A stretch of DNA of 43,125 nucleotides from Erysipelatoclostridium sp. An173 (GTDB lineage Bacteria; Bacillota_I; Bacilli_A; Erysipelotrichales; Coprobacillaceae), in contig NZ_NFKR01000023.1 in NCBI RefSeq assembly GCF_002160495.1, positions 1 through 43,125 of the forward strand, read 5' to 3'. The notes under the pieces were generated by a model. That model was not told where the DNA came from. It did no database searches and was given only the letters and a program-made list of their open reading frames with translations. Positions 1-43,125 of the stretch are shown here, in pieces (the first letter of the stretch is position 1; each line of letters starts with the position of its first letter). The position numbers were made by a program, and so were the translations under genes.

Positions 1-130
1 ATAGATTGATTTCATGGGGAAATTAATCAAAATATATAAAAACCAAGGTAGAATGAGGTTTTAAGTTAATTTATATATAAAATAAACTAACTATTTTTGA
101 CACTACCATATACTAAGAGAGGAAGTTAAA

Positions 131-1318
131 ATGAAAACTATTGTTGTTGGAGTAAGTGGTAGTATTGCTGCTTACAAAGTCTGTGATTTATTACGAGCAT
201 TAAAAAAATTAGATTATGACCTTGAAGTTATTATGACTAATAATGCTACTAAATTTATTAGCCCTTTAACAATCGGAGCCTTAATTAATAAGCCGGTACT
301 ACTTGATGATTTTGATGAAGAAGGTTATCAAATTAAACATATTAGCTATGCTAAAAAAGCTGATTGTTTTGTTATTGTACCAGCAACTGCTAATATTATA
401 GGAAAAATCGCTAATGGTATTTGTGATGATATTGTCACTTCGACATTTATGGCAGCAACATGTCCTAAGCTAATTGCTCCAGCAATGAATGTAAATATGT
501 ATGATAACTTAGCAAATCAACGTAATATTGAAAGATGCAAGACTTATGGCATCAAATTTGTAGAACCAGGCTATGGTTTGTTAGCTTGTGGCGATGTTGG
601 TCGTGGTAAATTAGCTGATTATCAAGATATTATTACAATGATCGAATATTGTATGAATCCTAAACCATTAAAAAATAAATATGTTTTAATAACTGCTGGT
701 CCTACTCAAGAAGCGATTGATCCCGTAAGATATATTACTAATCATTCAAGTGGAAAAATGGGTTATGCTTTAGCTAAACAAGCATTTTTATTAGGAGCAA
801 GAGTTACTTTGATTACTGGACCTACCAATCTAAAAGTTCCTTATGGTATTAAAAGTATCAATATTACATCAGCTAGAGAGATGTTTGAAGCTGTAAAAGA
901 AAACTATCATGATCAGGATTTTATTATCAAAGCAGCTGCAGTTGGTGATTATCGCCCTAAAGAAACAGCAGTAAATAAAATAAAGAAAAAAGACGATAAC
1001 TTAGTTTTAGAATTAATAAAAAATGATGATATTTTAAATTATTTAGGTCAACATAAAACAAATCAAATTATTTGTGGTTTTGCAATGGAAACAGAAAATT
1101 TGATAAAAAACGCTAAAGATAAATTTATCAAAAAAAATTGTGATTTATTAGTTGCAAATAGTCTTAAAGAATCAGGAGCTGGTTTTAAAGGTGATACTAA
1201 TAAAGTTACTTTGATTACGGCAGATGAAATTGAAGAGAAAAATATAATGACTAAAGATGAAGTTGCTAAAACGATCTTATACAAATTAATAGAAATTAAA
1301 GGAGAAGAAAAATGTTAG
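131..1318 (+). CDS. coaBC: Bifunctional phosphopantothenoylcysteine decarboxylase / phosphopantothenate-cysteine ligase
   Basis: Catalyses two consecutive cytosolic steps of coenzyme A synthesis: ligation of cysteine to 4'-phosphopantothenate and FMN-dependent decarboxylation to phosphopantetheine. The N-terminal CoaC half (about 1-180) shows the flavoprotein motif GSIAAYK (10-16), the active-site His in IKHIS (H70), the PAMN motif (N120) and the substrate-clamp Cys of LACGDVGRGKLA (C153). The CoaB half (about 183-395) shows NHSSGKMG (204-211), AAVGDYRP (269-276) and KIKK (283-286). The length (395 aa) is normal for the fused enzyme. AGAGGAAG sits 5-6 nt before the ATG. The last 7 nt overlap the start of coaX, so the two are co-transcribed and probably translationally coupled. 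All catalytic residues I can check are present. Confidence 0.97.
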   Translation: MKTIVVGVSGSIAAYKVCDLLRALKKLDYDLEVIMTNNATKFISPLTIGALINKPVLLDDFDEEGYQIKHISYAKKADCFVIVPATANIIGKIANGICDDIVTSTFMAATCPKLIAPAMNVNMYDNLANQRNIERCKTYGIKFVEPGYGLLACGDVGRGKLADYQDIITMIEYCMNPKPLKNKYVLITAGPTQEAIDPVRYITNHSSGKMGYALAKQAFLLGARVTLITGPTNLKVPYGIKSINITSAREMFEAVKENYHDQDFIIKAAAVGDYRPKETAVNKIKKKDDNLVLELIKNDDILNYLGQHKTNQIICGFAMETENLIKNAKDKFIKKNCDLLVANSLKESGAGFKGDTNKVTLITADEIEEKNIMTKDEVAKTILYKLIEIKGEEKC

Positions 1319-2094
1319 TTGTAATTGATATTGGTAATACAAATATTACAATGGGTCTATTTGATGGAGATGAAATTATTGGAAATTACCGTCTAACAAC
1401 AAAATTAGAAAGAACTTCTGATGAATATGGTTTTATGCTGTTAAGCTTTTTAAATGCTTCTAATATTGATGTTGAACAAATTCAAGATGTTATAATTGCT
1501 TCAGTTGTACCTAAAATCATGTACTCATTTACAAATTCAATCAAAAAATATTTTAATAAAGAACCAATTATTATTGGACCAGGAATAAAAACTGGAATTA
1601 GAATCAAAATCGATAACCCAAAAGAATTGGGAGCTGACCGTTTGGTTGATGCTGCGGGTGCTTATTATATTTATGGTGGTCCATGTTTAGTGATTGATTT
1701 TGGAACAGCAACAACTTTTGATATTATCAATGATCATGGCGACTTTTTAGGTGGAGCTACGGCACCAGGGATTGGAATTAGTGTCAATGCCCTTTCAAGT
1801 CAAGCTGCTAAATTACCAGAAATTGAAATCAAAAAGCCAAAAAATATTATTGCTAAAAACACTGTATCTAGTATGCAGGCTGGTATTGTTTATGGTTATA
1901 TTGGATTAACTGAAAATATAATTTGTGCATTAAAGAATGAATATGGTGATAATTTAAAAGTTGTTTCAACTGGTGGTCTAGGTAGAATTATTTTTAATGA
2001 GACTGATTTAATTGATATTTATGATCCTGATCTAACTTTTAAAGGATTAAAAATAATTTATGATATGTATAAAAAAAATAATCAAAAAGCATAA
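1312..2094 (+). CDS. coaX: Type III pantothenate kinase
   Basis: Phosphorylates pantothenate, the first committed step of CoA synthesis, so the two-gene unit coaBC-coaX covers the first three activities. Type III (CoaX) enzymes belong to the ASKHA fold, need a monovalent cation and are not feedback-inhibited by CoA (family knowledge). Visible motifs are the phosphate loop DIGNTN (6-11), GADR with the catalytic Asp (107-110), DFGTATTFD (129-137) and GGATAPGIGIS. The length of 260 aa is typical. The start codon lies inside the last codons of coaBC, with AAAGGAGAAG upstream within the coaBC reading frame. A strong bidirectional terminator follows. Confidence 0.97.
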   Translation: MLVVIDIGNTNITMGLFDGDEIIGNYRLTTKLERTSDEYGFMLLSFLNASNIDVEQIQDVIIASVVPKIMYSFTNSIKKYFNKEPIIIGPGIKTGIRIKIDNPKELGADRLVDAAGAYYIYGGPCLVIDFGTATTFDIINDHGDFLGGATAPGIGISVNALSSQAAKLPEIEIKKPKNIIAKNTVSSMQAGIVYGYIGLTENIICALKNEYGDNLKVVSTGGLGRIIFNETDLIDIYDPDLTFKGLKIIYDMYKKNNQKA

Positions 2095-2118
2095 AAGTTG
2101 TGGATTTCCACAACTTTT
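2093..2118. terminator. Bidirectional terminator between coaX and the DUF421 gene
   Basis: A perfect 12-bp inverted repeat, AAAAGTTGTGGA / TCCACAACTTTT, with a minimal loop. It starts at the last base region of coaX and ends on the stop codon of the convergent gene. T-rich tails on both strands let it serve both transcripts. Confidence 0.85.
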
Positions 2119-2813
2119 TAAATATATTTTCTTTCAATATCATTAACTGTATATATAATTAAGTTAGTATTATCTTCTTGATACATTAATAAAACATCAT
2201 TTATTTTTACGCCTAGTACTGCTAACTCACGCTCTAACCATTGGGTATCTCGATTGATCAAGTTTAAGTTTTCATAAATTATTTTTCCTTCTTTAATTAA
2301 TAAAGATGGTAATTCTATTGGTGTTATTTTTAAATTTAAATCTTCTGCTGTTACTTGTTGATATTGCTGTTTTGGATAAAAACTAAGCCGGCCATTAGTT
2401 TCTAAAATCACTAATGCTAATTCTTTTAACTTAAAATATCCTGCAATTCGACATTGCATTAAAAACTCATCAAGATCTAATTTTGCTTTTTTTAATTCTT
2501 GATAATATATTTTATCATTTTCATATAAAACAACCGCCTGTCCATCAATTAGTTTTCTTATCTTTAAAGAATTTCTTGTTAATTTCGATAATAAAATAAT
2601 TAAAATGCCATAAATAAGCATTGCAATTAATGGCTGTAAAAAATCATCAAACTCTCCTATTGCCAGTTCGCTTGCAATACTACCGATTGTTATACCATTG
2701 ATATAATCATACATATTTAATTGGCTAACCTGCCGATAGCCCATTAATTTAGTTATAATAAATAAAACTGCTAATGATAATAGTGGGAAAATAATAAATT
2801 CAACTAATTGCAT
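2118..2813 (-). CDS. DUF421 / YetF-like membrane protein
   Basis: A 231-aa membrane protein of the YetF/DUF421 family. Its N-terminus has three hydrophobic segments (about 5-22, 40-55 and 60-80), with the family-typical stretch MGYRQVSQLNMYDYINGITIGS between the first two. It is followed by a soluble alpha/beta domain containing the hallmark region DLDEFLMQCRIAGYFKLKELALVILETNGRLSFYP. Members are widespread in Firmicutes and linked to envelope or spore functions; no biochemical activity can be assigned from sequence. It appears to be a single-gene unit, convergent with coaX. GGTGATT precedes the ATG, a weak but plausible RBS. Confidence 0.85.
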   Translation of the reverse strand: MQLVEFIIFPLLSLAVLFIITKLMGYRQVSQLNMYDYINGITIGSIASELAIGEFDDFLQPLIAMLIYGILIILLSKLTRNSLKIRKLIDGQAVVLYENDKIYYQELKKAKLDLDEFLMQCRIAGYFKLKELALVILETNGRLSFYPKQQYQQVTAEDLNLKITPIELPSLLIKEGKIIYENLNLINRDTQWLERELAVLGVKINDVLLMYQEDNTNLIIYTVNDIERKYI

Positions 2814-2879
2814 CTAATCACCACATTTATTTTTAACAGTTTTATTTTAATTAAACAGGATATTAAATTGTTAATATTT

Positions 2880-2908
2880 AAAACGAAAAAGAATTAATCT
2901 TTTTCGTT
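2880..2908 (-). terminator. Terminator overlapping the end of the flavin-reductase gene
   Basis: The inverted repeat AAACGAAAAAGA / TCTTTTTCGTTT brackets the stop codon of the gene ending at 2894, so the last codons form one arm of the hairpin. It closes the LUD-malQ-WG-flavoprotein operon. Confidence 0.65.
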
Positions 2909-3403
2909 TACATATACTTCTTCAATTTCTCCAATATAAATATAATGGTAATCATGATTTGGATAATTTTTAATATCTAAATCTTTGTCAATAAATCCTT
3001 CAGGTTCGATTTTTCCACGATATAATTTTTTACAAGTAAAACACATTGTTCCTTGTTTAAAAGTAGGCTGATTATTTAACATTTCTACATCAAAACCAAC
3101 TTCTTTGATTTTATCACCATCACGTCCTGATTTTGATCCTAAGACACCTAATTCCTTTTTATAACCTTTAAAACAAGTAATTGTAAAATAATCTGATTCA
3201 TCAACAAATTCTCTAGTATAACGTTGTGGACGAATGTAAGCTGTTATTACATTTTTATTCCAGATAACACCAATACCACCCCAAGAAGCAGTCATAGTAT
3301 TTACTTGATCGCCCTTTTTAGCACTGATTAATAACCAGTCTTTGCCAATTGTTTCAAATGGATTTAATTTTAATTCATTAATATCAATTTTTTTATAACT
3401 CAT
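2894..3403 (-). CDS. Flavin reductase-like (FMN-binding split-barrel) protein
   Basis: A 169-aa cytosolic protein resembling the flavin reductase (DIM6/NTAB) split-barrel family, which binds FMN and reduces it or uses it in NAD(P)H-dependent redox chemistry. Family-like features are the NTMTASWGGIGVIWNKNVITAYIRP region (flavin-phosphate contacts) and FTITCF later in the barrel. Two cysteines at MCFTCKK are notable; homologues from anaerobes often have this extra strand (recollection, not a search). It is the last gene of a minus-strand run and lies 16 nt after the WG-repeat gene. The RBS GGGAGG is 8 nt before the ATG. The substrate is unknown. Confidence 0.8.
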   Translation of the reverse strand: MSYKKIDINELKLNPFETIGKDWLLISAKKGDQVNTMTASWGGIGVIWNKNVITAYIRPQRYTREFVDESDYFTITCFKGYKKELGVLGSKSGRDGDKIKEVGFDVEMLNNQPTFKQGTMCFTCKKLYRGKIEPEGFIDKDLDIKNYPNHDYHYIYIGEIEEVYVNEKD

Positions 3404-3419
3404 CTAAAAACCTCCCTAT

Positions 3420-4997
3420 TTATTCAAAAAGATACCAAGAATCACCTACACTATCTTCTACCTGCCCGGTTTCTAAATCTACAGTGACCGTAGAATACAT
3501 AACATTAGCTGTATTGCCACCAGTATAACGAACAACTAGTTGATAAGTATTATTTTCTTTAACACATTCATTTTCAAAAATAACATAATCATCACTGTTT
3601 GTTGTTTTAACATAATGATTAATTACTAGCTGACAGATTTCATCTAATGATAAATCTTGTGGGGATCTTTCTTGTTCCTGGTTAGTTTCTTCACCAACTT
3701 TAATAATTCCCCATTTACCATCCTGTTCTACCCAGCATTTACCATTATATACTGGTAAAATTTTATCAAATATTCCCGCTGGAATAACAATATTTCCATC
3801 AGTATCATTTAATTGCCATTTATCATCTTTTAATAAAGTAACAAATTCTTCACTAGCACTATATGCAAAATCAGAAAAATTATTAATTGTTTCTCTAGGA
3901 TATACCTCGAACTGATTCCATGAAGCATCATATTCAATCGGTATAACTTCTTTACCTTCGGCATTTAAATAACCCCATTTTCCATCTTTTTTAACTGCGA
4001 TTAATCCATCACAAAAGCTACCAGCATCTTCATAAATAAAATCCGTTAATTGTTTATCATTTACAAATATTGCATATTTACCATCTTGTTCTAGTTGCCA
4101 GGCACTGATATCACCTTCTGGCAAATCATTGACTTGTTGTACTGGATATGGTAAATCTGATTCGATCGACAATCCGCTATCAAGACCATAATTATTAATA
4201 GGTATTAATTCATCGTTATAATAATAGATTTCACTTAATGAAGGTAAATATTCATAAAATGGTATTGGTGTTACTGACCTATCAACCTCAAAGAAATTAC
4301 TATTGTTAAAATTATTATCATAATAATTATCATCAGTTTCTACAATATAAATATCATTAAAATTCGCTAGAACTTCAATACAATCAATATCATCTAAAAC
4401 ATTGCCATCATCGTCAATTAAACCATAACGATCATCTTTTTTTATTACTGCATAATTTTTTAACATCTGTTTTTTAGTAGTATTTAGATAATTTTCAACC
4501 GATGAACTTCTTAAATAATAAATATCATCAGCATCAATATCCGGCTCAACTACCCAGCTAAAATCAATATAGTGATCAATTTCATCATGACGATCATTTA
4601 ATTTATCTTTATCTTCATCAGAAACTTTTTCTTCACCTTGTTCTAGTATCTCTTTAGCTTTATCATAATCATTTTGATAAGTATATACATCTGCTAGTTT
4701 TAAATACGGTTCAACAATCTTATCATCAATCTCAATAATTTCTAAATATGTATCTTCGGCTTTTTTATAATCTTTTTCTTCAATATAACGATCACCTTGT
4801 ACTAACAAATCATTAATTTGTTTTGTATCTAATTGTTTATTAATAAAGATAGCAGCAATTATTATTGCAATTACAGTAATAGTGCTAATAATGATTATTT
4901 TCGATTTAGATTTTTTAACAACTTCTAATTTCTTGCCACATTGACTACAATATGTCGCATTTCTTTCATTTTTTGTACCACAATATTTACATTTCAT
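3420..4997 (-). CDS. Zinc-ribbon / transmembrane / TPR / WG-repeat protein
   Basis: A 525-aa mosaic protein. Residues 1-22 form a zinc ribbon (C3, C6, C17, C20), followed by a lysine-rich stretch and one transmembrane helix (about 33-53). Residues 57-135 hold two TPR-like helical repeats (YIEEKDYKKAEDTYLEIIEI, DVYTYQNDYDKAKEILEQG). The remainder carries WG-type beta repeats, recognisable as DDRYGLIDDDGN, DGKWGYLNAEGKEVIP and DGKWGIIKVG. A C-terminal beta-rich domain of about 70 residues ends the protein. The topology suggests the ribbon is cytosolic and the repeats extracellular. WG repeats usually mediate binding and have no known enzyme activity. It sits 15 nt after malQ in the same operon; the link to glucan metabolism is only positional. 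Confidence 0.8.
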   Translation of the reverse strand: MKCKYCGTKNERNATYCSQCGKKLEVVKKSKSKIIIISTITVIAIIIAAIFINKQLDTKQINDLLVQGDRYIEEKDYKKAEDTYLEIIEIDDKIVEPYLKLADVYTYQNDYDKAKEILEQGEEKVSDEDKDKLNDRHDEIDHYIDFSWVVEPDIDADDIYYLRSSSVENYLNTTKKQMLKNYAVIKKDDRYGLIDDDGNVLDDIDCIEVLANFNDIYIVETDDNYYDNNFNNSNFFEVDRSVTPIPFYEYLPSLSEIYYYNDELIPINNYGLDSGLSIESDLPYPVQQVNDLPEGDISAWQLEQDGKYAIFVNDKQLTDFIYEDAGSFCDGLIAVKKDGKWGYLNAEGKEVIPIEYDASWNQFEVYPRETINNFSDFAYSASEEFVTLLKDDKWQLNDTDGNIVIPAGIFDKILPVYNGKCWVEQDGKWGIIKVGEETNQEQERSPQDLSLDEICQLVINHYVKTTNSDDYVIFENECVKENNTYQLVVRYTGGNTANVMYSTVTVDLETGQVEDSVGDSWYLFE

Positions 4998-5012
4998 AAC
5001 ATTACCTGATTA

Positions 5013-6422
5013 TTATTTAGATAAGTTTTTAAATAACTCCATTGCTTTTGTTACATCATCAATATTAGCAACTCGATAAGTCCAGTTCGTATCATTTACT
5101 ACACCAGGTGTATTAAATCTTTGATCATTGTCGACTTCTAGTAAATCCCATATTGGAATAATGACATCACTAGCATCTGACTGTAAACAGAATTTTAAAA
5201 TAGCTTCGTTTAATGGTAAATCATCATCGACAATTGCTTTTAATTTATAAATATCTTCTTCATTTAAACCACTTATCCAGCCTTTGATTGTTTCATTATC
5301 ATGTGTTCCTGAATAGAAAAATGAGTTTTCAAGATTATCATAACCGTCATTTAGCATAAATTGAAAAACCTTCATTCCTTTTAAATGGTAATGATCTTTT
5401 AATTCAATAACCTCTGGTCGTAAATATCCTAAATCTTCAGCTACTAATTCAACATCACCTAAAGTTTCATATATTTTATCAAAAAGTGCATAGCCAGGTG
5501 CATATTGCCATTTACCTTCCATCGCTGTTTTAGCACTAGCAGGTATATCCCAATATGAATCAAAAGCTCTAAAGTGATCAATACGCGTAATATCAAAAAT
5601 TTCACTAGCCCAGCCAATTCGTTCAATCCAAAATCTAAAATCATTTTTCTCTAAATATTGCCAGTCATAAATCGGATTACCCCAATATTGTCCTGTAGGG
5701 CTAAAATAATCAGGTGGCACCCCAGCAACACTAGTTGGATATCCAATACCATCTAATAAAAATGATTTATTATCTAACCACACTTCTACAGAACCATGGT
5801 CAACATAGAAAGGCATATCACCAATTATTTTTATTCCTTTATCATTAGCATATTTTTTCAATTTAAACCATTGATTGAAAAATATATATTGTACAAATTG
5901 ATAATAACCTATTTCTTTACTATATTTAGTTAAATTAACTTGATGTTCTTGAGGATATTTTTTAAATTCATCAGGCCAGCTAGCCCAGTCATAACTATTA
6001 TTCACTGTGGCAAAAGTACAAAAAATCGCATAATCCAAAACCCAAGGACATTTTTTTAAAAAATTATAATAATCTTCAGTAAATTTAAAATTTTCATATG
6101 CTTTTAATAAATAAGTTCTTTTAAATTTACGTACTTTATCATATGGGACTTTTATTGCATCAGGATAGAATTCAGGTACTGAATCTAATAAACCATCAGC
6201 AACTAAATAATCTAAATTTATATAAATCTCATCTCCAGCATAAGTACTAACAGCTCGATAAGGCGAGTTAGCTTGTGTTGAGGGGTGAAATGGTAAAATT
6301 TGTAAATAATCAGCTCCATTTTTTTCTAATAGGTCAATAACTTTATAGGCATTTTCTCCTAAATCACCAATGCCGTAATTTGAAGGAAAACTAGATAACG
6401 GAAATAAAACTCCTGTTTCCAT
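5013..6422 (-). CDS. malQ: 4-alpha-glucanotransferase (amylomaltase, GH77)
   Basis: Transfers alpha-1,4-glucan segments between maltodextrins or to glucose in cytosolic starch/glycogen/maltodextrin use. GH77 signatures are all visible: SPY near residue 53, GDMPFYV (201-207), GVPPDYFSPTGQYWGNP (234-250), the nucleophile Asp in TRIDHFRAF (D282), the acid/base Glu in VAEDLG (E329) and the third acidic residue in SGTHDNET (D375). The 469-aa length is slightly shorter than most family members, but the catalytic core is complete. It starts 1 nt after the end of the LUD gene, with its RBS inside that gene (TTAGGAT), suggesting coupling. No maltodextrin transporter or phosphorylase is nearby. Confidence 0.95.
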   Translation of the reverse strand: METGVLFPLSSFPSNYGIGDLGENAYKVIDLLEKNGADYLQILPFHPSTQANSPYRAVSTYAGDEIYINLDYLVADGLLDSVPEFYPDAIKVPYDKVRKFKRTYLLKAYENFKFTEDYYNFLKKCPWVLDYAIFCTFATVNNSYDWASWPDEFKKYPQEHQVNLTKYSKEIGYYQFVQYIFFNQWFKLKKYANDKGIKIIGDMPFYVDHGSVEVWLDNKSFLLDGIGYPTSVAGVPPDYFSPTGQYWGNPIYDWQYLEKNDFRFWIERIGWASEIFDITRIDHFRAFDSYWDIPASAKTAMEGKWQYAPGYALFDKIYETLGDVELVAEDLGYLRPEVIELKDHYHLKGMKVFQFMLNDGYDNLENSFFYSGTHDNETIKGWISGLNEEDIYKLKAIVDDDLPLNEAILKFCLQSDASDVIIPIWDLLEVDNDQRFNTPGVVNDTNWTYRVANIDDVTKAMELFKNLSK

Positions 6423-6423
6423 T

Positions 6424-7074
6424 TTAATATCCTAAATCCTGATTAACTATTACAATTTTTATTCTGCCTACATTTCCCTGATAACCTAATTTTACAAAAC
6501 TGCTACAAATTCTATCTGGTGATAAACAATCCATACATTCCCCTTTTTTAGTGCATGGCGTATTTTTATTTAATCTAACTGCATTAGCTGGTGCGCTAAC
6601 TGTTTTTATATGATTAATGGCCTCTGCTTCAGTATTAAAGATTTTATTTTTTCCCGCAATAACAATTACTTCTTTAGGACCATAAATCATTGCTGCTACA
6701 CGATTTCCGTTTCCATCAATATTGTATAAACATCCATCAGTAGTTAATGCATTAGTACTAGTAATAAATAAATCACTAGTAAAAGCTTTTCGGTAAATTT
6801 CCTGCATTTGTTCACGATCTAATCCTTCTTGATAACGATCATGTAAAATTACATCAGAATTATGAATTTGTTCAATTACACCAGTTTCAAATAGGGTCAT
6901 TGAACCTCCTAGCGCTACTGTCTTTTTATTGCATAAGTAACGACTCAAATAATTGTGTAATTGTTCAAAATCGTCAACAAAATTGATTTGCATATTGTTT
7001 TTTTCGAATGCTTTAATCATATCATCTTGTTTAATTTTAATTATTGTTTGTAAATTTTTGTCCATAAAAGCCAT
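6424..7074 (-). CDS. LUD-domain (lactate utilisation, LutC/DUF162-like) protein
   Basis: A 216-aa protein of the LUD family. The sequence shows GGSMTLFETG (56-65), a Rossmann-like core with STNALTTDGCLYNIDGNGNRVAAMIYGPKEVIVIAGKNKI, and a C-terminal Cys cluster (C174, C180, C183, C190) of the kind that could bind a metal or Fe-S centre. LutC-type proteins act in L-lactate oxidation, but lone copies with this Cys cluster are common in anaerobes and have no established reaction. It is the first gene of the run LUD-malQ-WG-flavoprotein. The start is ambiguous: the first ATG (7074) is only 2-3 nt from GGAAAGG, and the ATG three codons later is 11 nt away. An array of DnaA-box-like sites lies about 80-130 nt upstream. 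Confidence 0.82.
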   Translation of the reverse strand: MAFMDKNLQTIIKIKQDDMIKAFEKNNMQINFVDDFEQLHNYLSRYLCNKKTVALGGSMTLFETGVIEQIHNSDVILHDRYQEGLDREQMQEIYRKAFTSDLFITSTNALTTDGCLYNIDGNGNRVAAMIYGPKEVIVIAGKNKIFNTEAEAINHIKTVSAPANAVRLNKNTPCTKKGECMDCLSPDRICSSFVKLGYQGNVGRIKIVIVNQDLGY

Positions 7075-7153
7075 TTCCTTTCCATCGTATAATATTAATT
7101 ATATTATTTTGCTAGCACAAAATCAACAAACTAAATTTTTTTATCTATACACA

Positions 7154-7203
7154 TTATTCACATGTTGTTCACAATGGGAATAACTTGTGAATAATGTGAA
7201 CAA
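7154..7203. promoter_or_regulatory. Array 1 of DnaA-box-like 9-mers
   Basis: Four 9-mers fill this intergenic stretch: TTATTCACA at 7154-7162 and TTGTTCACA at 7165-7173 on the plus strand, then their complements TGTGAATAA at 7186-7194 and TGTGAACAA at 7195-7203. TTATTCACA matches the bacterial DnaA-box consensus TTATNCACA; TTGTTCACA differs by one base. The pair spacings are 11 nt (forward) and 9 nt (inverted). The array lies between the terminator of the zinc ATPase and the promoter region of the LUD gene. DnaA binding is inference; another repressor with a TTCACA core is possible. Confidence 0.6.
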
Positions 7204-7234
7204 AAAAATCCTTGAATGATTAATTTCAAGGATT
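7202..7234 (-). terminator. Terminator of the zinc-efflux operon
   Basis: The stem AATCCTTGAA / TTCAAGGATT is followed on the minus strand by a run of seven T. It lies 8 nt beyond the stop codon of the P1B ATPase gene. Its T-run abuts the DnaA-box-like array. Confidence 0.9.
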
Positions 7235-7242
7235 CTTTATAT

Positions 7243-9699
7243 TTATCTTAAAATTCGCATTGAATTTAAAATGGCAATCAATGTTACACCAACATCAGCA
7301 AATACACCCATCCACATATTAGATAATCCAAACATTGTTAAAAGTAAAACTCCTATTTTGATAACCAATGTAAAAATTACATTTTGTTTTAAAATAAGAT
7401 TTGTTTTTTTGGAAATATCAATGGCTTCACCAATGGTATCAATATCATCGTTCATTAAGACAATATCAGCAGCTTCGATTGCAGCATCGCTACCGACACC
7501 ACCCATGGCAATTCCTAAATCAGCTCGAGCTAAAACTGGTGCATCATTGATACCATCACCAACGAATGCTGTTTTTTTATTATCTTGGATCAATTCTTCA
7601 ACTTTTGTTACTTTATCTTGTGGTAGTAATTCACTATAAACACGATCAATACCTACTTTACTAGCAATATCATCAGCTACTTCTTTACGATCACCAGTTA
7701 ACATAACGGTATCTTTTATTCCTGATTGTTTCAATCGTTTAATTCCAGTAATAGCAGTATCTTTGATCTTATCAGCAACAACAATATTTCCTAAATACTC
7801 ATCATTACAAGTTATATGAACTACTGTTCCAACTGTTGTTGGGTTTGTTACTTGATAACCCATATCTTCAATATAAGATTTATTTCCTAAATGATATAAA
7901 TCATTATCAATCTTTACCTCAATACCTTTACCAGCAACTTCTTTAAAATCTGAAATTCTTGATTGATCAATTTCTTGACCATATTTTTCAACAATACTTC
8001 TAGCAATTGGATGATTAGACATTCTTTCACCATAAGCACCAATCATTAATAAATCATCAGAACCATTGACTTCGACAACTTCAAAGCTACCTTCAGTTAA
8101 AGTTCCAGTTTTATCAAATACTATAGTATCAATATCTTTTAATAGTTCTAAGTAATTGCCACCTTTAATTAATGCCCCAACTTTACTAGCTTTTCCTAAT
8201 CCGGCATATAAACCTAACGGTATTGAAATGACTAAAGCACAAGGACATGAAACAACTAAAAATGTTAATGCTCGATATAACCAGTCAGTAAAGACTGCAT
8301 CTTTAAATATCAACATTGGAATTACTGCTAAAGCAACAGCTAGAAAAACTACTGTTGGAGTATATACTCTAGCAAACTTAGTTATAAATTGTTCGATTGG
8401 AGCTTTTTTACTAGCAGCATTTTCAACTAAATCTAAAATCTTAGATACTGTTGAATTTTCATAAGCTTGAGTTACCTTGATTTTAATAACGCCTGTTAAA
8501 TTTACAACACCAGCTAAAACTTCATCATTAATATCTACATTTCGTGGTAATGTTTCTCCTGTCAAACTTGATGTATCTAAGCTACTATTACCATTAACTA
8601 TAATACCATCTAATGGTACTTTTTCTCCTGGTTTTACTAATATTATATCATTGATTTTAACTTCTTCAGGAGCCACTTGTTTTACTGTATCGTCAATTAC
8701 TAAATTAGCATATTCACTTTTAATATCCATTAATGAACTAATAGAAGTTCTTGTTTTATTAACTGCATATGCCTGAAAAATTTCACCAATTGAATAAAAT
8801 AGCATTACTGCTATTGCTTCTTTGTAATCACTGATACAAAAAGCTCCGATTGTTGCAATACACATTAAAAAGTTTTCATCAAATATTTGACCTCTTTTTA
8901 TATTTTTTAAAGCTTTAAATAAAACTTTATAACCAATTAATAAATAAGCAATACCAAAGATAAATACATCATATTTTGTACCACCTAAAATAATTCCAAT
9001 TATATAAATTATTGTTCCAATAATTAATTCCACATGATCTTTACAAACAAATAGTTTTGGTTTTTCTATAACTTTAATATCTTTTTTCATTGATAAAGTA
9101 ATTCCGCTTTCTACTTTATCAATTACATTTTTCAAACGTTTTAATAATTCATCATCACTCATTTCCCTATTCAACTTAACTTTTAGTGTTTCAGTTGAAA
9201 ATATTATCATTGCATCTTCAACTTCATCCATCTTATTAATCTCTTGTTCAACTTTCATTGCACAATGTGCGCAATCAAGTCCATTAATATTAATATTGAT
9301 AGCATTTTTTAAATCACCATGGTGCATTGTTTCTACATGTTCATCATGATGGTCGTGATGACATCCACAACCACATTCATCATGGTGGTGTTCATGATTG
9401 CAATCGCATGAATGGTGATGATGATCATGGTCACAATCACATGAATGGTGATGGTGTTCGTGATCATGTTCGTTGTGTGTTGAATTTTGATTAACTAATT
9501 CAACATCTGGTTCGATACTACAAACAACTTGTTTGATCTTTTCTTCATCAAAACTATTTTCATCAACATCTAAAAACAACGTCGTAGTTGCAAAAGCAAT
9601 ATTACATTCATTGACATAATCTAATTTATTAAGCTGATCTTCTATTTTTTGAGCACAATGAGCACAATCCAATCCCTTCAAACTATACTTTAGTTTCAT
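7243..9699 (-). CDS. zntA: Zinc/cadmium/lead-exporting P1B-type ATPase
   Basis: An 818-aa ATP-driven efflux pump for Zn2+/Cd2+/Pb2+ in the cytoplasmic membrane. Two heavy-metal-associated domains occur, with CAHC motifs at C12/C15 and C143/C146. They are joined by a very His/Cys/Asp-rich linker (about 75-128) likely to buffer zinc. Catalytic motifs are TGE (380-382), the metal-path SCPCALV (C485, C487), the phosphorylated Asp in DKTGTLTEG (D529), the HP locus SNHPIA (H563), and GDGINDAPVLARAD (714-727). The Lys in M7 (LVIKIGVLLL) and Asp in M8 (ADVGVTL) are the P1B-2 (ZntA/CadA) signature and argue against copper. It lies 12 nt downstream of the ArsR-family regulator with RBS GGGAGG. Confidence 0.95.
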   Translation of the reverse strand: MKLKYSLKGLDCAHCAQKIEDQLNKLDYVNECNIAFATTTLFLDVDENSFDEEKIKQVVCSIEPDVELVNQNSTHNEHDHEHHHHSCDCDHDHHHHSCDCNHEHHHDECGCGCHHDHHDEHVETMHHGDLKNAINININGLDCAHCAMKVEQEINKMDEVEDAMIIFSTETLKVKLNREMSDDELLKRLKNVIDKVESGITLSMKKDIKVIEKPKLFVCKDHVELIIGTIIYIIGIILGGTKYDVFIFGIAYLLIGYKVLFKALKNIKRGQIFDENFLMCIATIGAFCISDYKEAIAVMLFYSIGEIFQAYAVNKTRTSISSLMDIKSEYANLVIDDTVKQVAPEEVKINDIILVKPGEKVPLDGIIVNGNSSLDTSSLTGETLPRNVDINDEVLAGVVNLTGVIKIKVTQAYENSTVSKILDLVENAASKKAPIEQFITKFARVYTPTVVFLAVALAVIPMLIFKDAVFTDWLYRALTFLVVSCPCALVISIPLGLYAGLGKASKVGALIKGGNYLELLKDIDTIVFDKTGTLTEGSFEVVEVNGSDDLLMIGAYGERMSNHPIARSIVEKYGQEIDQSRISDFKEVAGKGIEVKIDNDLYHLGNKSYIEDMGYQVTNPTTVGTVVHITCNDEYLGNIVVADKIKDTAITGIKRLKQSGIKDTVMLTGDRKEVADDIASKVGIDRVYSELLPQDKVTKVEELIQDNKKTAFVGDGINDAPVLARADLGIAMGGVGSDAAIEAADIVLMNDDIDTIGEAIDISKKTNLILKQNVIFTLVIKIGVLLLTMFGLSNMWMGVFADVGVTLIAILNSMRILR

Positions 9700-9711
9700 A
9701 AAAATCCTCCC

Positions 9712-10053
9712 TTATTTATTTAAATGCATAATATGTTTATATCCAGCATCAAATATCTGTTTTACATGTTCATCATCAAGTGAATAATAAATTAGACGGC
9801 CATCTCTTCTTGATTTTACTAATTTTGCCTGTTTTAAAATTCTTAATTGATGAGATATTGCTGATTGAGTCATATTTAAACATGCAGCCAAATCATAAAC
9901 ACACATTTCTGCCTCAAACAAAGCACAGATGATTCTAACTCTAGTAGTATCACCAAAGACTTTAAAAAGCTCGGCAACATCATATAATATTTCTTCTTGT
10001 GGCAATTTTTTACTTACTCTTGCCACTGTTTCTTCATTAACTATCTTTTCCAT
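9712..10053 (-). CDS. ArsR/SmtB-family zinc-responsive repressor (CzrA-like)
   Basis: A 113-aa winged-helix metalloregulator that should repress its own operon, including the downstream zinc ATPase, until metal binds. The recognition region MTQSAISHQLRILKQAKLVKSRRDGRLIYYSL is typical. The C-terminal helix has Asp, His (+2), His (+11 from the first His) and His (+14) in DEHVKQIFDAGYKHIMH. That is the alpha5 zinc/cobalt site spacing of CzrA (D84, H86, H97, H100). The alpha3N region reads EMCVYDL, with only one Cys, so the CadC-type soft-metal site is not complete. I infer zinc specificity. Its promoter carries a near-perfect inverted repeat at the transcription start. GAGGTG provides the RBS. 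Confidence 0.93.
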   Translation of the reverse strand: MEKIVNEETVARVSKKLPQEEILYDVAELFKVFGDTTRVRIICALFEAEMCVYDLAACLNMTQSAISHQLRILKQAKLVKSRRDGRLIYYSLDDEHVKQIFDAGYKHIMHLNK

Positions 10054-10066
10054 ATCACACCTCTTT

Positions 10067-10086
10067 ATATGAATACTTATTCATAT
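10067..10086. promoter_or_regulatory. Operator of the zinc-efflux operon
   Basis: The inverted repeat ATATGAATA-CT-TATTCATAT has 9-bp arms and a 2-nt centre. It closely matches the TATGAAT..ATTCATA operators of CzrA/CadC/SmtB regulators. It occupies about +3 to +22 relative to the predicted start of the arsR-zntA transcript, so a bound repressor would block initiation. Confidence 0.85.
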
Positions 10087-10095
10087 GTTAATATA

Positions 10096-10124
10096 ATTAT
10101 ATATCGTTATATTTACATTGTCAA
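10096..10124 (-). promoter_or_regulatory. Consensus sigma-A promoter of the arsR-zntA operon
   Basis: On the minus strand, TTGACA (10119-10124) and TATAAT (10096-10101) are separated by exactly 17 nt, a perfect consensus promoter. Such strength fits a gene pair held off by a repressor. It overlaps the divergent promoter of the hydrolase gene. Confidence 0.9.
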
Positions 10125-10140
10125 TTACAGATGTTAAAAT
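10112..10140 (+). promoter_or_regulatory. Divergent promoter of the cysteine hydrolase gene
   Basis: TTTACA (10112-10117), a 17-nt spacer and TAAAAT (10135-10140) preceded by an extended -10 TG. Its -35 box lies 1 nt from the -35 box of the divergent arsR promoter, so the two polymerase sites overlap and should interfere with one another. Confidence 0.65.
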
Positions 10141-10163
10141 ATTAAAAAAGGCTGGTGAATTAA

Positions 10164-10688
10164 ATGAAAAAATTATTAATAGTAATCGATTATCAAAATG
10201 ATTTTGTTAGTGGCAGCTTAGGTTTTGACCAGGCGGTTAATTTAGAAGAACATTTAGTTTCTTTAATTAATACATACCATGAAAACAACGATGATGTTAT
10301 TTTTACTCTTGATACTCATCAAGAAAATTATTTAGATACTCAAGAAGGACAAAAATTACCAATTGTTCACTGTGTTGAAAATACTGATGGTTGGCAGTTA
10401 TATGGAAAAGTTAGAGATTTGGCTAAAGATGATAAAAAAATTCTAAAAAACACTTTTGGTTCTTTAGAATTAGGTAATTATTTAAAAAATAAAGATTATC
10501 AAGAAATCACATTAGTGGGCGTTGTTTCTAATATTTGCGTTATCTCTAATGCAATAATTGTTAAAGCAGCACTACCAGAAGCTAAAATAACTGTTGATTA
10601 TCAAGGAATTGCAAGCAATGATGAAACCTTGCAGCAAAAAGCTCTAGATATTTTAAAGAATTTACAAATTGATATTATTGGCTGTTAA
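10164..10688 (+). CDS. Isochorismatase-family cysteine hydrolase, nicotinamidase-like
   Basis: A 174-aa cytosolic cysteine hydrolase. The catalytic triad is visible as Asp in VIDYQNDF (D9), Lys in ILKNTFGS (K95) and Cys in VVSNICVISNA (C125). The segment LPIVHCVENTDGWQL resembles the nicotinamidase stretch with HCV-GT-GAEL, and DTHQENY resembles the metal-site strand of those enzymes. Nicotinamidase (nicotinamide to nicotinate plus ammonia, NAD salvage) is the most likely role, but related amidases share these features and the metal-binding His residues are not all evident. It is divergent from the zinc regulator with overlapping promoters, which may impose mild co-regulation. RBS AAAAGGCTGGTGA. 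Confidence 0.82.
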   Translation: MKKLLIVIDYQNDFVSGSLGFDQAVNLEEHLVSLINTYHENNDDVIFTLDTHQENYLDTQEGQKLPIVHCVENTDGWQLYGKVRDLAKDDKKILKNTFGSLELGNYLKNKDYQEITLVGVVSNICVISNAIIVKAALPEAKITVDYQGIASNDETLQQKALDILKNLQIDIIGC

Positions 10689-10706
10689 TATTAAACAGCC
10701 ATTTTT
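10680..10706 (+). terminator. Terminator of the cysteine hydrolase gene
   Basis: GGCTGTT / AACAGCC stem followed by ATTTTTA. The stop codon of the hydrolase is part of the 5' arm and loop. Confidence 0.8.
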
Positions 10707-10707
10707 A

Positions 10708-11127
10708 TTATAGTTCACCATCAATTTTATAATAATGACGATAAGCGTTACCCCTTGTAATTCTTAGTAAGTTTTCTTCATTAGGAAAATGAACGGGATT
10801 AGTTTTATTTTTCTGATATAGTTTTATAACATCCTTAGCATCGGTTAAAATTTCCTCTAATTTCATTAAACCATACATTTTGGGTGGCAATAAATAGATT
10901 GGAATATCAACATTTGTTTTATCTATAAATTGTTCAACATATATTTTTAAATGCGGACAGCACATGATGATATCTACATTTGATAACTTATCTTCAACAA
11001 TAGCAAATGGATAAAACTCAATATTTACCTCATTTTCTAAATTTTTTTCAACTATCTCCTTTTTCATTCTCTCTGTTACATAACTTGAAGAAAAACCCCC
11101 ACCACAACAAATCAAAATCTTAAGCAT
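10708..11127 (-). CDS. PTS lactose/cellobiose-type IIB-like protein (orphan)
   Basis: A 139-aa protein whose first 100 residues look like a PTS EIIB of the lactose/cellobiose superfamily. It opens with a beta strand and a Cys-containing P-loop-like turn (LKILICCGGGFSSSYVTERMKKEI, C8 and C9). Later strands are IIMCCPHLKIYVEQF and IPIYLLPPKMYGLM. The phosphoacceptor would be C8 or C9. The GGGFSS loop replaces the more usual SAGMST, and a 40-residue C-terminal tail (FPNEENLLRITRGNAYRHYYKIDGEL) is unlike EIIB. No IIA, IIC or sugar hydrolase is adjacent, so it may be regulatory or serve a transporter elsewhere. RBS AAGGAG. Confidence 0.7.
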   Translation of the reverse strand: MLKILICCGGGFSSSYVTERMKKEIVEKNLENEVNIEFYPFAIVEDKLSNVDIIMCCPHLKIYVEQFIDKTNVDIPIYLLPPKMYGLMKLEEILTDAKDVIKLYQKNKTNPVHFPNEENLLRITRGNAYRHYYKIDGEL

Positions 11128-11258
11128 TATAAATCTCCTTCTTATATTGATATAAAAAATATTATAATTAATATTAACTTTTCTAGCAATAATTAATAAA
11201 ATTTATTATTATTTTGCATATTTTTATGCAATTATGCTTTGATTAGCTAATTTCTATC

Positions 11259-11287
11259 TTGTATCGCCTATAAAATAAGAGTATACT
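11259..11287 (+). promoter_or_regulatory. Promoter of ilvE
   Basis: TTGTAT (11259-11264), 17-nt spacer, TATACT (11282-11287), giving a leader of about 20 nt with GGGGG as RBS. There is no room for a T-box or attenuator between promoter and gene. Confidence 0.65.
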
Positions 11288-11314
11288 ATTAGTAAATTAA
11301 GGGGGTTTTTGATA

Positions 11315-12379
11315 ATGGAAATCAAAATTGAAAGAGCTGCGACTCTAAAAGAGAAACCAGATCAAAATAATTTGGGATTTGGAAATTATTTTACTGATCA
11401 TATGTTTATGATGGATTATACTGATGGAATTGGATGGCATGATGCACGTATTGTTCCATATGCACCTATTCCAATGGATCCTGCTACAATGGTATTACAT
11501 TATGCTCAAGAAACATTTGAAGGATTAAAAGCATATCGTGATCCTGATGGAAACATTACACTATTTAGACCAGAAATGAATGCTCGTAGAATGATTAATT
11601 CAAATAAACGTATTTGTATGGCAGAATTACCTGAAGATATGTTTGTTGAAGCTGTTGAAGCAATTGTAAAATATGAACAAGATTGGATTCCAACAGCAAA
11701 AGACACTTCTTTGTATATTCGTCCATTTATGTTTGCAAGTGAAGCTGGTGTTGGGGTACACCCTGCTAAAACTTATACATTTGTAATTATTTTATCACCT
11801 GTTGGTAATTATTATCCTGAAGGTGTAAATCCAGTTAAAATCTGGGTTGAAGATGAATATGTGCGTGCTGTAAAAGGTGGTACTGGATTTACAAAATGTG
11901 GTGGTAACTATGCTGCTAGTATTGCTGCACAAGTTAAAGCTGAATCACATGGATATACTCAAGTTCTTTGGTTAGATGGTGTTCATCGTAAATATGTCGA
12001 AGAAGTTGGAACAATGAATGTAATGTTTGTTATTGATGGAAAAGTTATTACTGCTCCATTGGAAGGATCTGTTTTACCTGGGGTAACTCGTGATTCAATT
12101 ATCCATATCTTAAAAGATTGGGGATATACTGTTGAAGAACGTGAATTAAGCATTGATGAATTAATGGAAGCTGGTAGAAAAGGTACTTTAACTGAAGCAT
12201 TTGGTACTGGAACAGCAGCTGTAATTTCTCCAGTTGGTCAACTTTATTATAAAGGTGAAGAAGTAGTAATTAATGATTTTAAAACTGGTGATTTAACACA
12301 AAAATTATATGACACTTTAACTGGTATTCAATGGGGACGTCTAGAAGATAAATACGGTTGGGTACGTCATATTAAATAG
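11315..12379 (+). CDS. ilvE: Branched-chain amino acid aminotransferase
   Basis: PLP-dependent fold-type IV enzyme interconverting valine, leucine and isoleucine with their 2-oxo acids, using glutamate/2-oxoglutarate. Hallmarks are HYAQETFEGLKAYR, RICMAELPEDMF, the Schiff-base Lys in GGTGFTKCGGNYAAS (K194) and EAFGTGTAAVISPVG. The length of 354 aa fits the BCAT class of Firmicutes. I choose the ATG at 11315, 9 nt after AAGGGGG. A TTG two codons earlier is only 3 nt from that RBS. It stands alone, without other ilv/leu genes, consistent with a catabolic or salvage role (inference). Confidence 0.95.
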   Translation: MEIKIERAATLKEKPDQNNLGFGNYFTDHMFMMDYTDGIGWHDARIVPYAPIPMDPATMVLHYAQETFEGLKAYRDPDGNITLFRPEMNARRMINSNKRICMAELPEDMFVEAVEAIVKYEQDWIPTAKDTSLYIRPFMFASEAGVGVHPAKTYTFVIILSPVGNYYPEGVNPVKIWVEDEYVRAVKGGTGFTKCGGNYAASIAAQVKAESHGYTQVLWLDGVHRKYVEEVGTMNVMFVIDGKVITAPLEGSVLPGVTRDSIIHILKDWGYTVEERELSIDELMEAGRKGTLTEAFGTGTAAVISPVGQLYYKGEEVVINDFKTGDLTQKLYDTLTGIQWGRLEDKYGWVRHIK

Positions 12380-12381
12380 AT

Positions 12382-12412
12382 AAAAAATAGCATCTGCAGA
12401 TGCTATTTTTTT
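12382..12412. terminator. Bidirectional terminator between ilvE and the 453-aa gene
   Basis: Perfect inverted repeat with 15-nt arms centred at 12396/12397 (core AATAGCATCTG / CAGATGCTATT) flanked by A- and T-runs, so it works on both strands. It touches the stop codon of the convergent gene. Confidence 0.9.
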
Positions 12413-13772
12413 ATTGACTAGATTCGATTTCTAAATATGATTCATTAAATTCACCATTTACAAAACCAACCGTAAAATCATTTTCAACATATGATTTCGT
12501 TTCTACTGAAATATCTTTCCCCTTATATAATATTTTAGCTGGTGAAAAACTGACTATAACCGTTCCCTCATTATCCATTACTCGAGCAATTATATAACTT
12601 TCAGTTAATATTGTTTGACTATTTGAATAACTATCAATAATTTTGCCATCTTCTTCATAAATAGATAAAATATGATAAGTTGGCATTATTGAGACAATCT
12701 TTTCAGCTGTAGAACCGTCACTGTCAAAGTCTTGATTACTACGTGCTAAACCAATATGCCAGCCATTTTGATTAAATTCTAATATTGTTTCTACATGGTC
12801 TAAGTCATCGTATTGTTCATTAACATATTCTTGCATTGAATTATATGTTTGACTCGTAGATGAAAGAGCCTGATTAAAGATAAAAATAATAATTCCAAAA
12901 TAAATAATTGCTATAATTAGTGTTTTTCTTACTTTTCTAGATTGAATATGATTGTATTGTACTTGATTTTTTGTTAGTTGTTGATAAAGATCAATATATT
13001 TTTTATCATATTTAATTTCATCATGTTCTAATATTTTAATCACTGTATTATAAATAGGAACATGCTTTTCTTCTACGTAGTTATCTAAGATTTGTTTATC
13101 TTTATTAATTTGATATTTAGTAACTGCTTCGATAAAATCTCGAAATTCATAAAAATGTACATCATCAATTTCTTTTAACAAATCTAGTATTTGTTGATAG
13201 TCTTTTTGATCAAAGGCTTCTTTTATTTTATTTATCACTTTATCAGGTTTATTATTATTTGAAAATAATCGTTGTAATTTTTTGGTTTCTATTTTTGTAT
13301 TTAGTGGGAATTCTTTATAAAAATAGATATTTAACAATTCTAAAATAACTTTAGCATTATTACTGTTTAATTCTTTTTGATAAATTAAAAAAGCATCTAT
13401 CAATTCTTCAGGCGACTCATTACATGCTAATGAAGTTAAATATAGTGTTAATTGAATCTGACGATCTTTATGTTTAGGAAATTGCATGCAAATTGAATTT
13501 AAGATTTGCTGAGTTTCCTGATAATTATCATAATCAAATTTTAAACTTGAATATAATTTGCTAAGGCTGTTTAAATAAATATTAGTATGCACAAGTGTGA
13601 ATATAATAAAACATATAAGTGATAAAATAAGCACGTATATTAAATATTCTCTAATAGATATGCAAGCAAGAAGCACTATTATATTAACTATATAATATAA
13701 ATAGTTAATTATTCTATTTTTTAAGTTAATTTTATCATAGTTTATTTTATACTTTTCGATAAAATTTTCCAT
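12411..13772 (-). CDS. Uncharacterised three-TM membrane protein
   Basis: A 453-aa protein I do not recognise. Hydrophobic helices lie at about 21-40, 42-62 and 284-303. Between the second and third is a roughly 220-residue charged, helical region with TPR-like spacing (for example KEAFDQKDYQQILDLLKEID), probably cytosolic. After the third helix, a beta-rich domain of about 150 residues (GWHIGLARSNQDFDSDGS..., ILSIYEEDGKIIDSYSNSQ) is probably extracellular. The overall design (membrane anchor, helical repeats, exported beta domain) resembles the WG-repeat protein at 3.4-5.0 kb without sharing its motifs. It is a single-gene unit with RBS GAGGGG and a codon style matching its neighbours. Confidence 0.75.
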   Translation of the reverse strand: MENFIEKYKINYDKINLKNRIINYLYYIVNIIVLLACISIREYLIYVLILSLICFIIFTLVHTNIYLNSLSKLYSSLKFDYDNYQETQQILNSICMQFPKHKDRQIQLTLYLTSLACNESPEELIDAFLIYQKELNSNNAKVILELLNIYFYKEFPLNTKIETKKLQRLFSNNNKPDKVINKIKEAFDQKDYQQILDLLKEIDDVHFYEFRDFIEAVTKYQINKDKQILDNYVEEKHVPIYNTVIKILEHDEIKYDKKYIDLYQQLTKNQVQYNHIQSRKVRKTLIIAIIYFGIIIFIFNQALSSTSQTYNSMQEYVNEQYDDLDHVETILEFNQNGWHIGLARSNQDFDSDGSTAEKIVSIMPTYHILSIYEEDGKIIDSYSNSQTILTESYIIARVMDNEGTVIVSFSPAKILYKGKDISVETKSYVENDFTVGFVNGEFNESYLEIESSQ

Positions 13773-13846
13773 TTTCTTTTACCCCTCTTTTTATATAAAC
13801 GAATTAAAAGTAAGCAGTAGATTATACTTGCTTACTTTAATAATAA

Positions 13847-15184
13847 TTATCGATTTTTTAAAGGAACATATTCATGAGTTTCCCCTACATATTTAGCTGC
13901 AGGACGAATAATCTTATCGGCATATAATTTGTTTTCAATATTATGAGCTAACCATCCTACTGAACGTCCTACTACAAACATTAACGTATATAACTCTCTT
14001 GGTATTGATAACATATCATAAATCAATCCACTATAAAAATCGACATTAGCACAAACATGAATTTTTTTTCTGCTTTCAATTGCAGCAATTGCCGCTTTTT
14101 CAAAGCGATAATAGAAATTAAATTCAGCTTCTCTCCCCTTTTCCTTGGCTAATTCTTTACATTGTTGTCTTAAAATTTCACATCTAGGATCGCTTAAAGT
14201 ATATACAGCATGACCAATACCATATATTAAGCCACTGTTATCATTAAAATTCTTATCTAATATTTGTTCAATAATTTGTTTTATTTGTTCATCGGTTGCA
14301 TCTAAACCAATACAATCAATAACTTTTTGCATTTGATCCATAACTGCAAGATTAGCACCACCATGGCGTGGTCCTTTTAATGAACCAATTGCTCCAGCAA
14401 AACTAGAATAAATATCAGTTCCCGTTGAACTAATTACAATATTTGTAAAAGTAGAGTTATTTCCACCACCGTGATCAGCATGTAAAACTAAACACATATC
14501 TAAAACTTCAGCTTCTTTAGTAGTAAACTTTTTATCATCTCTAAGTAAATACAAAATATTTTCAGCAATTGAATAATCTGGTCGTATTTGATGAATATAT
14601 AGACTCTGTTTATCAAAATAATGAACTTTACTACGATAAGCATAACATACAATCGATGGTATTTTAGCAATCAGATTTAATCCTTTATACATAGTTTCTT
14701 TAGGTGATGTGTTGTCAGGATCATCATCATATGAATAAAGCATTAATACTTCTTGCTGTAATTTATTCATTAAGTTTTTTGAAGGAAATCCTAAAATTTT
14801 AGATTCCAAATAATGTTTAGGTAATTCATAACGTTTAGACAACTCAGCTTTAAATGTTTCTAATTCATCCTTGTTTGGTAAATAACCAAAAATAATTAAA
14901 AAACATGTTTCTTCAAATAAAAAACGTTGATGTGGTTCTCTTTTATTAATTATGTCAGAAACAGCAATTCCTCGGTAATATAACTCACCACGACAATCTA
15001 TTTTTTTGTTATTTTCCCTTTTATAGCCTACTACATCAGCAATTTTAGTTAATCCAACTAAAACCCCGGTACCATCTTCATTTCTTAATCCTTTTTTTAC
15101 ATCATATTTTGTATACAGGTTATTATCGATGTTATTATCCCCATCTCTAGCCTTTTCGATAAATCTATCAACTAGTACACTCAT
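13847..15184 (-). CDS. gltA: Citrate synthase
   Basis: Condenses acetyl-CoA and oxaloacetate to citrate (or propionyl-CoA if a methylcitrate type). The three catalytic residues are seen as His in GPRHGGAN (H274), His in GIGHAVYTLSDPR (H325) and Asp in NVDFYSG (D382). The LHADHGGGNNSTF segment is the variant found in many anaerobe enzymes. I start it at the ATG at 15184, 7 nt after AGGAGGTG, giving 445 aa. The reading frame stays open 21 codons further, but that extension would run through the promoter and operator. No aconitase or isocitrate dehydrogenase is nearby, so its role here (glutamate supply) is inference. Confidence 0.94.
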   Translation of the reverse strand: MSVLVDRFIEKARDGDNNIDNNLYTKYDVKKGLRNEDGTGVLVGLTKIADVVGYKRENNKKIDCRGELYYRGIAVSDIINKREPHQRFLFEETCFLIIFGYLPNKDELETFKAELSKRYELPKHYLESKILGFPSKNLMNKLQQEVLMLYSYDDDPDNTSPKETMYKGLNLIAKIPSIVCYAYRSKVHYFDKQSLYIHQIRPDYSIAENILYLLRDDKKFTTKEAEVLDMCLVLHADHGGGNNSTFTNIVISSTGTDIYSSFAGAIGSLKGPRHGGANLAVMDQMQKVIDCIGLDATDEQIKQIIEQILDKNFNDNSGLIYGIGHAVYTLSDPRCEILRQQCKELAKEKGREAEFNFYYRFEKAAIAAIESRKKIHVCANVDFYSGLIYDMLSIPRELYTLMFVVGRSVGWLAHNIENKLYADKIIRPAAKYVGETHEYVPLKNR

Positions 15185-15215
15185 ATAAACACCTCCTAAA
15201 AATATAAGTAGGTTT

Positions 15216-15247
15216 ATTATAGCACTTATTATAGAAATTGTATACAA
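15216..15247 (-). promoter_or_regulatory. Promoter of citrate synthase
   Basis: On the minus strand an extended -10 box TGC-TATAAT (-10 hexamer at 15216-15221) has 17 nt upstream of it a weak -35 TATACA lying in the palindromic operator. A second TATAAT is at 15228-15233. A repressor on the operator would cover the -35 region. Confidence 0.6.
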
Positions 15248-15261
15248 TAATTGTATACAAT
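15237..15261. promoter_or_regulatory. Doubled palindromic operator ATTGTATACAAT
   Basis: Two identical perfect 12-bp palindromes, ATTGTATACAAT, at 15237-15248 and 15250-15261, centred 13 bp apart. They lie between the citrate synthase promoter and the divergent ATPase gene. The symmetry is that of a dimeric repressor (GntR-like half sites are one option); the regulator is not in this window. Confidence 0.7.
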
Positions 15262-15318
15262 ATTTTTTTAAGTTATTCTTAAATAATTCTAAATAAATCT
15301 AAATTATAATTGTGCTTA

Positions 15319-15347
15319 TTGTTTATTTCATTTTTTTAAGCTACAAT
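15319..15347 (+). promoter_or_regulatory. Promoter of the first CtpE-like ATPase gene
   Basis: TTGTTT (15319-15324), 17-nt spacer, TACAAT (15342-15347), about 12 nt of leader before AAAGGAG. It lies 58 nt from the doubled operator. Confidence 0.6.
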
Positions 15348-15365
15348 AATAAAAAGGAGAATTAT

Positions 15366-17735
15366 ATGAAAATAAATAATCATGAATATCATGGATTAAG
15401 TAGTAAAGAAGTTGCTCAACGAATTAATGAAGGCAAAATTAATGAGATTGATAATCGTATTACTAAATCCTATAAAGAAATATTTTTAAACAATACAATA
15501 ACATTTTTTAATATATTAAACATCAGTTTATTTGCTTTAATAGTTTTTGTTGGTTCATATAAAGACACTTTATTTATTTTTATTATTATTATTAATACTA
15601 TTGCTGGTATTTATCAGGAAATTAAAGCTAAACGAACTTTAGACCGGCTATCAATTTTGACAGCATCTCATGTTGATGTAATTCGTGATAATGAGATAAA
15701 AAAAATTGGTATTGACCAGATTGTTTTAGATGATTATCTTGTTTTATCAACAGGATTGCAAATTCCAGCTGACTGTGTTTTAATTGATGGTCATATGGAA
15801 ACTAATGAATCATTATTAACTGGAGAATCTGATCCGGTATTGAAATTAAATGGTGATAAATTATTTTCTGGAAGTTTCATTACTTCAGGACAAGGAATTT
15901 GTAAAGTGACTCATGTTGGTGAAGATAGCTATATGAATCAAATTACAAAAGAAGCAAAAAAATTAAAAAAACATAATTCAGAATTAAATCGTTGTTTAAA
16001 TAAAATTTTAAAATATATTAGTATTGTAATATTGCCAATTGGAGGCCTACTATTTTTAAAACAATTTTTATATGCTAATCAGCCATTCGATGATGCTGTT
16101 GTTAGTACCGTTGCAGCTATTATTGGAATGATACCTGAAGGACTTGTTTTATTGACTAGTGTCGCTTTAACTATCAGTATTTTAAGGCTAGCTAAACAAC
16201 AGACTTTAGTACAAGAGTTATTTTGTATTGAAACATTAGCTCGAGTTGATGTTTTATGTTTAGATAAAACCGGAACTATTACTGAAGGTAAAATAAAAGT
16301 TGAATTTGATATTAAATTTGATGATGTAAATATTGAAGAAATAATTGGAAATTTAATGTATTCGTTAGATGACGATAATGTCACATCTCAAGCTTTAAAA
16401 GAGCATTATCCACCACAAAATACATTTAAACCTTATTTTGTAATTCCATTTAGTTCTGATCGAAAATACAGTGGTGCTTCATTTGAAAATATTGGAACAT
16501 ATTATATCGGAGCATATCAATTTTTATTCCCTGGTGGTCATGAAATATTAGATGAAAAATGTAAAGATTATGCTAGCCAAGGATATCGAATTTTAGCTTT
16601 AGCTCATAGCGATCAAGTCGTTTCTGATTTGTCATTACCAGATGATCTAGTCCCTACTGGTATCATAGTTTTAAGTGATATAATTAGGGAAGATGCCAAG
16701 GAAACTCTTGCATATTTTTATGATCAAGGAGTTGACTTAAAAATTATCTCTGGAGATGATCCAATTACAGTTTCATCAATCGCTAAACGAGCTGGATTAA
16801 AAAAAGCAGACTATTATAAAGACGCTTCAACTATAAAAAATATGACTGAAATGTCAGAAGCATTAAAAAAATATTCTGTTTTTGGTCGGGTTACACCACA
16901 GCAAAAAAGAGAAATGGTAATTTTACTTAAAAAACAAGGTCATACTGTAGCGATGACTGGTGATGGTATCAATGATGTTTTAGCATTTAAAGAAGCAGAT
17001 TGTTCAATTGCAATGGCTTCAGGTAGTGACGCTGCTAAGAATGTAGCAAATCTTGTATTATTAGATAATAACTTTGATGCAATGCCGCATATCGTTGATG
17101 AAGGACGTCGAGTTATCAATAATATTTCAATGTCAGCTTCTATGTTTTTAATAAAAACAATTTTTTCAACTTTATTGGCAATAACTACTATTATTTTTGG
17201 GCAGACTTACCCTTTCGAACCAGCACAGCTTTCTGTAATTAGTGCTTGCGGGGTTGGAATACCAACGTTCTTTTTAACTTACGAAGCTAATTTTGCTCGA
17301 GTTGAAGGCAGCTTTTTAGAAAAAGTCTTTAATAACGCCTTCCCTTCAGCATTTACAATAGCTTTAGGCTCAACTTTAATTACTAATATTGGTTTAGCGT
17401 TAAATTATAATGCAGAAATGCTATCGACGATATGTATTTTATTTACAGGATGGAACTATACTCTTGCTCTATTAAAAGTATATCGACCTTTAACAGTTTA
17501 TCGTAAAATTATTATTTATACTACTCAGCTTTGTTATTACATAGCATTGATCATTGGTCAAAAAATCTTAGAACTAACAAGTATTAGTTTTAACTGGATG
17601 ATTGTTTTATTAGCATTAATGGCCTTTTCACCTGTGCTAGTAGAATTATCAAGTTATTTAGTTAACATTATAAAATATGTATATCGTAAACTACAAAGAT
17701 ATCATTTAAATAAAATATCAAAGGTTAAGGAGTAA
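15366..17735 (+). CDS. CtpE-like cation-transporting P-type ATPase (PEGL type)
   Basis: A 789-aa P-type ATPase. Motifs are TGES (152-155), M4 GMIPEGLVLLTSVAL with E258, the phosphorylation site LDKTGTITEG (D300), GDGINDVLAFKEAD and a C-terminal block of hydrophobic helices. The sequence around M4 through D300 (PEGLVLLTS...VQELFCIETLARVDVLCLDKTG) is characteristic of the CtpE group, linked to calcium uptake in mycobacteria; the ion here is inferred, not shown. I start it at the ATG at 15366, 7 nt after AAAGGAG. An upstream in-frame ATG at 15312 has no RBS and precedes the promoter. It is a paralogue of the gene at 22.1-24.4 kb: both begin GL(S/T)S.EV.QRI.EGK.N. Confidence 0.88.
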   Translation: MKINNHEYHGLSSKEVAQRINEGKINEIDNRITKSYKEIFLNNTITFFNILNISLFALIVFVGSYKDTLFIFIIIINTIAGIYQEIKAKRTLDRLSILTASHVDVIRDNEIKKIGIDQIVLDDYLVLSTGLQIPADCVLIDGHMETNESLLTGESDPVLKLNGDKLFSGSFITSGQGICKVTHVGEDSYMNQITKEAKKLKKHNSELNRCLNKILKYISIVILPIGGLLFLKQFLYANQPFDDAVVSTVAAIIGMIPEGLVLLTSVALTISILRLAKQQTLVQELFCIETLARVDVLCLDKTGTITEGKIKVEFDIKFDDVNIEEIIGNLMYSLDDDNVTSQALKEHYPPQNTFKPYFVIPFSSDRKYSGASFENIGTYYIGAYQFLFPGGHEILDEKCKDYASQGYRILALAHSDQVVSDLSLPDDLVPTGIIVLSDIIREDAKETLAYFYDQGVDLKIISGDDPITVSSIAKRAGLKKADYYKDASTIKNMTEMSEALKKYSVFGRVTPQQKREMVILLKKQGHTVAMTGDGINDVLAFKEADCSIAMASGSDAAKNVANLVLLDNNFDAMPHIVDEGRRVINNISMSASMFLIKTIFSTLLAITTIIFGQTYPFEPAQLSVISACGVGIPTFFLTYEANFARVEGSFLEKVFNNAFPSAFTIALGSTLITNIGLALNYNAEMLSTICILFTGWNYTLALLKVYRPLTVYRKIIIYTTQLCYYIALIIGQKILELTSISFNWMIVLLALMAFSPVLVELSSYLVNIIKYVYRKLQRYHLNKISKVKE

Positions 17736-17752
17736 AATTCTTAACCTTTTTT
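17721..17752 (+). terminator. Terminator of the first CtpE-like gene
   Basis: AAGGTTAAG / CTTAACCTT stem followed by four more T; the stop codon lies in the loop. Confidence 0.8.
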
Positions 17753-17790
17753 CATTAAAATGTTAAAATAAAATAAAGGAGAAAGGGTTT

Positions 17791-19104
17791 ATGTATGACA
17801 AAATAAAAGAACTTGCTAAACAATACTACTTAGAAACAGTAGAAACAAGACGCGATTTTCATAAGTATGCTGAAAGAGGCTGGCTTGAGCTAAGAACAGC
17901 TTCAATTATTGCAAGAAAACTTGACGATTTGGGGTATCAGGTTTTAGTAGGTAAAGAAATCATGCGTCCTGAAGGAAGAATGGGGATTCCTAGCAAACGA
18001 GTTTTAACAATGAATTATAAACGGGCTTTATCTCAAGGAGCTGATCCTTATTATTTAGAAAAAGTTAAAGATGGTTTTACTGCTGTCGCTGGTATTATCG
18101 AAAATGGTCCTGGTCCTGTTGTAGCAATTCGTTTTGATATTGATGCTTTAAGTATAGTTGAAGATGATTCTTGTGAACATATTCCAACTAAAGAAGGTTT
18201 TGTTTCTTGCAATTTAGGAGCAATGCATGCTTGTGGTCATGATGGTCATGCAGCAATGGGATTAACGGTTGCAAAAATTTTAGCTGAAATAAAAGATAAT
18301 TTACACGGAACATTAAAACTAATTTTCCAGCCAGCTGAAGAAGGAGTTCGAGGTGCTAAATGTGTATGTGAAAGTGGCATTTTAAACGATGTCGATTACA
18401 TTTTTGCCGGTCATATCTGGACATATGAAAACGAACATGAAGATACTGATTTGTTTTTAGGAATGAATGAAACATTTGCTACCACTAAATTAGATGTTAC
18501 TTATCATGGCGTTTCTTCTCATGCTGCTGGAATGCCACAGTTTGGTAAAAATGCCCTTTTATCAGCTGCATCATGTGTTTTGAATTTACATTCAATCCCT
18601 CGAAACAGTGATGGTTGTACCCGTGTTAATGTCGGTACTATTCACGCTGGAACCGGTCGTAATGTTGTCCCAGAAACTGCTAAATTAGAGATTGAAGTTC
18701 GTGGTGAAACAACCGAACTGAATACTTATATGGAAATATATGCCCGTGATATTATACATGGTTCAGCTTTAATGCATGATACAATTGTTGAAATCAAAGA
18801 AATGGGTAAAGCATATTCCTTAGAATGTGATAAAAAAATGATGGATATTATTCGCCAGGTATGTAAAGATCATTTAAAAGAAATTAAAGTGGCTAAAAAT
18901 GATTTAAGCCCACTTGATGGCAGTGATGATTTTTCATACATGCTGGCAACCGTACAAGCTCATGGCGGTATTGGTACCTATATGAAACTTACTACTAATC
19001 TTGCTGCTGCCCCACATAATACTACTTATGATTTTAATGAAGAGGTCTTGTTAAAGGGTACTACGATTTATAGCACTATTGCTTATTATTTATTAAATCA
19101 ATAA
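17791..19104 (+). CDS. M20 amidohydrolase, AbgA-like (p-aminobenzoyl-glutamate hydrolase subunit A type)
   Basis: A 437-aa di-zinc amidohydrolase. Metal-binding and catalytic motifs are AIRFDIDAL (D116/D118), GAMHACGHDGHAAMG (H146, C148, H150), FQPAEEGVRGA (E183/E184) and a late PHNTTYDFNEE His. From the N-terminal RRDFHKYAERGWLELRTASI through the RMGIPS region to VSCN.GAMHACGHDGH it resembles E. coli AbgA as I remember it, more than generic hippurate or IAA-amino-acid hydrolases. AbgA pairs with AbgB to cleave folate breakdown products; no AbgB-like gene or AbgT transporter is adjacent, so the substrate is uncertain. RBS AAAGGAG, 9 nt before the ATG. Confidence 0.85.
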   Translation: MYDKIKELAKQYYLETVETRRDFHKYAERGWLELRTASIIARKLDDLGYQVLVGKEIMRPEGRMGIPSKRVLTMNYKRALSQGADPYYLEKVKDGFTAVAGIIENGPGPVVAIRFDIDALSIVEDDSCEHIPTKEGFVSCNLGAMHACGHDGHAAMGLTVAKILAEIKDNLHGTLKLIFQPAEEGVRGAKCVCESGILNDVDYIFAGHIWTYENEHEDTDLFLGMNETFATTKLDVTYHGVSSHAAGMPQFGKNALLSAASCVLNLHSIPRNSDGCTRVNVGTIHAGTGRNVVPETAKLEIEVRGETTELNTYMEIYARDIIHGSALMHDTIVEIKEMGKAYSLECDKKMMDIIRQVCKDHLKEIKVAKNDLSPLDGSDDFSYMLATVQAHGGIGTYMKLTTNLAAAPHNTTYDFNEEVLLKGTTIYSTIAYYLLNQ

Positions 19105-19108
19105 AACT

Positions 19109-19143
19109 AAAAGATAGAGTCTTTTATCTAAACTCTATCTTTT
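19109..19143. terminator. Bidirectional terminator between the amidohydrolase and the lipoprotein gene
   Basis: A 12-bp inverted repeat AAAAGATAGAGT / ACTCTATCTTTT with an 11-nt loop. T-runs form on both strands, suiting the convergent genes. Confidence 0.88.
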
Positions 19144-19150
19144 ATATTTT

Positions 19151-19657
19151 TTAAAAGAATTTCATAAACTCATCTACAAATGAGTCAACACCATTTTTAA
19201 AGTCATTTTTGAAAGTATTAAATTTTTCTTTACCTTCTTCAATAATATTATCTACTTCATCATCACTAGCATTATAGACATTTTTAGCATATTCCTTAGA
19301 ATTAACAGCTAATTCTTTAATTTTATTAGAATCATCAACATTACCTTGAGTTGCTGCTGTTTCTAGAAATAAACTATGTTCATAAATATTTTTAGCAACA
19401 TCTTTATCTTTAATATTGTCAATATTTTCATTAATGTAAGTAACTGATTCACTAATATCTTCTTGACTTACAGTATAATCACCATTAAATCTTTCTTCCA
19501 CTTTACTATCAATTTTTGCTAATTCATCATCGTTAGTATTATCAGTATCTTCCATTGTATCTGTTTCATTACTTTGATTTTCAGAACATCCTGATAAACT
19601 AAATGAAAGAGTAAATAAAAGTGTCATACAACATAATAATTTAAAAAATCGTTTCAT
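19151..19657 (-). CDS. Small acidic lipoprotein
   Basis: A 168-aa exported lipoprotein. Residues 1-24 form a type II signal peptide: MKRFFK, a hydrophobic core, then the lipobox LSGC with C24 as the lipidated Cys. A low-complexity Asn/Asp/Glu/Thr linker follows (about 25-50). The rest (about 55-168) is a charged helical domain without Cys that I cannot assign. It is a single-gene unit with RBS AAGGAG, convergent with the amidohydrolase and divergent from the sulfoxide reductase gene. No binding-protein or enzyme signature is visible. Confidence 0.85.
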   Translation of the reverse strand: MKRFFKLLCCMTLLFTLSFSLSGCSENQSNETDTMEDTDNTNDDELAKIDSKVEERFNGDYTVSQEDISESVTYINENIDNIKDKDVAKNIYEHSLFLETAATQGNVDDSNKIKELAVNSKEYAKNVYNASDDEVDNIIEEGKEKFNTFKNDFKNGVDSFVDEFMKFF

Positions 19658-19757
19658 TTTAATTCTCCTTTTATTAATCTAATCATATTTTTACCAAAAT
19701 TAAATATTTTAACCACTAATTGCATAAATTGTTGTATAATATAAAACGGTGATTAAA

Positions 19758-20210
19758 ATGAGTGAAAAACAATTAGATAGCTTATTAGAAAATATTAAAT
19801 ATGAAATATCATTACTATCAAATAGTGCTGCTTTTATTTATCAAACATTAAATGATGTATCTTGGGCAGGATTTTATTTATATCAAGATGGTCAATTGAT
19901 TTTAGGCCCATTTCAAGGTAAAACAGCCTGTACAATTATTCCATTAAATCGTGGTGTCTGTGGTGCTTGTGCAACTGATCAAAAAGTATACCGAGTAGCT
20001 AACGTTCATAACTTTAAAGATCATATTGCTTGTGATAGTGCAACAAATAGTGAAATAGTTTTACCAATCATTATTGACCAAGAACTATATGGTGTATTAG
20101 ATTTAGATTCTACTAGTTTTGATCGTTTCAGCAAATCTGATCAGCTATTACTAGAAAAATATATTCAAATTATTATTAAACATCTAAAACGATTAAAGGA
20201 AGAACAATAA
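19758..20210 (+). CDS. Free methionine-(R)-sulfoxide reductase (GAF-type)
   Basis: A 150-aa GAF-fold enzyme reducing free L-Met-(R)-sulfoxide with thioredoxin, protecting against oxidative damage. The three functional cysteines are C58 (GKTACTII), C68 (GVCGAC) and C92 (HIACDSATNSEIVLP). Their spacings of 10 and 24 match C84, C94 and C118 of the E. coli enzyme. The substrate-pocket region SWAGFYLY is also present. I use the ATG at 19758, preceded by GGTGATT at good distance. An in-frame GTG at 19749 overlaps that RBS. A TATAAT at 19735-19740 lies just upstream; no good -35 is visible. Confidence 0.93.
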   Translation: MSEKQLDSLLENIKYEISLLSNSAAFIYQTLNDVSWAGFYLYQDGQLILGPFQGKTACTIIPLNRGVCGACATDQKVYRVANVHNFKDHIACDSATNSEIVLPIIIDQELYGVLDLDSTSFDRFSKSDQLLLEKYIQIIIKHLKRLKEEQ

Positions 20211-20230
20211 ATGTTCTTCCTTAGCTTTTT
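20196..20230. terminator. Bidirectional terminator inside the 3' ends of convergent genes
   Basis: Stem AAGGAAGAAC / GTTCTTCCTT, the 5' arm being the last codons of the sulfoxide reductase gene. It is followed on the plus strand by AGC and a T-run. It ends on the stop codon of the convergent zinc-ribbon gene. Confidence 0.82.
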
Positions 20231-20625
20231 TTATCAAATTTATTTGCACATTTAGGACAAGTAATTGTAATTTTTCCACGACCACGTGGCACTCTTACCA
20301 TTTGTTTACAACTTGGACATAAAAAATATTTATGTGCTCTATCATTATGATTATTTTTAATTACTAAATAACGCTTTTTAATTGGACTTATTAATGATAA
20401 GAATTTTTCATTTTCAATTCTTCTTTGATAAATATTACGAGAATACGTACGGAATATTTCATATATTAATATAATCCAAACAATCCATGATAAAATTTGA
20501 TTTCCAAATATAAATATATTCAAAAAAATTAAAACAATGGCTAGTACCAGCAAAAACATATTAAGCTGATCAGAACCATATCTTCCTGACATAAATCGAT
20601 ATAATGACTCTTGAAATCTTTTCAT
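20221..20625 (-). CDS. Two-TM membrane protein with C-terminal zinc ribbon
   Basis: A 134-aa protein with two adjacent hydrophobic helices (about 23-43 and 45-60), a basic segment, then a zinc ribbon near the C-terminus (CPSC...CPKC, with VRVPRGRGKITIT between the pairs). It has the general form of a small Firmicutes family of unknown role. The ribbon is predicted to be cytosolic and could bind nucleic acid or protein; this is inference. RBS GAGGG. It lies 53 nt downstream of the Mbeg1-like gene in the same direction and may share its transcript. Confidence 0.75.
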   Translation of the reverse strand: MKRFQESLYRFMSGRYGSDQLNMFLLVLAIVLIFLNIFIFGNQILSWIVWIILIYEIFRTYSRNIYQRRIENEKFLSLISPIKKRYLVIKNNHNDRAHKYFLCPSCKQMVRVPRGRGKITITCPKCANKFDKKS

Positions 20626-20678
20626 CTTAACCCTCTTTTCAAAATATAAAATTAGTATAGTGACTAAATATTAATTCT

Positions 20679-21866
20679 TTATGAATTATCATTATCACGA
20701 TAATATTTCCGATAATAATTGTTGCTTTCAACTAATAAAGTTTTAAAAAAATGAATTATTGCATCACGGGTATCATTTTGAAGATTTTTAAATTCTTTTA
20801 GGGCAGTAACTAAATGTGAAAATGATTTTTCAGTAAAATCATCAACTGTTTTAATATTGGCACTTTCTAAGATAGTAAAGATTGCTTTTATTGCACTTTC
20901 ACGTGTTTTTAAATCAACCTTTTCTAACCATGATTTAAAAGCATCGGATAAAGCCATACTTTCTTTACTCAGTTTATCAACAGTATCAAAATCTTTTCCA
21001 ATAATTTGCCAAGTAAATCCATTATGCTGCATTAATCCTTTAGCATTACTTTTAATAATTTTTACTGTTTCTAAATTTTCCAACATTATTCCAAAAACAG
21101 AATTTTCTGGTATAAATTTTTTAATTTTATCAACTATCATTTTATAATTCGTATGTTGAATCATTTCTTCAGGAAAACCAGGACCATCATAGTTATATAT
21201 TTGAATGATTTTTTGAGCATCTTTATCATCAATTGTACTAGCTGCAAAAACTGCTAAATTGCCTCCTTTAGAATGGCCCCCTATTCTTATAATTGGTTTT
21301 TTTAATCTTCGTTTAAAAATGTTTGAAAATTTGTGTTCGTTGATTATTAAAGAAATTTTACTTTGATAAAAATGTTCAATAATACTCTTAAGATAACTAG
21401 CTGCCTGGATTTGTGATTGAACTGGATATTTATAGGTCATCAAAAAATCTTCTTTCCAGCCCAAAATCGTATCATCAGTACCTCGATAAGCAACAAAAAT
21501 ACTATCATCTTCTAATTGATAAGTTATTGCCGCAAATTGTTTAGCGTCATTATAATTTAATTCATTTACATAATTTGATAGTTTAATGTTTTTAAATCGT
21601 TGGCAAGTAGATAAAACTTTTAATAAATTGATTGATTCTTTGATAAAAGAAAATCTATTCATTAATACCGACTCATCATTTTTTAAAAAGAAGTCTTTAG
21701 CCACATCCTGTAAAGAACGCGATTGGTTACTTAAAAAAGATGGTACTGTGTCTAAAAATTCTACATAGACTAGTTCGCTTAAAATTAATGCATCGATATC
21801 ATTAAATGGATCGACCGTCATTAAAAGATCACCACGCCATTTTAAATAGTCATATATATTACTCAA
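20679..21866 (-). CDS. Mbeg1-like (DUF2974) alpha/beta hydrolase
   Basis: A 395-aa cytosolic lipase-fold protein. It opens with NIYDYLKWRGDL, typical of the Mbeg1-like family, then FVAYRGTDDTILGWKEDF (oxyanion region), and the nucleophile elbow GGHSKGGN with S199. The Asp of the triad is probably in NYDGPG; the His is less certain (MQHNGFTW). Physiological substrates are unknown. For the start I choose TTG at 21866. AAGGAGG lies 7 nt before it, while the ATG two codons earlier (21872) directly abuts the RBS. The TTG start gives MSNIYDYLKWRGDL, which fits my recollection of homologues' N-termini. Confidence 0.83.
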   Translation of the reverse strand: MSNIYDYLKWRGDLLMTVDPFNDIDALILSELVYVEFLDTVPSFLSNQSRSLQDVAKDFFLKNDESVLMNRFSFIKESINLLKVLSTCQRFKNIKLSNYVNELNYNDAKQFAAITYQLEDDSIFVAYRGTDDTILGWKEDFLMTYKYPVQSQIQAASYLKSIIEHFYQSKISLIINEHKFSNIFKRRLKKPIIRIGGHSKGGNLAVFAASTIDDKDAQKIIQIYNYDGPGFPEEMIQHTNYKMIVDKIKKFIPENSVFGIMLENLETVKIIKSNAKGLMQHNGFTWQIIGKDFDTVDKLSKESMALSDAFKSWLEKVDLKTRESAIKAIFTILESANIKTVDDFTEKSFSHLVTALKEFKNLQNDTRDAIIHFFKTLLVESNNYYRKYYRDNDNS

Positions 21867-21933
21867 GTACATCCCTCCTTGAATATGTTTGGATTATACC
21901 ATAGACAATCAGCTATATACAATTAAATATCCA

Positions 21934-21973
21934 TTTCTTAAAAATATATTTAAACTAATAGCTTTTTAAGAAA
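21934..21973. repeat. AT-rich inverted repeat upstream of the second CtpE-like gene
   Basis: TTTCTTAAAAA (21934-21944) and TTTTTAAGAAA (21963-21973) form an 11-bp perfect inverted repeat with an 18-nt loop. It lies in the 208-nt spacer between divergent genes, about 55 nt upstream of the TATAAT at 22028-22033. It may be a regulator site; the role is unknown. Confidence 0.4.
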
Positions 21974-22074
21974 AATTAAGTTATTATTTAGAAAAAATAT
22001 AGTAGTATTTTTAAATAATCATGCTATTATAATACTAATGGATTAGAAATGATAAATGCAAATGAGGTTGATTT

Positions 22075-24405
22075 ATGAAAAAAATAAAAGGATTAACTTC
22101 AATTGAAGTTAAACAGAGAATTTCCGAGGGAAAAGTCAATGTGGCGTATAAACCCAAAGTTAAAAGCAATTTTGAAATTATACTAAGTCACATATTTAAC
22201 TTATTCAATGCCTACAATTTTATTATAGCTGTAGCTTTGATAGCTGTTAAAGCTTACTCAAGCTTATTTTTTGTCGTTGTAGTTATTTCAAATATCTTTA
22301 TTCGTGCTCGTCAGGAAATACAATCTAAAAACATGGTTGCTAAACTAAACTTAATTGTGTCACCAAAAACCAAAGTAATTCGTGATGGCAAAGAAAGTTT
22401 AATTGATAATGAGGAATTAGTTCTAGATGATATTGTTTATTTTGAAACAGGAAATCAAATCAGTGCCGATGCCGTAATTATTAAAAATAGTGTTGAAGTT
22501 GATGAGTCACTATTAACTGGTGAAGCCGATCCGGTCTATAAAGAACCAGGTGATCACCTGCTTTCAGGAAGTTATATTTTAAGTGGTGGCTGCTATTGTC
22601 AAATTGAACATGTTGGTAAAGACAATTATGCCAATAAAATCACTGATCAGGCTAGAACTAGAAAACCAGTTGATTCAGTATTATTAAATACTTTTAATAA
22701 AGTTACTCGTTATACTAGTTATTTAGTTTTACCACTAAGTATTTTAATGCTTTATCAAGCCTATGTTATTCGTGATCAAAGTATTACTAGTACAATTGTT
22801 AATACTGCAACTGCTCTATTAGGAATGTTACCTAAAGGGCTGGTTTTACTTACAAGTGTTTCTTTAGCAGCTAGTGTTGTAAAACTTGGGAAATCAAACA
22901 CATTAGTTCAAGAAATGTTTAGTATTGAAACATTATCTCGTATAGATGTCTTATGTTTAGATAAAACTGGTACATTAACAGAAGGAAAAATGGAAATCGA
23001 AGAAGTTATTAATTTAAAAAATTCACTAAATCTGGAATTATCCCAGATAATGCCTTCTTTTGTAGCTGGTTCGCTAGATAATAATATTACTTTTAAAACT
23101 CTTAAAAATTACTTTAAAGGTGAAGCCAAATATGAAACTCTTGATCGTATTGCCTTTTCTTCAGCACGTAAATGGAGTGCTGCTAAGCTAGATGAAGTAG
23201 GAACTATCATTGTTGGTGCTCCAGAAATTATTAGACCAGATTTTATCTTAGATAAAAGAATACTTGAAATGCAAAAAGGCGGTGCCCGAGTTTTACTTAT
23301 TGGACATCATCAAGATTTAGCTACATTATCTGATACTTTAAATACTACTATTCCAATTGGTCTAGTTATTATTAAAGATCCAATTCGTAAAGATGCTCAC
23401 TCAGCTTTGAAATTCTTTAGTGATAATGATGTTGCTGTAAAAGTAATATCTGGTGATAATCCAGCCACTGTAAGTGCTATTGCTAGTCAAGCAGGTGTAG
23501 CTAATGCAACAAAATATATTGATGCTTCTACTCTAACTAGTGATGAAGACTTGGAAAATGCGATATTAAATTATAATGTTATTGGTCGTGCTAGTCCATT
23601 TCAAAAACATAAAATGATTTTAGCTTTGCAAAAACATAAATTAAAAGTAGCAATGACTGGTGATGGCGTTAATGATGTTTTAGCTTTAAAAGATGCTGAT
23701 GTTTCAATAGCAATGGGTTCTGGTTCTGATATTGCTCGTCAAATATCACAGTTTGTAATAATCGATGGTAAGTTAGATACTTTAGTTGAAGTTGTCCGTG
23801 AAGGTCGTTTAGTTATTAATAATGTTACTAGATCAGCTTCAATGTATTATTTAAAAACTATCTATACTATTTTACTTTCTATTTTGTCAATTTTAATGAA
23901 TATTCCATATCCGTTTATTCCTTTCCAAATGACATTATTAGATATGTTTATTGAAGGATTCCCTTCATTTATGATTTTATTTGAAAGAAATATTGAAAAA
24001 CCTAAAGAATCAATTGGTAATCATGCAATGCGTTTTTCTTTACCAAATGCTTTAGTAATTGTTTTATCAGTTGCTGGAATTCGTTTACTAGCACCTGTAT
24101 TAGATCTATCATTATCGGAAACATTTACCATTTTATATTTTACAACAGCATTTATTTCTATTCATATGATTTATCGTATTTACAAACCATTAAACTGGTA
24201 TCGTGGTGGTGTTTTAATTATTGATATTATTGGATTCATTCTTTCAACACCAATTTTCTGGCCATTGTTAGAAATGCATCCACTAAATTCAAAATTATTA
24301 CAAATCATCTTTATTACGATTCTAGTTTGTATTCCATTTTTGGTAATTATTACTAAAAAAGTTGGTCAATATTTGGATAAAAAAAGAGATACTGAGCTAT
24401 CTTAA
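22075..24405 (+). CDS. CtpE-like P-type ATPase with altered M4 motif (PKGL)
   Basis: A 776-aa P-type ATPase paralogous to the one at 15.4-17.7 kb. The phosphorylation site LDKTGTLTEG (D296), GDGVNDVLALKDADVSIAMGSGSD and the C-terminal helices are intact. The M4 motif is GMLPKGLVLLTSVSL: Lys254 replaces the Glu of PEGL that normally helps bind the transported cation. The actuator motif is TGEA instead of TGES. M6 reads MTLLDMFIEGFPSF, with acidic residues absent from the paralogue's SVISACGVGIPTF. The ion and direction are unknown, and the membrane changes suggest a different substrate from the PEGL paralogue. GAGGT is 7 nt before the ATG; a TATAAT lies at 22028-22033. Confidence 0.88.
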   Translation: MKKIKGLTSIEVKQRISEGKVNVAYKPKVKSNFEIILSHIFNLFNAYNFIIAVALIAVKAYSSLFFVVVVISNIFIRARQEIQSKNMVAKLNLIVSPKTKVIRDGKESLIDNEELVLDDIVYFETGNQISADAVIIKNSVEVDESLLTGEADPVYKEPGDHLLSGSYILSGGCYCQIEHVGKDNYANKITDQARTRKPVDSVLLNTFNKVTRYTSYLVLPLSILMLYQAYVIRDQSITSTIVNTATALLGMLPKGLVLLTSVSLAASVVKLGKSNTLVQEMFSIETLSRIDVLCLDKTGTLTEGKMEIEEVINLKNSLNLELSQIMPSFVAGSLDNNITFKTLKNYFKGEAKYETLDRIAFSSARKWSAAKLDEVGTIIVGAPEIIRPDFILDKRILEMQKGGARVLLIGHHQDLATLSDTLNTTIPIGLVIIKDPIRKDAHSALKFFSDNDVAVKVISGDNPATVSAIASQAGVANATKYIDASTLTSDEDLENAILNYNVIGRASPFQKHKMILALQKHKLKVAMTGDGVNDVLALKDADVSIAMGSGSDIARQISQFVIIDGKLDTLVEVVREGRLVINNVTRSASMYYLKTIYTILLSILSILMNIPYPFIPFQMTLLDMFIEGFPSFMILFERNIEKPKESIGNHAMRFSLPNALVIVLSVAGIRLLAPVLDLSLSETFTILYFTTAFISIHMIYRIYKPLNWYRGGVLIIDIIGFILSTPIFWPLLEMHPLNSKLLQIIFITILVCIPFLVIITKKVGQYLDKKRDTELS

Positions 24406-24428
24406 AAAGATTCTCAGTATCTTTTTTT
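24388..24428. terminator. Terminator shared by the second CtpE-like gene and the 128-aa gene
   Basis: GATACTGAG / CTCAGTATC stem with a T-run of seven on the plus strand and A-rich flank for the opposite direction. The stop codon of the ATPase is in the loop; the 3' arm encodes the end of the convergent gene. Confidence 0.85.
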
Positions 24429-24800
24429 CCTTGTTTTATTAGTCGCATTTAATAGATTTTCATATGCTTTTTTTATTAAAGTATCATATTCTTCACCAAA
24501 TAAAATTGTTTGATTTTTTAAAAAGATAACTAAACAATAATTTAATTTACGATTATTACGCAAATCGATTAAAGAAACCTGATCAACCAATGTTCTTCTT
24601 ACAATATCAATTGTCTCTTTTAAAAAATTTATTTCACCATATTTGATATCAACAATTTCATCAAATAAAAATTCTTTACTTTTAAAAATACCACTAACTG
24701 CAAAACAATCTTCTTTAATATTTAAAGTATACATCGCTCGACGGCGATATTCTTCAATACCACTGATATAATATAAATTATATTTACTTATATTTGCCAT
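24414..24800 (-). CDS. Uncharacterised 128-aa protein coupled to the TetM-Rae1 fusion
   Basis: I do not recognise this family. The sequence is a mix of beta strands (AMYTLNIKEDCFAVSGIFKSKEFLFDEIVDIKYG) and a helix, loosely reminiscent of small bacterial PH-like domains, with a basic tail (TNKTRKKRY). There is no signal peptide or membrane helix, so it is cytosolic. It starts 1 nt after the upstream fusion gene, and its RBS AAGGAG is within that gene's last codons, so translation is probably coupled. The basic tail would suit RNA or ribosome contact, but this is speculation. Confidence 0.75.
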   Translation of the reverse strand: MANISKYNLYYISGIEEYRRRAMYTLNIKEDCFAVSGIFKSKEFLFDEIVDIKYGEINFLKETIDIVRRTLVDQVSLIDLRNNRKLNYCLVIFLKNQTILFGEEYDTLIKKAYENLLNATNKTRKKRY

Positions 24801-24801
24801 A

Positions 24802-27372
24802 TTATTCTCCTTGGTTCGAATTATATTTTTTTATATCCGCTAATAAATAATCATGTCCTTTAGGTTGTTTGCGACGATATTCTTCAAGTTTTTCTTGATC
24901 TAATCTAGTTGCCTCTAAATACAACTCTCGTGAAGAAATTCTTTTAGCCCCCTGCCCTAGAACTATTAATTGCTCAAGAGCATCAGAAGTAACAACCGTA
25001 ATATTATATTTACTAGCTAATTCATGGGTAGTTCGTTCAATATACATATCTGCAGTCTGAGCCTCTTTTGTATATACAACATAGATATTATGGTATTTTT
25101 CACTTGTTCCTAAGTTGTTTTTAACTTTATAAGCGTCAAAAACAAGTATTAAAATACATTTTTTATATCCCTGATAATTACACATTAAGTCCATTAATCT
25201 AAAACGAGCAGCATCTAGATTATCTTTTACAAGTTCTTTTAATTCAGGCCAGGCATGAATTACATTATAGCCATCTACTAAGATACATTCTGGTTTAGGT
25301 TTATAAACCGGTTCCTTTATTAAAGGTTTAGCTTTATGAGTCGATTCACCACGTTGTTTTAATGGTCCATATGTTTTAGTAAAAATTGCTTCTAATTCTT
25401 CATCTTCATCTTGATAGCGTTCTTCTTTGTAATTACTTACCATTGGCTTAGCAGCTTTTTTTGTTTGATATGGAATATGTATATATTTAGGCACTTCATC
25501 CCAGCTTACATTAAATCCTGCTCCATGACTGCAAAAAACAGAGCCGGTAGGATTATTTAGATCAGCTTCACTATCATAATTTATTTGTTCAATAATTTTG
25601 TCTTGCTCTTGACAAGGCTGATAGCAATCTAAACGATAAATTAAACGCCCTTTACCTTTAGTATAACTAATAACTTCATTTTGATAATTTTGCATTTTAC
25701 TAACTGGTGCCTTGCCAGATAAAATAACTTTATCAGCTGTCTGGTCTTTTATTTTAAATTCACCATTCATTAATTCAATATCATAAATTGCTTTACTTAA
25801 ACTTTCGGCCGGTATTTCTAATGAAAAAGCAAAATATGGTTCTAATAGAACTGATTTAGTCATTTTTAATCCTTGGCGTAAAGCACGATAAGTTGCTTCA
25901 CGGAAATCGCCACCTTCAGTATGCTTTTGATGAGCCTTACCAGCAACAAGGGTAATTTTCATATCGGTAATTGGTGACCCTGTTAAAACACCTAAATGTT
26001 CTTTTTCTTGTAGATGGGTTAATACTAAATGTTGATAATTAATAGGAAGTTGTTCTTCTTTACAATTTAAAGCAAACTGTAAACCACTATCTTTAGGTCC
26101 TGGTTCTAATAAAAGATGAACTTCACTATAATGACGTAATGGCTCATAGTGACCAACCCCCTCAACTGGTTCTAAAATTGTTTCTTTATATAAGATTCTT
26201 CCAAAATCAAAATCAACATCAATATTAAAACGTTCTTTTATAATATTTTTTAAAACTTCTATTTGAATAGCCCCCATTAACTGAATGTGAATTTCTTGTG
26301 AAGAACTATCATAAACAATATGTAATTGTGGATCTTCTTGTGCTAATAACTGTAAGTTAGCTAGCATTTTATGTTGATCACAGTTATCTGGAAGAATAAT
26401 TCGATAATCCATATAAGAAGATAAAACAGGTGAAATTTCGTCTTTTTCAAAACCTAAGCCTTGTCCAGCCTGAATATTTTTAAAACCTTTTATTGCACAA
26501 ACATTACCAGCTTCTATTTTATCAACTGTAGTAAATTTGTTTCCCGAATATATTCTAATTTGATCAACTTTTTCATCTTTGTTAATTAAAGATTTTACTT
26601 TCAATAAACCACCAGTAATTTTTAAATGGGTCAAACGATTTCCTTGATCATCATGACTTATCTTATACACTCGAGCACCAAAATCTTCTGGATACTCTTT
26701 AGTAGCTATATATTTTGTAAACTGATCAAGAAAATGTTCTATTCCAGACATTTTTAAAGCCGAACCGAAATAAACTGGAAATATATTACGTTTAGCAATT
26801 TCATCAACAAGCATATTATCTTCTAAGGTTTGATGTTTTAAATAATAATCTAATAAATTTTCATTATTTAATGCTACATTTTCGAAAAAATCAGTATCTA
26901 AATTATCAAAATCATAACATTGTTCGCTAAAATTCTTTTTTAAATCCTCTATAAGCTCATGCTTATCTTTTAAGGAAATGTCCATTTTATTTACAAAAAC
27001 AAATGTTGGTATTTGATAGTGCTTTAACAAATGCCAAATTGTTTCACTGTGTGCCTGAACTCCATCTAAACCGTTAATTACTAATATTGCATAATCTAAG
27101 ACCTGAAGTGTACGTTCCATTTCTGTTGAAAAATCAACATGGCCTGGTGTATCTATCAAAGTAATCTTACAATCATTATATTCAAAAACTGCTTGCTTAG
27201 AAAAAATTGTAATCCCACGATCTCGTTCTTGATTATTATAATCTAAGAAGGCATCACCATGATCAACGCGACCATATTTTCTAATTGCCCCACTTAAATA
27301 AAGCATACTTTCTGTTAATGTAGTTTTTCCTGCATCAACATGGGCTAATATTCCTAAAACTATATTTTTCAT
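24802..27372 (-). CDS. TetM/EF-G-like translational GTPase fused to a Rae1/YacP-type NYN endoribonuclease
   Basis: An 856-aa two-part protein. Residues 1 to about 640 are a complete EF-G/TetM-like GTPase: AHVDAGKTTL (P-loop, 10-19), NNQERDRGITI, DTPGHVDF and NKMD, followed by EF-G domains II-V (LLEPYFAFSLEIP; GSVFCSHGAGFNVSWDEVP). After a charged linker (about 640-693, EELEAIFTKTYGP) comes a full NYN/PIN nuclease (694-856) resembling B. subtilis Rae1 (YacP). Its acidic residues are in LVDGYN (D700), LVFDAY (D746), QTADMYIE (D775) and VTSDALEQ (D797), and GQGAKRISSREL is also present. TetM-type factors enter the ribosomal A site and Rae1 cuts mRNA there. The fusion suggests GTPase-guided mRNA cleavage or rescue (inference). 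Tetracycline resistance is not implied. Confidence 0.92.
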   Translation of the reverse strand: MKNIVLGILAHVDAGKTTLTESMLYLSGAIRKYGRVDHGDAFLDYNNQERDRGITIFSKQAVFEYNDCKITLIDTPGHVDFSTEMERTLQVLDYAILVINGLDGVQAHSETIWHLLKHYQIPTFVFVNKMDISLKDKHELIEDLKKNFSEQCYDFDNLDTDFFENVALNNENLLDYYLKHQTLEDNMLVDEIAKRNIFPVYFGSALKMSGIEHFLDQFTKYIATKEYPEDFGARVYKISHDDQGNRLTHLKITGGLLKVKSLINKDEKVDQIRIYSGNKFTTVDKIEAGNVCAIKGFKNIQAGQGLGFEKDEISPVLSSYMDYRIILPDNCDQHKMLANLQLLAQEDPQLHIVYDSSSQEIHIQLMGAIQIEVLKNIIKERFNIDVDFDFGRILYKETILEPVEGVGHYEPLRHYSEVHLLLEPGPKDSGLQFALNCKEEQLPINYQHLVLTHLQEKEHLGVLTGSPITDMKITLVAGKAHQKHTEGGDFREATYRALRQGLKMTKSVLLEPYFAFSLEIPAESLSKAIYDIELMNGEFKIKDQTADKVILSGKAPVSKMQNYQNEVISYTKGKGRLIYRLDCYQPCQEQDKIIEQINYDSEADLNNPTGSVFCSHGAGFNVSWDEVPKYIHIPYQTKKAAKPMVSNYKEERYQDEDEELEAIFTKTYGPLKQRGESTHKAKPLIKEPVYKPKPECILVDGYNVIHAWPELKELVKDNLDAARFRLMDLMCNYQGYKKCILILVFDAYKVKNNLGTSEKYHNIYVVYTKEAQTADMYIERTTHELASKYNITVVTSDALEQLIVLGQGAKRISSRELYLEATRLDQEKLEEYRRKQPKGHDYLLADIKKYNSNQGE

Positions 27373-27408
27373 TTATAATCATCCTAATTTCTTAATAATA
27401 ATAATTTA

Positions 27409-27436
27409 ATTATAATAAATATCTAAATAAATACAA
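27409..27436 (-). promoter_or_regulatory. Promoter of the TetM-Rae1 fusion gene
   Basis: On the minus strand TTGTAT (27431-27436) and TATAAT (27409-27414) are 16 nt apart, about 40 nt before the start codon. It lies downstream of the DUF89 terminator, so the fusion gene and the 128-aa gene form their own operon. Confidence 0.6.
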
Positions 27437-27454
27437 CTTTATTTTACCACTAAT

Positions 27455-27497
27455 AAAAAAAGCATGGTGATAAATTATATCATCGCATGCTTTTTTT
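27455..27497. terminator. Terminator between the DUF89 gene and the TetM-Rae1 gene
   Basis: AAAAAAAGCATG / CATGCTTTTTTT stem with an inner GTGAT / ATCAT extension. A T-run of seven forms on the minus strand. It ends the GNAT-DUF89 transcript, about 77 nt beyond the DUF89 stop codon. Confidence 0.82.
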
Positions 27498-27512
27498 ATT
27501 GTTTATTAACCT

Positions 27513-27573
27513 TTATGCACAATCAATTCACAATTGTGAAATTTGTGAATTAACTGTGAATATTATGAATAAC
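27513..27573. promoter_or_regulatory. Array 2 of DnaA-box-like 9-mers
   Basis: Forward sites are TTATGCACA (27513-27521, a perfect TTATNCACA match) and CAATTCACA (27524-27532). Inverted sites are TGTGAAATT (27535), TGTGAATTA (27544), TGTGAATAT (27555) and TATGAATAA (27565). Forward sites are 11 nt apart and the first two inverted sites 9 nt apart, as in the array at 7.15 kb. The array fills the space between the DUF89 stop codon and its terminator. DnaA binding is inferred from the consensus only. Confidence 0.55.
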
Positions 27574-28419
27574 TTATTTACAATAACAAACTAATGATTT
27601 TTCTGGAACATTGATATACTTTGCAATAACACCGCATTTTACCATTAACAAAAAATAAATCTTTTTATTTTCCTCTGATAAACTTTCAAAATTAGCTTGT
27701 CCTTTGGCAATAACAAAATCACAATTTTGGTAAATCTGATTAAACTGAGCACTTGTTCGTGATAAAATTGTACCTAATGAATTATCTCCATTACTGATTA
27801 TTGAAGCGTATTCATCAATACCTACTTCATAGGCATCACTTTCAATAGAATCATTTACAACTGGTTTCCCACGAACACCAAAATATATTTTTAAACTGGG
27901 ATTAAGCTGTTTTATTCTTTTTAACAGCAATTTATCTAAACAAATTTCACCACAATTATCACCTAAATATAAAATAATTTTAGCTTTTTTTATATCATTA
28001 ATCAACTTATCAACATGATCTATAGTTAGTGATAAATTATCAATATTATCGAACCAGTCATCTATTTTTGTTATTTCTTGATTATTAATAGGACTAAAGT
28101 CAATGATATTACCAATAATTGCATATTTAATAGCTGTTTTGAAAGAATTAATTTTTTTATCAAAATCATCATAGCTTTGTAAAAATAAATTATTATAATA
28201 TTGACGAATTTCCTGATATGGATCTTCGTTATTTAAATGTTTTTTAACTAATTCGAATATCATTCCGATTATTTCTGGATTTGATTTATTAAAATCAATC
28301 TTACTTAATTGTTCAAATACCTGATGATATAAATCATCACGATTAGAACAATTAGTTATATTAGCTACTTTTATCACCTGATTAATTAAACAAGGCAAAC
28401 ACTTCTCATTAATCTTCAT
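27574..28419 (-). CDS. DUF89/ARMT1-like metal-dependent phosphatase
   Basis: A 281-aa protein of the DUF89 family, cytosolic phosphatases that remove damaged or excess phosphometabolites ('damage control'; family knowledge). Metal and phosphate residues are visible in YLGDNCGEICLDKLLLKRI, GVRGKPVVNDS with a following SDA, SNGDNSLGT and AKGQANFESLSEE. The N-terminus KCLPCLINQ carries a Cys pair typical of the prokaryotic DUF89 subgroup. The natural substrate is unknown. It lies 52 nt downstream of the GNAT gene in the same direction. DnaA-box-like arrays flank it on both sides. RBS GGAG, 8 nt before the ATG. Confidence 0.87.
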   Translation of the reverse strand: MKINEKCLPCLINQVIKVANITNCSNRDDLYHQVFEQLSKIDFNKSNPEIIGMIFELVKKHLNNEDPYQEIRQYYNNLFLQSYDDFDKKINSFKTAIKYAIIGNIIDFSPINNQEITKIDDWFDNIDNLSLTIDHVDKLINDIKKAKIILYLGDNCGEICLDKLLLKRIKQLNPSLKIYFGVRGKPVVNDSIESDAYEVGIDEYASIISNGDNSLGTILSRTSAQFNQIYQNCDFVIAKGQANFESLSEENKKIYFLLMVKCGVIAKYINVPEKSLVCYCK

Positions 28420-28450
28420 CTGTTAATCTCCAAGTTATTTTTATTAAAAG

Positions 28451-28468
28451 TTATTCACATTATTCACA
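28451..28468 (+). promoter_or_regulatory. Array 3: two abutting DnaA boxes
   Basis: TTATTCACA occurs twice, directly head to tail at 28451-28459 and 28460-28468, both perfect TTATNCACA matches. They occupy the 52-nt spacer between the GNAT and DUF89 genes, so a bound protein would sit inside the transcription unit as a roadblock or mark a promoter for DUF89. Confidence 0.6.
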
Positions 28469-28471
28469 AAA

Positions 28472-28954
28472 CTATTTTTCAGCTAGTGCTTTTAACCCTT
28501 CTTTATCTAAACGATAAGTAGTCCATTCATCTAATGGTTTAGCATTTAATGATAAATAGAAATCAATACTTGGCTGATTCCAATTTAAACATACCCATTC
28601 CATGCGACCACAATCTCTTTCGTTGGCAATTTTAACTAGTTGTTTAAAGATTGCTTTTCCATATCCTTTACCACGATATTGAGGCCAGACAAAAATATCT
28701 TCTAAATATAAGCCTGATTTACCGACAAAAGTTGAAAAATTATGAAAGAACAAAGCAAAACCTACTTCAACATTATCAACAATGGCAAAAATAACTTCTG
28801 CTCTTTGTTTTTCAAATAAATATTCGTGTAGTAATTCTTCTGTTGTTTCAACTTCATCAAGCATTTTTTCATACTCAGCGATACCTTTAATAAATTTTAA
28901 AATTAATGGTACATCTTTTTCAGTTGCAAATCTAAATGTTAATTGTTTGTCCAT
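28472..28954 (-). CDS. GNAT N-acetyltransferase, diamine/spermidine acetyltransferase-like
   Basis: A 160-aa GNAT enzyme transferring acetyl from acetyl-CoA to an amine. The acetyl-CoA pyrophosphate loop is YRGKGYGK (93-100). The surrounding segments GLYLEDIFVWPQYRGKGYG, CGRMEWVCLNWNQPSIDFYLSLNAKPLDEWTTYRL resemble spermidine/spermine N1-acetyltransferase-type (SSAT) proteins, so a polyamine or related amine is the likely substrate. I use the ATG at 28954, 7 nt after GGGGG; twelve more codons upstream remain open but run into the -10 element. It is the first gene of the GNAT-DUF89 unit. Confidence 0.88.
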   Translation of the reverse strand: MDKQLTFRFATEKDVPLILKFIKGIAEYEKMLDEVETTEELLHEYLFEKQRAEVIFAIVDNVEVGFALFFHNFSTFVGKSGLYLEDIFVWPQYRGKGYGKAIFKQLVKIANERDCGRMEWVCLNWNQPSIDFYLSLNAKPLDEWTTYRLDKEGLKALAEK

Positions 28955-28980
28955 AAATATCCCCCTTTTATTGCATAAAT

Positions 28981-28989
28981 AGTATATCA
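28981..28989 (-). promoter_or_regulatory. Extended -10 promoter of the GNAT gene
   Basis: On the minus strand TGA-TATACT, with the hexamer at 28981-28986, lies about 26 nt before the start codon. No convincing -35 is present, as expected for an extended -10 promoter. Confidence 0.5.
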
Positions 28990-29035
28990 TTATTTGTCAT
29001 TTGTTACTAGTAGCTATTATTTTGGTATAAATTTA

Positions 29036-29977
29036 TTATTGAGGATTATTTAAGTATTGTTCAATAACTTCTTGATCAAGTGATTCACCAATAACAATTA
29101 TAATTTCTTGTCCTTGATTTATTGGTTGAATGTTGATTTCATTTTTAGTTGCATTTAACTGATACCAGTTATTGTTTTGATCTTGAATAAATCCTTTAAC
29201 CCGAAATACATGACCACATTTAGGATCACTTATAATCTTATTTACCTGCTGTTTTAAAATATCAATATTAATTTTTACATTCATAAAATATAGTGATGAA
29301 TAGGTTTGATTTTGATTAAAATGTAATTTTTGATAGCTTGTAACAACATAACCAGTATCTACAATTGCTCTAAAATCTTCATCACTAAAATCATTCCAGT
29401 TTTTACAAATAATCGCATCATCGATTATCCGTTTACAAGAAACAGCTTTTAAAGCATCATTAATATGATTAACAGTATTGCTGATAGCCATCTTAGAGGC
29501 ATCTTGAACGCGACTAAAGATAATTTTACCAGCATTTGCAACTTGTGAAGCTAATAAAAAATTAGACTCCTTAGACAAGTTTTCTTCTAGTGAGGCATCA
29601 ACAATTGCAATTACATTGCCTATTTCATACCAGTTTTGTAATGGGTCTTCATATAAAAGATCAAAAAAATCATCTACATCAAAAATTCCTGAAGGTTCAA
29701 TTAAAACTCGATCATAGCCAACCATTTTCATTGCAATCAATTTAGTTTTAAAACGACGACGATAGGTTTGTAAATCACTACCGCCAGAAATCATTTCTAA
29801 ATCACAACAGTCCCCAACATTTTCTTGCAGTAACATCATATCAACATTAACTGCTCCAAAATCATTTTCAATAATGCCAACTTTTAAATTCTGTTTTACT
29901 AAATATTTAGCATAATTTATCATAAATGTTGTTTTTCCAGCTCCTAAAAAACCGGTAATTAAATCTATTTTTATCAT
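29036..29977 (-). CDS. CobW/G3E-family GTPase lacking the CxCC motif
   Basis: A 313-aa P-loop GTPase of the G3E (CobW/ZNG1/UreG/HypB) group, which typically load metals into target proteins. The P-loop is GFLGAGKTT (9-17). The switch region has EPSGIFDVDDFFDLL and a VNVDMMLL loop. Many CobW/ZNG1 proteins have a metal-binding GCxCC motif before the switch. Here the corresponding place reads GDCCDLEMISGGSD (C57, C58), with no CxCC. A C-terminal CobW_C-like domain (YFMNVKINIDILKQQVNKII...GHVFRVKGFI) is present. The metal and partner are unknown. It is a single-gene unit with RBS AAAGGAG. Confidence 0.85.
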   Translation of the reverse strand: MIKIDLITGFLGAGKTTFMINYAKYLVKQNLKVGIIENDFGAVNVDMMLLQENVGDCCDLEMISGGSDLQTYRRRFKTKLIAMKMVGYDRVLIEPSGIFDVDDFFDLLYEDPLQNWYEIGNVIAIVDASLEENLSKESNFLLASQVANAGKIIFSRVQDASKMAISNTVNHINDALKAVSCKRIIDDAIICKNWNDFSDEDFRAIVDTGYVVTSYQKLHFNQNQTYSSLYFMNVKINIDILKQQVNKIISDPKCGHVFRVKGFIQDQNNNWYQLNATKNEINIQPINQGQEIIIVIGESLDQEVIEQYLNNPQ

Positions 29978-30072
29978 TTAAAACTACTCCTTTTTACTTT
30001 GATATAATTATAAACAAAACCGCTAAATTATTAAAGAAAAGTAATAATATTTACATTGATCTTAATCAAAAT

Positions 30073-30108
30073 AAAAACATGTTATTGCATTAATAATACA
30101 TAACATGT
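30073..30108 (-). terminator. Terminator of the monoglyceride-lipase-like gene
   Basis: ACATGTTAT / ATAACATGT stem followed on the minus strand by TTTTT. Confidence 0.75.
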
Positions 30109-30115
30109 CTAGTAA

Positions 30116-31006
30116 TTATAAATTTTTTTCAATAATATCTAATATATAAGCATAAACTTCCTGACAATTCTTTTCATGAAGAATATCATGACACATATTT
30201 TCAAACAATTTTATCTTTTTTATATTAGCTCCCTGTTTTAATAATAACGTTGCCGCTTTATTTACGCCTTTACCAAATTCACCAACTGCGTCATTTTTAC
30301 CTGATAATAAATAAACAGGACATTGCAAATATATTTTAGCTTTAGAATCATTAGTAATGATCATCCCATTCAATAATTCTCTAAATAATCCAGCACTAAC
30401 ATGTTTTAAACATAACGGATCATTTATATATTGTTTTCTTGCTTTTTTATCTTCGAGTAGCCAGTCAGCATTACTTGAAGCATCTTTAAATTTTTTATTA
30501 TAATTTTTAAAAGCTAAATTATCTATTAATGATGTAGAGTGCTCTTCACCAGCTTTTTTTCCGTTTTGTTTAACAACCAATTTTACCATTTTTAATAAAA
30601 TTGGTGATTGATAGCCAGTCCCTAATAATAAACAAGCATTTATTTTTAAAGAGCGATTTTCAATCATTAAATTCCTAACAATAAAAGAACCTAATGAAAA
30701 TCCTATCAAATAATAAGGTAAATCAGGATATTTTTCTTTTATTTGTAAATAACTATTATAAACATCATTAACAACATTTTCCCAGCTACCTTCTTTACCA
30801 AAATAACCTTTAATATGCCCCTGGTATAATGATTTACCATGACCTACTAAATCAATGCCATAAACAATAAAACCATGATTTGTACAATAATTAGCAAATT
30901 CTTGATACCGTCCCATATGCTCTGTTATTCCATGGACTATTTGGATAATACCTCTGATTTTTCCTTGGGGTTTAAAAATGTATGAATATATTTTTGTATC
31001 TTGCAT
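30116..31006 (-). CDS. Alpha/beta hydrolase, monoacylglycerol-lipase/lysophospholipase-like
   Basis: A 296-aa serine hydrolase of the Hydrolase_4 type. The oxyanion motif is VHGITEHMGRY (HG at 25-26). GIDLVGHGKS follows, the nucleophile elbow is IGFSLGSF (S104), the triad Asp is probably in LLSGKNDAVGEFG and the His in ENMCHDILHEK. The architecture is that of bacterial monoglyceride lipases and lysophospholipases. There is no signal peptide, so it acts in the cytosol on membrane-derived or imported lipids (inference). It lies 98 nt downstream of the acetylglutamate-kinase-like gene, with its own terminator. The RBS is weak (AGAGATGATT). Confidence 0.85.
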   Translation of the reverse strand: MQDTKIYSYIFKPQGKIRGIIQIVHGITEHMGRYQEFANYCTNHGFIVYGIDLVGHGKSLYQGHIKGYFGKEGSWENVVNDVYNSYLQIKEKYPDLPYYLIGFSLGSFIVRNLMIENRSLKINACLLLGTGYQSPILLKMVKLVVKQNGKKAGEEHSTSLIDNLAFKNYNKKFKDASSNADWLLEDKKARKQYINDPLCLKHVSAGLFRELLNGMIITNDSKAKIYLQCPVYLLSGKNDAVGEFGKGVNKAATLLLKQGANIKKIKLFENMCHDILHEKNCQEVYAYILDIIEKNL

Positions 31007-31104
31007 ATATTTTAATCATCTCTTTTCTATTTCAAGATTATCAAATTTGTATTTTCACTAGATATTAATAGGCAAAATTCAAAATTGTGTATTAGAATAT
31101 CATT

Positions 31105-31815
31105 TTATTGTTGTTCGTGTTTATATAAATTATCTAAGCTATCTAAAATAGCTGTCCCAATTCCTTCAATGCTAAAAAGTTCTAATAAAATACTATGTTC
31201 CATTAACCCATCAATGATATGAACACGATGAACTCCGCCATTAATAGCTTTAATAGCATTTTGCACCTTTAAATTTAAATACCCTTTTTGTTCATGATAC
31301 TTATTATATTCAATTAACGTAGCTAATGACATAATTGGAAGCATTTGACCATTATCATCAAACAATCCTTTATCTTTAGACATAAAGATCAATTTATCAG
31401 CCTTTAGTTTAACAGCGATTTCTCTTGCAGTATCTTCAACAAAAATATTTTCACTTTCAGTTTGAATATCATTAGGAATCACAACTGGTATATATTGATT
31501 ATCAATCAATATCCTAATCGTTTGTAAATCAATCCCACAAATACCAATAGCTTTTAAATTATTTGTTTCTAATAATGCTGCTATTCTTTTGTTTTCTCTA
31601 AAAATATCGACACCACTTTTATTAGAATGAACAACTACTGGATGTACTCCTAAAAAATGTAATAAAGATATATCCTGCATAATTCTTCTTTCTTGTTCAG
31701 GTGATGCATAATTATTACAACTATATTGAATAACCATTATTTTTCCTTCAAAATCTTGCATATATGGCAAAGCATCAGTTAAAATATCAGCTTTTATTTT
31801 ATATGAATCATTCAT
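31105..31815 (-). CDS. Degenerate acetylglutamate-kinase-like protein
   Basis: A 236-aa amino-acid-kinase-fold protein. The C-terminal half is clearly ArgB-like: LKVQNAIKAINGGVHRVHIIDGLMEHSILLELFSIEGIGTAI. The N-terminal catalytic glycine motifs are lost. Where ArgB has VxKxGG it reads MVIQYSCN (Lys to Gln30, GG to SC), and where it has VHGGGP it reads VVHSNKSG. The LTDV-G strand is FMSKDKG. It is about 60 residues shorter than most NAG kinases. It may be a pseudokinase or allosteric relic; catalysis looks doubtful. No arginine genes are nearby. The ATG at 31815 is 8 nt from AAAGGAG; the GTG three codons earlier overlaps that RBS. Confidence 0.8.
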   Translation of the reverse strand: MNDSYKIKADILTDALPYMQDFEGKIMVIQYSCNNYASPEQERRIMQDISLLHFLGVHPVVVHSNKSGVDIFRENKRIAALLETNNLKAIGICGIDLQTIRILIDNQYIPVVIPNDIQTESENIFVEDTAREIAVKLKADKLIFMSKDKGLFDDNGQMLPIMSLATLIEYNKYHEQKGYLNLKVQNAIKAINGGVHRVHIIDGLMEHSILLELFSIEGIGTAILDSLDNLYKHEQQ

Positions 31816-31859
31816 GGTCCTCACTCCTTTATTTAAATATCCAGAACTATTAATACTTG

Positions 31860-33488
31860 TTAATAATTATTATTTAAATCTATGATTTGTTGACTAGCAA
31901 GCATCAATTCGCTTTTTAACTTAGCTGAACATGAATATTTTGTAAGATATTCTTGAATATAGGTTTCGATGTTTTCAATTTCTTGATTACTATACAAAAC
32001 TTCTGCTAAGCCGACAATTAAACTAGCCAATTTTTTATCTTTATTTACATAATTTTCTTTGTACATATTATCAATTATTATTGATTTTGTTAGCCAATTA
32101 ATTAATTTTTCTTTTTGAATTTCATTAATATTGATAGATTGTTTCCAAAGTTTAAGATATTTTTCAAAATTATTTTTATCAAAATCAGAAATATCGAAAT
32201 AATTTTCTAATTCTTCTATAATGTTTTTATCAGCAACAAAATTTAGATTATGATCTTTTAATAACATTATTGATAAAAACATAAATATTTCTTTAATATC
32301 CAAAGATTCAATTTCATCTAGTTTTTCAATTATATCAAAATCATTTAATAAATAATTAATAATTTGCCTTTGATAATTATTGAGACAATTAATTGCATAT
32401 TCTTCAGCTTGGCTGCTAAAAATAACGTTATCATCTTGATAATTTATCTGTTTAAAAGTTTCTTTTATATAATCAAAATCACATTTTTCGCTATACAATC
32501 GTAAACAATTAAATACAGTTGGATTAGATAAAAATGCTACTTCATAAAGAAAGGCTTTATCACTATAATATGGTATTAGTGTCTTAGCAATGTTAGCTCT
32601 TGCAATAAATTGTTCAGGTATTTTAGTAATTGCTTGTAATCCAATTTTTACTGCCTGGTTAATATCATTTTTCTTTAAGTATAGATTAATTGTTTCTTGA
32701 TAAAGTAATGGATGTATCTCACCAATCTTAGTAACTGTAGTCGTTAATTTATCAATACCCCCATCTAAATAGCAGGCATCTTTTATTAAATTAGCCGCTA
32801 AATCACCTGGTTCATTTTCTAAAAAATCAATCCAGTTTTGATAAAACTGATGATCAAATTTTAATTCCTGACTGCCAAAAGCTAATAGATCACTAAACAC
32901 TAAATCTTGTTTTCCATATTGTTTAAAAATTAGATATATCTCTTCAATACTTTTGTTAATATTAAATGCTACATATAAAAAATTTTGATAATACACATAT
33001 TTTACAACCCTTATTAAATTTCGATCATATAGATCATTTAAAGATAGCTCTTCAACATATCCATACTCATTATTAGTCACTACCATCAGTTGTGATAATT
33101 TATCTAAAATCTCAAATCCTATTAAATAATCTTCATTTTCTATTAATTTAATTGCTGTAGATATATAATTATTTAAAGCTATTAATAATTTACAGTTAGT
33201 TAAATAAACTGTGTTACTATTATAATCATGAACAGATTCATCGTAGTATTCTTCTTCCCGACTTTCAATCCATAATTCTTGATTTTCTACTTCATCAATA
33301 AATTGATCAAATTCATCTTGGTTAAATTGAACGTCTTCAATTGTTTTTGAAGTAAGTGATTTTAATAAATCATGCCAATTACTCTTATTACAAGTTCTTG
33401 CATAATTATATATCCAATCTGTTTTTTCTTGTTCACTCATGTTTTTAATTAATTTTTTTACATCATCAATATAGTCTTTATATTCCAT
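31860..33488 (-). CDS. Uncharacterised 542-aa helical protein
   Basis: I do not recognise this protein. It is acidic, Asn/Ile/Tyr-rich and almost entirely helical, with no signal peptide, membrane segment or Cys cluster. The middle (about 200-330) has TPR/HEAT-like periodicity (for example LYLKKNDINQAVKIGLQAITKIPEQFIARANIAKTLI). An acidic N-terminal stretch contains ELWIESREEEYYDESVHDYNS. This suggests a scaffold or partner-binding protein. It is the first gene of the unit with the degenerate acetylglutamate kinase 44 nt downstream. RBS GAGGG; codon use like its neighbours. Confidence 0.75.
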   Translation of the reverse strand: MEYKDYIDDVKKLIKNMSEQEKTDWIYNYARTCNKSNWHDLLKSLTSKTIEDVQFNQDEFDQFIDEVENQELWIESREEEYYDESVHDYNSNTVYLTNCKLLIALNNYISTAIKLIENEDYLIGFEILDKLSQLMVVTNNEYGYVEELSLNDLYDRNLIRVVKYVYYQNFLYVAFNINKSIEEIYLIFKQYGKQDLVFSDLLAFGSQELKFDHQFYQNWIDFLENEPGDLAANLIKDACYLDGGIDKLTTTVTKIGEIHPLLYQETINLYLKKNDINQAVKIGLQAITKIPEQFIARANIAKTLIPYYSDKAFLYEVAFLSNPTVFNCLRLYSEKCDFDYIKETFKQINYQDDNVIFSSQAEEYAINCLNNYQRQIINYLLNDFDIIEKLDEIESLDIKEIFMFLSIMLLKDHNLNFVADKNIIEELENYFDISDFDKNNFEKYLKLWKQSININEIQKEKLINWLTKSIIIDNMYKENYVNKDKKLASLIVGLAEVLYSNQEIENIETYIQEYLTKYSCSAKLKSELMLASQQIIDLNNNY

Positions 33489-34063
33489 ATTAGTCCCTCT
33501 ATTTATTAAATATTTTAAAGCAGCTTTTAATAATATTCTATTTTATAATTATATTGCATATTTCAGATTACAACAATATTTACAAAATAACAAAATTTAA
33601 AAAAATTACGAAAACCGCTAATTATTAGCAATAATCACATTTTTTTGTTATAATGAAAAAGTTGGTAATTGTACAAATGTTTAAACATTAATACAATATT
33701 ATCAGATAACTAAAAATTTAACTGTTATAGATAATACCTAATAATTTGTTATTTTCTATAATTTTACATCAAATAATCAAAAGCAATATTTAACTTACCC
33801 CAATAAAACAAGTTATTGTTTTAAAAATGATAATAAATGATTTGGTTTTATAGCTTGATAAAGTATTTTGTAATAAAATTTTGCCAAAATATTTTATAAT
33901 GATTATTAAAAACTTTTTTAGTTAAAATGATTAAAACCAATAATATAAACTTAACTTTCTTTTTATTAAAGTATTTAAGTTTATTGATAAAACCTGAATA
34001 GCTGGGGTTTTCCAATTAAACGATTAATTGGTTTAGACACTATAAATTATTAAGGAGGAAAAT
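33489..34063 (+). other. 575-nt AT-rich intergenic region, probable long structured leader of the permease
   Basis: No coding frame is credible here. It contains the palindrome GCTAATTATTAGC (33617-33629), an extended -10 box TGT-TATAAT (hexamer 33649-33654), the 14-bp palindrome AATGTTTAAACATT (33676-33689) inside a longer imperfect inverted repeat, a 7-bp hairpin AAAACAA / TTGTTTT (33805-33822), a TATAAT at 33895-33900 without a good -35, and two tandem hairpins just before the permease RBS. If the promoter at 33649 is used, the leader is about 400 nt. I could not match it to a known riboswitch. Confidence 0.45.
33989..34034 (+). promoter_or_regulatory. Tandem hairpins before the permease RBS
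   Basis: AAAACC (33989-33994) pairs with GGTTTT (34006-34011). Immediately after, CCAATTAA (34012-34019) pairs with TTAATTGG (34024-34031). A second GGTTT at 34030-34034 could pair with the first AAACC instead, giving two mutually exclusive folds 20 nt before the AAGGAGG. A regulatory role is inferred only. Confidence 0.4.
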
Positions 34064-35506
34064 ATGGAAAATTCTAAAGAAAATTCTAAAAAAATCGTTT
34101 GGTATAACCTGGCGTTTATGGCATTTTCTACTGTATGGGGTTTTGGAAATGTTGTTAATGGCTTTGTTTATTTCAACGGAATTCAAGTTATTTTCAGCTG
34201 GATTTTAATGTTCGCTCTTTATTTCGTACCATATGCTTTAATGGTAGGTGAATTAGGATCAGCATTTAAAAATTTAGGTGGTGGTGTAAGTTCATGGATT
34301 CATGAAACAATGGGACCAAAACTTGCTTATTATGCCGGTTGGACTTATTGGGCATGTCACATTACTTATATTGCAAGTAAAGGAAGTGGTGGTTTAAAGG
34401 CATTAAGCTGGGCTATTTTCCGCGATGCCGAAACTTATGATACTTTACCAACACTTGGTATTCAGCTTGCTACTTTAGCAGTCTTTTTATTTTTCTGCTG
34501 GGTTGCTAGCCGTGGATTAAATCCATTAAAAAAACTAGCTACTATTGCTGGAACTAGTATGTTTGTTATGTCTATTTTATACATTATTATGATGTTTGCA
34601 GCACCAGCAATTAACCCAAATGGTGGTTTTGTTTCACTGGATTTTAGTTGGGATAAAATAATCCCTCAGTTTAATTCCAATTATTTTACATCGCTGTCCA
34701 TTCTAGTCTTTGCAGTTGGTGGTTGTGAAAAAATATCACCTTATGTAAATAAGGTAGAAAATCCTTCCAAAGGATTTCCTAAAGGTATGATTACTCTAGC
34801 AATTATGGTTGTAGTTTGTGCTATTTTAGGAACAATTGCAATGGGTATGATGTTTGATCCAGCAGTTATCAATGCTAGTGAAGAATCATTTAATTCATAT
34901 GTATCTAATGGTGCTTATTGGGCTTTCCAATCTTTAGGTGAATATTATCATGTTGGTGATGCTTTAATGATTATTTATGCATTATGTAATATGATTGGAC
35001 AATTTTCAACTTTAGTATTAAGTATCGATGCTCCATTAAGAATGTTATTAGATAACGAAGATGCTCGTCAATTTATTCCTTCAAAATTATTGAAGAAAAA
35101 TAAATACGGTGCATATATCAATGGTATTAAAATGGTTGTAGTTTTATCAGGATCTATTATTTTAATTCAATCATTTGTTCCAGGCGCTGCTGCAGTATTA
35201 ACACAATTAAATAAGTTAAATTCTGTATGTATGCCACTTCGTTATTTATGGGTATTTGTTGCTTATATTGCTTTACGAAGAGCTATTGAAAAATTCCCTG
35301 CTGAATATCGATTTGTTAAAAATCAAGCAGTAGCAAAATTCTTTGGCTGGTGGTGCTTTATTGTAACGGCAGCATGTTGTTTATTAGGTATGTATTCAAC
35401 TGATACTTTCACTATGCTTTTAAACGTTATTACCCCAATTATTTTAACAGCATTAGGATTAATTATGCCTGCTATTAAAAAACGTGAAAAAGAAGCAATT
35501 GAATAA
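34064..35506 (+). CDS. APC-superfamily amino acid permease
   Basis: A 480-aa, about 12-TM cytoplasmic-membrane transporter of the amino acid-polyamine-organocation superfamily. The N-terminal NLAFMAFSTVWGFGNVVNGF segment (unwound TM1 substrate site), the LGGGVSSWIHETMGPKLAYYAGWTYW loop and VFAVGGCEKISPYVNKVENPSKGFPKGM (TM6 region plus loop) are typical. The family resemblance is to glutamate/GABA-type and YjeM-like permeases, but the substrate cannot be read from the sequence. RBS AAGGAGG, 7 nt before the ATG. The downstream aminopeptidase could feed the same amino acid pool. The long structured leader suggests post-transcriptional control (inference). Confidence 0.88.
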   Translation: MENSKENSKKIVWYNLAFMAFSTVWGFGNVVNGFVYFNGIQVIFSWILMFALYFVPYALMVGELGSAFKNLGGGVSSWIHETMGPKLAYYAGWTYWACHITYIASKGSGGLKALSWAIFRDAETYDTLPTLGIQLATLAVFLFFCWVASRGLNPLKKLATIAGTSMFVMSILYIIMMFAAPAINPNGGFVSLDFSWDKIIPQFNSNYFTSLSILVFAVGGCEKISPYVNKVENPSKGFPKGMITLAIMVVVCAILGTIAMGMMFDPAVINASEESFNSYVSNGAYWAFQSLGEYYHVGDALMIIYALCNMIGQFSTLVLSIDAPLRMLLDNEDARQFIPSKLLKKNKYGAYINGIKMVVVLSGSIILIQSFVPGAAAVLTQLNKLNSVCMPLRYLWVFVAYIALRRAIEKFPAEYRFVKNQAVAKFFGWWCFIVTAACCLLGMYSTDTFTMLLNVITPIILTALGLIMPAIKKREKEAIE

Positions 35507-35514
35507 AAAATCAG

Positions 35515-35546
35515 ACATATCCTTTTGGTAACCCAGGAGGATATGT
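35515..35546 (+). promoter_or_regulatory. Hairpin covering an upstream Shine-Dalgarno before the aminopeptidase gene
   Basis: ACATATCCT (35515-35523) pairs with AGGATATGT (35538-35546). There is no T-run, so it is not a typical terminator. The AGGAGG at 35535-35540 lies partly in the 3' arm and would be masked when folded. Confidence 0.45.
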
Positions 35547-35547
35547 T

Positions 35548-35610
35548 ATGATATACAAAAAAAGGAGGTATCATAATATATGTATAAAGAGATTTCTCGA
35601 GAATTATTAG
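35548..35610 (+). CDS. Putative 20-codon leader peptide overlapping the aminopeptidase start
   Basis: AGGAGG with a 7-nt spacer precedes ATG at 35548. The frame encodes MIYKKRRYHNICIKRFLENY and stops at TAG 35608-35610. Its two consecutive AGG Arg codons are the Shine-Dalgarno of the aminopeptidase gene, and it ends 30 nt inside that gene in another frame. Translation would affect access to the real start. It could be chance; only its RBS and position support it. Confidence 0.3.
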   Translation: MIYKKRRYHNICIKRFLENY

Positions 35611-36896
35611 ATTTTCTTCAAAAAAGTCCAACTGCATTTCATGCTGTTGAAAACATTAGAAATGAATTATTAGAAAATGGATTTGTAGAAATATTAGAAA
35701 GTCAACGCTGGGATATTAGACCTGGTGGTAAATATTTTGTAACAAGAAATAATTCAAGTATCATTGCATTCCATGTTGGAACAAAATTAGATAACTATGG
35801 TTTCAATGTAGCTGCTTCACACACTGATTATCCAACTTTTAAAATTAAAGAAAATGCTGAAATTGAAGTAAAAGGAAAATATACTCAATTAAATACTGAA
35901 GGTTATGGTGGCATGTTATGTGCAACCTGGTTTGATAAACCTTTATCTATCGCTGGTAGAGTTTTAGTTAAAGAAGGAAATCAATTTATAACTAGATTAT
36001 TAAATATTGATCGTGACCTTGTTTTAATACCTAACATGGCTATTCATATGAACCGCGGAGTAAATGAAGGTTATGCTTATAATAAGCAAATCGATATGTT
36101 ACCTTTGTTTGGTGGAGCTCAAACTAAACCTGGTGATTTTAAAAAATTAATTGCTAATGAATTAAATGTTGATGAAAAAGATATTTATGGTAGTGATTTA
36201 TATTTATATAACCGTACTGCTCCATCAATTTGGGGTGCTAATGAAGAATTTATCTCATCAGCTCATCTTGATGATTTACAATGTGGATTTACATCACTAA
36301 AAGGATTCCTTGCCGGTTATAATGATGAATCAATTAATGTTCTAGCATGTTTTGATAATGAAGAAGTTGGTTCACAATCAAAACAAGGTGCTGGATCAAC
36401 ATTCTTATATGATGTATTAAAACGTGTCAATGCTGCGCTTGGAAAAACTGAAGAAGACTATTATCGAGCTCTTGCTTGCAGTTTTATGTTAAGTGCTGAC
36501 AATGCTCATGCAGTACATCCAAATCATCCAGGTAAAACTGATGTTGCAAACTGTGTTTATATGAATGAAGGTGTTGTCGTAAAATCACATGCTGGTCAAA
36601 AATATACTAGCGATGGTGTTAGTATCGCCATTTTAAAAGACTTATGCCAAAAAGCCGATATTCCTTTACAATTCTATGCAAACCGTTCTGATGAATTAGG
36701 TGGTAGTACTTTAGGAAATATCGCTATGTCACAAGTATCAATGAATAGTGTTGATATTGGTTTACCACAACTGGCAATGCATTCAACATATGAAACTGCT
36801 GGTGTTAAAGATACTTACTACATGGTTCAATTAATGAAAGCTTTCTTTAATTCACATATTAGTGAAGTAAGTCATTCTATTTTGAAGGTTCAATAA
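35580..36896 (+). CDS. M18 family aminopeptidase
   Basis: A 438-aa di-zinc aminopeptidase releasing N-terminal residues from peptides in the cytosol (aspartyl or broad specificity in this family). Metal ligands and catalytic residues are seen in AASHTDYP (H81, D83), SSAHLDDLQCGF (D231/D232), FDNEEVGSQSKQGAGS (E261/E262) and the C-terminal MHSTYETAG His. The FDKPLSIAGRV loop is typical of M18. The length is normal. AAAGGAGGT lies 11 nt before the ATG, slightly far. Its stop codon overlaps the start of the next gene by 1 nt (TAATG). Confidence 0.95.
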   Translation: MYKEISRELLDFLQKSPTAFHAVENIRNELLENGFVEILESQRWDIRPGGKYFVTRNNSSIIAFHVGTKLDNYGFNVAASHTDYPTFKIKENAEIEVKGKYTQLNTEGYGGMLCATWFDKPLSIAGRVLVKEGNQFITRLLNIDRDLVLIPNMAIHMNRGVNEGYAYNKQIDMLPLFGGAQTKPGDFKKLIANELNVDEKDIYGSDLYLYNRTAPSIWGANEEFISSAHLDDLQCGFTSLKGFLAGYNDESINVLACFDNEEVGSQSKQGAGSTFLYDVLKRVNAALGKTEEDYYRALACSFMLSADNAHAVHPNHPGKTDVANCVYMNEGVVVKSHAGQKYTSDGVSIAILKDLCQKADIPLQFYANRSDELGGSTLGNIAMSQVSMNSVDIGLPQLAMHSTYETAGVKDTYYMVQLMKAFFNSHISEVSHSILKVQ

Positions 36897-37549
36897 TGAA
36901 GAAAAAAGAGAAAAAATATGATTTATATGATGAAAATATTGCTTTAATTAAATCATTAAATGATCAATATTTTAATTGGTATCAAGAAATTGAAGCATAT
37001 GTTTTTAGACATCAGTCTAAAAGCTTAAAAGCAAATATCATTATATCCGAAGTTTTAAATCAACTTTTAAAACATCAGGAAAATATAAATGATATCTCAA
37101 AATTCACTCGTTTATCAACTAAAAACTATGTTCAACAAATCGAAAAGAACATAAATTTCAAAGCTAAAATTAAAGAGATGAAATATAATGATGAACAGCG
37201 ATATACGATATCTGGTCTTTGGATTACGATGTGTGGTTATATTGTTTTGATGTTTCTCAAAGAATTTTTGACCGATCATTATTTAATTCATATTTCTATT
37301 GATTTTCTCGTTGCTGTTTTTGCATTTTATATTACGCTTCATCAATTTATTAAACAATATCGTATTATAAAACGCTACCAATTAAAAATTCAATCGTTTT
37401 CTATTCAATTGATTGGTGTTATTGTATCAATATTTGTAATTGTATTAACATTAAAGAGTCCTTTTGATATTTCTTTTTTAATCATGGTAATTGCTTATAT
37501 AACTAGTCAAAGAATCATGAAAAAAGAAATTAATCTTAAAAGACTATAA
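36896..37549 (+). CDS. Uncharacterised four-TM membrane protein (DUF1129-like)
   Basis: A 217-aa protein: a basic start, a helical soluble N-terminal domain (about 10-95), then four hydrophobic helices (about 107-125, 132-150, 168-186 and 190-205). The arrangement resembles the DUF1129-type membrane proteins of Firmicutes, but I see no diagnostic motif and the assignment is tentative. Its ATG overlaps the stop of the aminopeptidase gene, so translation is coupled. A strong terminator ends the unit. Confidence 0.75.
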   Translation: MKKKEKKYDLYDENIALIKSLNDQYFNWYQEIEAYVFRHQSKSLKANIIISEVLNQLLKHQENINDISKFTRLSTKNYVQQIEKNINFKAKIKEMKYNDEQRYTISGLWITMCGYIVLMFLKEFLTDHYLIHISIDFLVAVFAFYITLHQFIKQYRIIKRYQLKIQSFSIQLIGVIVSIFVIVLTLKSPFDISFLIMVIAYITSQRIMKKEINLKRL

Positions 37550-37584
37550 CGCGTTAAAATAACTAATTGCGTTTAATTTCAAAC

Positions 37585-37622
37585 AAAAAGCACATACTCG
37601 AATGAGTGATGTGCTTTTTTTT
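37585..37622 (+). terminator. Terminator of the permease-aminopeptidase-membrane protein genes
   Basis: A long stem AAAAAGCACAT / ATGTGCTTTTT with an inner ACTC / GAGT extension and GAAT loop, then a T-run. Confidence 0.92.
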
Positions 37623-37897
37623 AAACAATTAGATATAAGTACAATTGAAATTTTAAAATCTAATCATTTTTCCTTAGAAAATAATCTTTTTATTTCATTA
37701 AATATTTTAAGATTCCTCAGATTATCATTAGTAACTAGGAACAATATATTTTAATAATTATTTTTCAATCATCAGCTTCTTCCCTAAAAAATATTTAATT
37801 ACCCGATGACAATAAATATATTGTATTAAAGAATAACATATGTTTTATTATTACGGTATTTAAGTTATAATTATTTTATAATTCAAAGGAGAATAGT
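37623..37897. other. Intergenic region upstream of the Crp/Fnr gene
   Basis: About 275 nt after the terminator. The first 130 nt stay open in one plus-strand frame (37623-37754) but without start codon or RBS. Two TATAAT hexamers (37866-37871, 37877-37882) precede the regulator gene and one is presumably its -10; no good -35 is visible. I see no inverted repeat resembling an FNR box. Confidence 0.4.
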
Positions 37898-38566
37898 ATG
37901 TTAAAAGATTATCATTTATTAAAACAAACTTTACCTTTTTGGCAACATCTTAACCAAAATGAAAAAAATATTTTAATTAATAATGCTTCAATTATCGAAT
38001 ATCAAAGTGGGCAATTAATCCACCATGGTAAAAATGATTGTGTCGGAATCTTAATTATCGTTAGTGGCAAACTTCGCACTTATATGATTTCTAATGAAGG
38101 CAAAGAAATTACCTTATTTTATTTACAGCCACATAATGTTTGTGTTTTATCTGCGGCTTGCATTTTAGATTCTATCGATTTTGAAGTTTTAGTGGAAGCA
38201 AAAACAACCTGCCAAATAATTCAAATTAGTTCTGCGGCTTTTTTACAACTGTCAAAACAAAATATATACGTCGAATTATTTTCATATAAACTGGCAACAG
38301 AACGTTTTTCCGATGTAATGTGGGCGATGCAGCAATTATTATTTATGAGTTTTGATCAGCGCTTAGCTGCATATCTAATCGAAGCAAGTGATCGTACTAA
38401 TAGTCTGGATATTAAAATAACTCATGAACAGATTGCCCAAGATTTAAACTCTGCACGCGAAGTAGTTTCTAGAATGTTAAAGCATTTTGCAAAAGAAGGC
38501 TATGTTCATTTATCAAGAGGAAAGATCCACTTAATCAACAAACAAGCCTTAGCATCGTTAAAATAA
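37898..38566 (+). CDS. Crp/Fnr-family transcriptional regulator
   Basis: A 222-aa regulator with an N-terminal cyclic-nucleotide-binding-like beta barrel (about 15-125) and a C-terminal winged helix with recognition stretch THEQIAQDLNSAREVVSRMLKHFAKEGYV. The barrel lacks a clear FNR-type N-terminal Cys cluster, but has internal cysteines (KNDCVGI, HNVCVLSAACILD, TTCQII) that could sense redox or sulfane sulfur. It is convergent with and 9 nt from the end of the CoA-disulfide-reductase/rhodanese/TusA/DsrE gene, which is the obvious candidate target. RBS AAAGGAG. Confidence 0.88.
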   Translation: MLKDYHLLKQTLPFWQHLNQNEKNILINNASIIEYQSGQLIHHGKNDCVGILIIVSGKLRTYMISNEGKEITLFYLQPHNVCVLSAACILDSIDFEVLVEAKTTCQIIQISSAAFLQLSKQNIYVELFSYKLATERFSDVMWAMQQLLFMSFDQRLAAYLIEASDRTNSLDIKITHEQIAQDLNSAREVVSRMLKHFAKEGYVHLSRGKIHLINKQALASLK

Positions 38567-38574
38567 TAATTTTG

Positions 38575-41025
38575 TTAAATAAATAGATTTACATTGCCTT
38601 CTTCTGCATCTCCTAAATAACTAGCGACACCACCAAATTCTACACCATCGATTAATTCGTCTTTAGTAATTCCCATAATATCCATTGACATTGTACAAGC
38701 AACTAATCTTACTCCGTTGGCCATTGCAGTTTTCATTAGGGTTTCTAAAGAATCAACATTTTTGTCATTCATAACTTTTTTAAGCATCGCTGTCCCCATT
38801 CCTGCCATATTCATTTTTGATAATTTTAACTTCTGACTTCCTCGTGGCATCATTAAGCCAAATAATTTATCAATTAGTGGCTTTTTCACTTTTACATGTT
38901 CACTTTTACGTAACGCATTTAATCCCCAAAATGTAAAGAACATGGTCACGGGACGATTCATTGCTGCTGCACCATTTGCAATAATAAATGATGCTAATAC
39001 TTTATCCAAATCTCCACTAAATACTACTAAGGTTTTTCCTTCTTTAACTTCTGATTTTTTTACTGTCGAAGCCGTTCCTTTTTTAATATAGGCAATATTT
39101 TCTTGAGCAACACGTTCACTTTTTAATAATGTGTTGCCTGTTTTATCACACCATGAAGCAACATCTTTTAAAAAGCCCATATCACTAGCAGAAACTTTTA
39201 AAATTTCATCATTTTCCATCTCATTTAAAGTTTCGTTTACTTTCATAATTGGACCAGGACACTGTAATCCACAACAATCTAAAATTTTCATCTCCTGATC
39301 ACTATTAATATTAGGATGATCATTAGAACTATTTTTCTTTTTAGTTACTTTTTGTTGATAATGCATTGATTTATAAAAACTTGTTCCTCCAGATAAAATC
39401 GCAACTCGTTTAAATCCATTTTGCATTAAAATTCTAGCAGCATTATAAGAACGAACCCCAATTGCACAGTATGGAATAATTAACTTACTTTTATCTAATT
39501 CATTTATTCGTTGACGTAATTTTCCAAGTGGAATATGGTACGAATCTTTGATTGCAAAAACCATTCGTTCCATTTCTTCAGTAACATCTAAGATGACAAA
39601 ATCATCTTTTTTATCTTCTAAAAGCGCATCAACTTCATCCCATTCAATGAATCTTGCTTTATGACTTAAGATATTTTCTGCTACGTATCCTAACATATTA
39701 ACAGGATCTTTTGCTGAAGAAAAAGGCGGTGCATATGATAATTCCAATTCCATTAAATCATAAATTGTTCCCTTTAATCTAATCGTTGTTGCTAAAGTAT
39801 CAATTCGCTTATCAACTCCATCTTGGCCAACTATTTGAGCACCATAAATTTTACCATCAGCATCAAAAATCATCTTTAGAGTTAAATTAGTAGCACCAGG
39901 ATAATAACCAACATGAGACTTTTGATTAATCAAAGCGGTAAAATAATCTTTATTTTTAACTTTTTTCATAGCTTTTAGTTGTTTTTCATTAATTCCCACA
40001 CTAGCTGCATTTAAATCAAAGACCTTAGCAATCGCACTTCCTTGACTACCATGATATTTTTTTTGATCACCACATAAGTTATCAGCTAAAATACGGGCTT
40101 GTTTATTAGCCGGTCCAGCTAAAGGAATCATTGTTTTTTCTTTTGTGATAAAATTGTCAACTTCAATTACATCACCAACTGCATAAATATGATCAGCTGA
40201 TGTTTTTAAATATTCATCGACAATTATTCCTTTTTTAGCGTTCAAAGCTAAATTAGCTTTTGCAGCTAATTCACTATTAGGTTTAACCCCAATTGACAAA
40301 ATGACCATATCAACAATAACTTCCTGACCACTTGTTAAAATAATTTTAATCTTTTCACCAGCATCTTCAAAAGCTTTTACTCCATCATTTAAAATTAAAT
40401 CAACACCGTTAGCAATAATATTTTCATGAAGCAAATTTGCCATTTCTAAATCAAGCGGTGCCATAACTTGATTTTGCATTTCAATTAATGTAACTTCAAG
40501 ATTTGCGTGGTCAAGATTTTCAGCCATTTCTAAGCCAATAAAACCACCGCCAATTACAGCTGCACTGCTTATTTTATTTTCATTAATGTAACTCTTAATA
40601 TTATCCATGTCATTAACGTCCCATAAAGTAAAAATATTTTTATGATCAATGCCTGGAATTTGTGGTTTTAATGGTGATGAACCAGTTGCAATCACTAAGT
40701 CATCATAACTTTCTTCATAAGTCTTGTCTGTTTTTAAGTCTTTAACAATTACTTTTTTCGCATCAGGATCAATCTCTAAAACCTCGTTTTTAATCCTAAC
40801 ATCAATATTATATTTATCTTTCATCGCTTCTGGAGTTTGTAATAGTAAAGCATCACGACTTTTGATTGTATCACCAATATAGTATGGCAAACCACAATTG
40901 GCATACGAAATATATTCTCCTCTTTCAAATACAATAATTTCTCTATTTTCATCACGTCGACGAAGCCTTGTGGCAGTTGTTGCCCCACCGGCAACACCAC
41001 CAATAATTAAAGTTCTTTTATTCAT
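38575..41025 (-). CDS. Four-domain sulfur-relay flavoprotein: CoA-disulfide reductase, rhodanese, TusA, DsrE
   Basis: An 816-aa fusion. Residues 1-450 are an FAD/NAD(P)H CoA-disulfide/polysulfide reductase (IIGGVAGGATTATRLRR dinucleotide fold; active Cys in SYANCGLPYYIGD, C44). About 455-560 is a rhodanese with catalytic Cys in IPYCAIGVRSY (C520). About 579-648 is TusA with CGLQCPGPI (C585, C589). About 664-816 is a DsrE-like domain with Cys in VACTMSMDIMGI (C777). All four thiol sites are intact, so a persulfide could be passed along one chain. Related two-domain enzymes reduce CoA persulfides or polysulfide. I start at the ATG at 41025, 7 nt after AAGGAG, because the ATG at 41043 precedes that RBS. 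Confidence 0.93.
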   Translation of the reverse strand: MNKRTLIIGGVAGGATTATRLRRRDENREIIVFERGEYISYANCGLPYYIGDTIKSRDALLLQTPEAMKDKYNIDVRIKNEVLEIDPDAKKVIVKDLKTDKTYEESYDDLVIATGSSPLKPQIPGIDHKNIFTLWDVNDMDNIKSYINENKISSAAVIGGGFIGLEMAENLDHANLEVTLIEMQNQVMAPLDLEMANLLHENIIANGVDLILNDGVKAFEDAGEKIKIILTSGQEVIVDMVILSIGVKPNSELAAKANLALNAKKGIIVDEYLKTSADHIYAVGDVIEVDNFITKEKTMIPLAGPANKQARILADNLCGDQKKYHGSQGSAIAKVFDLNAASVGINEKQLKAMKKVKNKDYFTALINQKSHVGYYPGATNLTLKMIFDADGKIYGAQIVGQDGVDKRIDTLATTIRLKGTIYDLMELELSYAPPFSSAKDPVNMLGYVAENILSHKARFIEWDEVDALLEDKKDDFVILDVTEEMERMVFAIKDSYHIPLGKLRQRINELDKSKLIIPYCAIGVRSYNAARILMQNGFKRVAILSGGTSFYKSMHYQQKVTKKKNSSNDHPNINSDQEMKILDCCGLQCPGPIMKVNETLNEMENDEILKVSASDMGFLKDVASWCDKTGNTLLKSERVAQENIAYIKKGTASTVKKSEVKEGKTLVVFSGDLDKVLASFIIANGAAAMNRPVTMFFTFWGLNALRKSEHVKVKKPLIDKLFGLMMPRGSQKLKLSKMNMAGMGTAMLKKVMNDKNVDSLETLMKTAMANGVRLVACTMSMDIMGITKDELIDGVEFGGVASYLGDAEEGNVNLFI

Positions 41026-41043
41026 AATCTTTCTCCTTATCAT

Positions 41044-41389
41044 ACCTAATTCATCAATATCATAACCGTTTTAACAAAATAGTTCTGTAACTAAATCACA
41101 TAACTAAATAAAAAAATGGTATTAAGACTACTTAAAACAATTATTTTATTTTCATCAATCGTTAAATAAAATCTTTGCCAATCTTCATTAGTAAAAACAA
41201 CTTCAGTTTCTTTAAAATCATGAATAACAATAATGACTTTTTTTGACTACTGTTAATAATTACACATAGATATTATCACCTAGGTAAATTTATCTTATTA
41301 TAAATTTGAACTTATTTTGATTAAACTAATAATTTTATCGTAATTAATCATATCTATGGTATTATTAATTTAAGGCTAGGTGAATTATA
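41044..41389. other. Intergenic region between the sulfur-relay gene and corA
   Basis: About 350 nt holding a start-less coding-like remnant (41091-41246, listed separately). Before corA there is an extended -10 box TGG-TATTAT (hexamer 41360-41365) about 25 nt from the start codon, with no good -35. No terminator-like hairpin is seen. Confidence 0.4.
41091..41246 (-). pseudogene. Start-less coding remnant
   Basis: On the minus strand an open frame of 51 codons runs between stop codons at 41247-41249 and 41091-41093. It reads like protein (KKVIIVIHDFKETEVVF, then NEDWQRFYLTIDENKIIVL) with the codon style of neighbouring genes, but has no ATG, GTG or TTG start and no RBS. I take it as a decayed gene fragment; family unknown. 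Confidence 0.35.
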
Positions 41390-42232
41390 ATGAACAAAAT
41401 ATTTAAATTTGAACAAATAAATAGCAATGAATTAAATATAAATACTATAAATATATTAAACGAACATCTAACTAAACATAATGCTACTGTTTTTGAGGTC
41501 TATGAAAATTATATTTTAGTTAGTTTTGATTACTTTAATAGTAAATCACGAATTGGTAAACAAAAACGAATTCTACTATATTTTGATTTTAATAACTTAT
41601 TAATTTTTATCGAAGATCATAAATTATTTAATAAATTTGATCAATTATTTAAAGAAAATTTTCATCGCAGTAATCAAGAGCTATTACGGTTATTTTTCAT
41701 TGAATTAATTAGTGAAGATATGGAAAATATTGATGAATTTGAAAAAATAATAACAATTGCTGAAGACAATGCTATTAAAGACAGTAAAAAAGATTATTTA
41801 AATAAAATTATTAAATTTAGAAAACAGCTGTTAAATTTAAAACATTATTACAATCAGCTTCAAGTAATTTTTGATGGCTTTTTAGAAAATGAAAACAAAT
41901 TTTTTGATGATGAAGCTTTGCGAAAATTAAATATAATTCATAATCGGATTGATCGTTTACAGCTTGGTGTTTTAAATTTACGTGATTATGTTACGCAGAT
42001 GCGTGAAGCTTATCAGTCCCAAATTGATATTGAACAAAATAATCTAATGAAAATATTTACTTTGATTACCGCCATTTTTTTACCACTTACCTTAATGGTT
42101 GGCTGGTATGGCATGAATTTTAAATATATGCCCGAATTAAATAGCCTTTATGGTTACCCAATCTTTATCGCTGGTAGTATTATCGTCAGTATTGTGTTAT
42201 TGATATATTTTAAAAAGAAACACTGGTTTTAA
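41390..42232 (+). CDS. corA: CorA-family magnesium/divalent cation transporter
   Basis: A 280-aa channel-type Mg2+ (or Co2+/Ni2+) transporter. The signature GMN is at 241-243 (VGWYGMNFKYMPEL) at the end of the first of two C-terminal TM helices. The second helix (about 255-272) ends with the basic tail KKKHWF. The long charged helix before TM1 (LNIIHNRIDRLQLGVLNLRDYVTQMREAYQSQIDIEQN) is the stalk. The N-terminal domain is shorter than in E. coli CorA (316 aa). RBS AGGTGA. Together with two P-type ATPases in the window it adds to a divalent-cation theme. Confidence 0.93.
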   Translation: MNKIFKFEQINSNELNINTINILNEHLTKHNATVFEVYENYILVSFDYFNSKSRIGKQKRILLYFDFNNLLIFIEDHKLFNKFDQLFKENFHRSNQELLRLFFIELISEDMENIDEFEKIITIAEDNAIKDSKKDYLNKIIKFRKQLLNLKHYYNQLQVIFDGFLENENKFFDDEALRKLNIIHNRIDRLQLGVLNLRDYVTQMREAYQSQIDIEQNNLMKIFTLITAIFLPLTLMVGWYGMNFKYMPELNSLYGYPIFIAGSIIVSIVLLIYFKKKHWF

Positions 42233-42257
42233 AAAAATCGCCATTATGGCGATTTTT
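42233..42257 (+). terminator. Terminator of corA
   Basis: AAAAATCGCCAT / ATGGCGATTTTT, a 12-bp stem with a T-run, directly after the stop codon. The next 180 nt before the convergent gene hold nothing I can identify. Confidence 0.9.
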
Positions 42258-42435
42258 ATGCCTATTCAATTGTTATTTTGTAATGAAAACATGAGAATAA
42301 CTCGATTTCAAAGTTTTTTAACAATTTAACTACTAATAAAAAACCGTAATAATAACAAGATCTTCAATAATTATATAAAGTAATCATCTTTACTATTTAA
42401 TAAAATTTATTATTCGTTTCCATCAACACTTCACC

Positions 42436-42978
42436 TTATAACAGAAAAAACAAGATAATTAAATTAATGATCAAAGTAATTAGTCCTACAACAAAAGCAT
42501 AAATAATTTTTTGATATGGTCGTTTCCCCTCTTCTCGAGCCTGATTAATTTTATCAAGCTGTTTTCCATCCATAAAAGACAGGATTTCTTTATATGTTTG
42601 AATATTTAATCTTTTTTTCTCTTTTTCTGCTAATATCGATATATAGAACGTAGCTGCAAAAATTAGTAACCAAATTCCTAATCCAAGATATGATAAATAA
42701 TGGACTAATGGAATTGGTGTAATAATTGTAATCAACATCATTACCGCAAAAATATTACTCAGATACCCAAATTTTCTAATATCATCTTGATTAATTTGTT
42801 CTTCCATCATTTCAATATCTTCCTTTATTAATTGATCGATAGTAACATCTAAAACCTGACTTAATAAAACCAGACTATTAATATCAGGATAACTTTTATC
42901 TTTTTGAATTCCGATATCGGAATTCAAGATTATATCCCGACTTTCTAAAGATTCCGATAAATAAAAACATAAGACCAA
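42436..42978 (-). pseudogene. Truncated XRE-type regulator with membrane tail
   Basis: From residue 28 on, the 180-aa frame reads as the end of an XRE helix-turn-helix domain (DKSYPDINSLVLLSQVLDVTIDQLIKED) followed by three membrane helices (about 73-90, 94-112 and 159-179), a common Firmicutes architecture. The first 40-45 residues of the HTH, including the recognition helix, are missing. The 27 residues in their place (MVLCFYLSESLESRDIILNSDIGIQ..) show no HTH pattern, and there is no RBS at the ATG. The junction falls just after a 24-bp perfect palindrome. I infer a gene broken by deletion or insertion; a shorter protein from an internal Met (MMEEQ, residue 56) cannot be excluded. Confidence 0.6.
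42904..42927. repeat. 24-bp perfect palindrome at the break of the XRE gene
   Basis: Perfect palindrome with half-site TTGAATTCCGAT, centred at 42915/42916. The core TTCCGATATCGGAA shares TTCCGA with two other sites: AAAGATTCCGA at 42947-42957 and its complement at 43027-43037. The XRE homology begins 2-3 codons past its left edge. Confidence 0.75.
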
Positions 42979-43037
42979 CTATCTTTGATGATAATTGGTC
43001 TTTTTTGATATGAACCGATTAAAATGTCGGAATCTTT
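42947..43037. repeat. 11-bp inverted repeats flanking a terminator-like hairpin
   Basis: AAAGATTCCGA (42947-42957) and TCGGAATCTTT (43027-43037) are perfect inverted repeats 69 nt apart. Between them lies a hairpin AAGACCAA / TTGGTCTT (42971-43002) with inner TATC / GATA pairing and a plus-strand T-run. The layout resembles a small insertion or scar. Confidence 0.5.
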
Positions 43038-43125
43038 TATAGACCAAACATTGCCTTTATTATCGCTTCTTTTGAGTATTTAGCTTCTTCTTCGATGTAC
43101 AGCATATCCTTTCCATTCATTGCTT
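43037..43125 (-). CDS. 3' end of a gene running off the window
   Basis: At least 28 codons on the minus strand, ending with AMNGKDMLYIEEEAKY then SKEAIIKAMFGL and TAA (43037-43039). The helical, charged sequence looks coding. An ATG at 43118-43120 could be a start, but any RBS is outside the window, so it may be either a C-terminus or a very small protein. Function unknown. Confidence 0.45.
   Translation of the reverse strand, partial: AMNGKDMLYIEEEAKYSKEAIIKAMFGL

Follow-up and report, generated by a model that had tools for sequence, protein, structure and literature searches.

The window, a 43,125-nucleotide stretch of DNA from Erysipelatoclostridium sp. An173, contains on its minus strand a gene (24802–27372) for an 856-residue protein that joins an EF-G/Tet-like translational GTPase to a Rae1/YacP NYN nuclease, as identified from the open reading frame, Pfam domains, and homologues. 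The frame opens with ATG and has no internal stops. The GTPase half starts with a G domain (res. 4–223; 26704–27363, minus strand; Pfam PF00009 (GTP_EFTU), 1.1e-52), followed by domains II–III (res. 232–388; 26209–26679, minus strand), recognized by EF-G_D2 (res. 232–304, 22.9 bits, under the Pfam cut-off) and EFG_III (res. 328–388). Domain IV (res. 391–504; 25861–26202, minus strand; EFG_IV, 1.1e-19) exposes subfamily-specific tip loops, and domain V (res. 508–590; 25603–25851, minus strand; EFG_C, 3.7e-16) leads into a C-terminal extension that alignments identify as particular to the subfamily (res. 591–634; 25471–25602, minus strand). A charged low-complexity linker defined by alignment (res. 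635–694; 25291–25470, minus strand) connects this half to the NYN_YacP (Rae1) nuclease domain (res. 697–846; 24835–25284, minus strand; Pfam 7.6e-49).

The GTPase motifs are intact (G1 AHVDAGKT, G2 RGITI, G3 DTPGH, G4 NKMD). The nuclease domain scores 166.3 bits against a curated Pfam cut-off of 24.6 and matches the solved structures of Bacillus subtilis YacP/Rae1 (PDB 5MQ8/5MQ9) with an E-value of 3.5e-25 over 139 residues. The catalytic aspartates are D700, D746, D775, and D797, the GQGAKRISSREL segment spans residues 806–817, and alignment with B. subtilis Rae1 locates the GxGAxRxSxREL segment of Rae1/YacP in the fusion. The two proteins have in common the NYN_YacP domain, the four catalytic Asp, and the GQGAxRxSxREL segment, and stand-alone Rae1 proteins are 37–38% identical to the fusion's NYN. 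They differ in that B. subtilis Rae1/YacP is a stand-alone protein of about 170 amino acids encoded between rlmB and sigH, whereas the nuclease of the fusion follows a GTPase at another locus. A sequence-only reading of this DNA had described one polypeptide with a complete EF-G/TetM-like GTPase and a full NYN domain; the intact frame, the Pfam domains, and the presence of all motifs bear this out, and the positions it gave for the four Asp and the GQGAKRISSREL segment are correct. The search for the two-domain architecture that it proposed recovered, among relatives, the same two-part frame in dozens of genomes, at about 35–75% identity and mostly at least 813 residues long. This recurrence rules out a chance frame or an assembly fusion.

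An AlphaFold2 model, built on a 20-sequence alignment with few NYN relatives, is confident for the GTPase half (mostly 75–93 pLDDT) and predicts a disordered linker (pLDDT <50 over res. 607–698). Because NYN relatives are few in this shallow alignment, the nuclease part is unreliable (mostly 33–68 pLDDT), so that the evidence for the NYN fold comes from the sequence rather than from the model. The modeled GTPase half superimposes over about 600 residues on ribosome-bound EF-G (Z up to 39) and on TetM (PDB 3j9y; Z 31.8). NYN-like structures are absent from the list of fold matches, that region of the model being untrustworthy.

Upstream, a terminator-like hairpin with a U-run, located by folding (27448–27502, minus strand; −20.5 kcal/mol, z about −8.8 (−8.84)), separates the fusion from a damage-control phosphatase gene. 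Downstream, the ORF list contains a 128-residue frame that starts 1 nt past the fusion stop (24414–24800, minus strand); it has no Pfam or NCBIfam match, is conserved within the genus only (L031, L057), and is probably co-transcribed with the fusion. The notion that the fusion forms its own operon was therefore mostly right: the hairpin parts it from the phosphatase gene, and the small frame has to be added behind it. A promoter scan at the fusion did no better than chance, and no riboswitch or attenuator in the leader was found by Rfam within the window. Comparison of the relatives' loci revealed no conserved neighborhood of the fusion beyond the genus. In four relatives (L057, L064, L086, L087), a MATE-type efflux pump, recognized by eye, lies directly upstream on the same strand at about 1.4 kb; the window has no such pump upstream of the fusion. 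The genome encodes a tmRNA (149.9 bits).

Relationship of the GTPase half to Tet proteins and EF-G

Tet proteins with a YacP-like NYN domain have been reported in ten Clostridiales species by Atkinson 2015, who proposed a possible RNase-based antibiotic resistance mechanism (excerpted text of PMC4342817). The fusion has this architecture, a Tet-like trGTPase followed by a YacP-like NYN domain in one polypeptide, and belongs to that group, so the combination is not new, as the sequence-only reading had supposed (PMC4342817). The excerpted text of Atkinson 2015 does not discuss a replacement of Rae1, a changed domain IV tip, a separate subfamily, or variants. A full-text search, with the primary Rae1 papers outside its scope, returned no later paper that joins the Atkinson fusion with Rae1 activity. 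As far as checked, the architecture is known, and the Rae1 replacement, the separate subfamily, and the variants have not been described. The functional description of Rae1 (Leroy 2017) came after the report of the fusions.

In a tree of 63 sequences, the fusions and their NYN-less relatives form one clade (SH-aLRT 99) that stands beside the Tet clade (100) and apart from EF-G. Loop comparison distinguishes the three groups at the tip of domain IV, where the subfamily exposes GHFEPLRHYAEV and KAHxKHTEGGDF, Tet proteins HIEVPPNPFWAS and YYSPVSTPADF, and EF-G RQSGGRGQYGHV and SYHDVDSSEMAY (SYHxVDSSEMAx type). The Tet loop YYSPVSTPADF is identical in the nine Tet sequences compared, save one residue in one of them; neither it nor HIEVPPNPxWAxxGL occurs in the fusion, which has KAHQKHTEGGDF and GHYEPLRHYSEVHL in their place. 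The C-terminal extension (DxxNPTGSxFCxHGAGxxVxWDEV) is likewise found in the NYN-less relatives and is absent from Tet and EF-G. The subfamily is a distinct clade, sister to Tet, and its domain IV tip loops are peculiar to it. With Tet(M)/Tet(O) the fusion shares a five-domain EF2-class GTPase at about 31–33% identity; it differs in its tip loops, its extra C-terminal extension, its NYN domain, and Tet scores below cut-off. The best NCBIfam match, tet_protect, reaches 436.7 bits against a cut-off of 775, and the TetM/W model 313.7 against 1100. Like EF-G, the fusion has the five-domain fold and intact GTPase motifs; unlike it, the fusion is not a housekeeping translocase, with another domain IV tip, at most 27% identity to the genome's two EF-Gs, and 309.9 bits for the EF-G model TIGR00484 (NCBIfam cut-off 659.4).

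In Tet proteins, the tip loops dislodge tetracycline (excerpted text of PMC4342817), and the missing Tet signature therefore argues against such a function here. Ten fusion-bearing genomes also carry a separate true Tet protein. The absence of the Tet loop and the coexistence with true Tet genes make it improbable that the fusion is a tetracycline-resistance protein. The sequence-only reading had correctly seen no tetracycline-resistance context: two EF-Gs and the fusion are the only EFG_IV proteins in the genome. Its TetM-type label does not hold, given a domain IV tip of KAHxKHTEGGDF against YYSPVSTPADF in Tet and SYHxVDSSEMAx in EF-G, and since this tip is not TetM-type, a drug-blocked ribosome as the target is weakly founded.

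The NYN-less relatives occur in Paenibacillus, Lactobacillaceae, and Subdoligranulum. Those named 'translation factor GTPase family' in Ligilactobacillus salivarius (pMP118) and Paenibacillus cellulosilyticus are 42–48% identical to the fusion, with the same tip loops and extension, but they have neither linker nor NYN domain. In P. cellulosilyticus, a canonical rae1 lies elsewhere on the same replicon. The existence of NYN-less relatives means that the GTPase is useful by itself. On the L. salivarius megaplasmid pMP118, the NYN-less gene (L048 4529–6920) and a plasmid-borne rpsN copy (30S protein S14) are divergent neighbors.

Both active sites are conserved across 49 aligned sequences (48 loci at 36–75% identity to the window protein). 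G1–G4, including the PGH histidine, are intact in 48/48 GTPases, and D700, D746, D775, and D797 are invariant in 46/46 NYN-bearing sequences; the degenerate NYN residues that had been named beforehand as counting against a nuclease are seen in none of these homologues. Domain IV has the greatest mean identity (64%), ahead of the NYN (55%) and G (54%) domains, and the linker has the least (23%). Because the catalytic residues are invariant and per-domain identity is high, the predicted GTPase and nuclease activities are both very probably under selection.

The empty rae1 site and the distribution of the fusion

In B. subtilis and Clostridioides difficile, the immediate neighbors of rae1 are rlmB on one side and sigH on the other, and the order rlmB-rae1-sigH recurs in Listeria, Staphylococcus, Latilactobacillus, Aerococcus, and Paenibacillus. 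The window's genome retains the run cysS-mrnC-rlmB-sigma factor-secE-nusG intact except for rae1, and its rlmB and sigma-factor genes are 17 bp apart. No rae1 was found at the rlmB-sigH site in any of the 25 relatives examined; the sigma gene follows rlmB within 99 bp in 23 of them, and none was recognized in the other two. Because the ancestral cysS-mrnC-rlmB-[rae1]-sigH site is empty here and in all 25 relatives, the fusion has taken the place of the stand-alone Rae1. Six of the 25 lack the fusion as well, and the loss of rae1 from this site therefore predates the presence of the fusion or extends beyond it. Any Rae1 domain in this lineage is the fused one.

Several plasmid-labeled records encode a stand-alone NYN protein, which in the annotated records inspected lies within a normal chromosomal rlmB-rae1-sigH segment. 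The circular records of this kind (L176, L177, L228, L227) measure 97 kb in C. difficile, 129 kb in B. subtilis, 161 kb in Staphylococcus aureus, and 476 kb in Listeria, and the C. difficile and B. subtilis circles also carry ribosomal-protein genes. These circles may have arisen as by-products of assembly or by excision from the chromosome.

The only NYN_YacP domain in the window's genome is that of the fusion. Exactly one is present in 69 of 98 relatives, and in 64 of these it lies within a frame of at least 813 residues. Three genomes have the NYN in a short frame: one is a natural split (G263), and two have the GTPase on another contig, where a split gene and an assembly break are indistinguishable (G401, G430). 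In the remaining two of the 69 (G095, G429), the fusion is shortened. With the GTPase half as query, 67 genomes matched the subfamily at E ≤ 1e-117, every one of them NYN-bearing; the two other NYN-bearing genomes, those with the shortened form, do have G-II-III. Neither the subfamily GTPase nor the NYN was found in the other 29 relatives. Across a phylum sample, NYN_YacP exceeds the cut-off in 39 of 392 genomes, all of them in two families of the order and one other family of the class. The closest named relative is a Thomasclavelia MAG (75%), which places the window in or near Coprobacillaceae, and two Clostridia records (L046, L047) have the same GTPase-NYN architecture. Scans of viral contigs with NYN or Rae1 queries found no phage relative; viral matches to the GTPase half are EF-G/Tet-like or NYN-less.

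In a comparison with seven stand-alone Rae1 proteins, the fused NYN domains group in a single clade (99/98), and this monophyly is consistent with one fusion event. The GTPase tree has NYN-less members at two positions; because one group is nested among the fusions, at least some have lost the NYN domain. Other natural variants occur as well. L072 has two frames in place of one, divided at the linker: a 684-residue GTPase (5027–7081, plus strand) and a 146-residue NYN frame (7078–7518, plus strand) with a 4-bp overlap, produced either by natural fission or by a frameshift. Two species of one genus lack domains IV and V (L071 7843–9627 and L085 7752–9563, both minus strand). Their proteins are 63% identical to each other and keep all G motifs, the linker element, and the four Asp; a congener (L084) has the full-length form. 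Because this natural deletion spares both active sites, it suggests that GTPase core and nuclease are a pair kept by selection. The linker itself contains an acidic/aromatic element, DEELxxIFxxTYG, followed by basic residues. The element is kept even in the shortened forms of L071 and L085 and may serve to bind a ribosomal protein; a simple regular expression matches it in 29 of 45 cases.

A putative ribosome-tethered Rae1 and its alternatives

In B. subtilis, the target of Rae1 is mRNA in the A site (review PMC12320835). We consider it probable, with moderate confidence, that the fusion serves its lineage as Rae1: an mRNA endonuclease that depends on translation, is permanently tethered to a ribosome-binding translational GTPase, and acts on paused ribosomes. 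In its GTP form, the protein would bind to the factor site that EF-G and TetM also use, on paused ribosomes whose A site is empty or abnormally filled, and domain IV would probe or clear this A site. GTP hydrolysis or release of domain IV would then let the linker-borne NYN domain enter and cut the A-site mRNA, as Rae1 does in B. subtilis, and the truncated mRNA ends would be handled by tmRNA and exonucleases. By our estimate, the ~60-residue linker is long enough for the NYN domain to move tens of angstroms. Since domain IV and the NYN domain cannot share the A site, the simplest picture is that one hands over to the other in sequence. The sequence-only proposal of a factor that binds the A site and cuts mRNA gains from the integrity of both halves, but simple binding and cutting overstates the case, as a sequential step is required. 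That GTP hydrolysis is coupled to cutting, with domain IV sampling or emptying the A site and its withdrawal handing the codon to the NYN domain, is a tentative extension that we hold to be possible, though on balance doubtful. Stand-alone Rae1 works in B. subtilis without a fused GTPase; this and the existence of NYN-less GTPases count against the proposed reading.

The GTPase might instead do no more than concentrate Rae1 at ribosomes while acting independently, for example as an EF-G-like helper on stalls, with hydrolysis uncoupled from cutting. A linker that is long, variable (23% mean identity), and predicted to be disordered would suit such a passive tether, as would the separate genes for the two halves in Paenibacillus, the 4-bp-overlapping split in L072, and the persistence of NYN-less GTPases. 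The halves are nevertheless completely co-retained over the 98 genomes sampled, and the short acidic linker element recurs even in forms without domains IV and V, so that we regard this arrangement as unlikely. A different substrate is also conceivable, the GTPase binding ribosomal particles and the NYN domain trimming or cutting rRNA (or tRNA). For NYN_YacP, Anantharaman and Aravind originally predicted rRNA/tRNA as substrates (cited in the excerpted text of PMC4342817), and the ancestral rae1 site adjoins mrnC and rlmB, both rRNA-related. We find a role in rRNA processing or ribosome assembly quite unlikely, given that the characterized member of this nuclease family has mRNA in translating ribosomes as its substrate (PMC12320835, PMC10100781) and that the GTPase is of the EF2 class, which acts on whole 70S, with domain IV its most conserved part.

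The resistance mechanism proposed by Atkinson 2015, in which a Tet ribosomal protection protein gained an RNase against tetracycline or another A-site drug, draws on the sister position of the Tet clade, on tet_protect as the best NCBIfam match (436.7 bits), on public annotation that often names the TetM/TetW/TetO/TetS family, and on the MATE-type pump just upstream in four relatives. The tet_protect score nevertheless falls far short of the cut-off of 775, KAHxKHTEGGDF replaces the Tet loop YYSPVSTPADF, and ten fusion genomes hold a separate true Tet protein. The fusion is moreover near-universal and single-copy in the family, without mobile or resistance context, and occupies the role of Rae1, all of which makes a resistance function distinctly improbable.

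A Rae1 probably tethered to a ribosome-binding GTPase bears on how Rae1 picks paused ribosomes and gains the A site. Across Coprobacillaceae and the order, Rae1 is found only behind an A-site-directed GTPase, which points to a functional partnership. The annotation should be corrected as well: these proteins are often named tetracycline-resistance proteins, and their sequence and distribution favor a housekeeping mRNA-decay or rescue factor. If the coupling proposed above is true, Rae1-type decay would be a GTP-licensed step in these bacteria.
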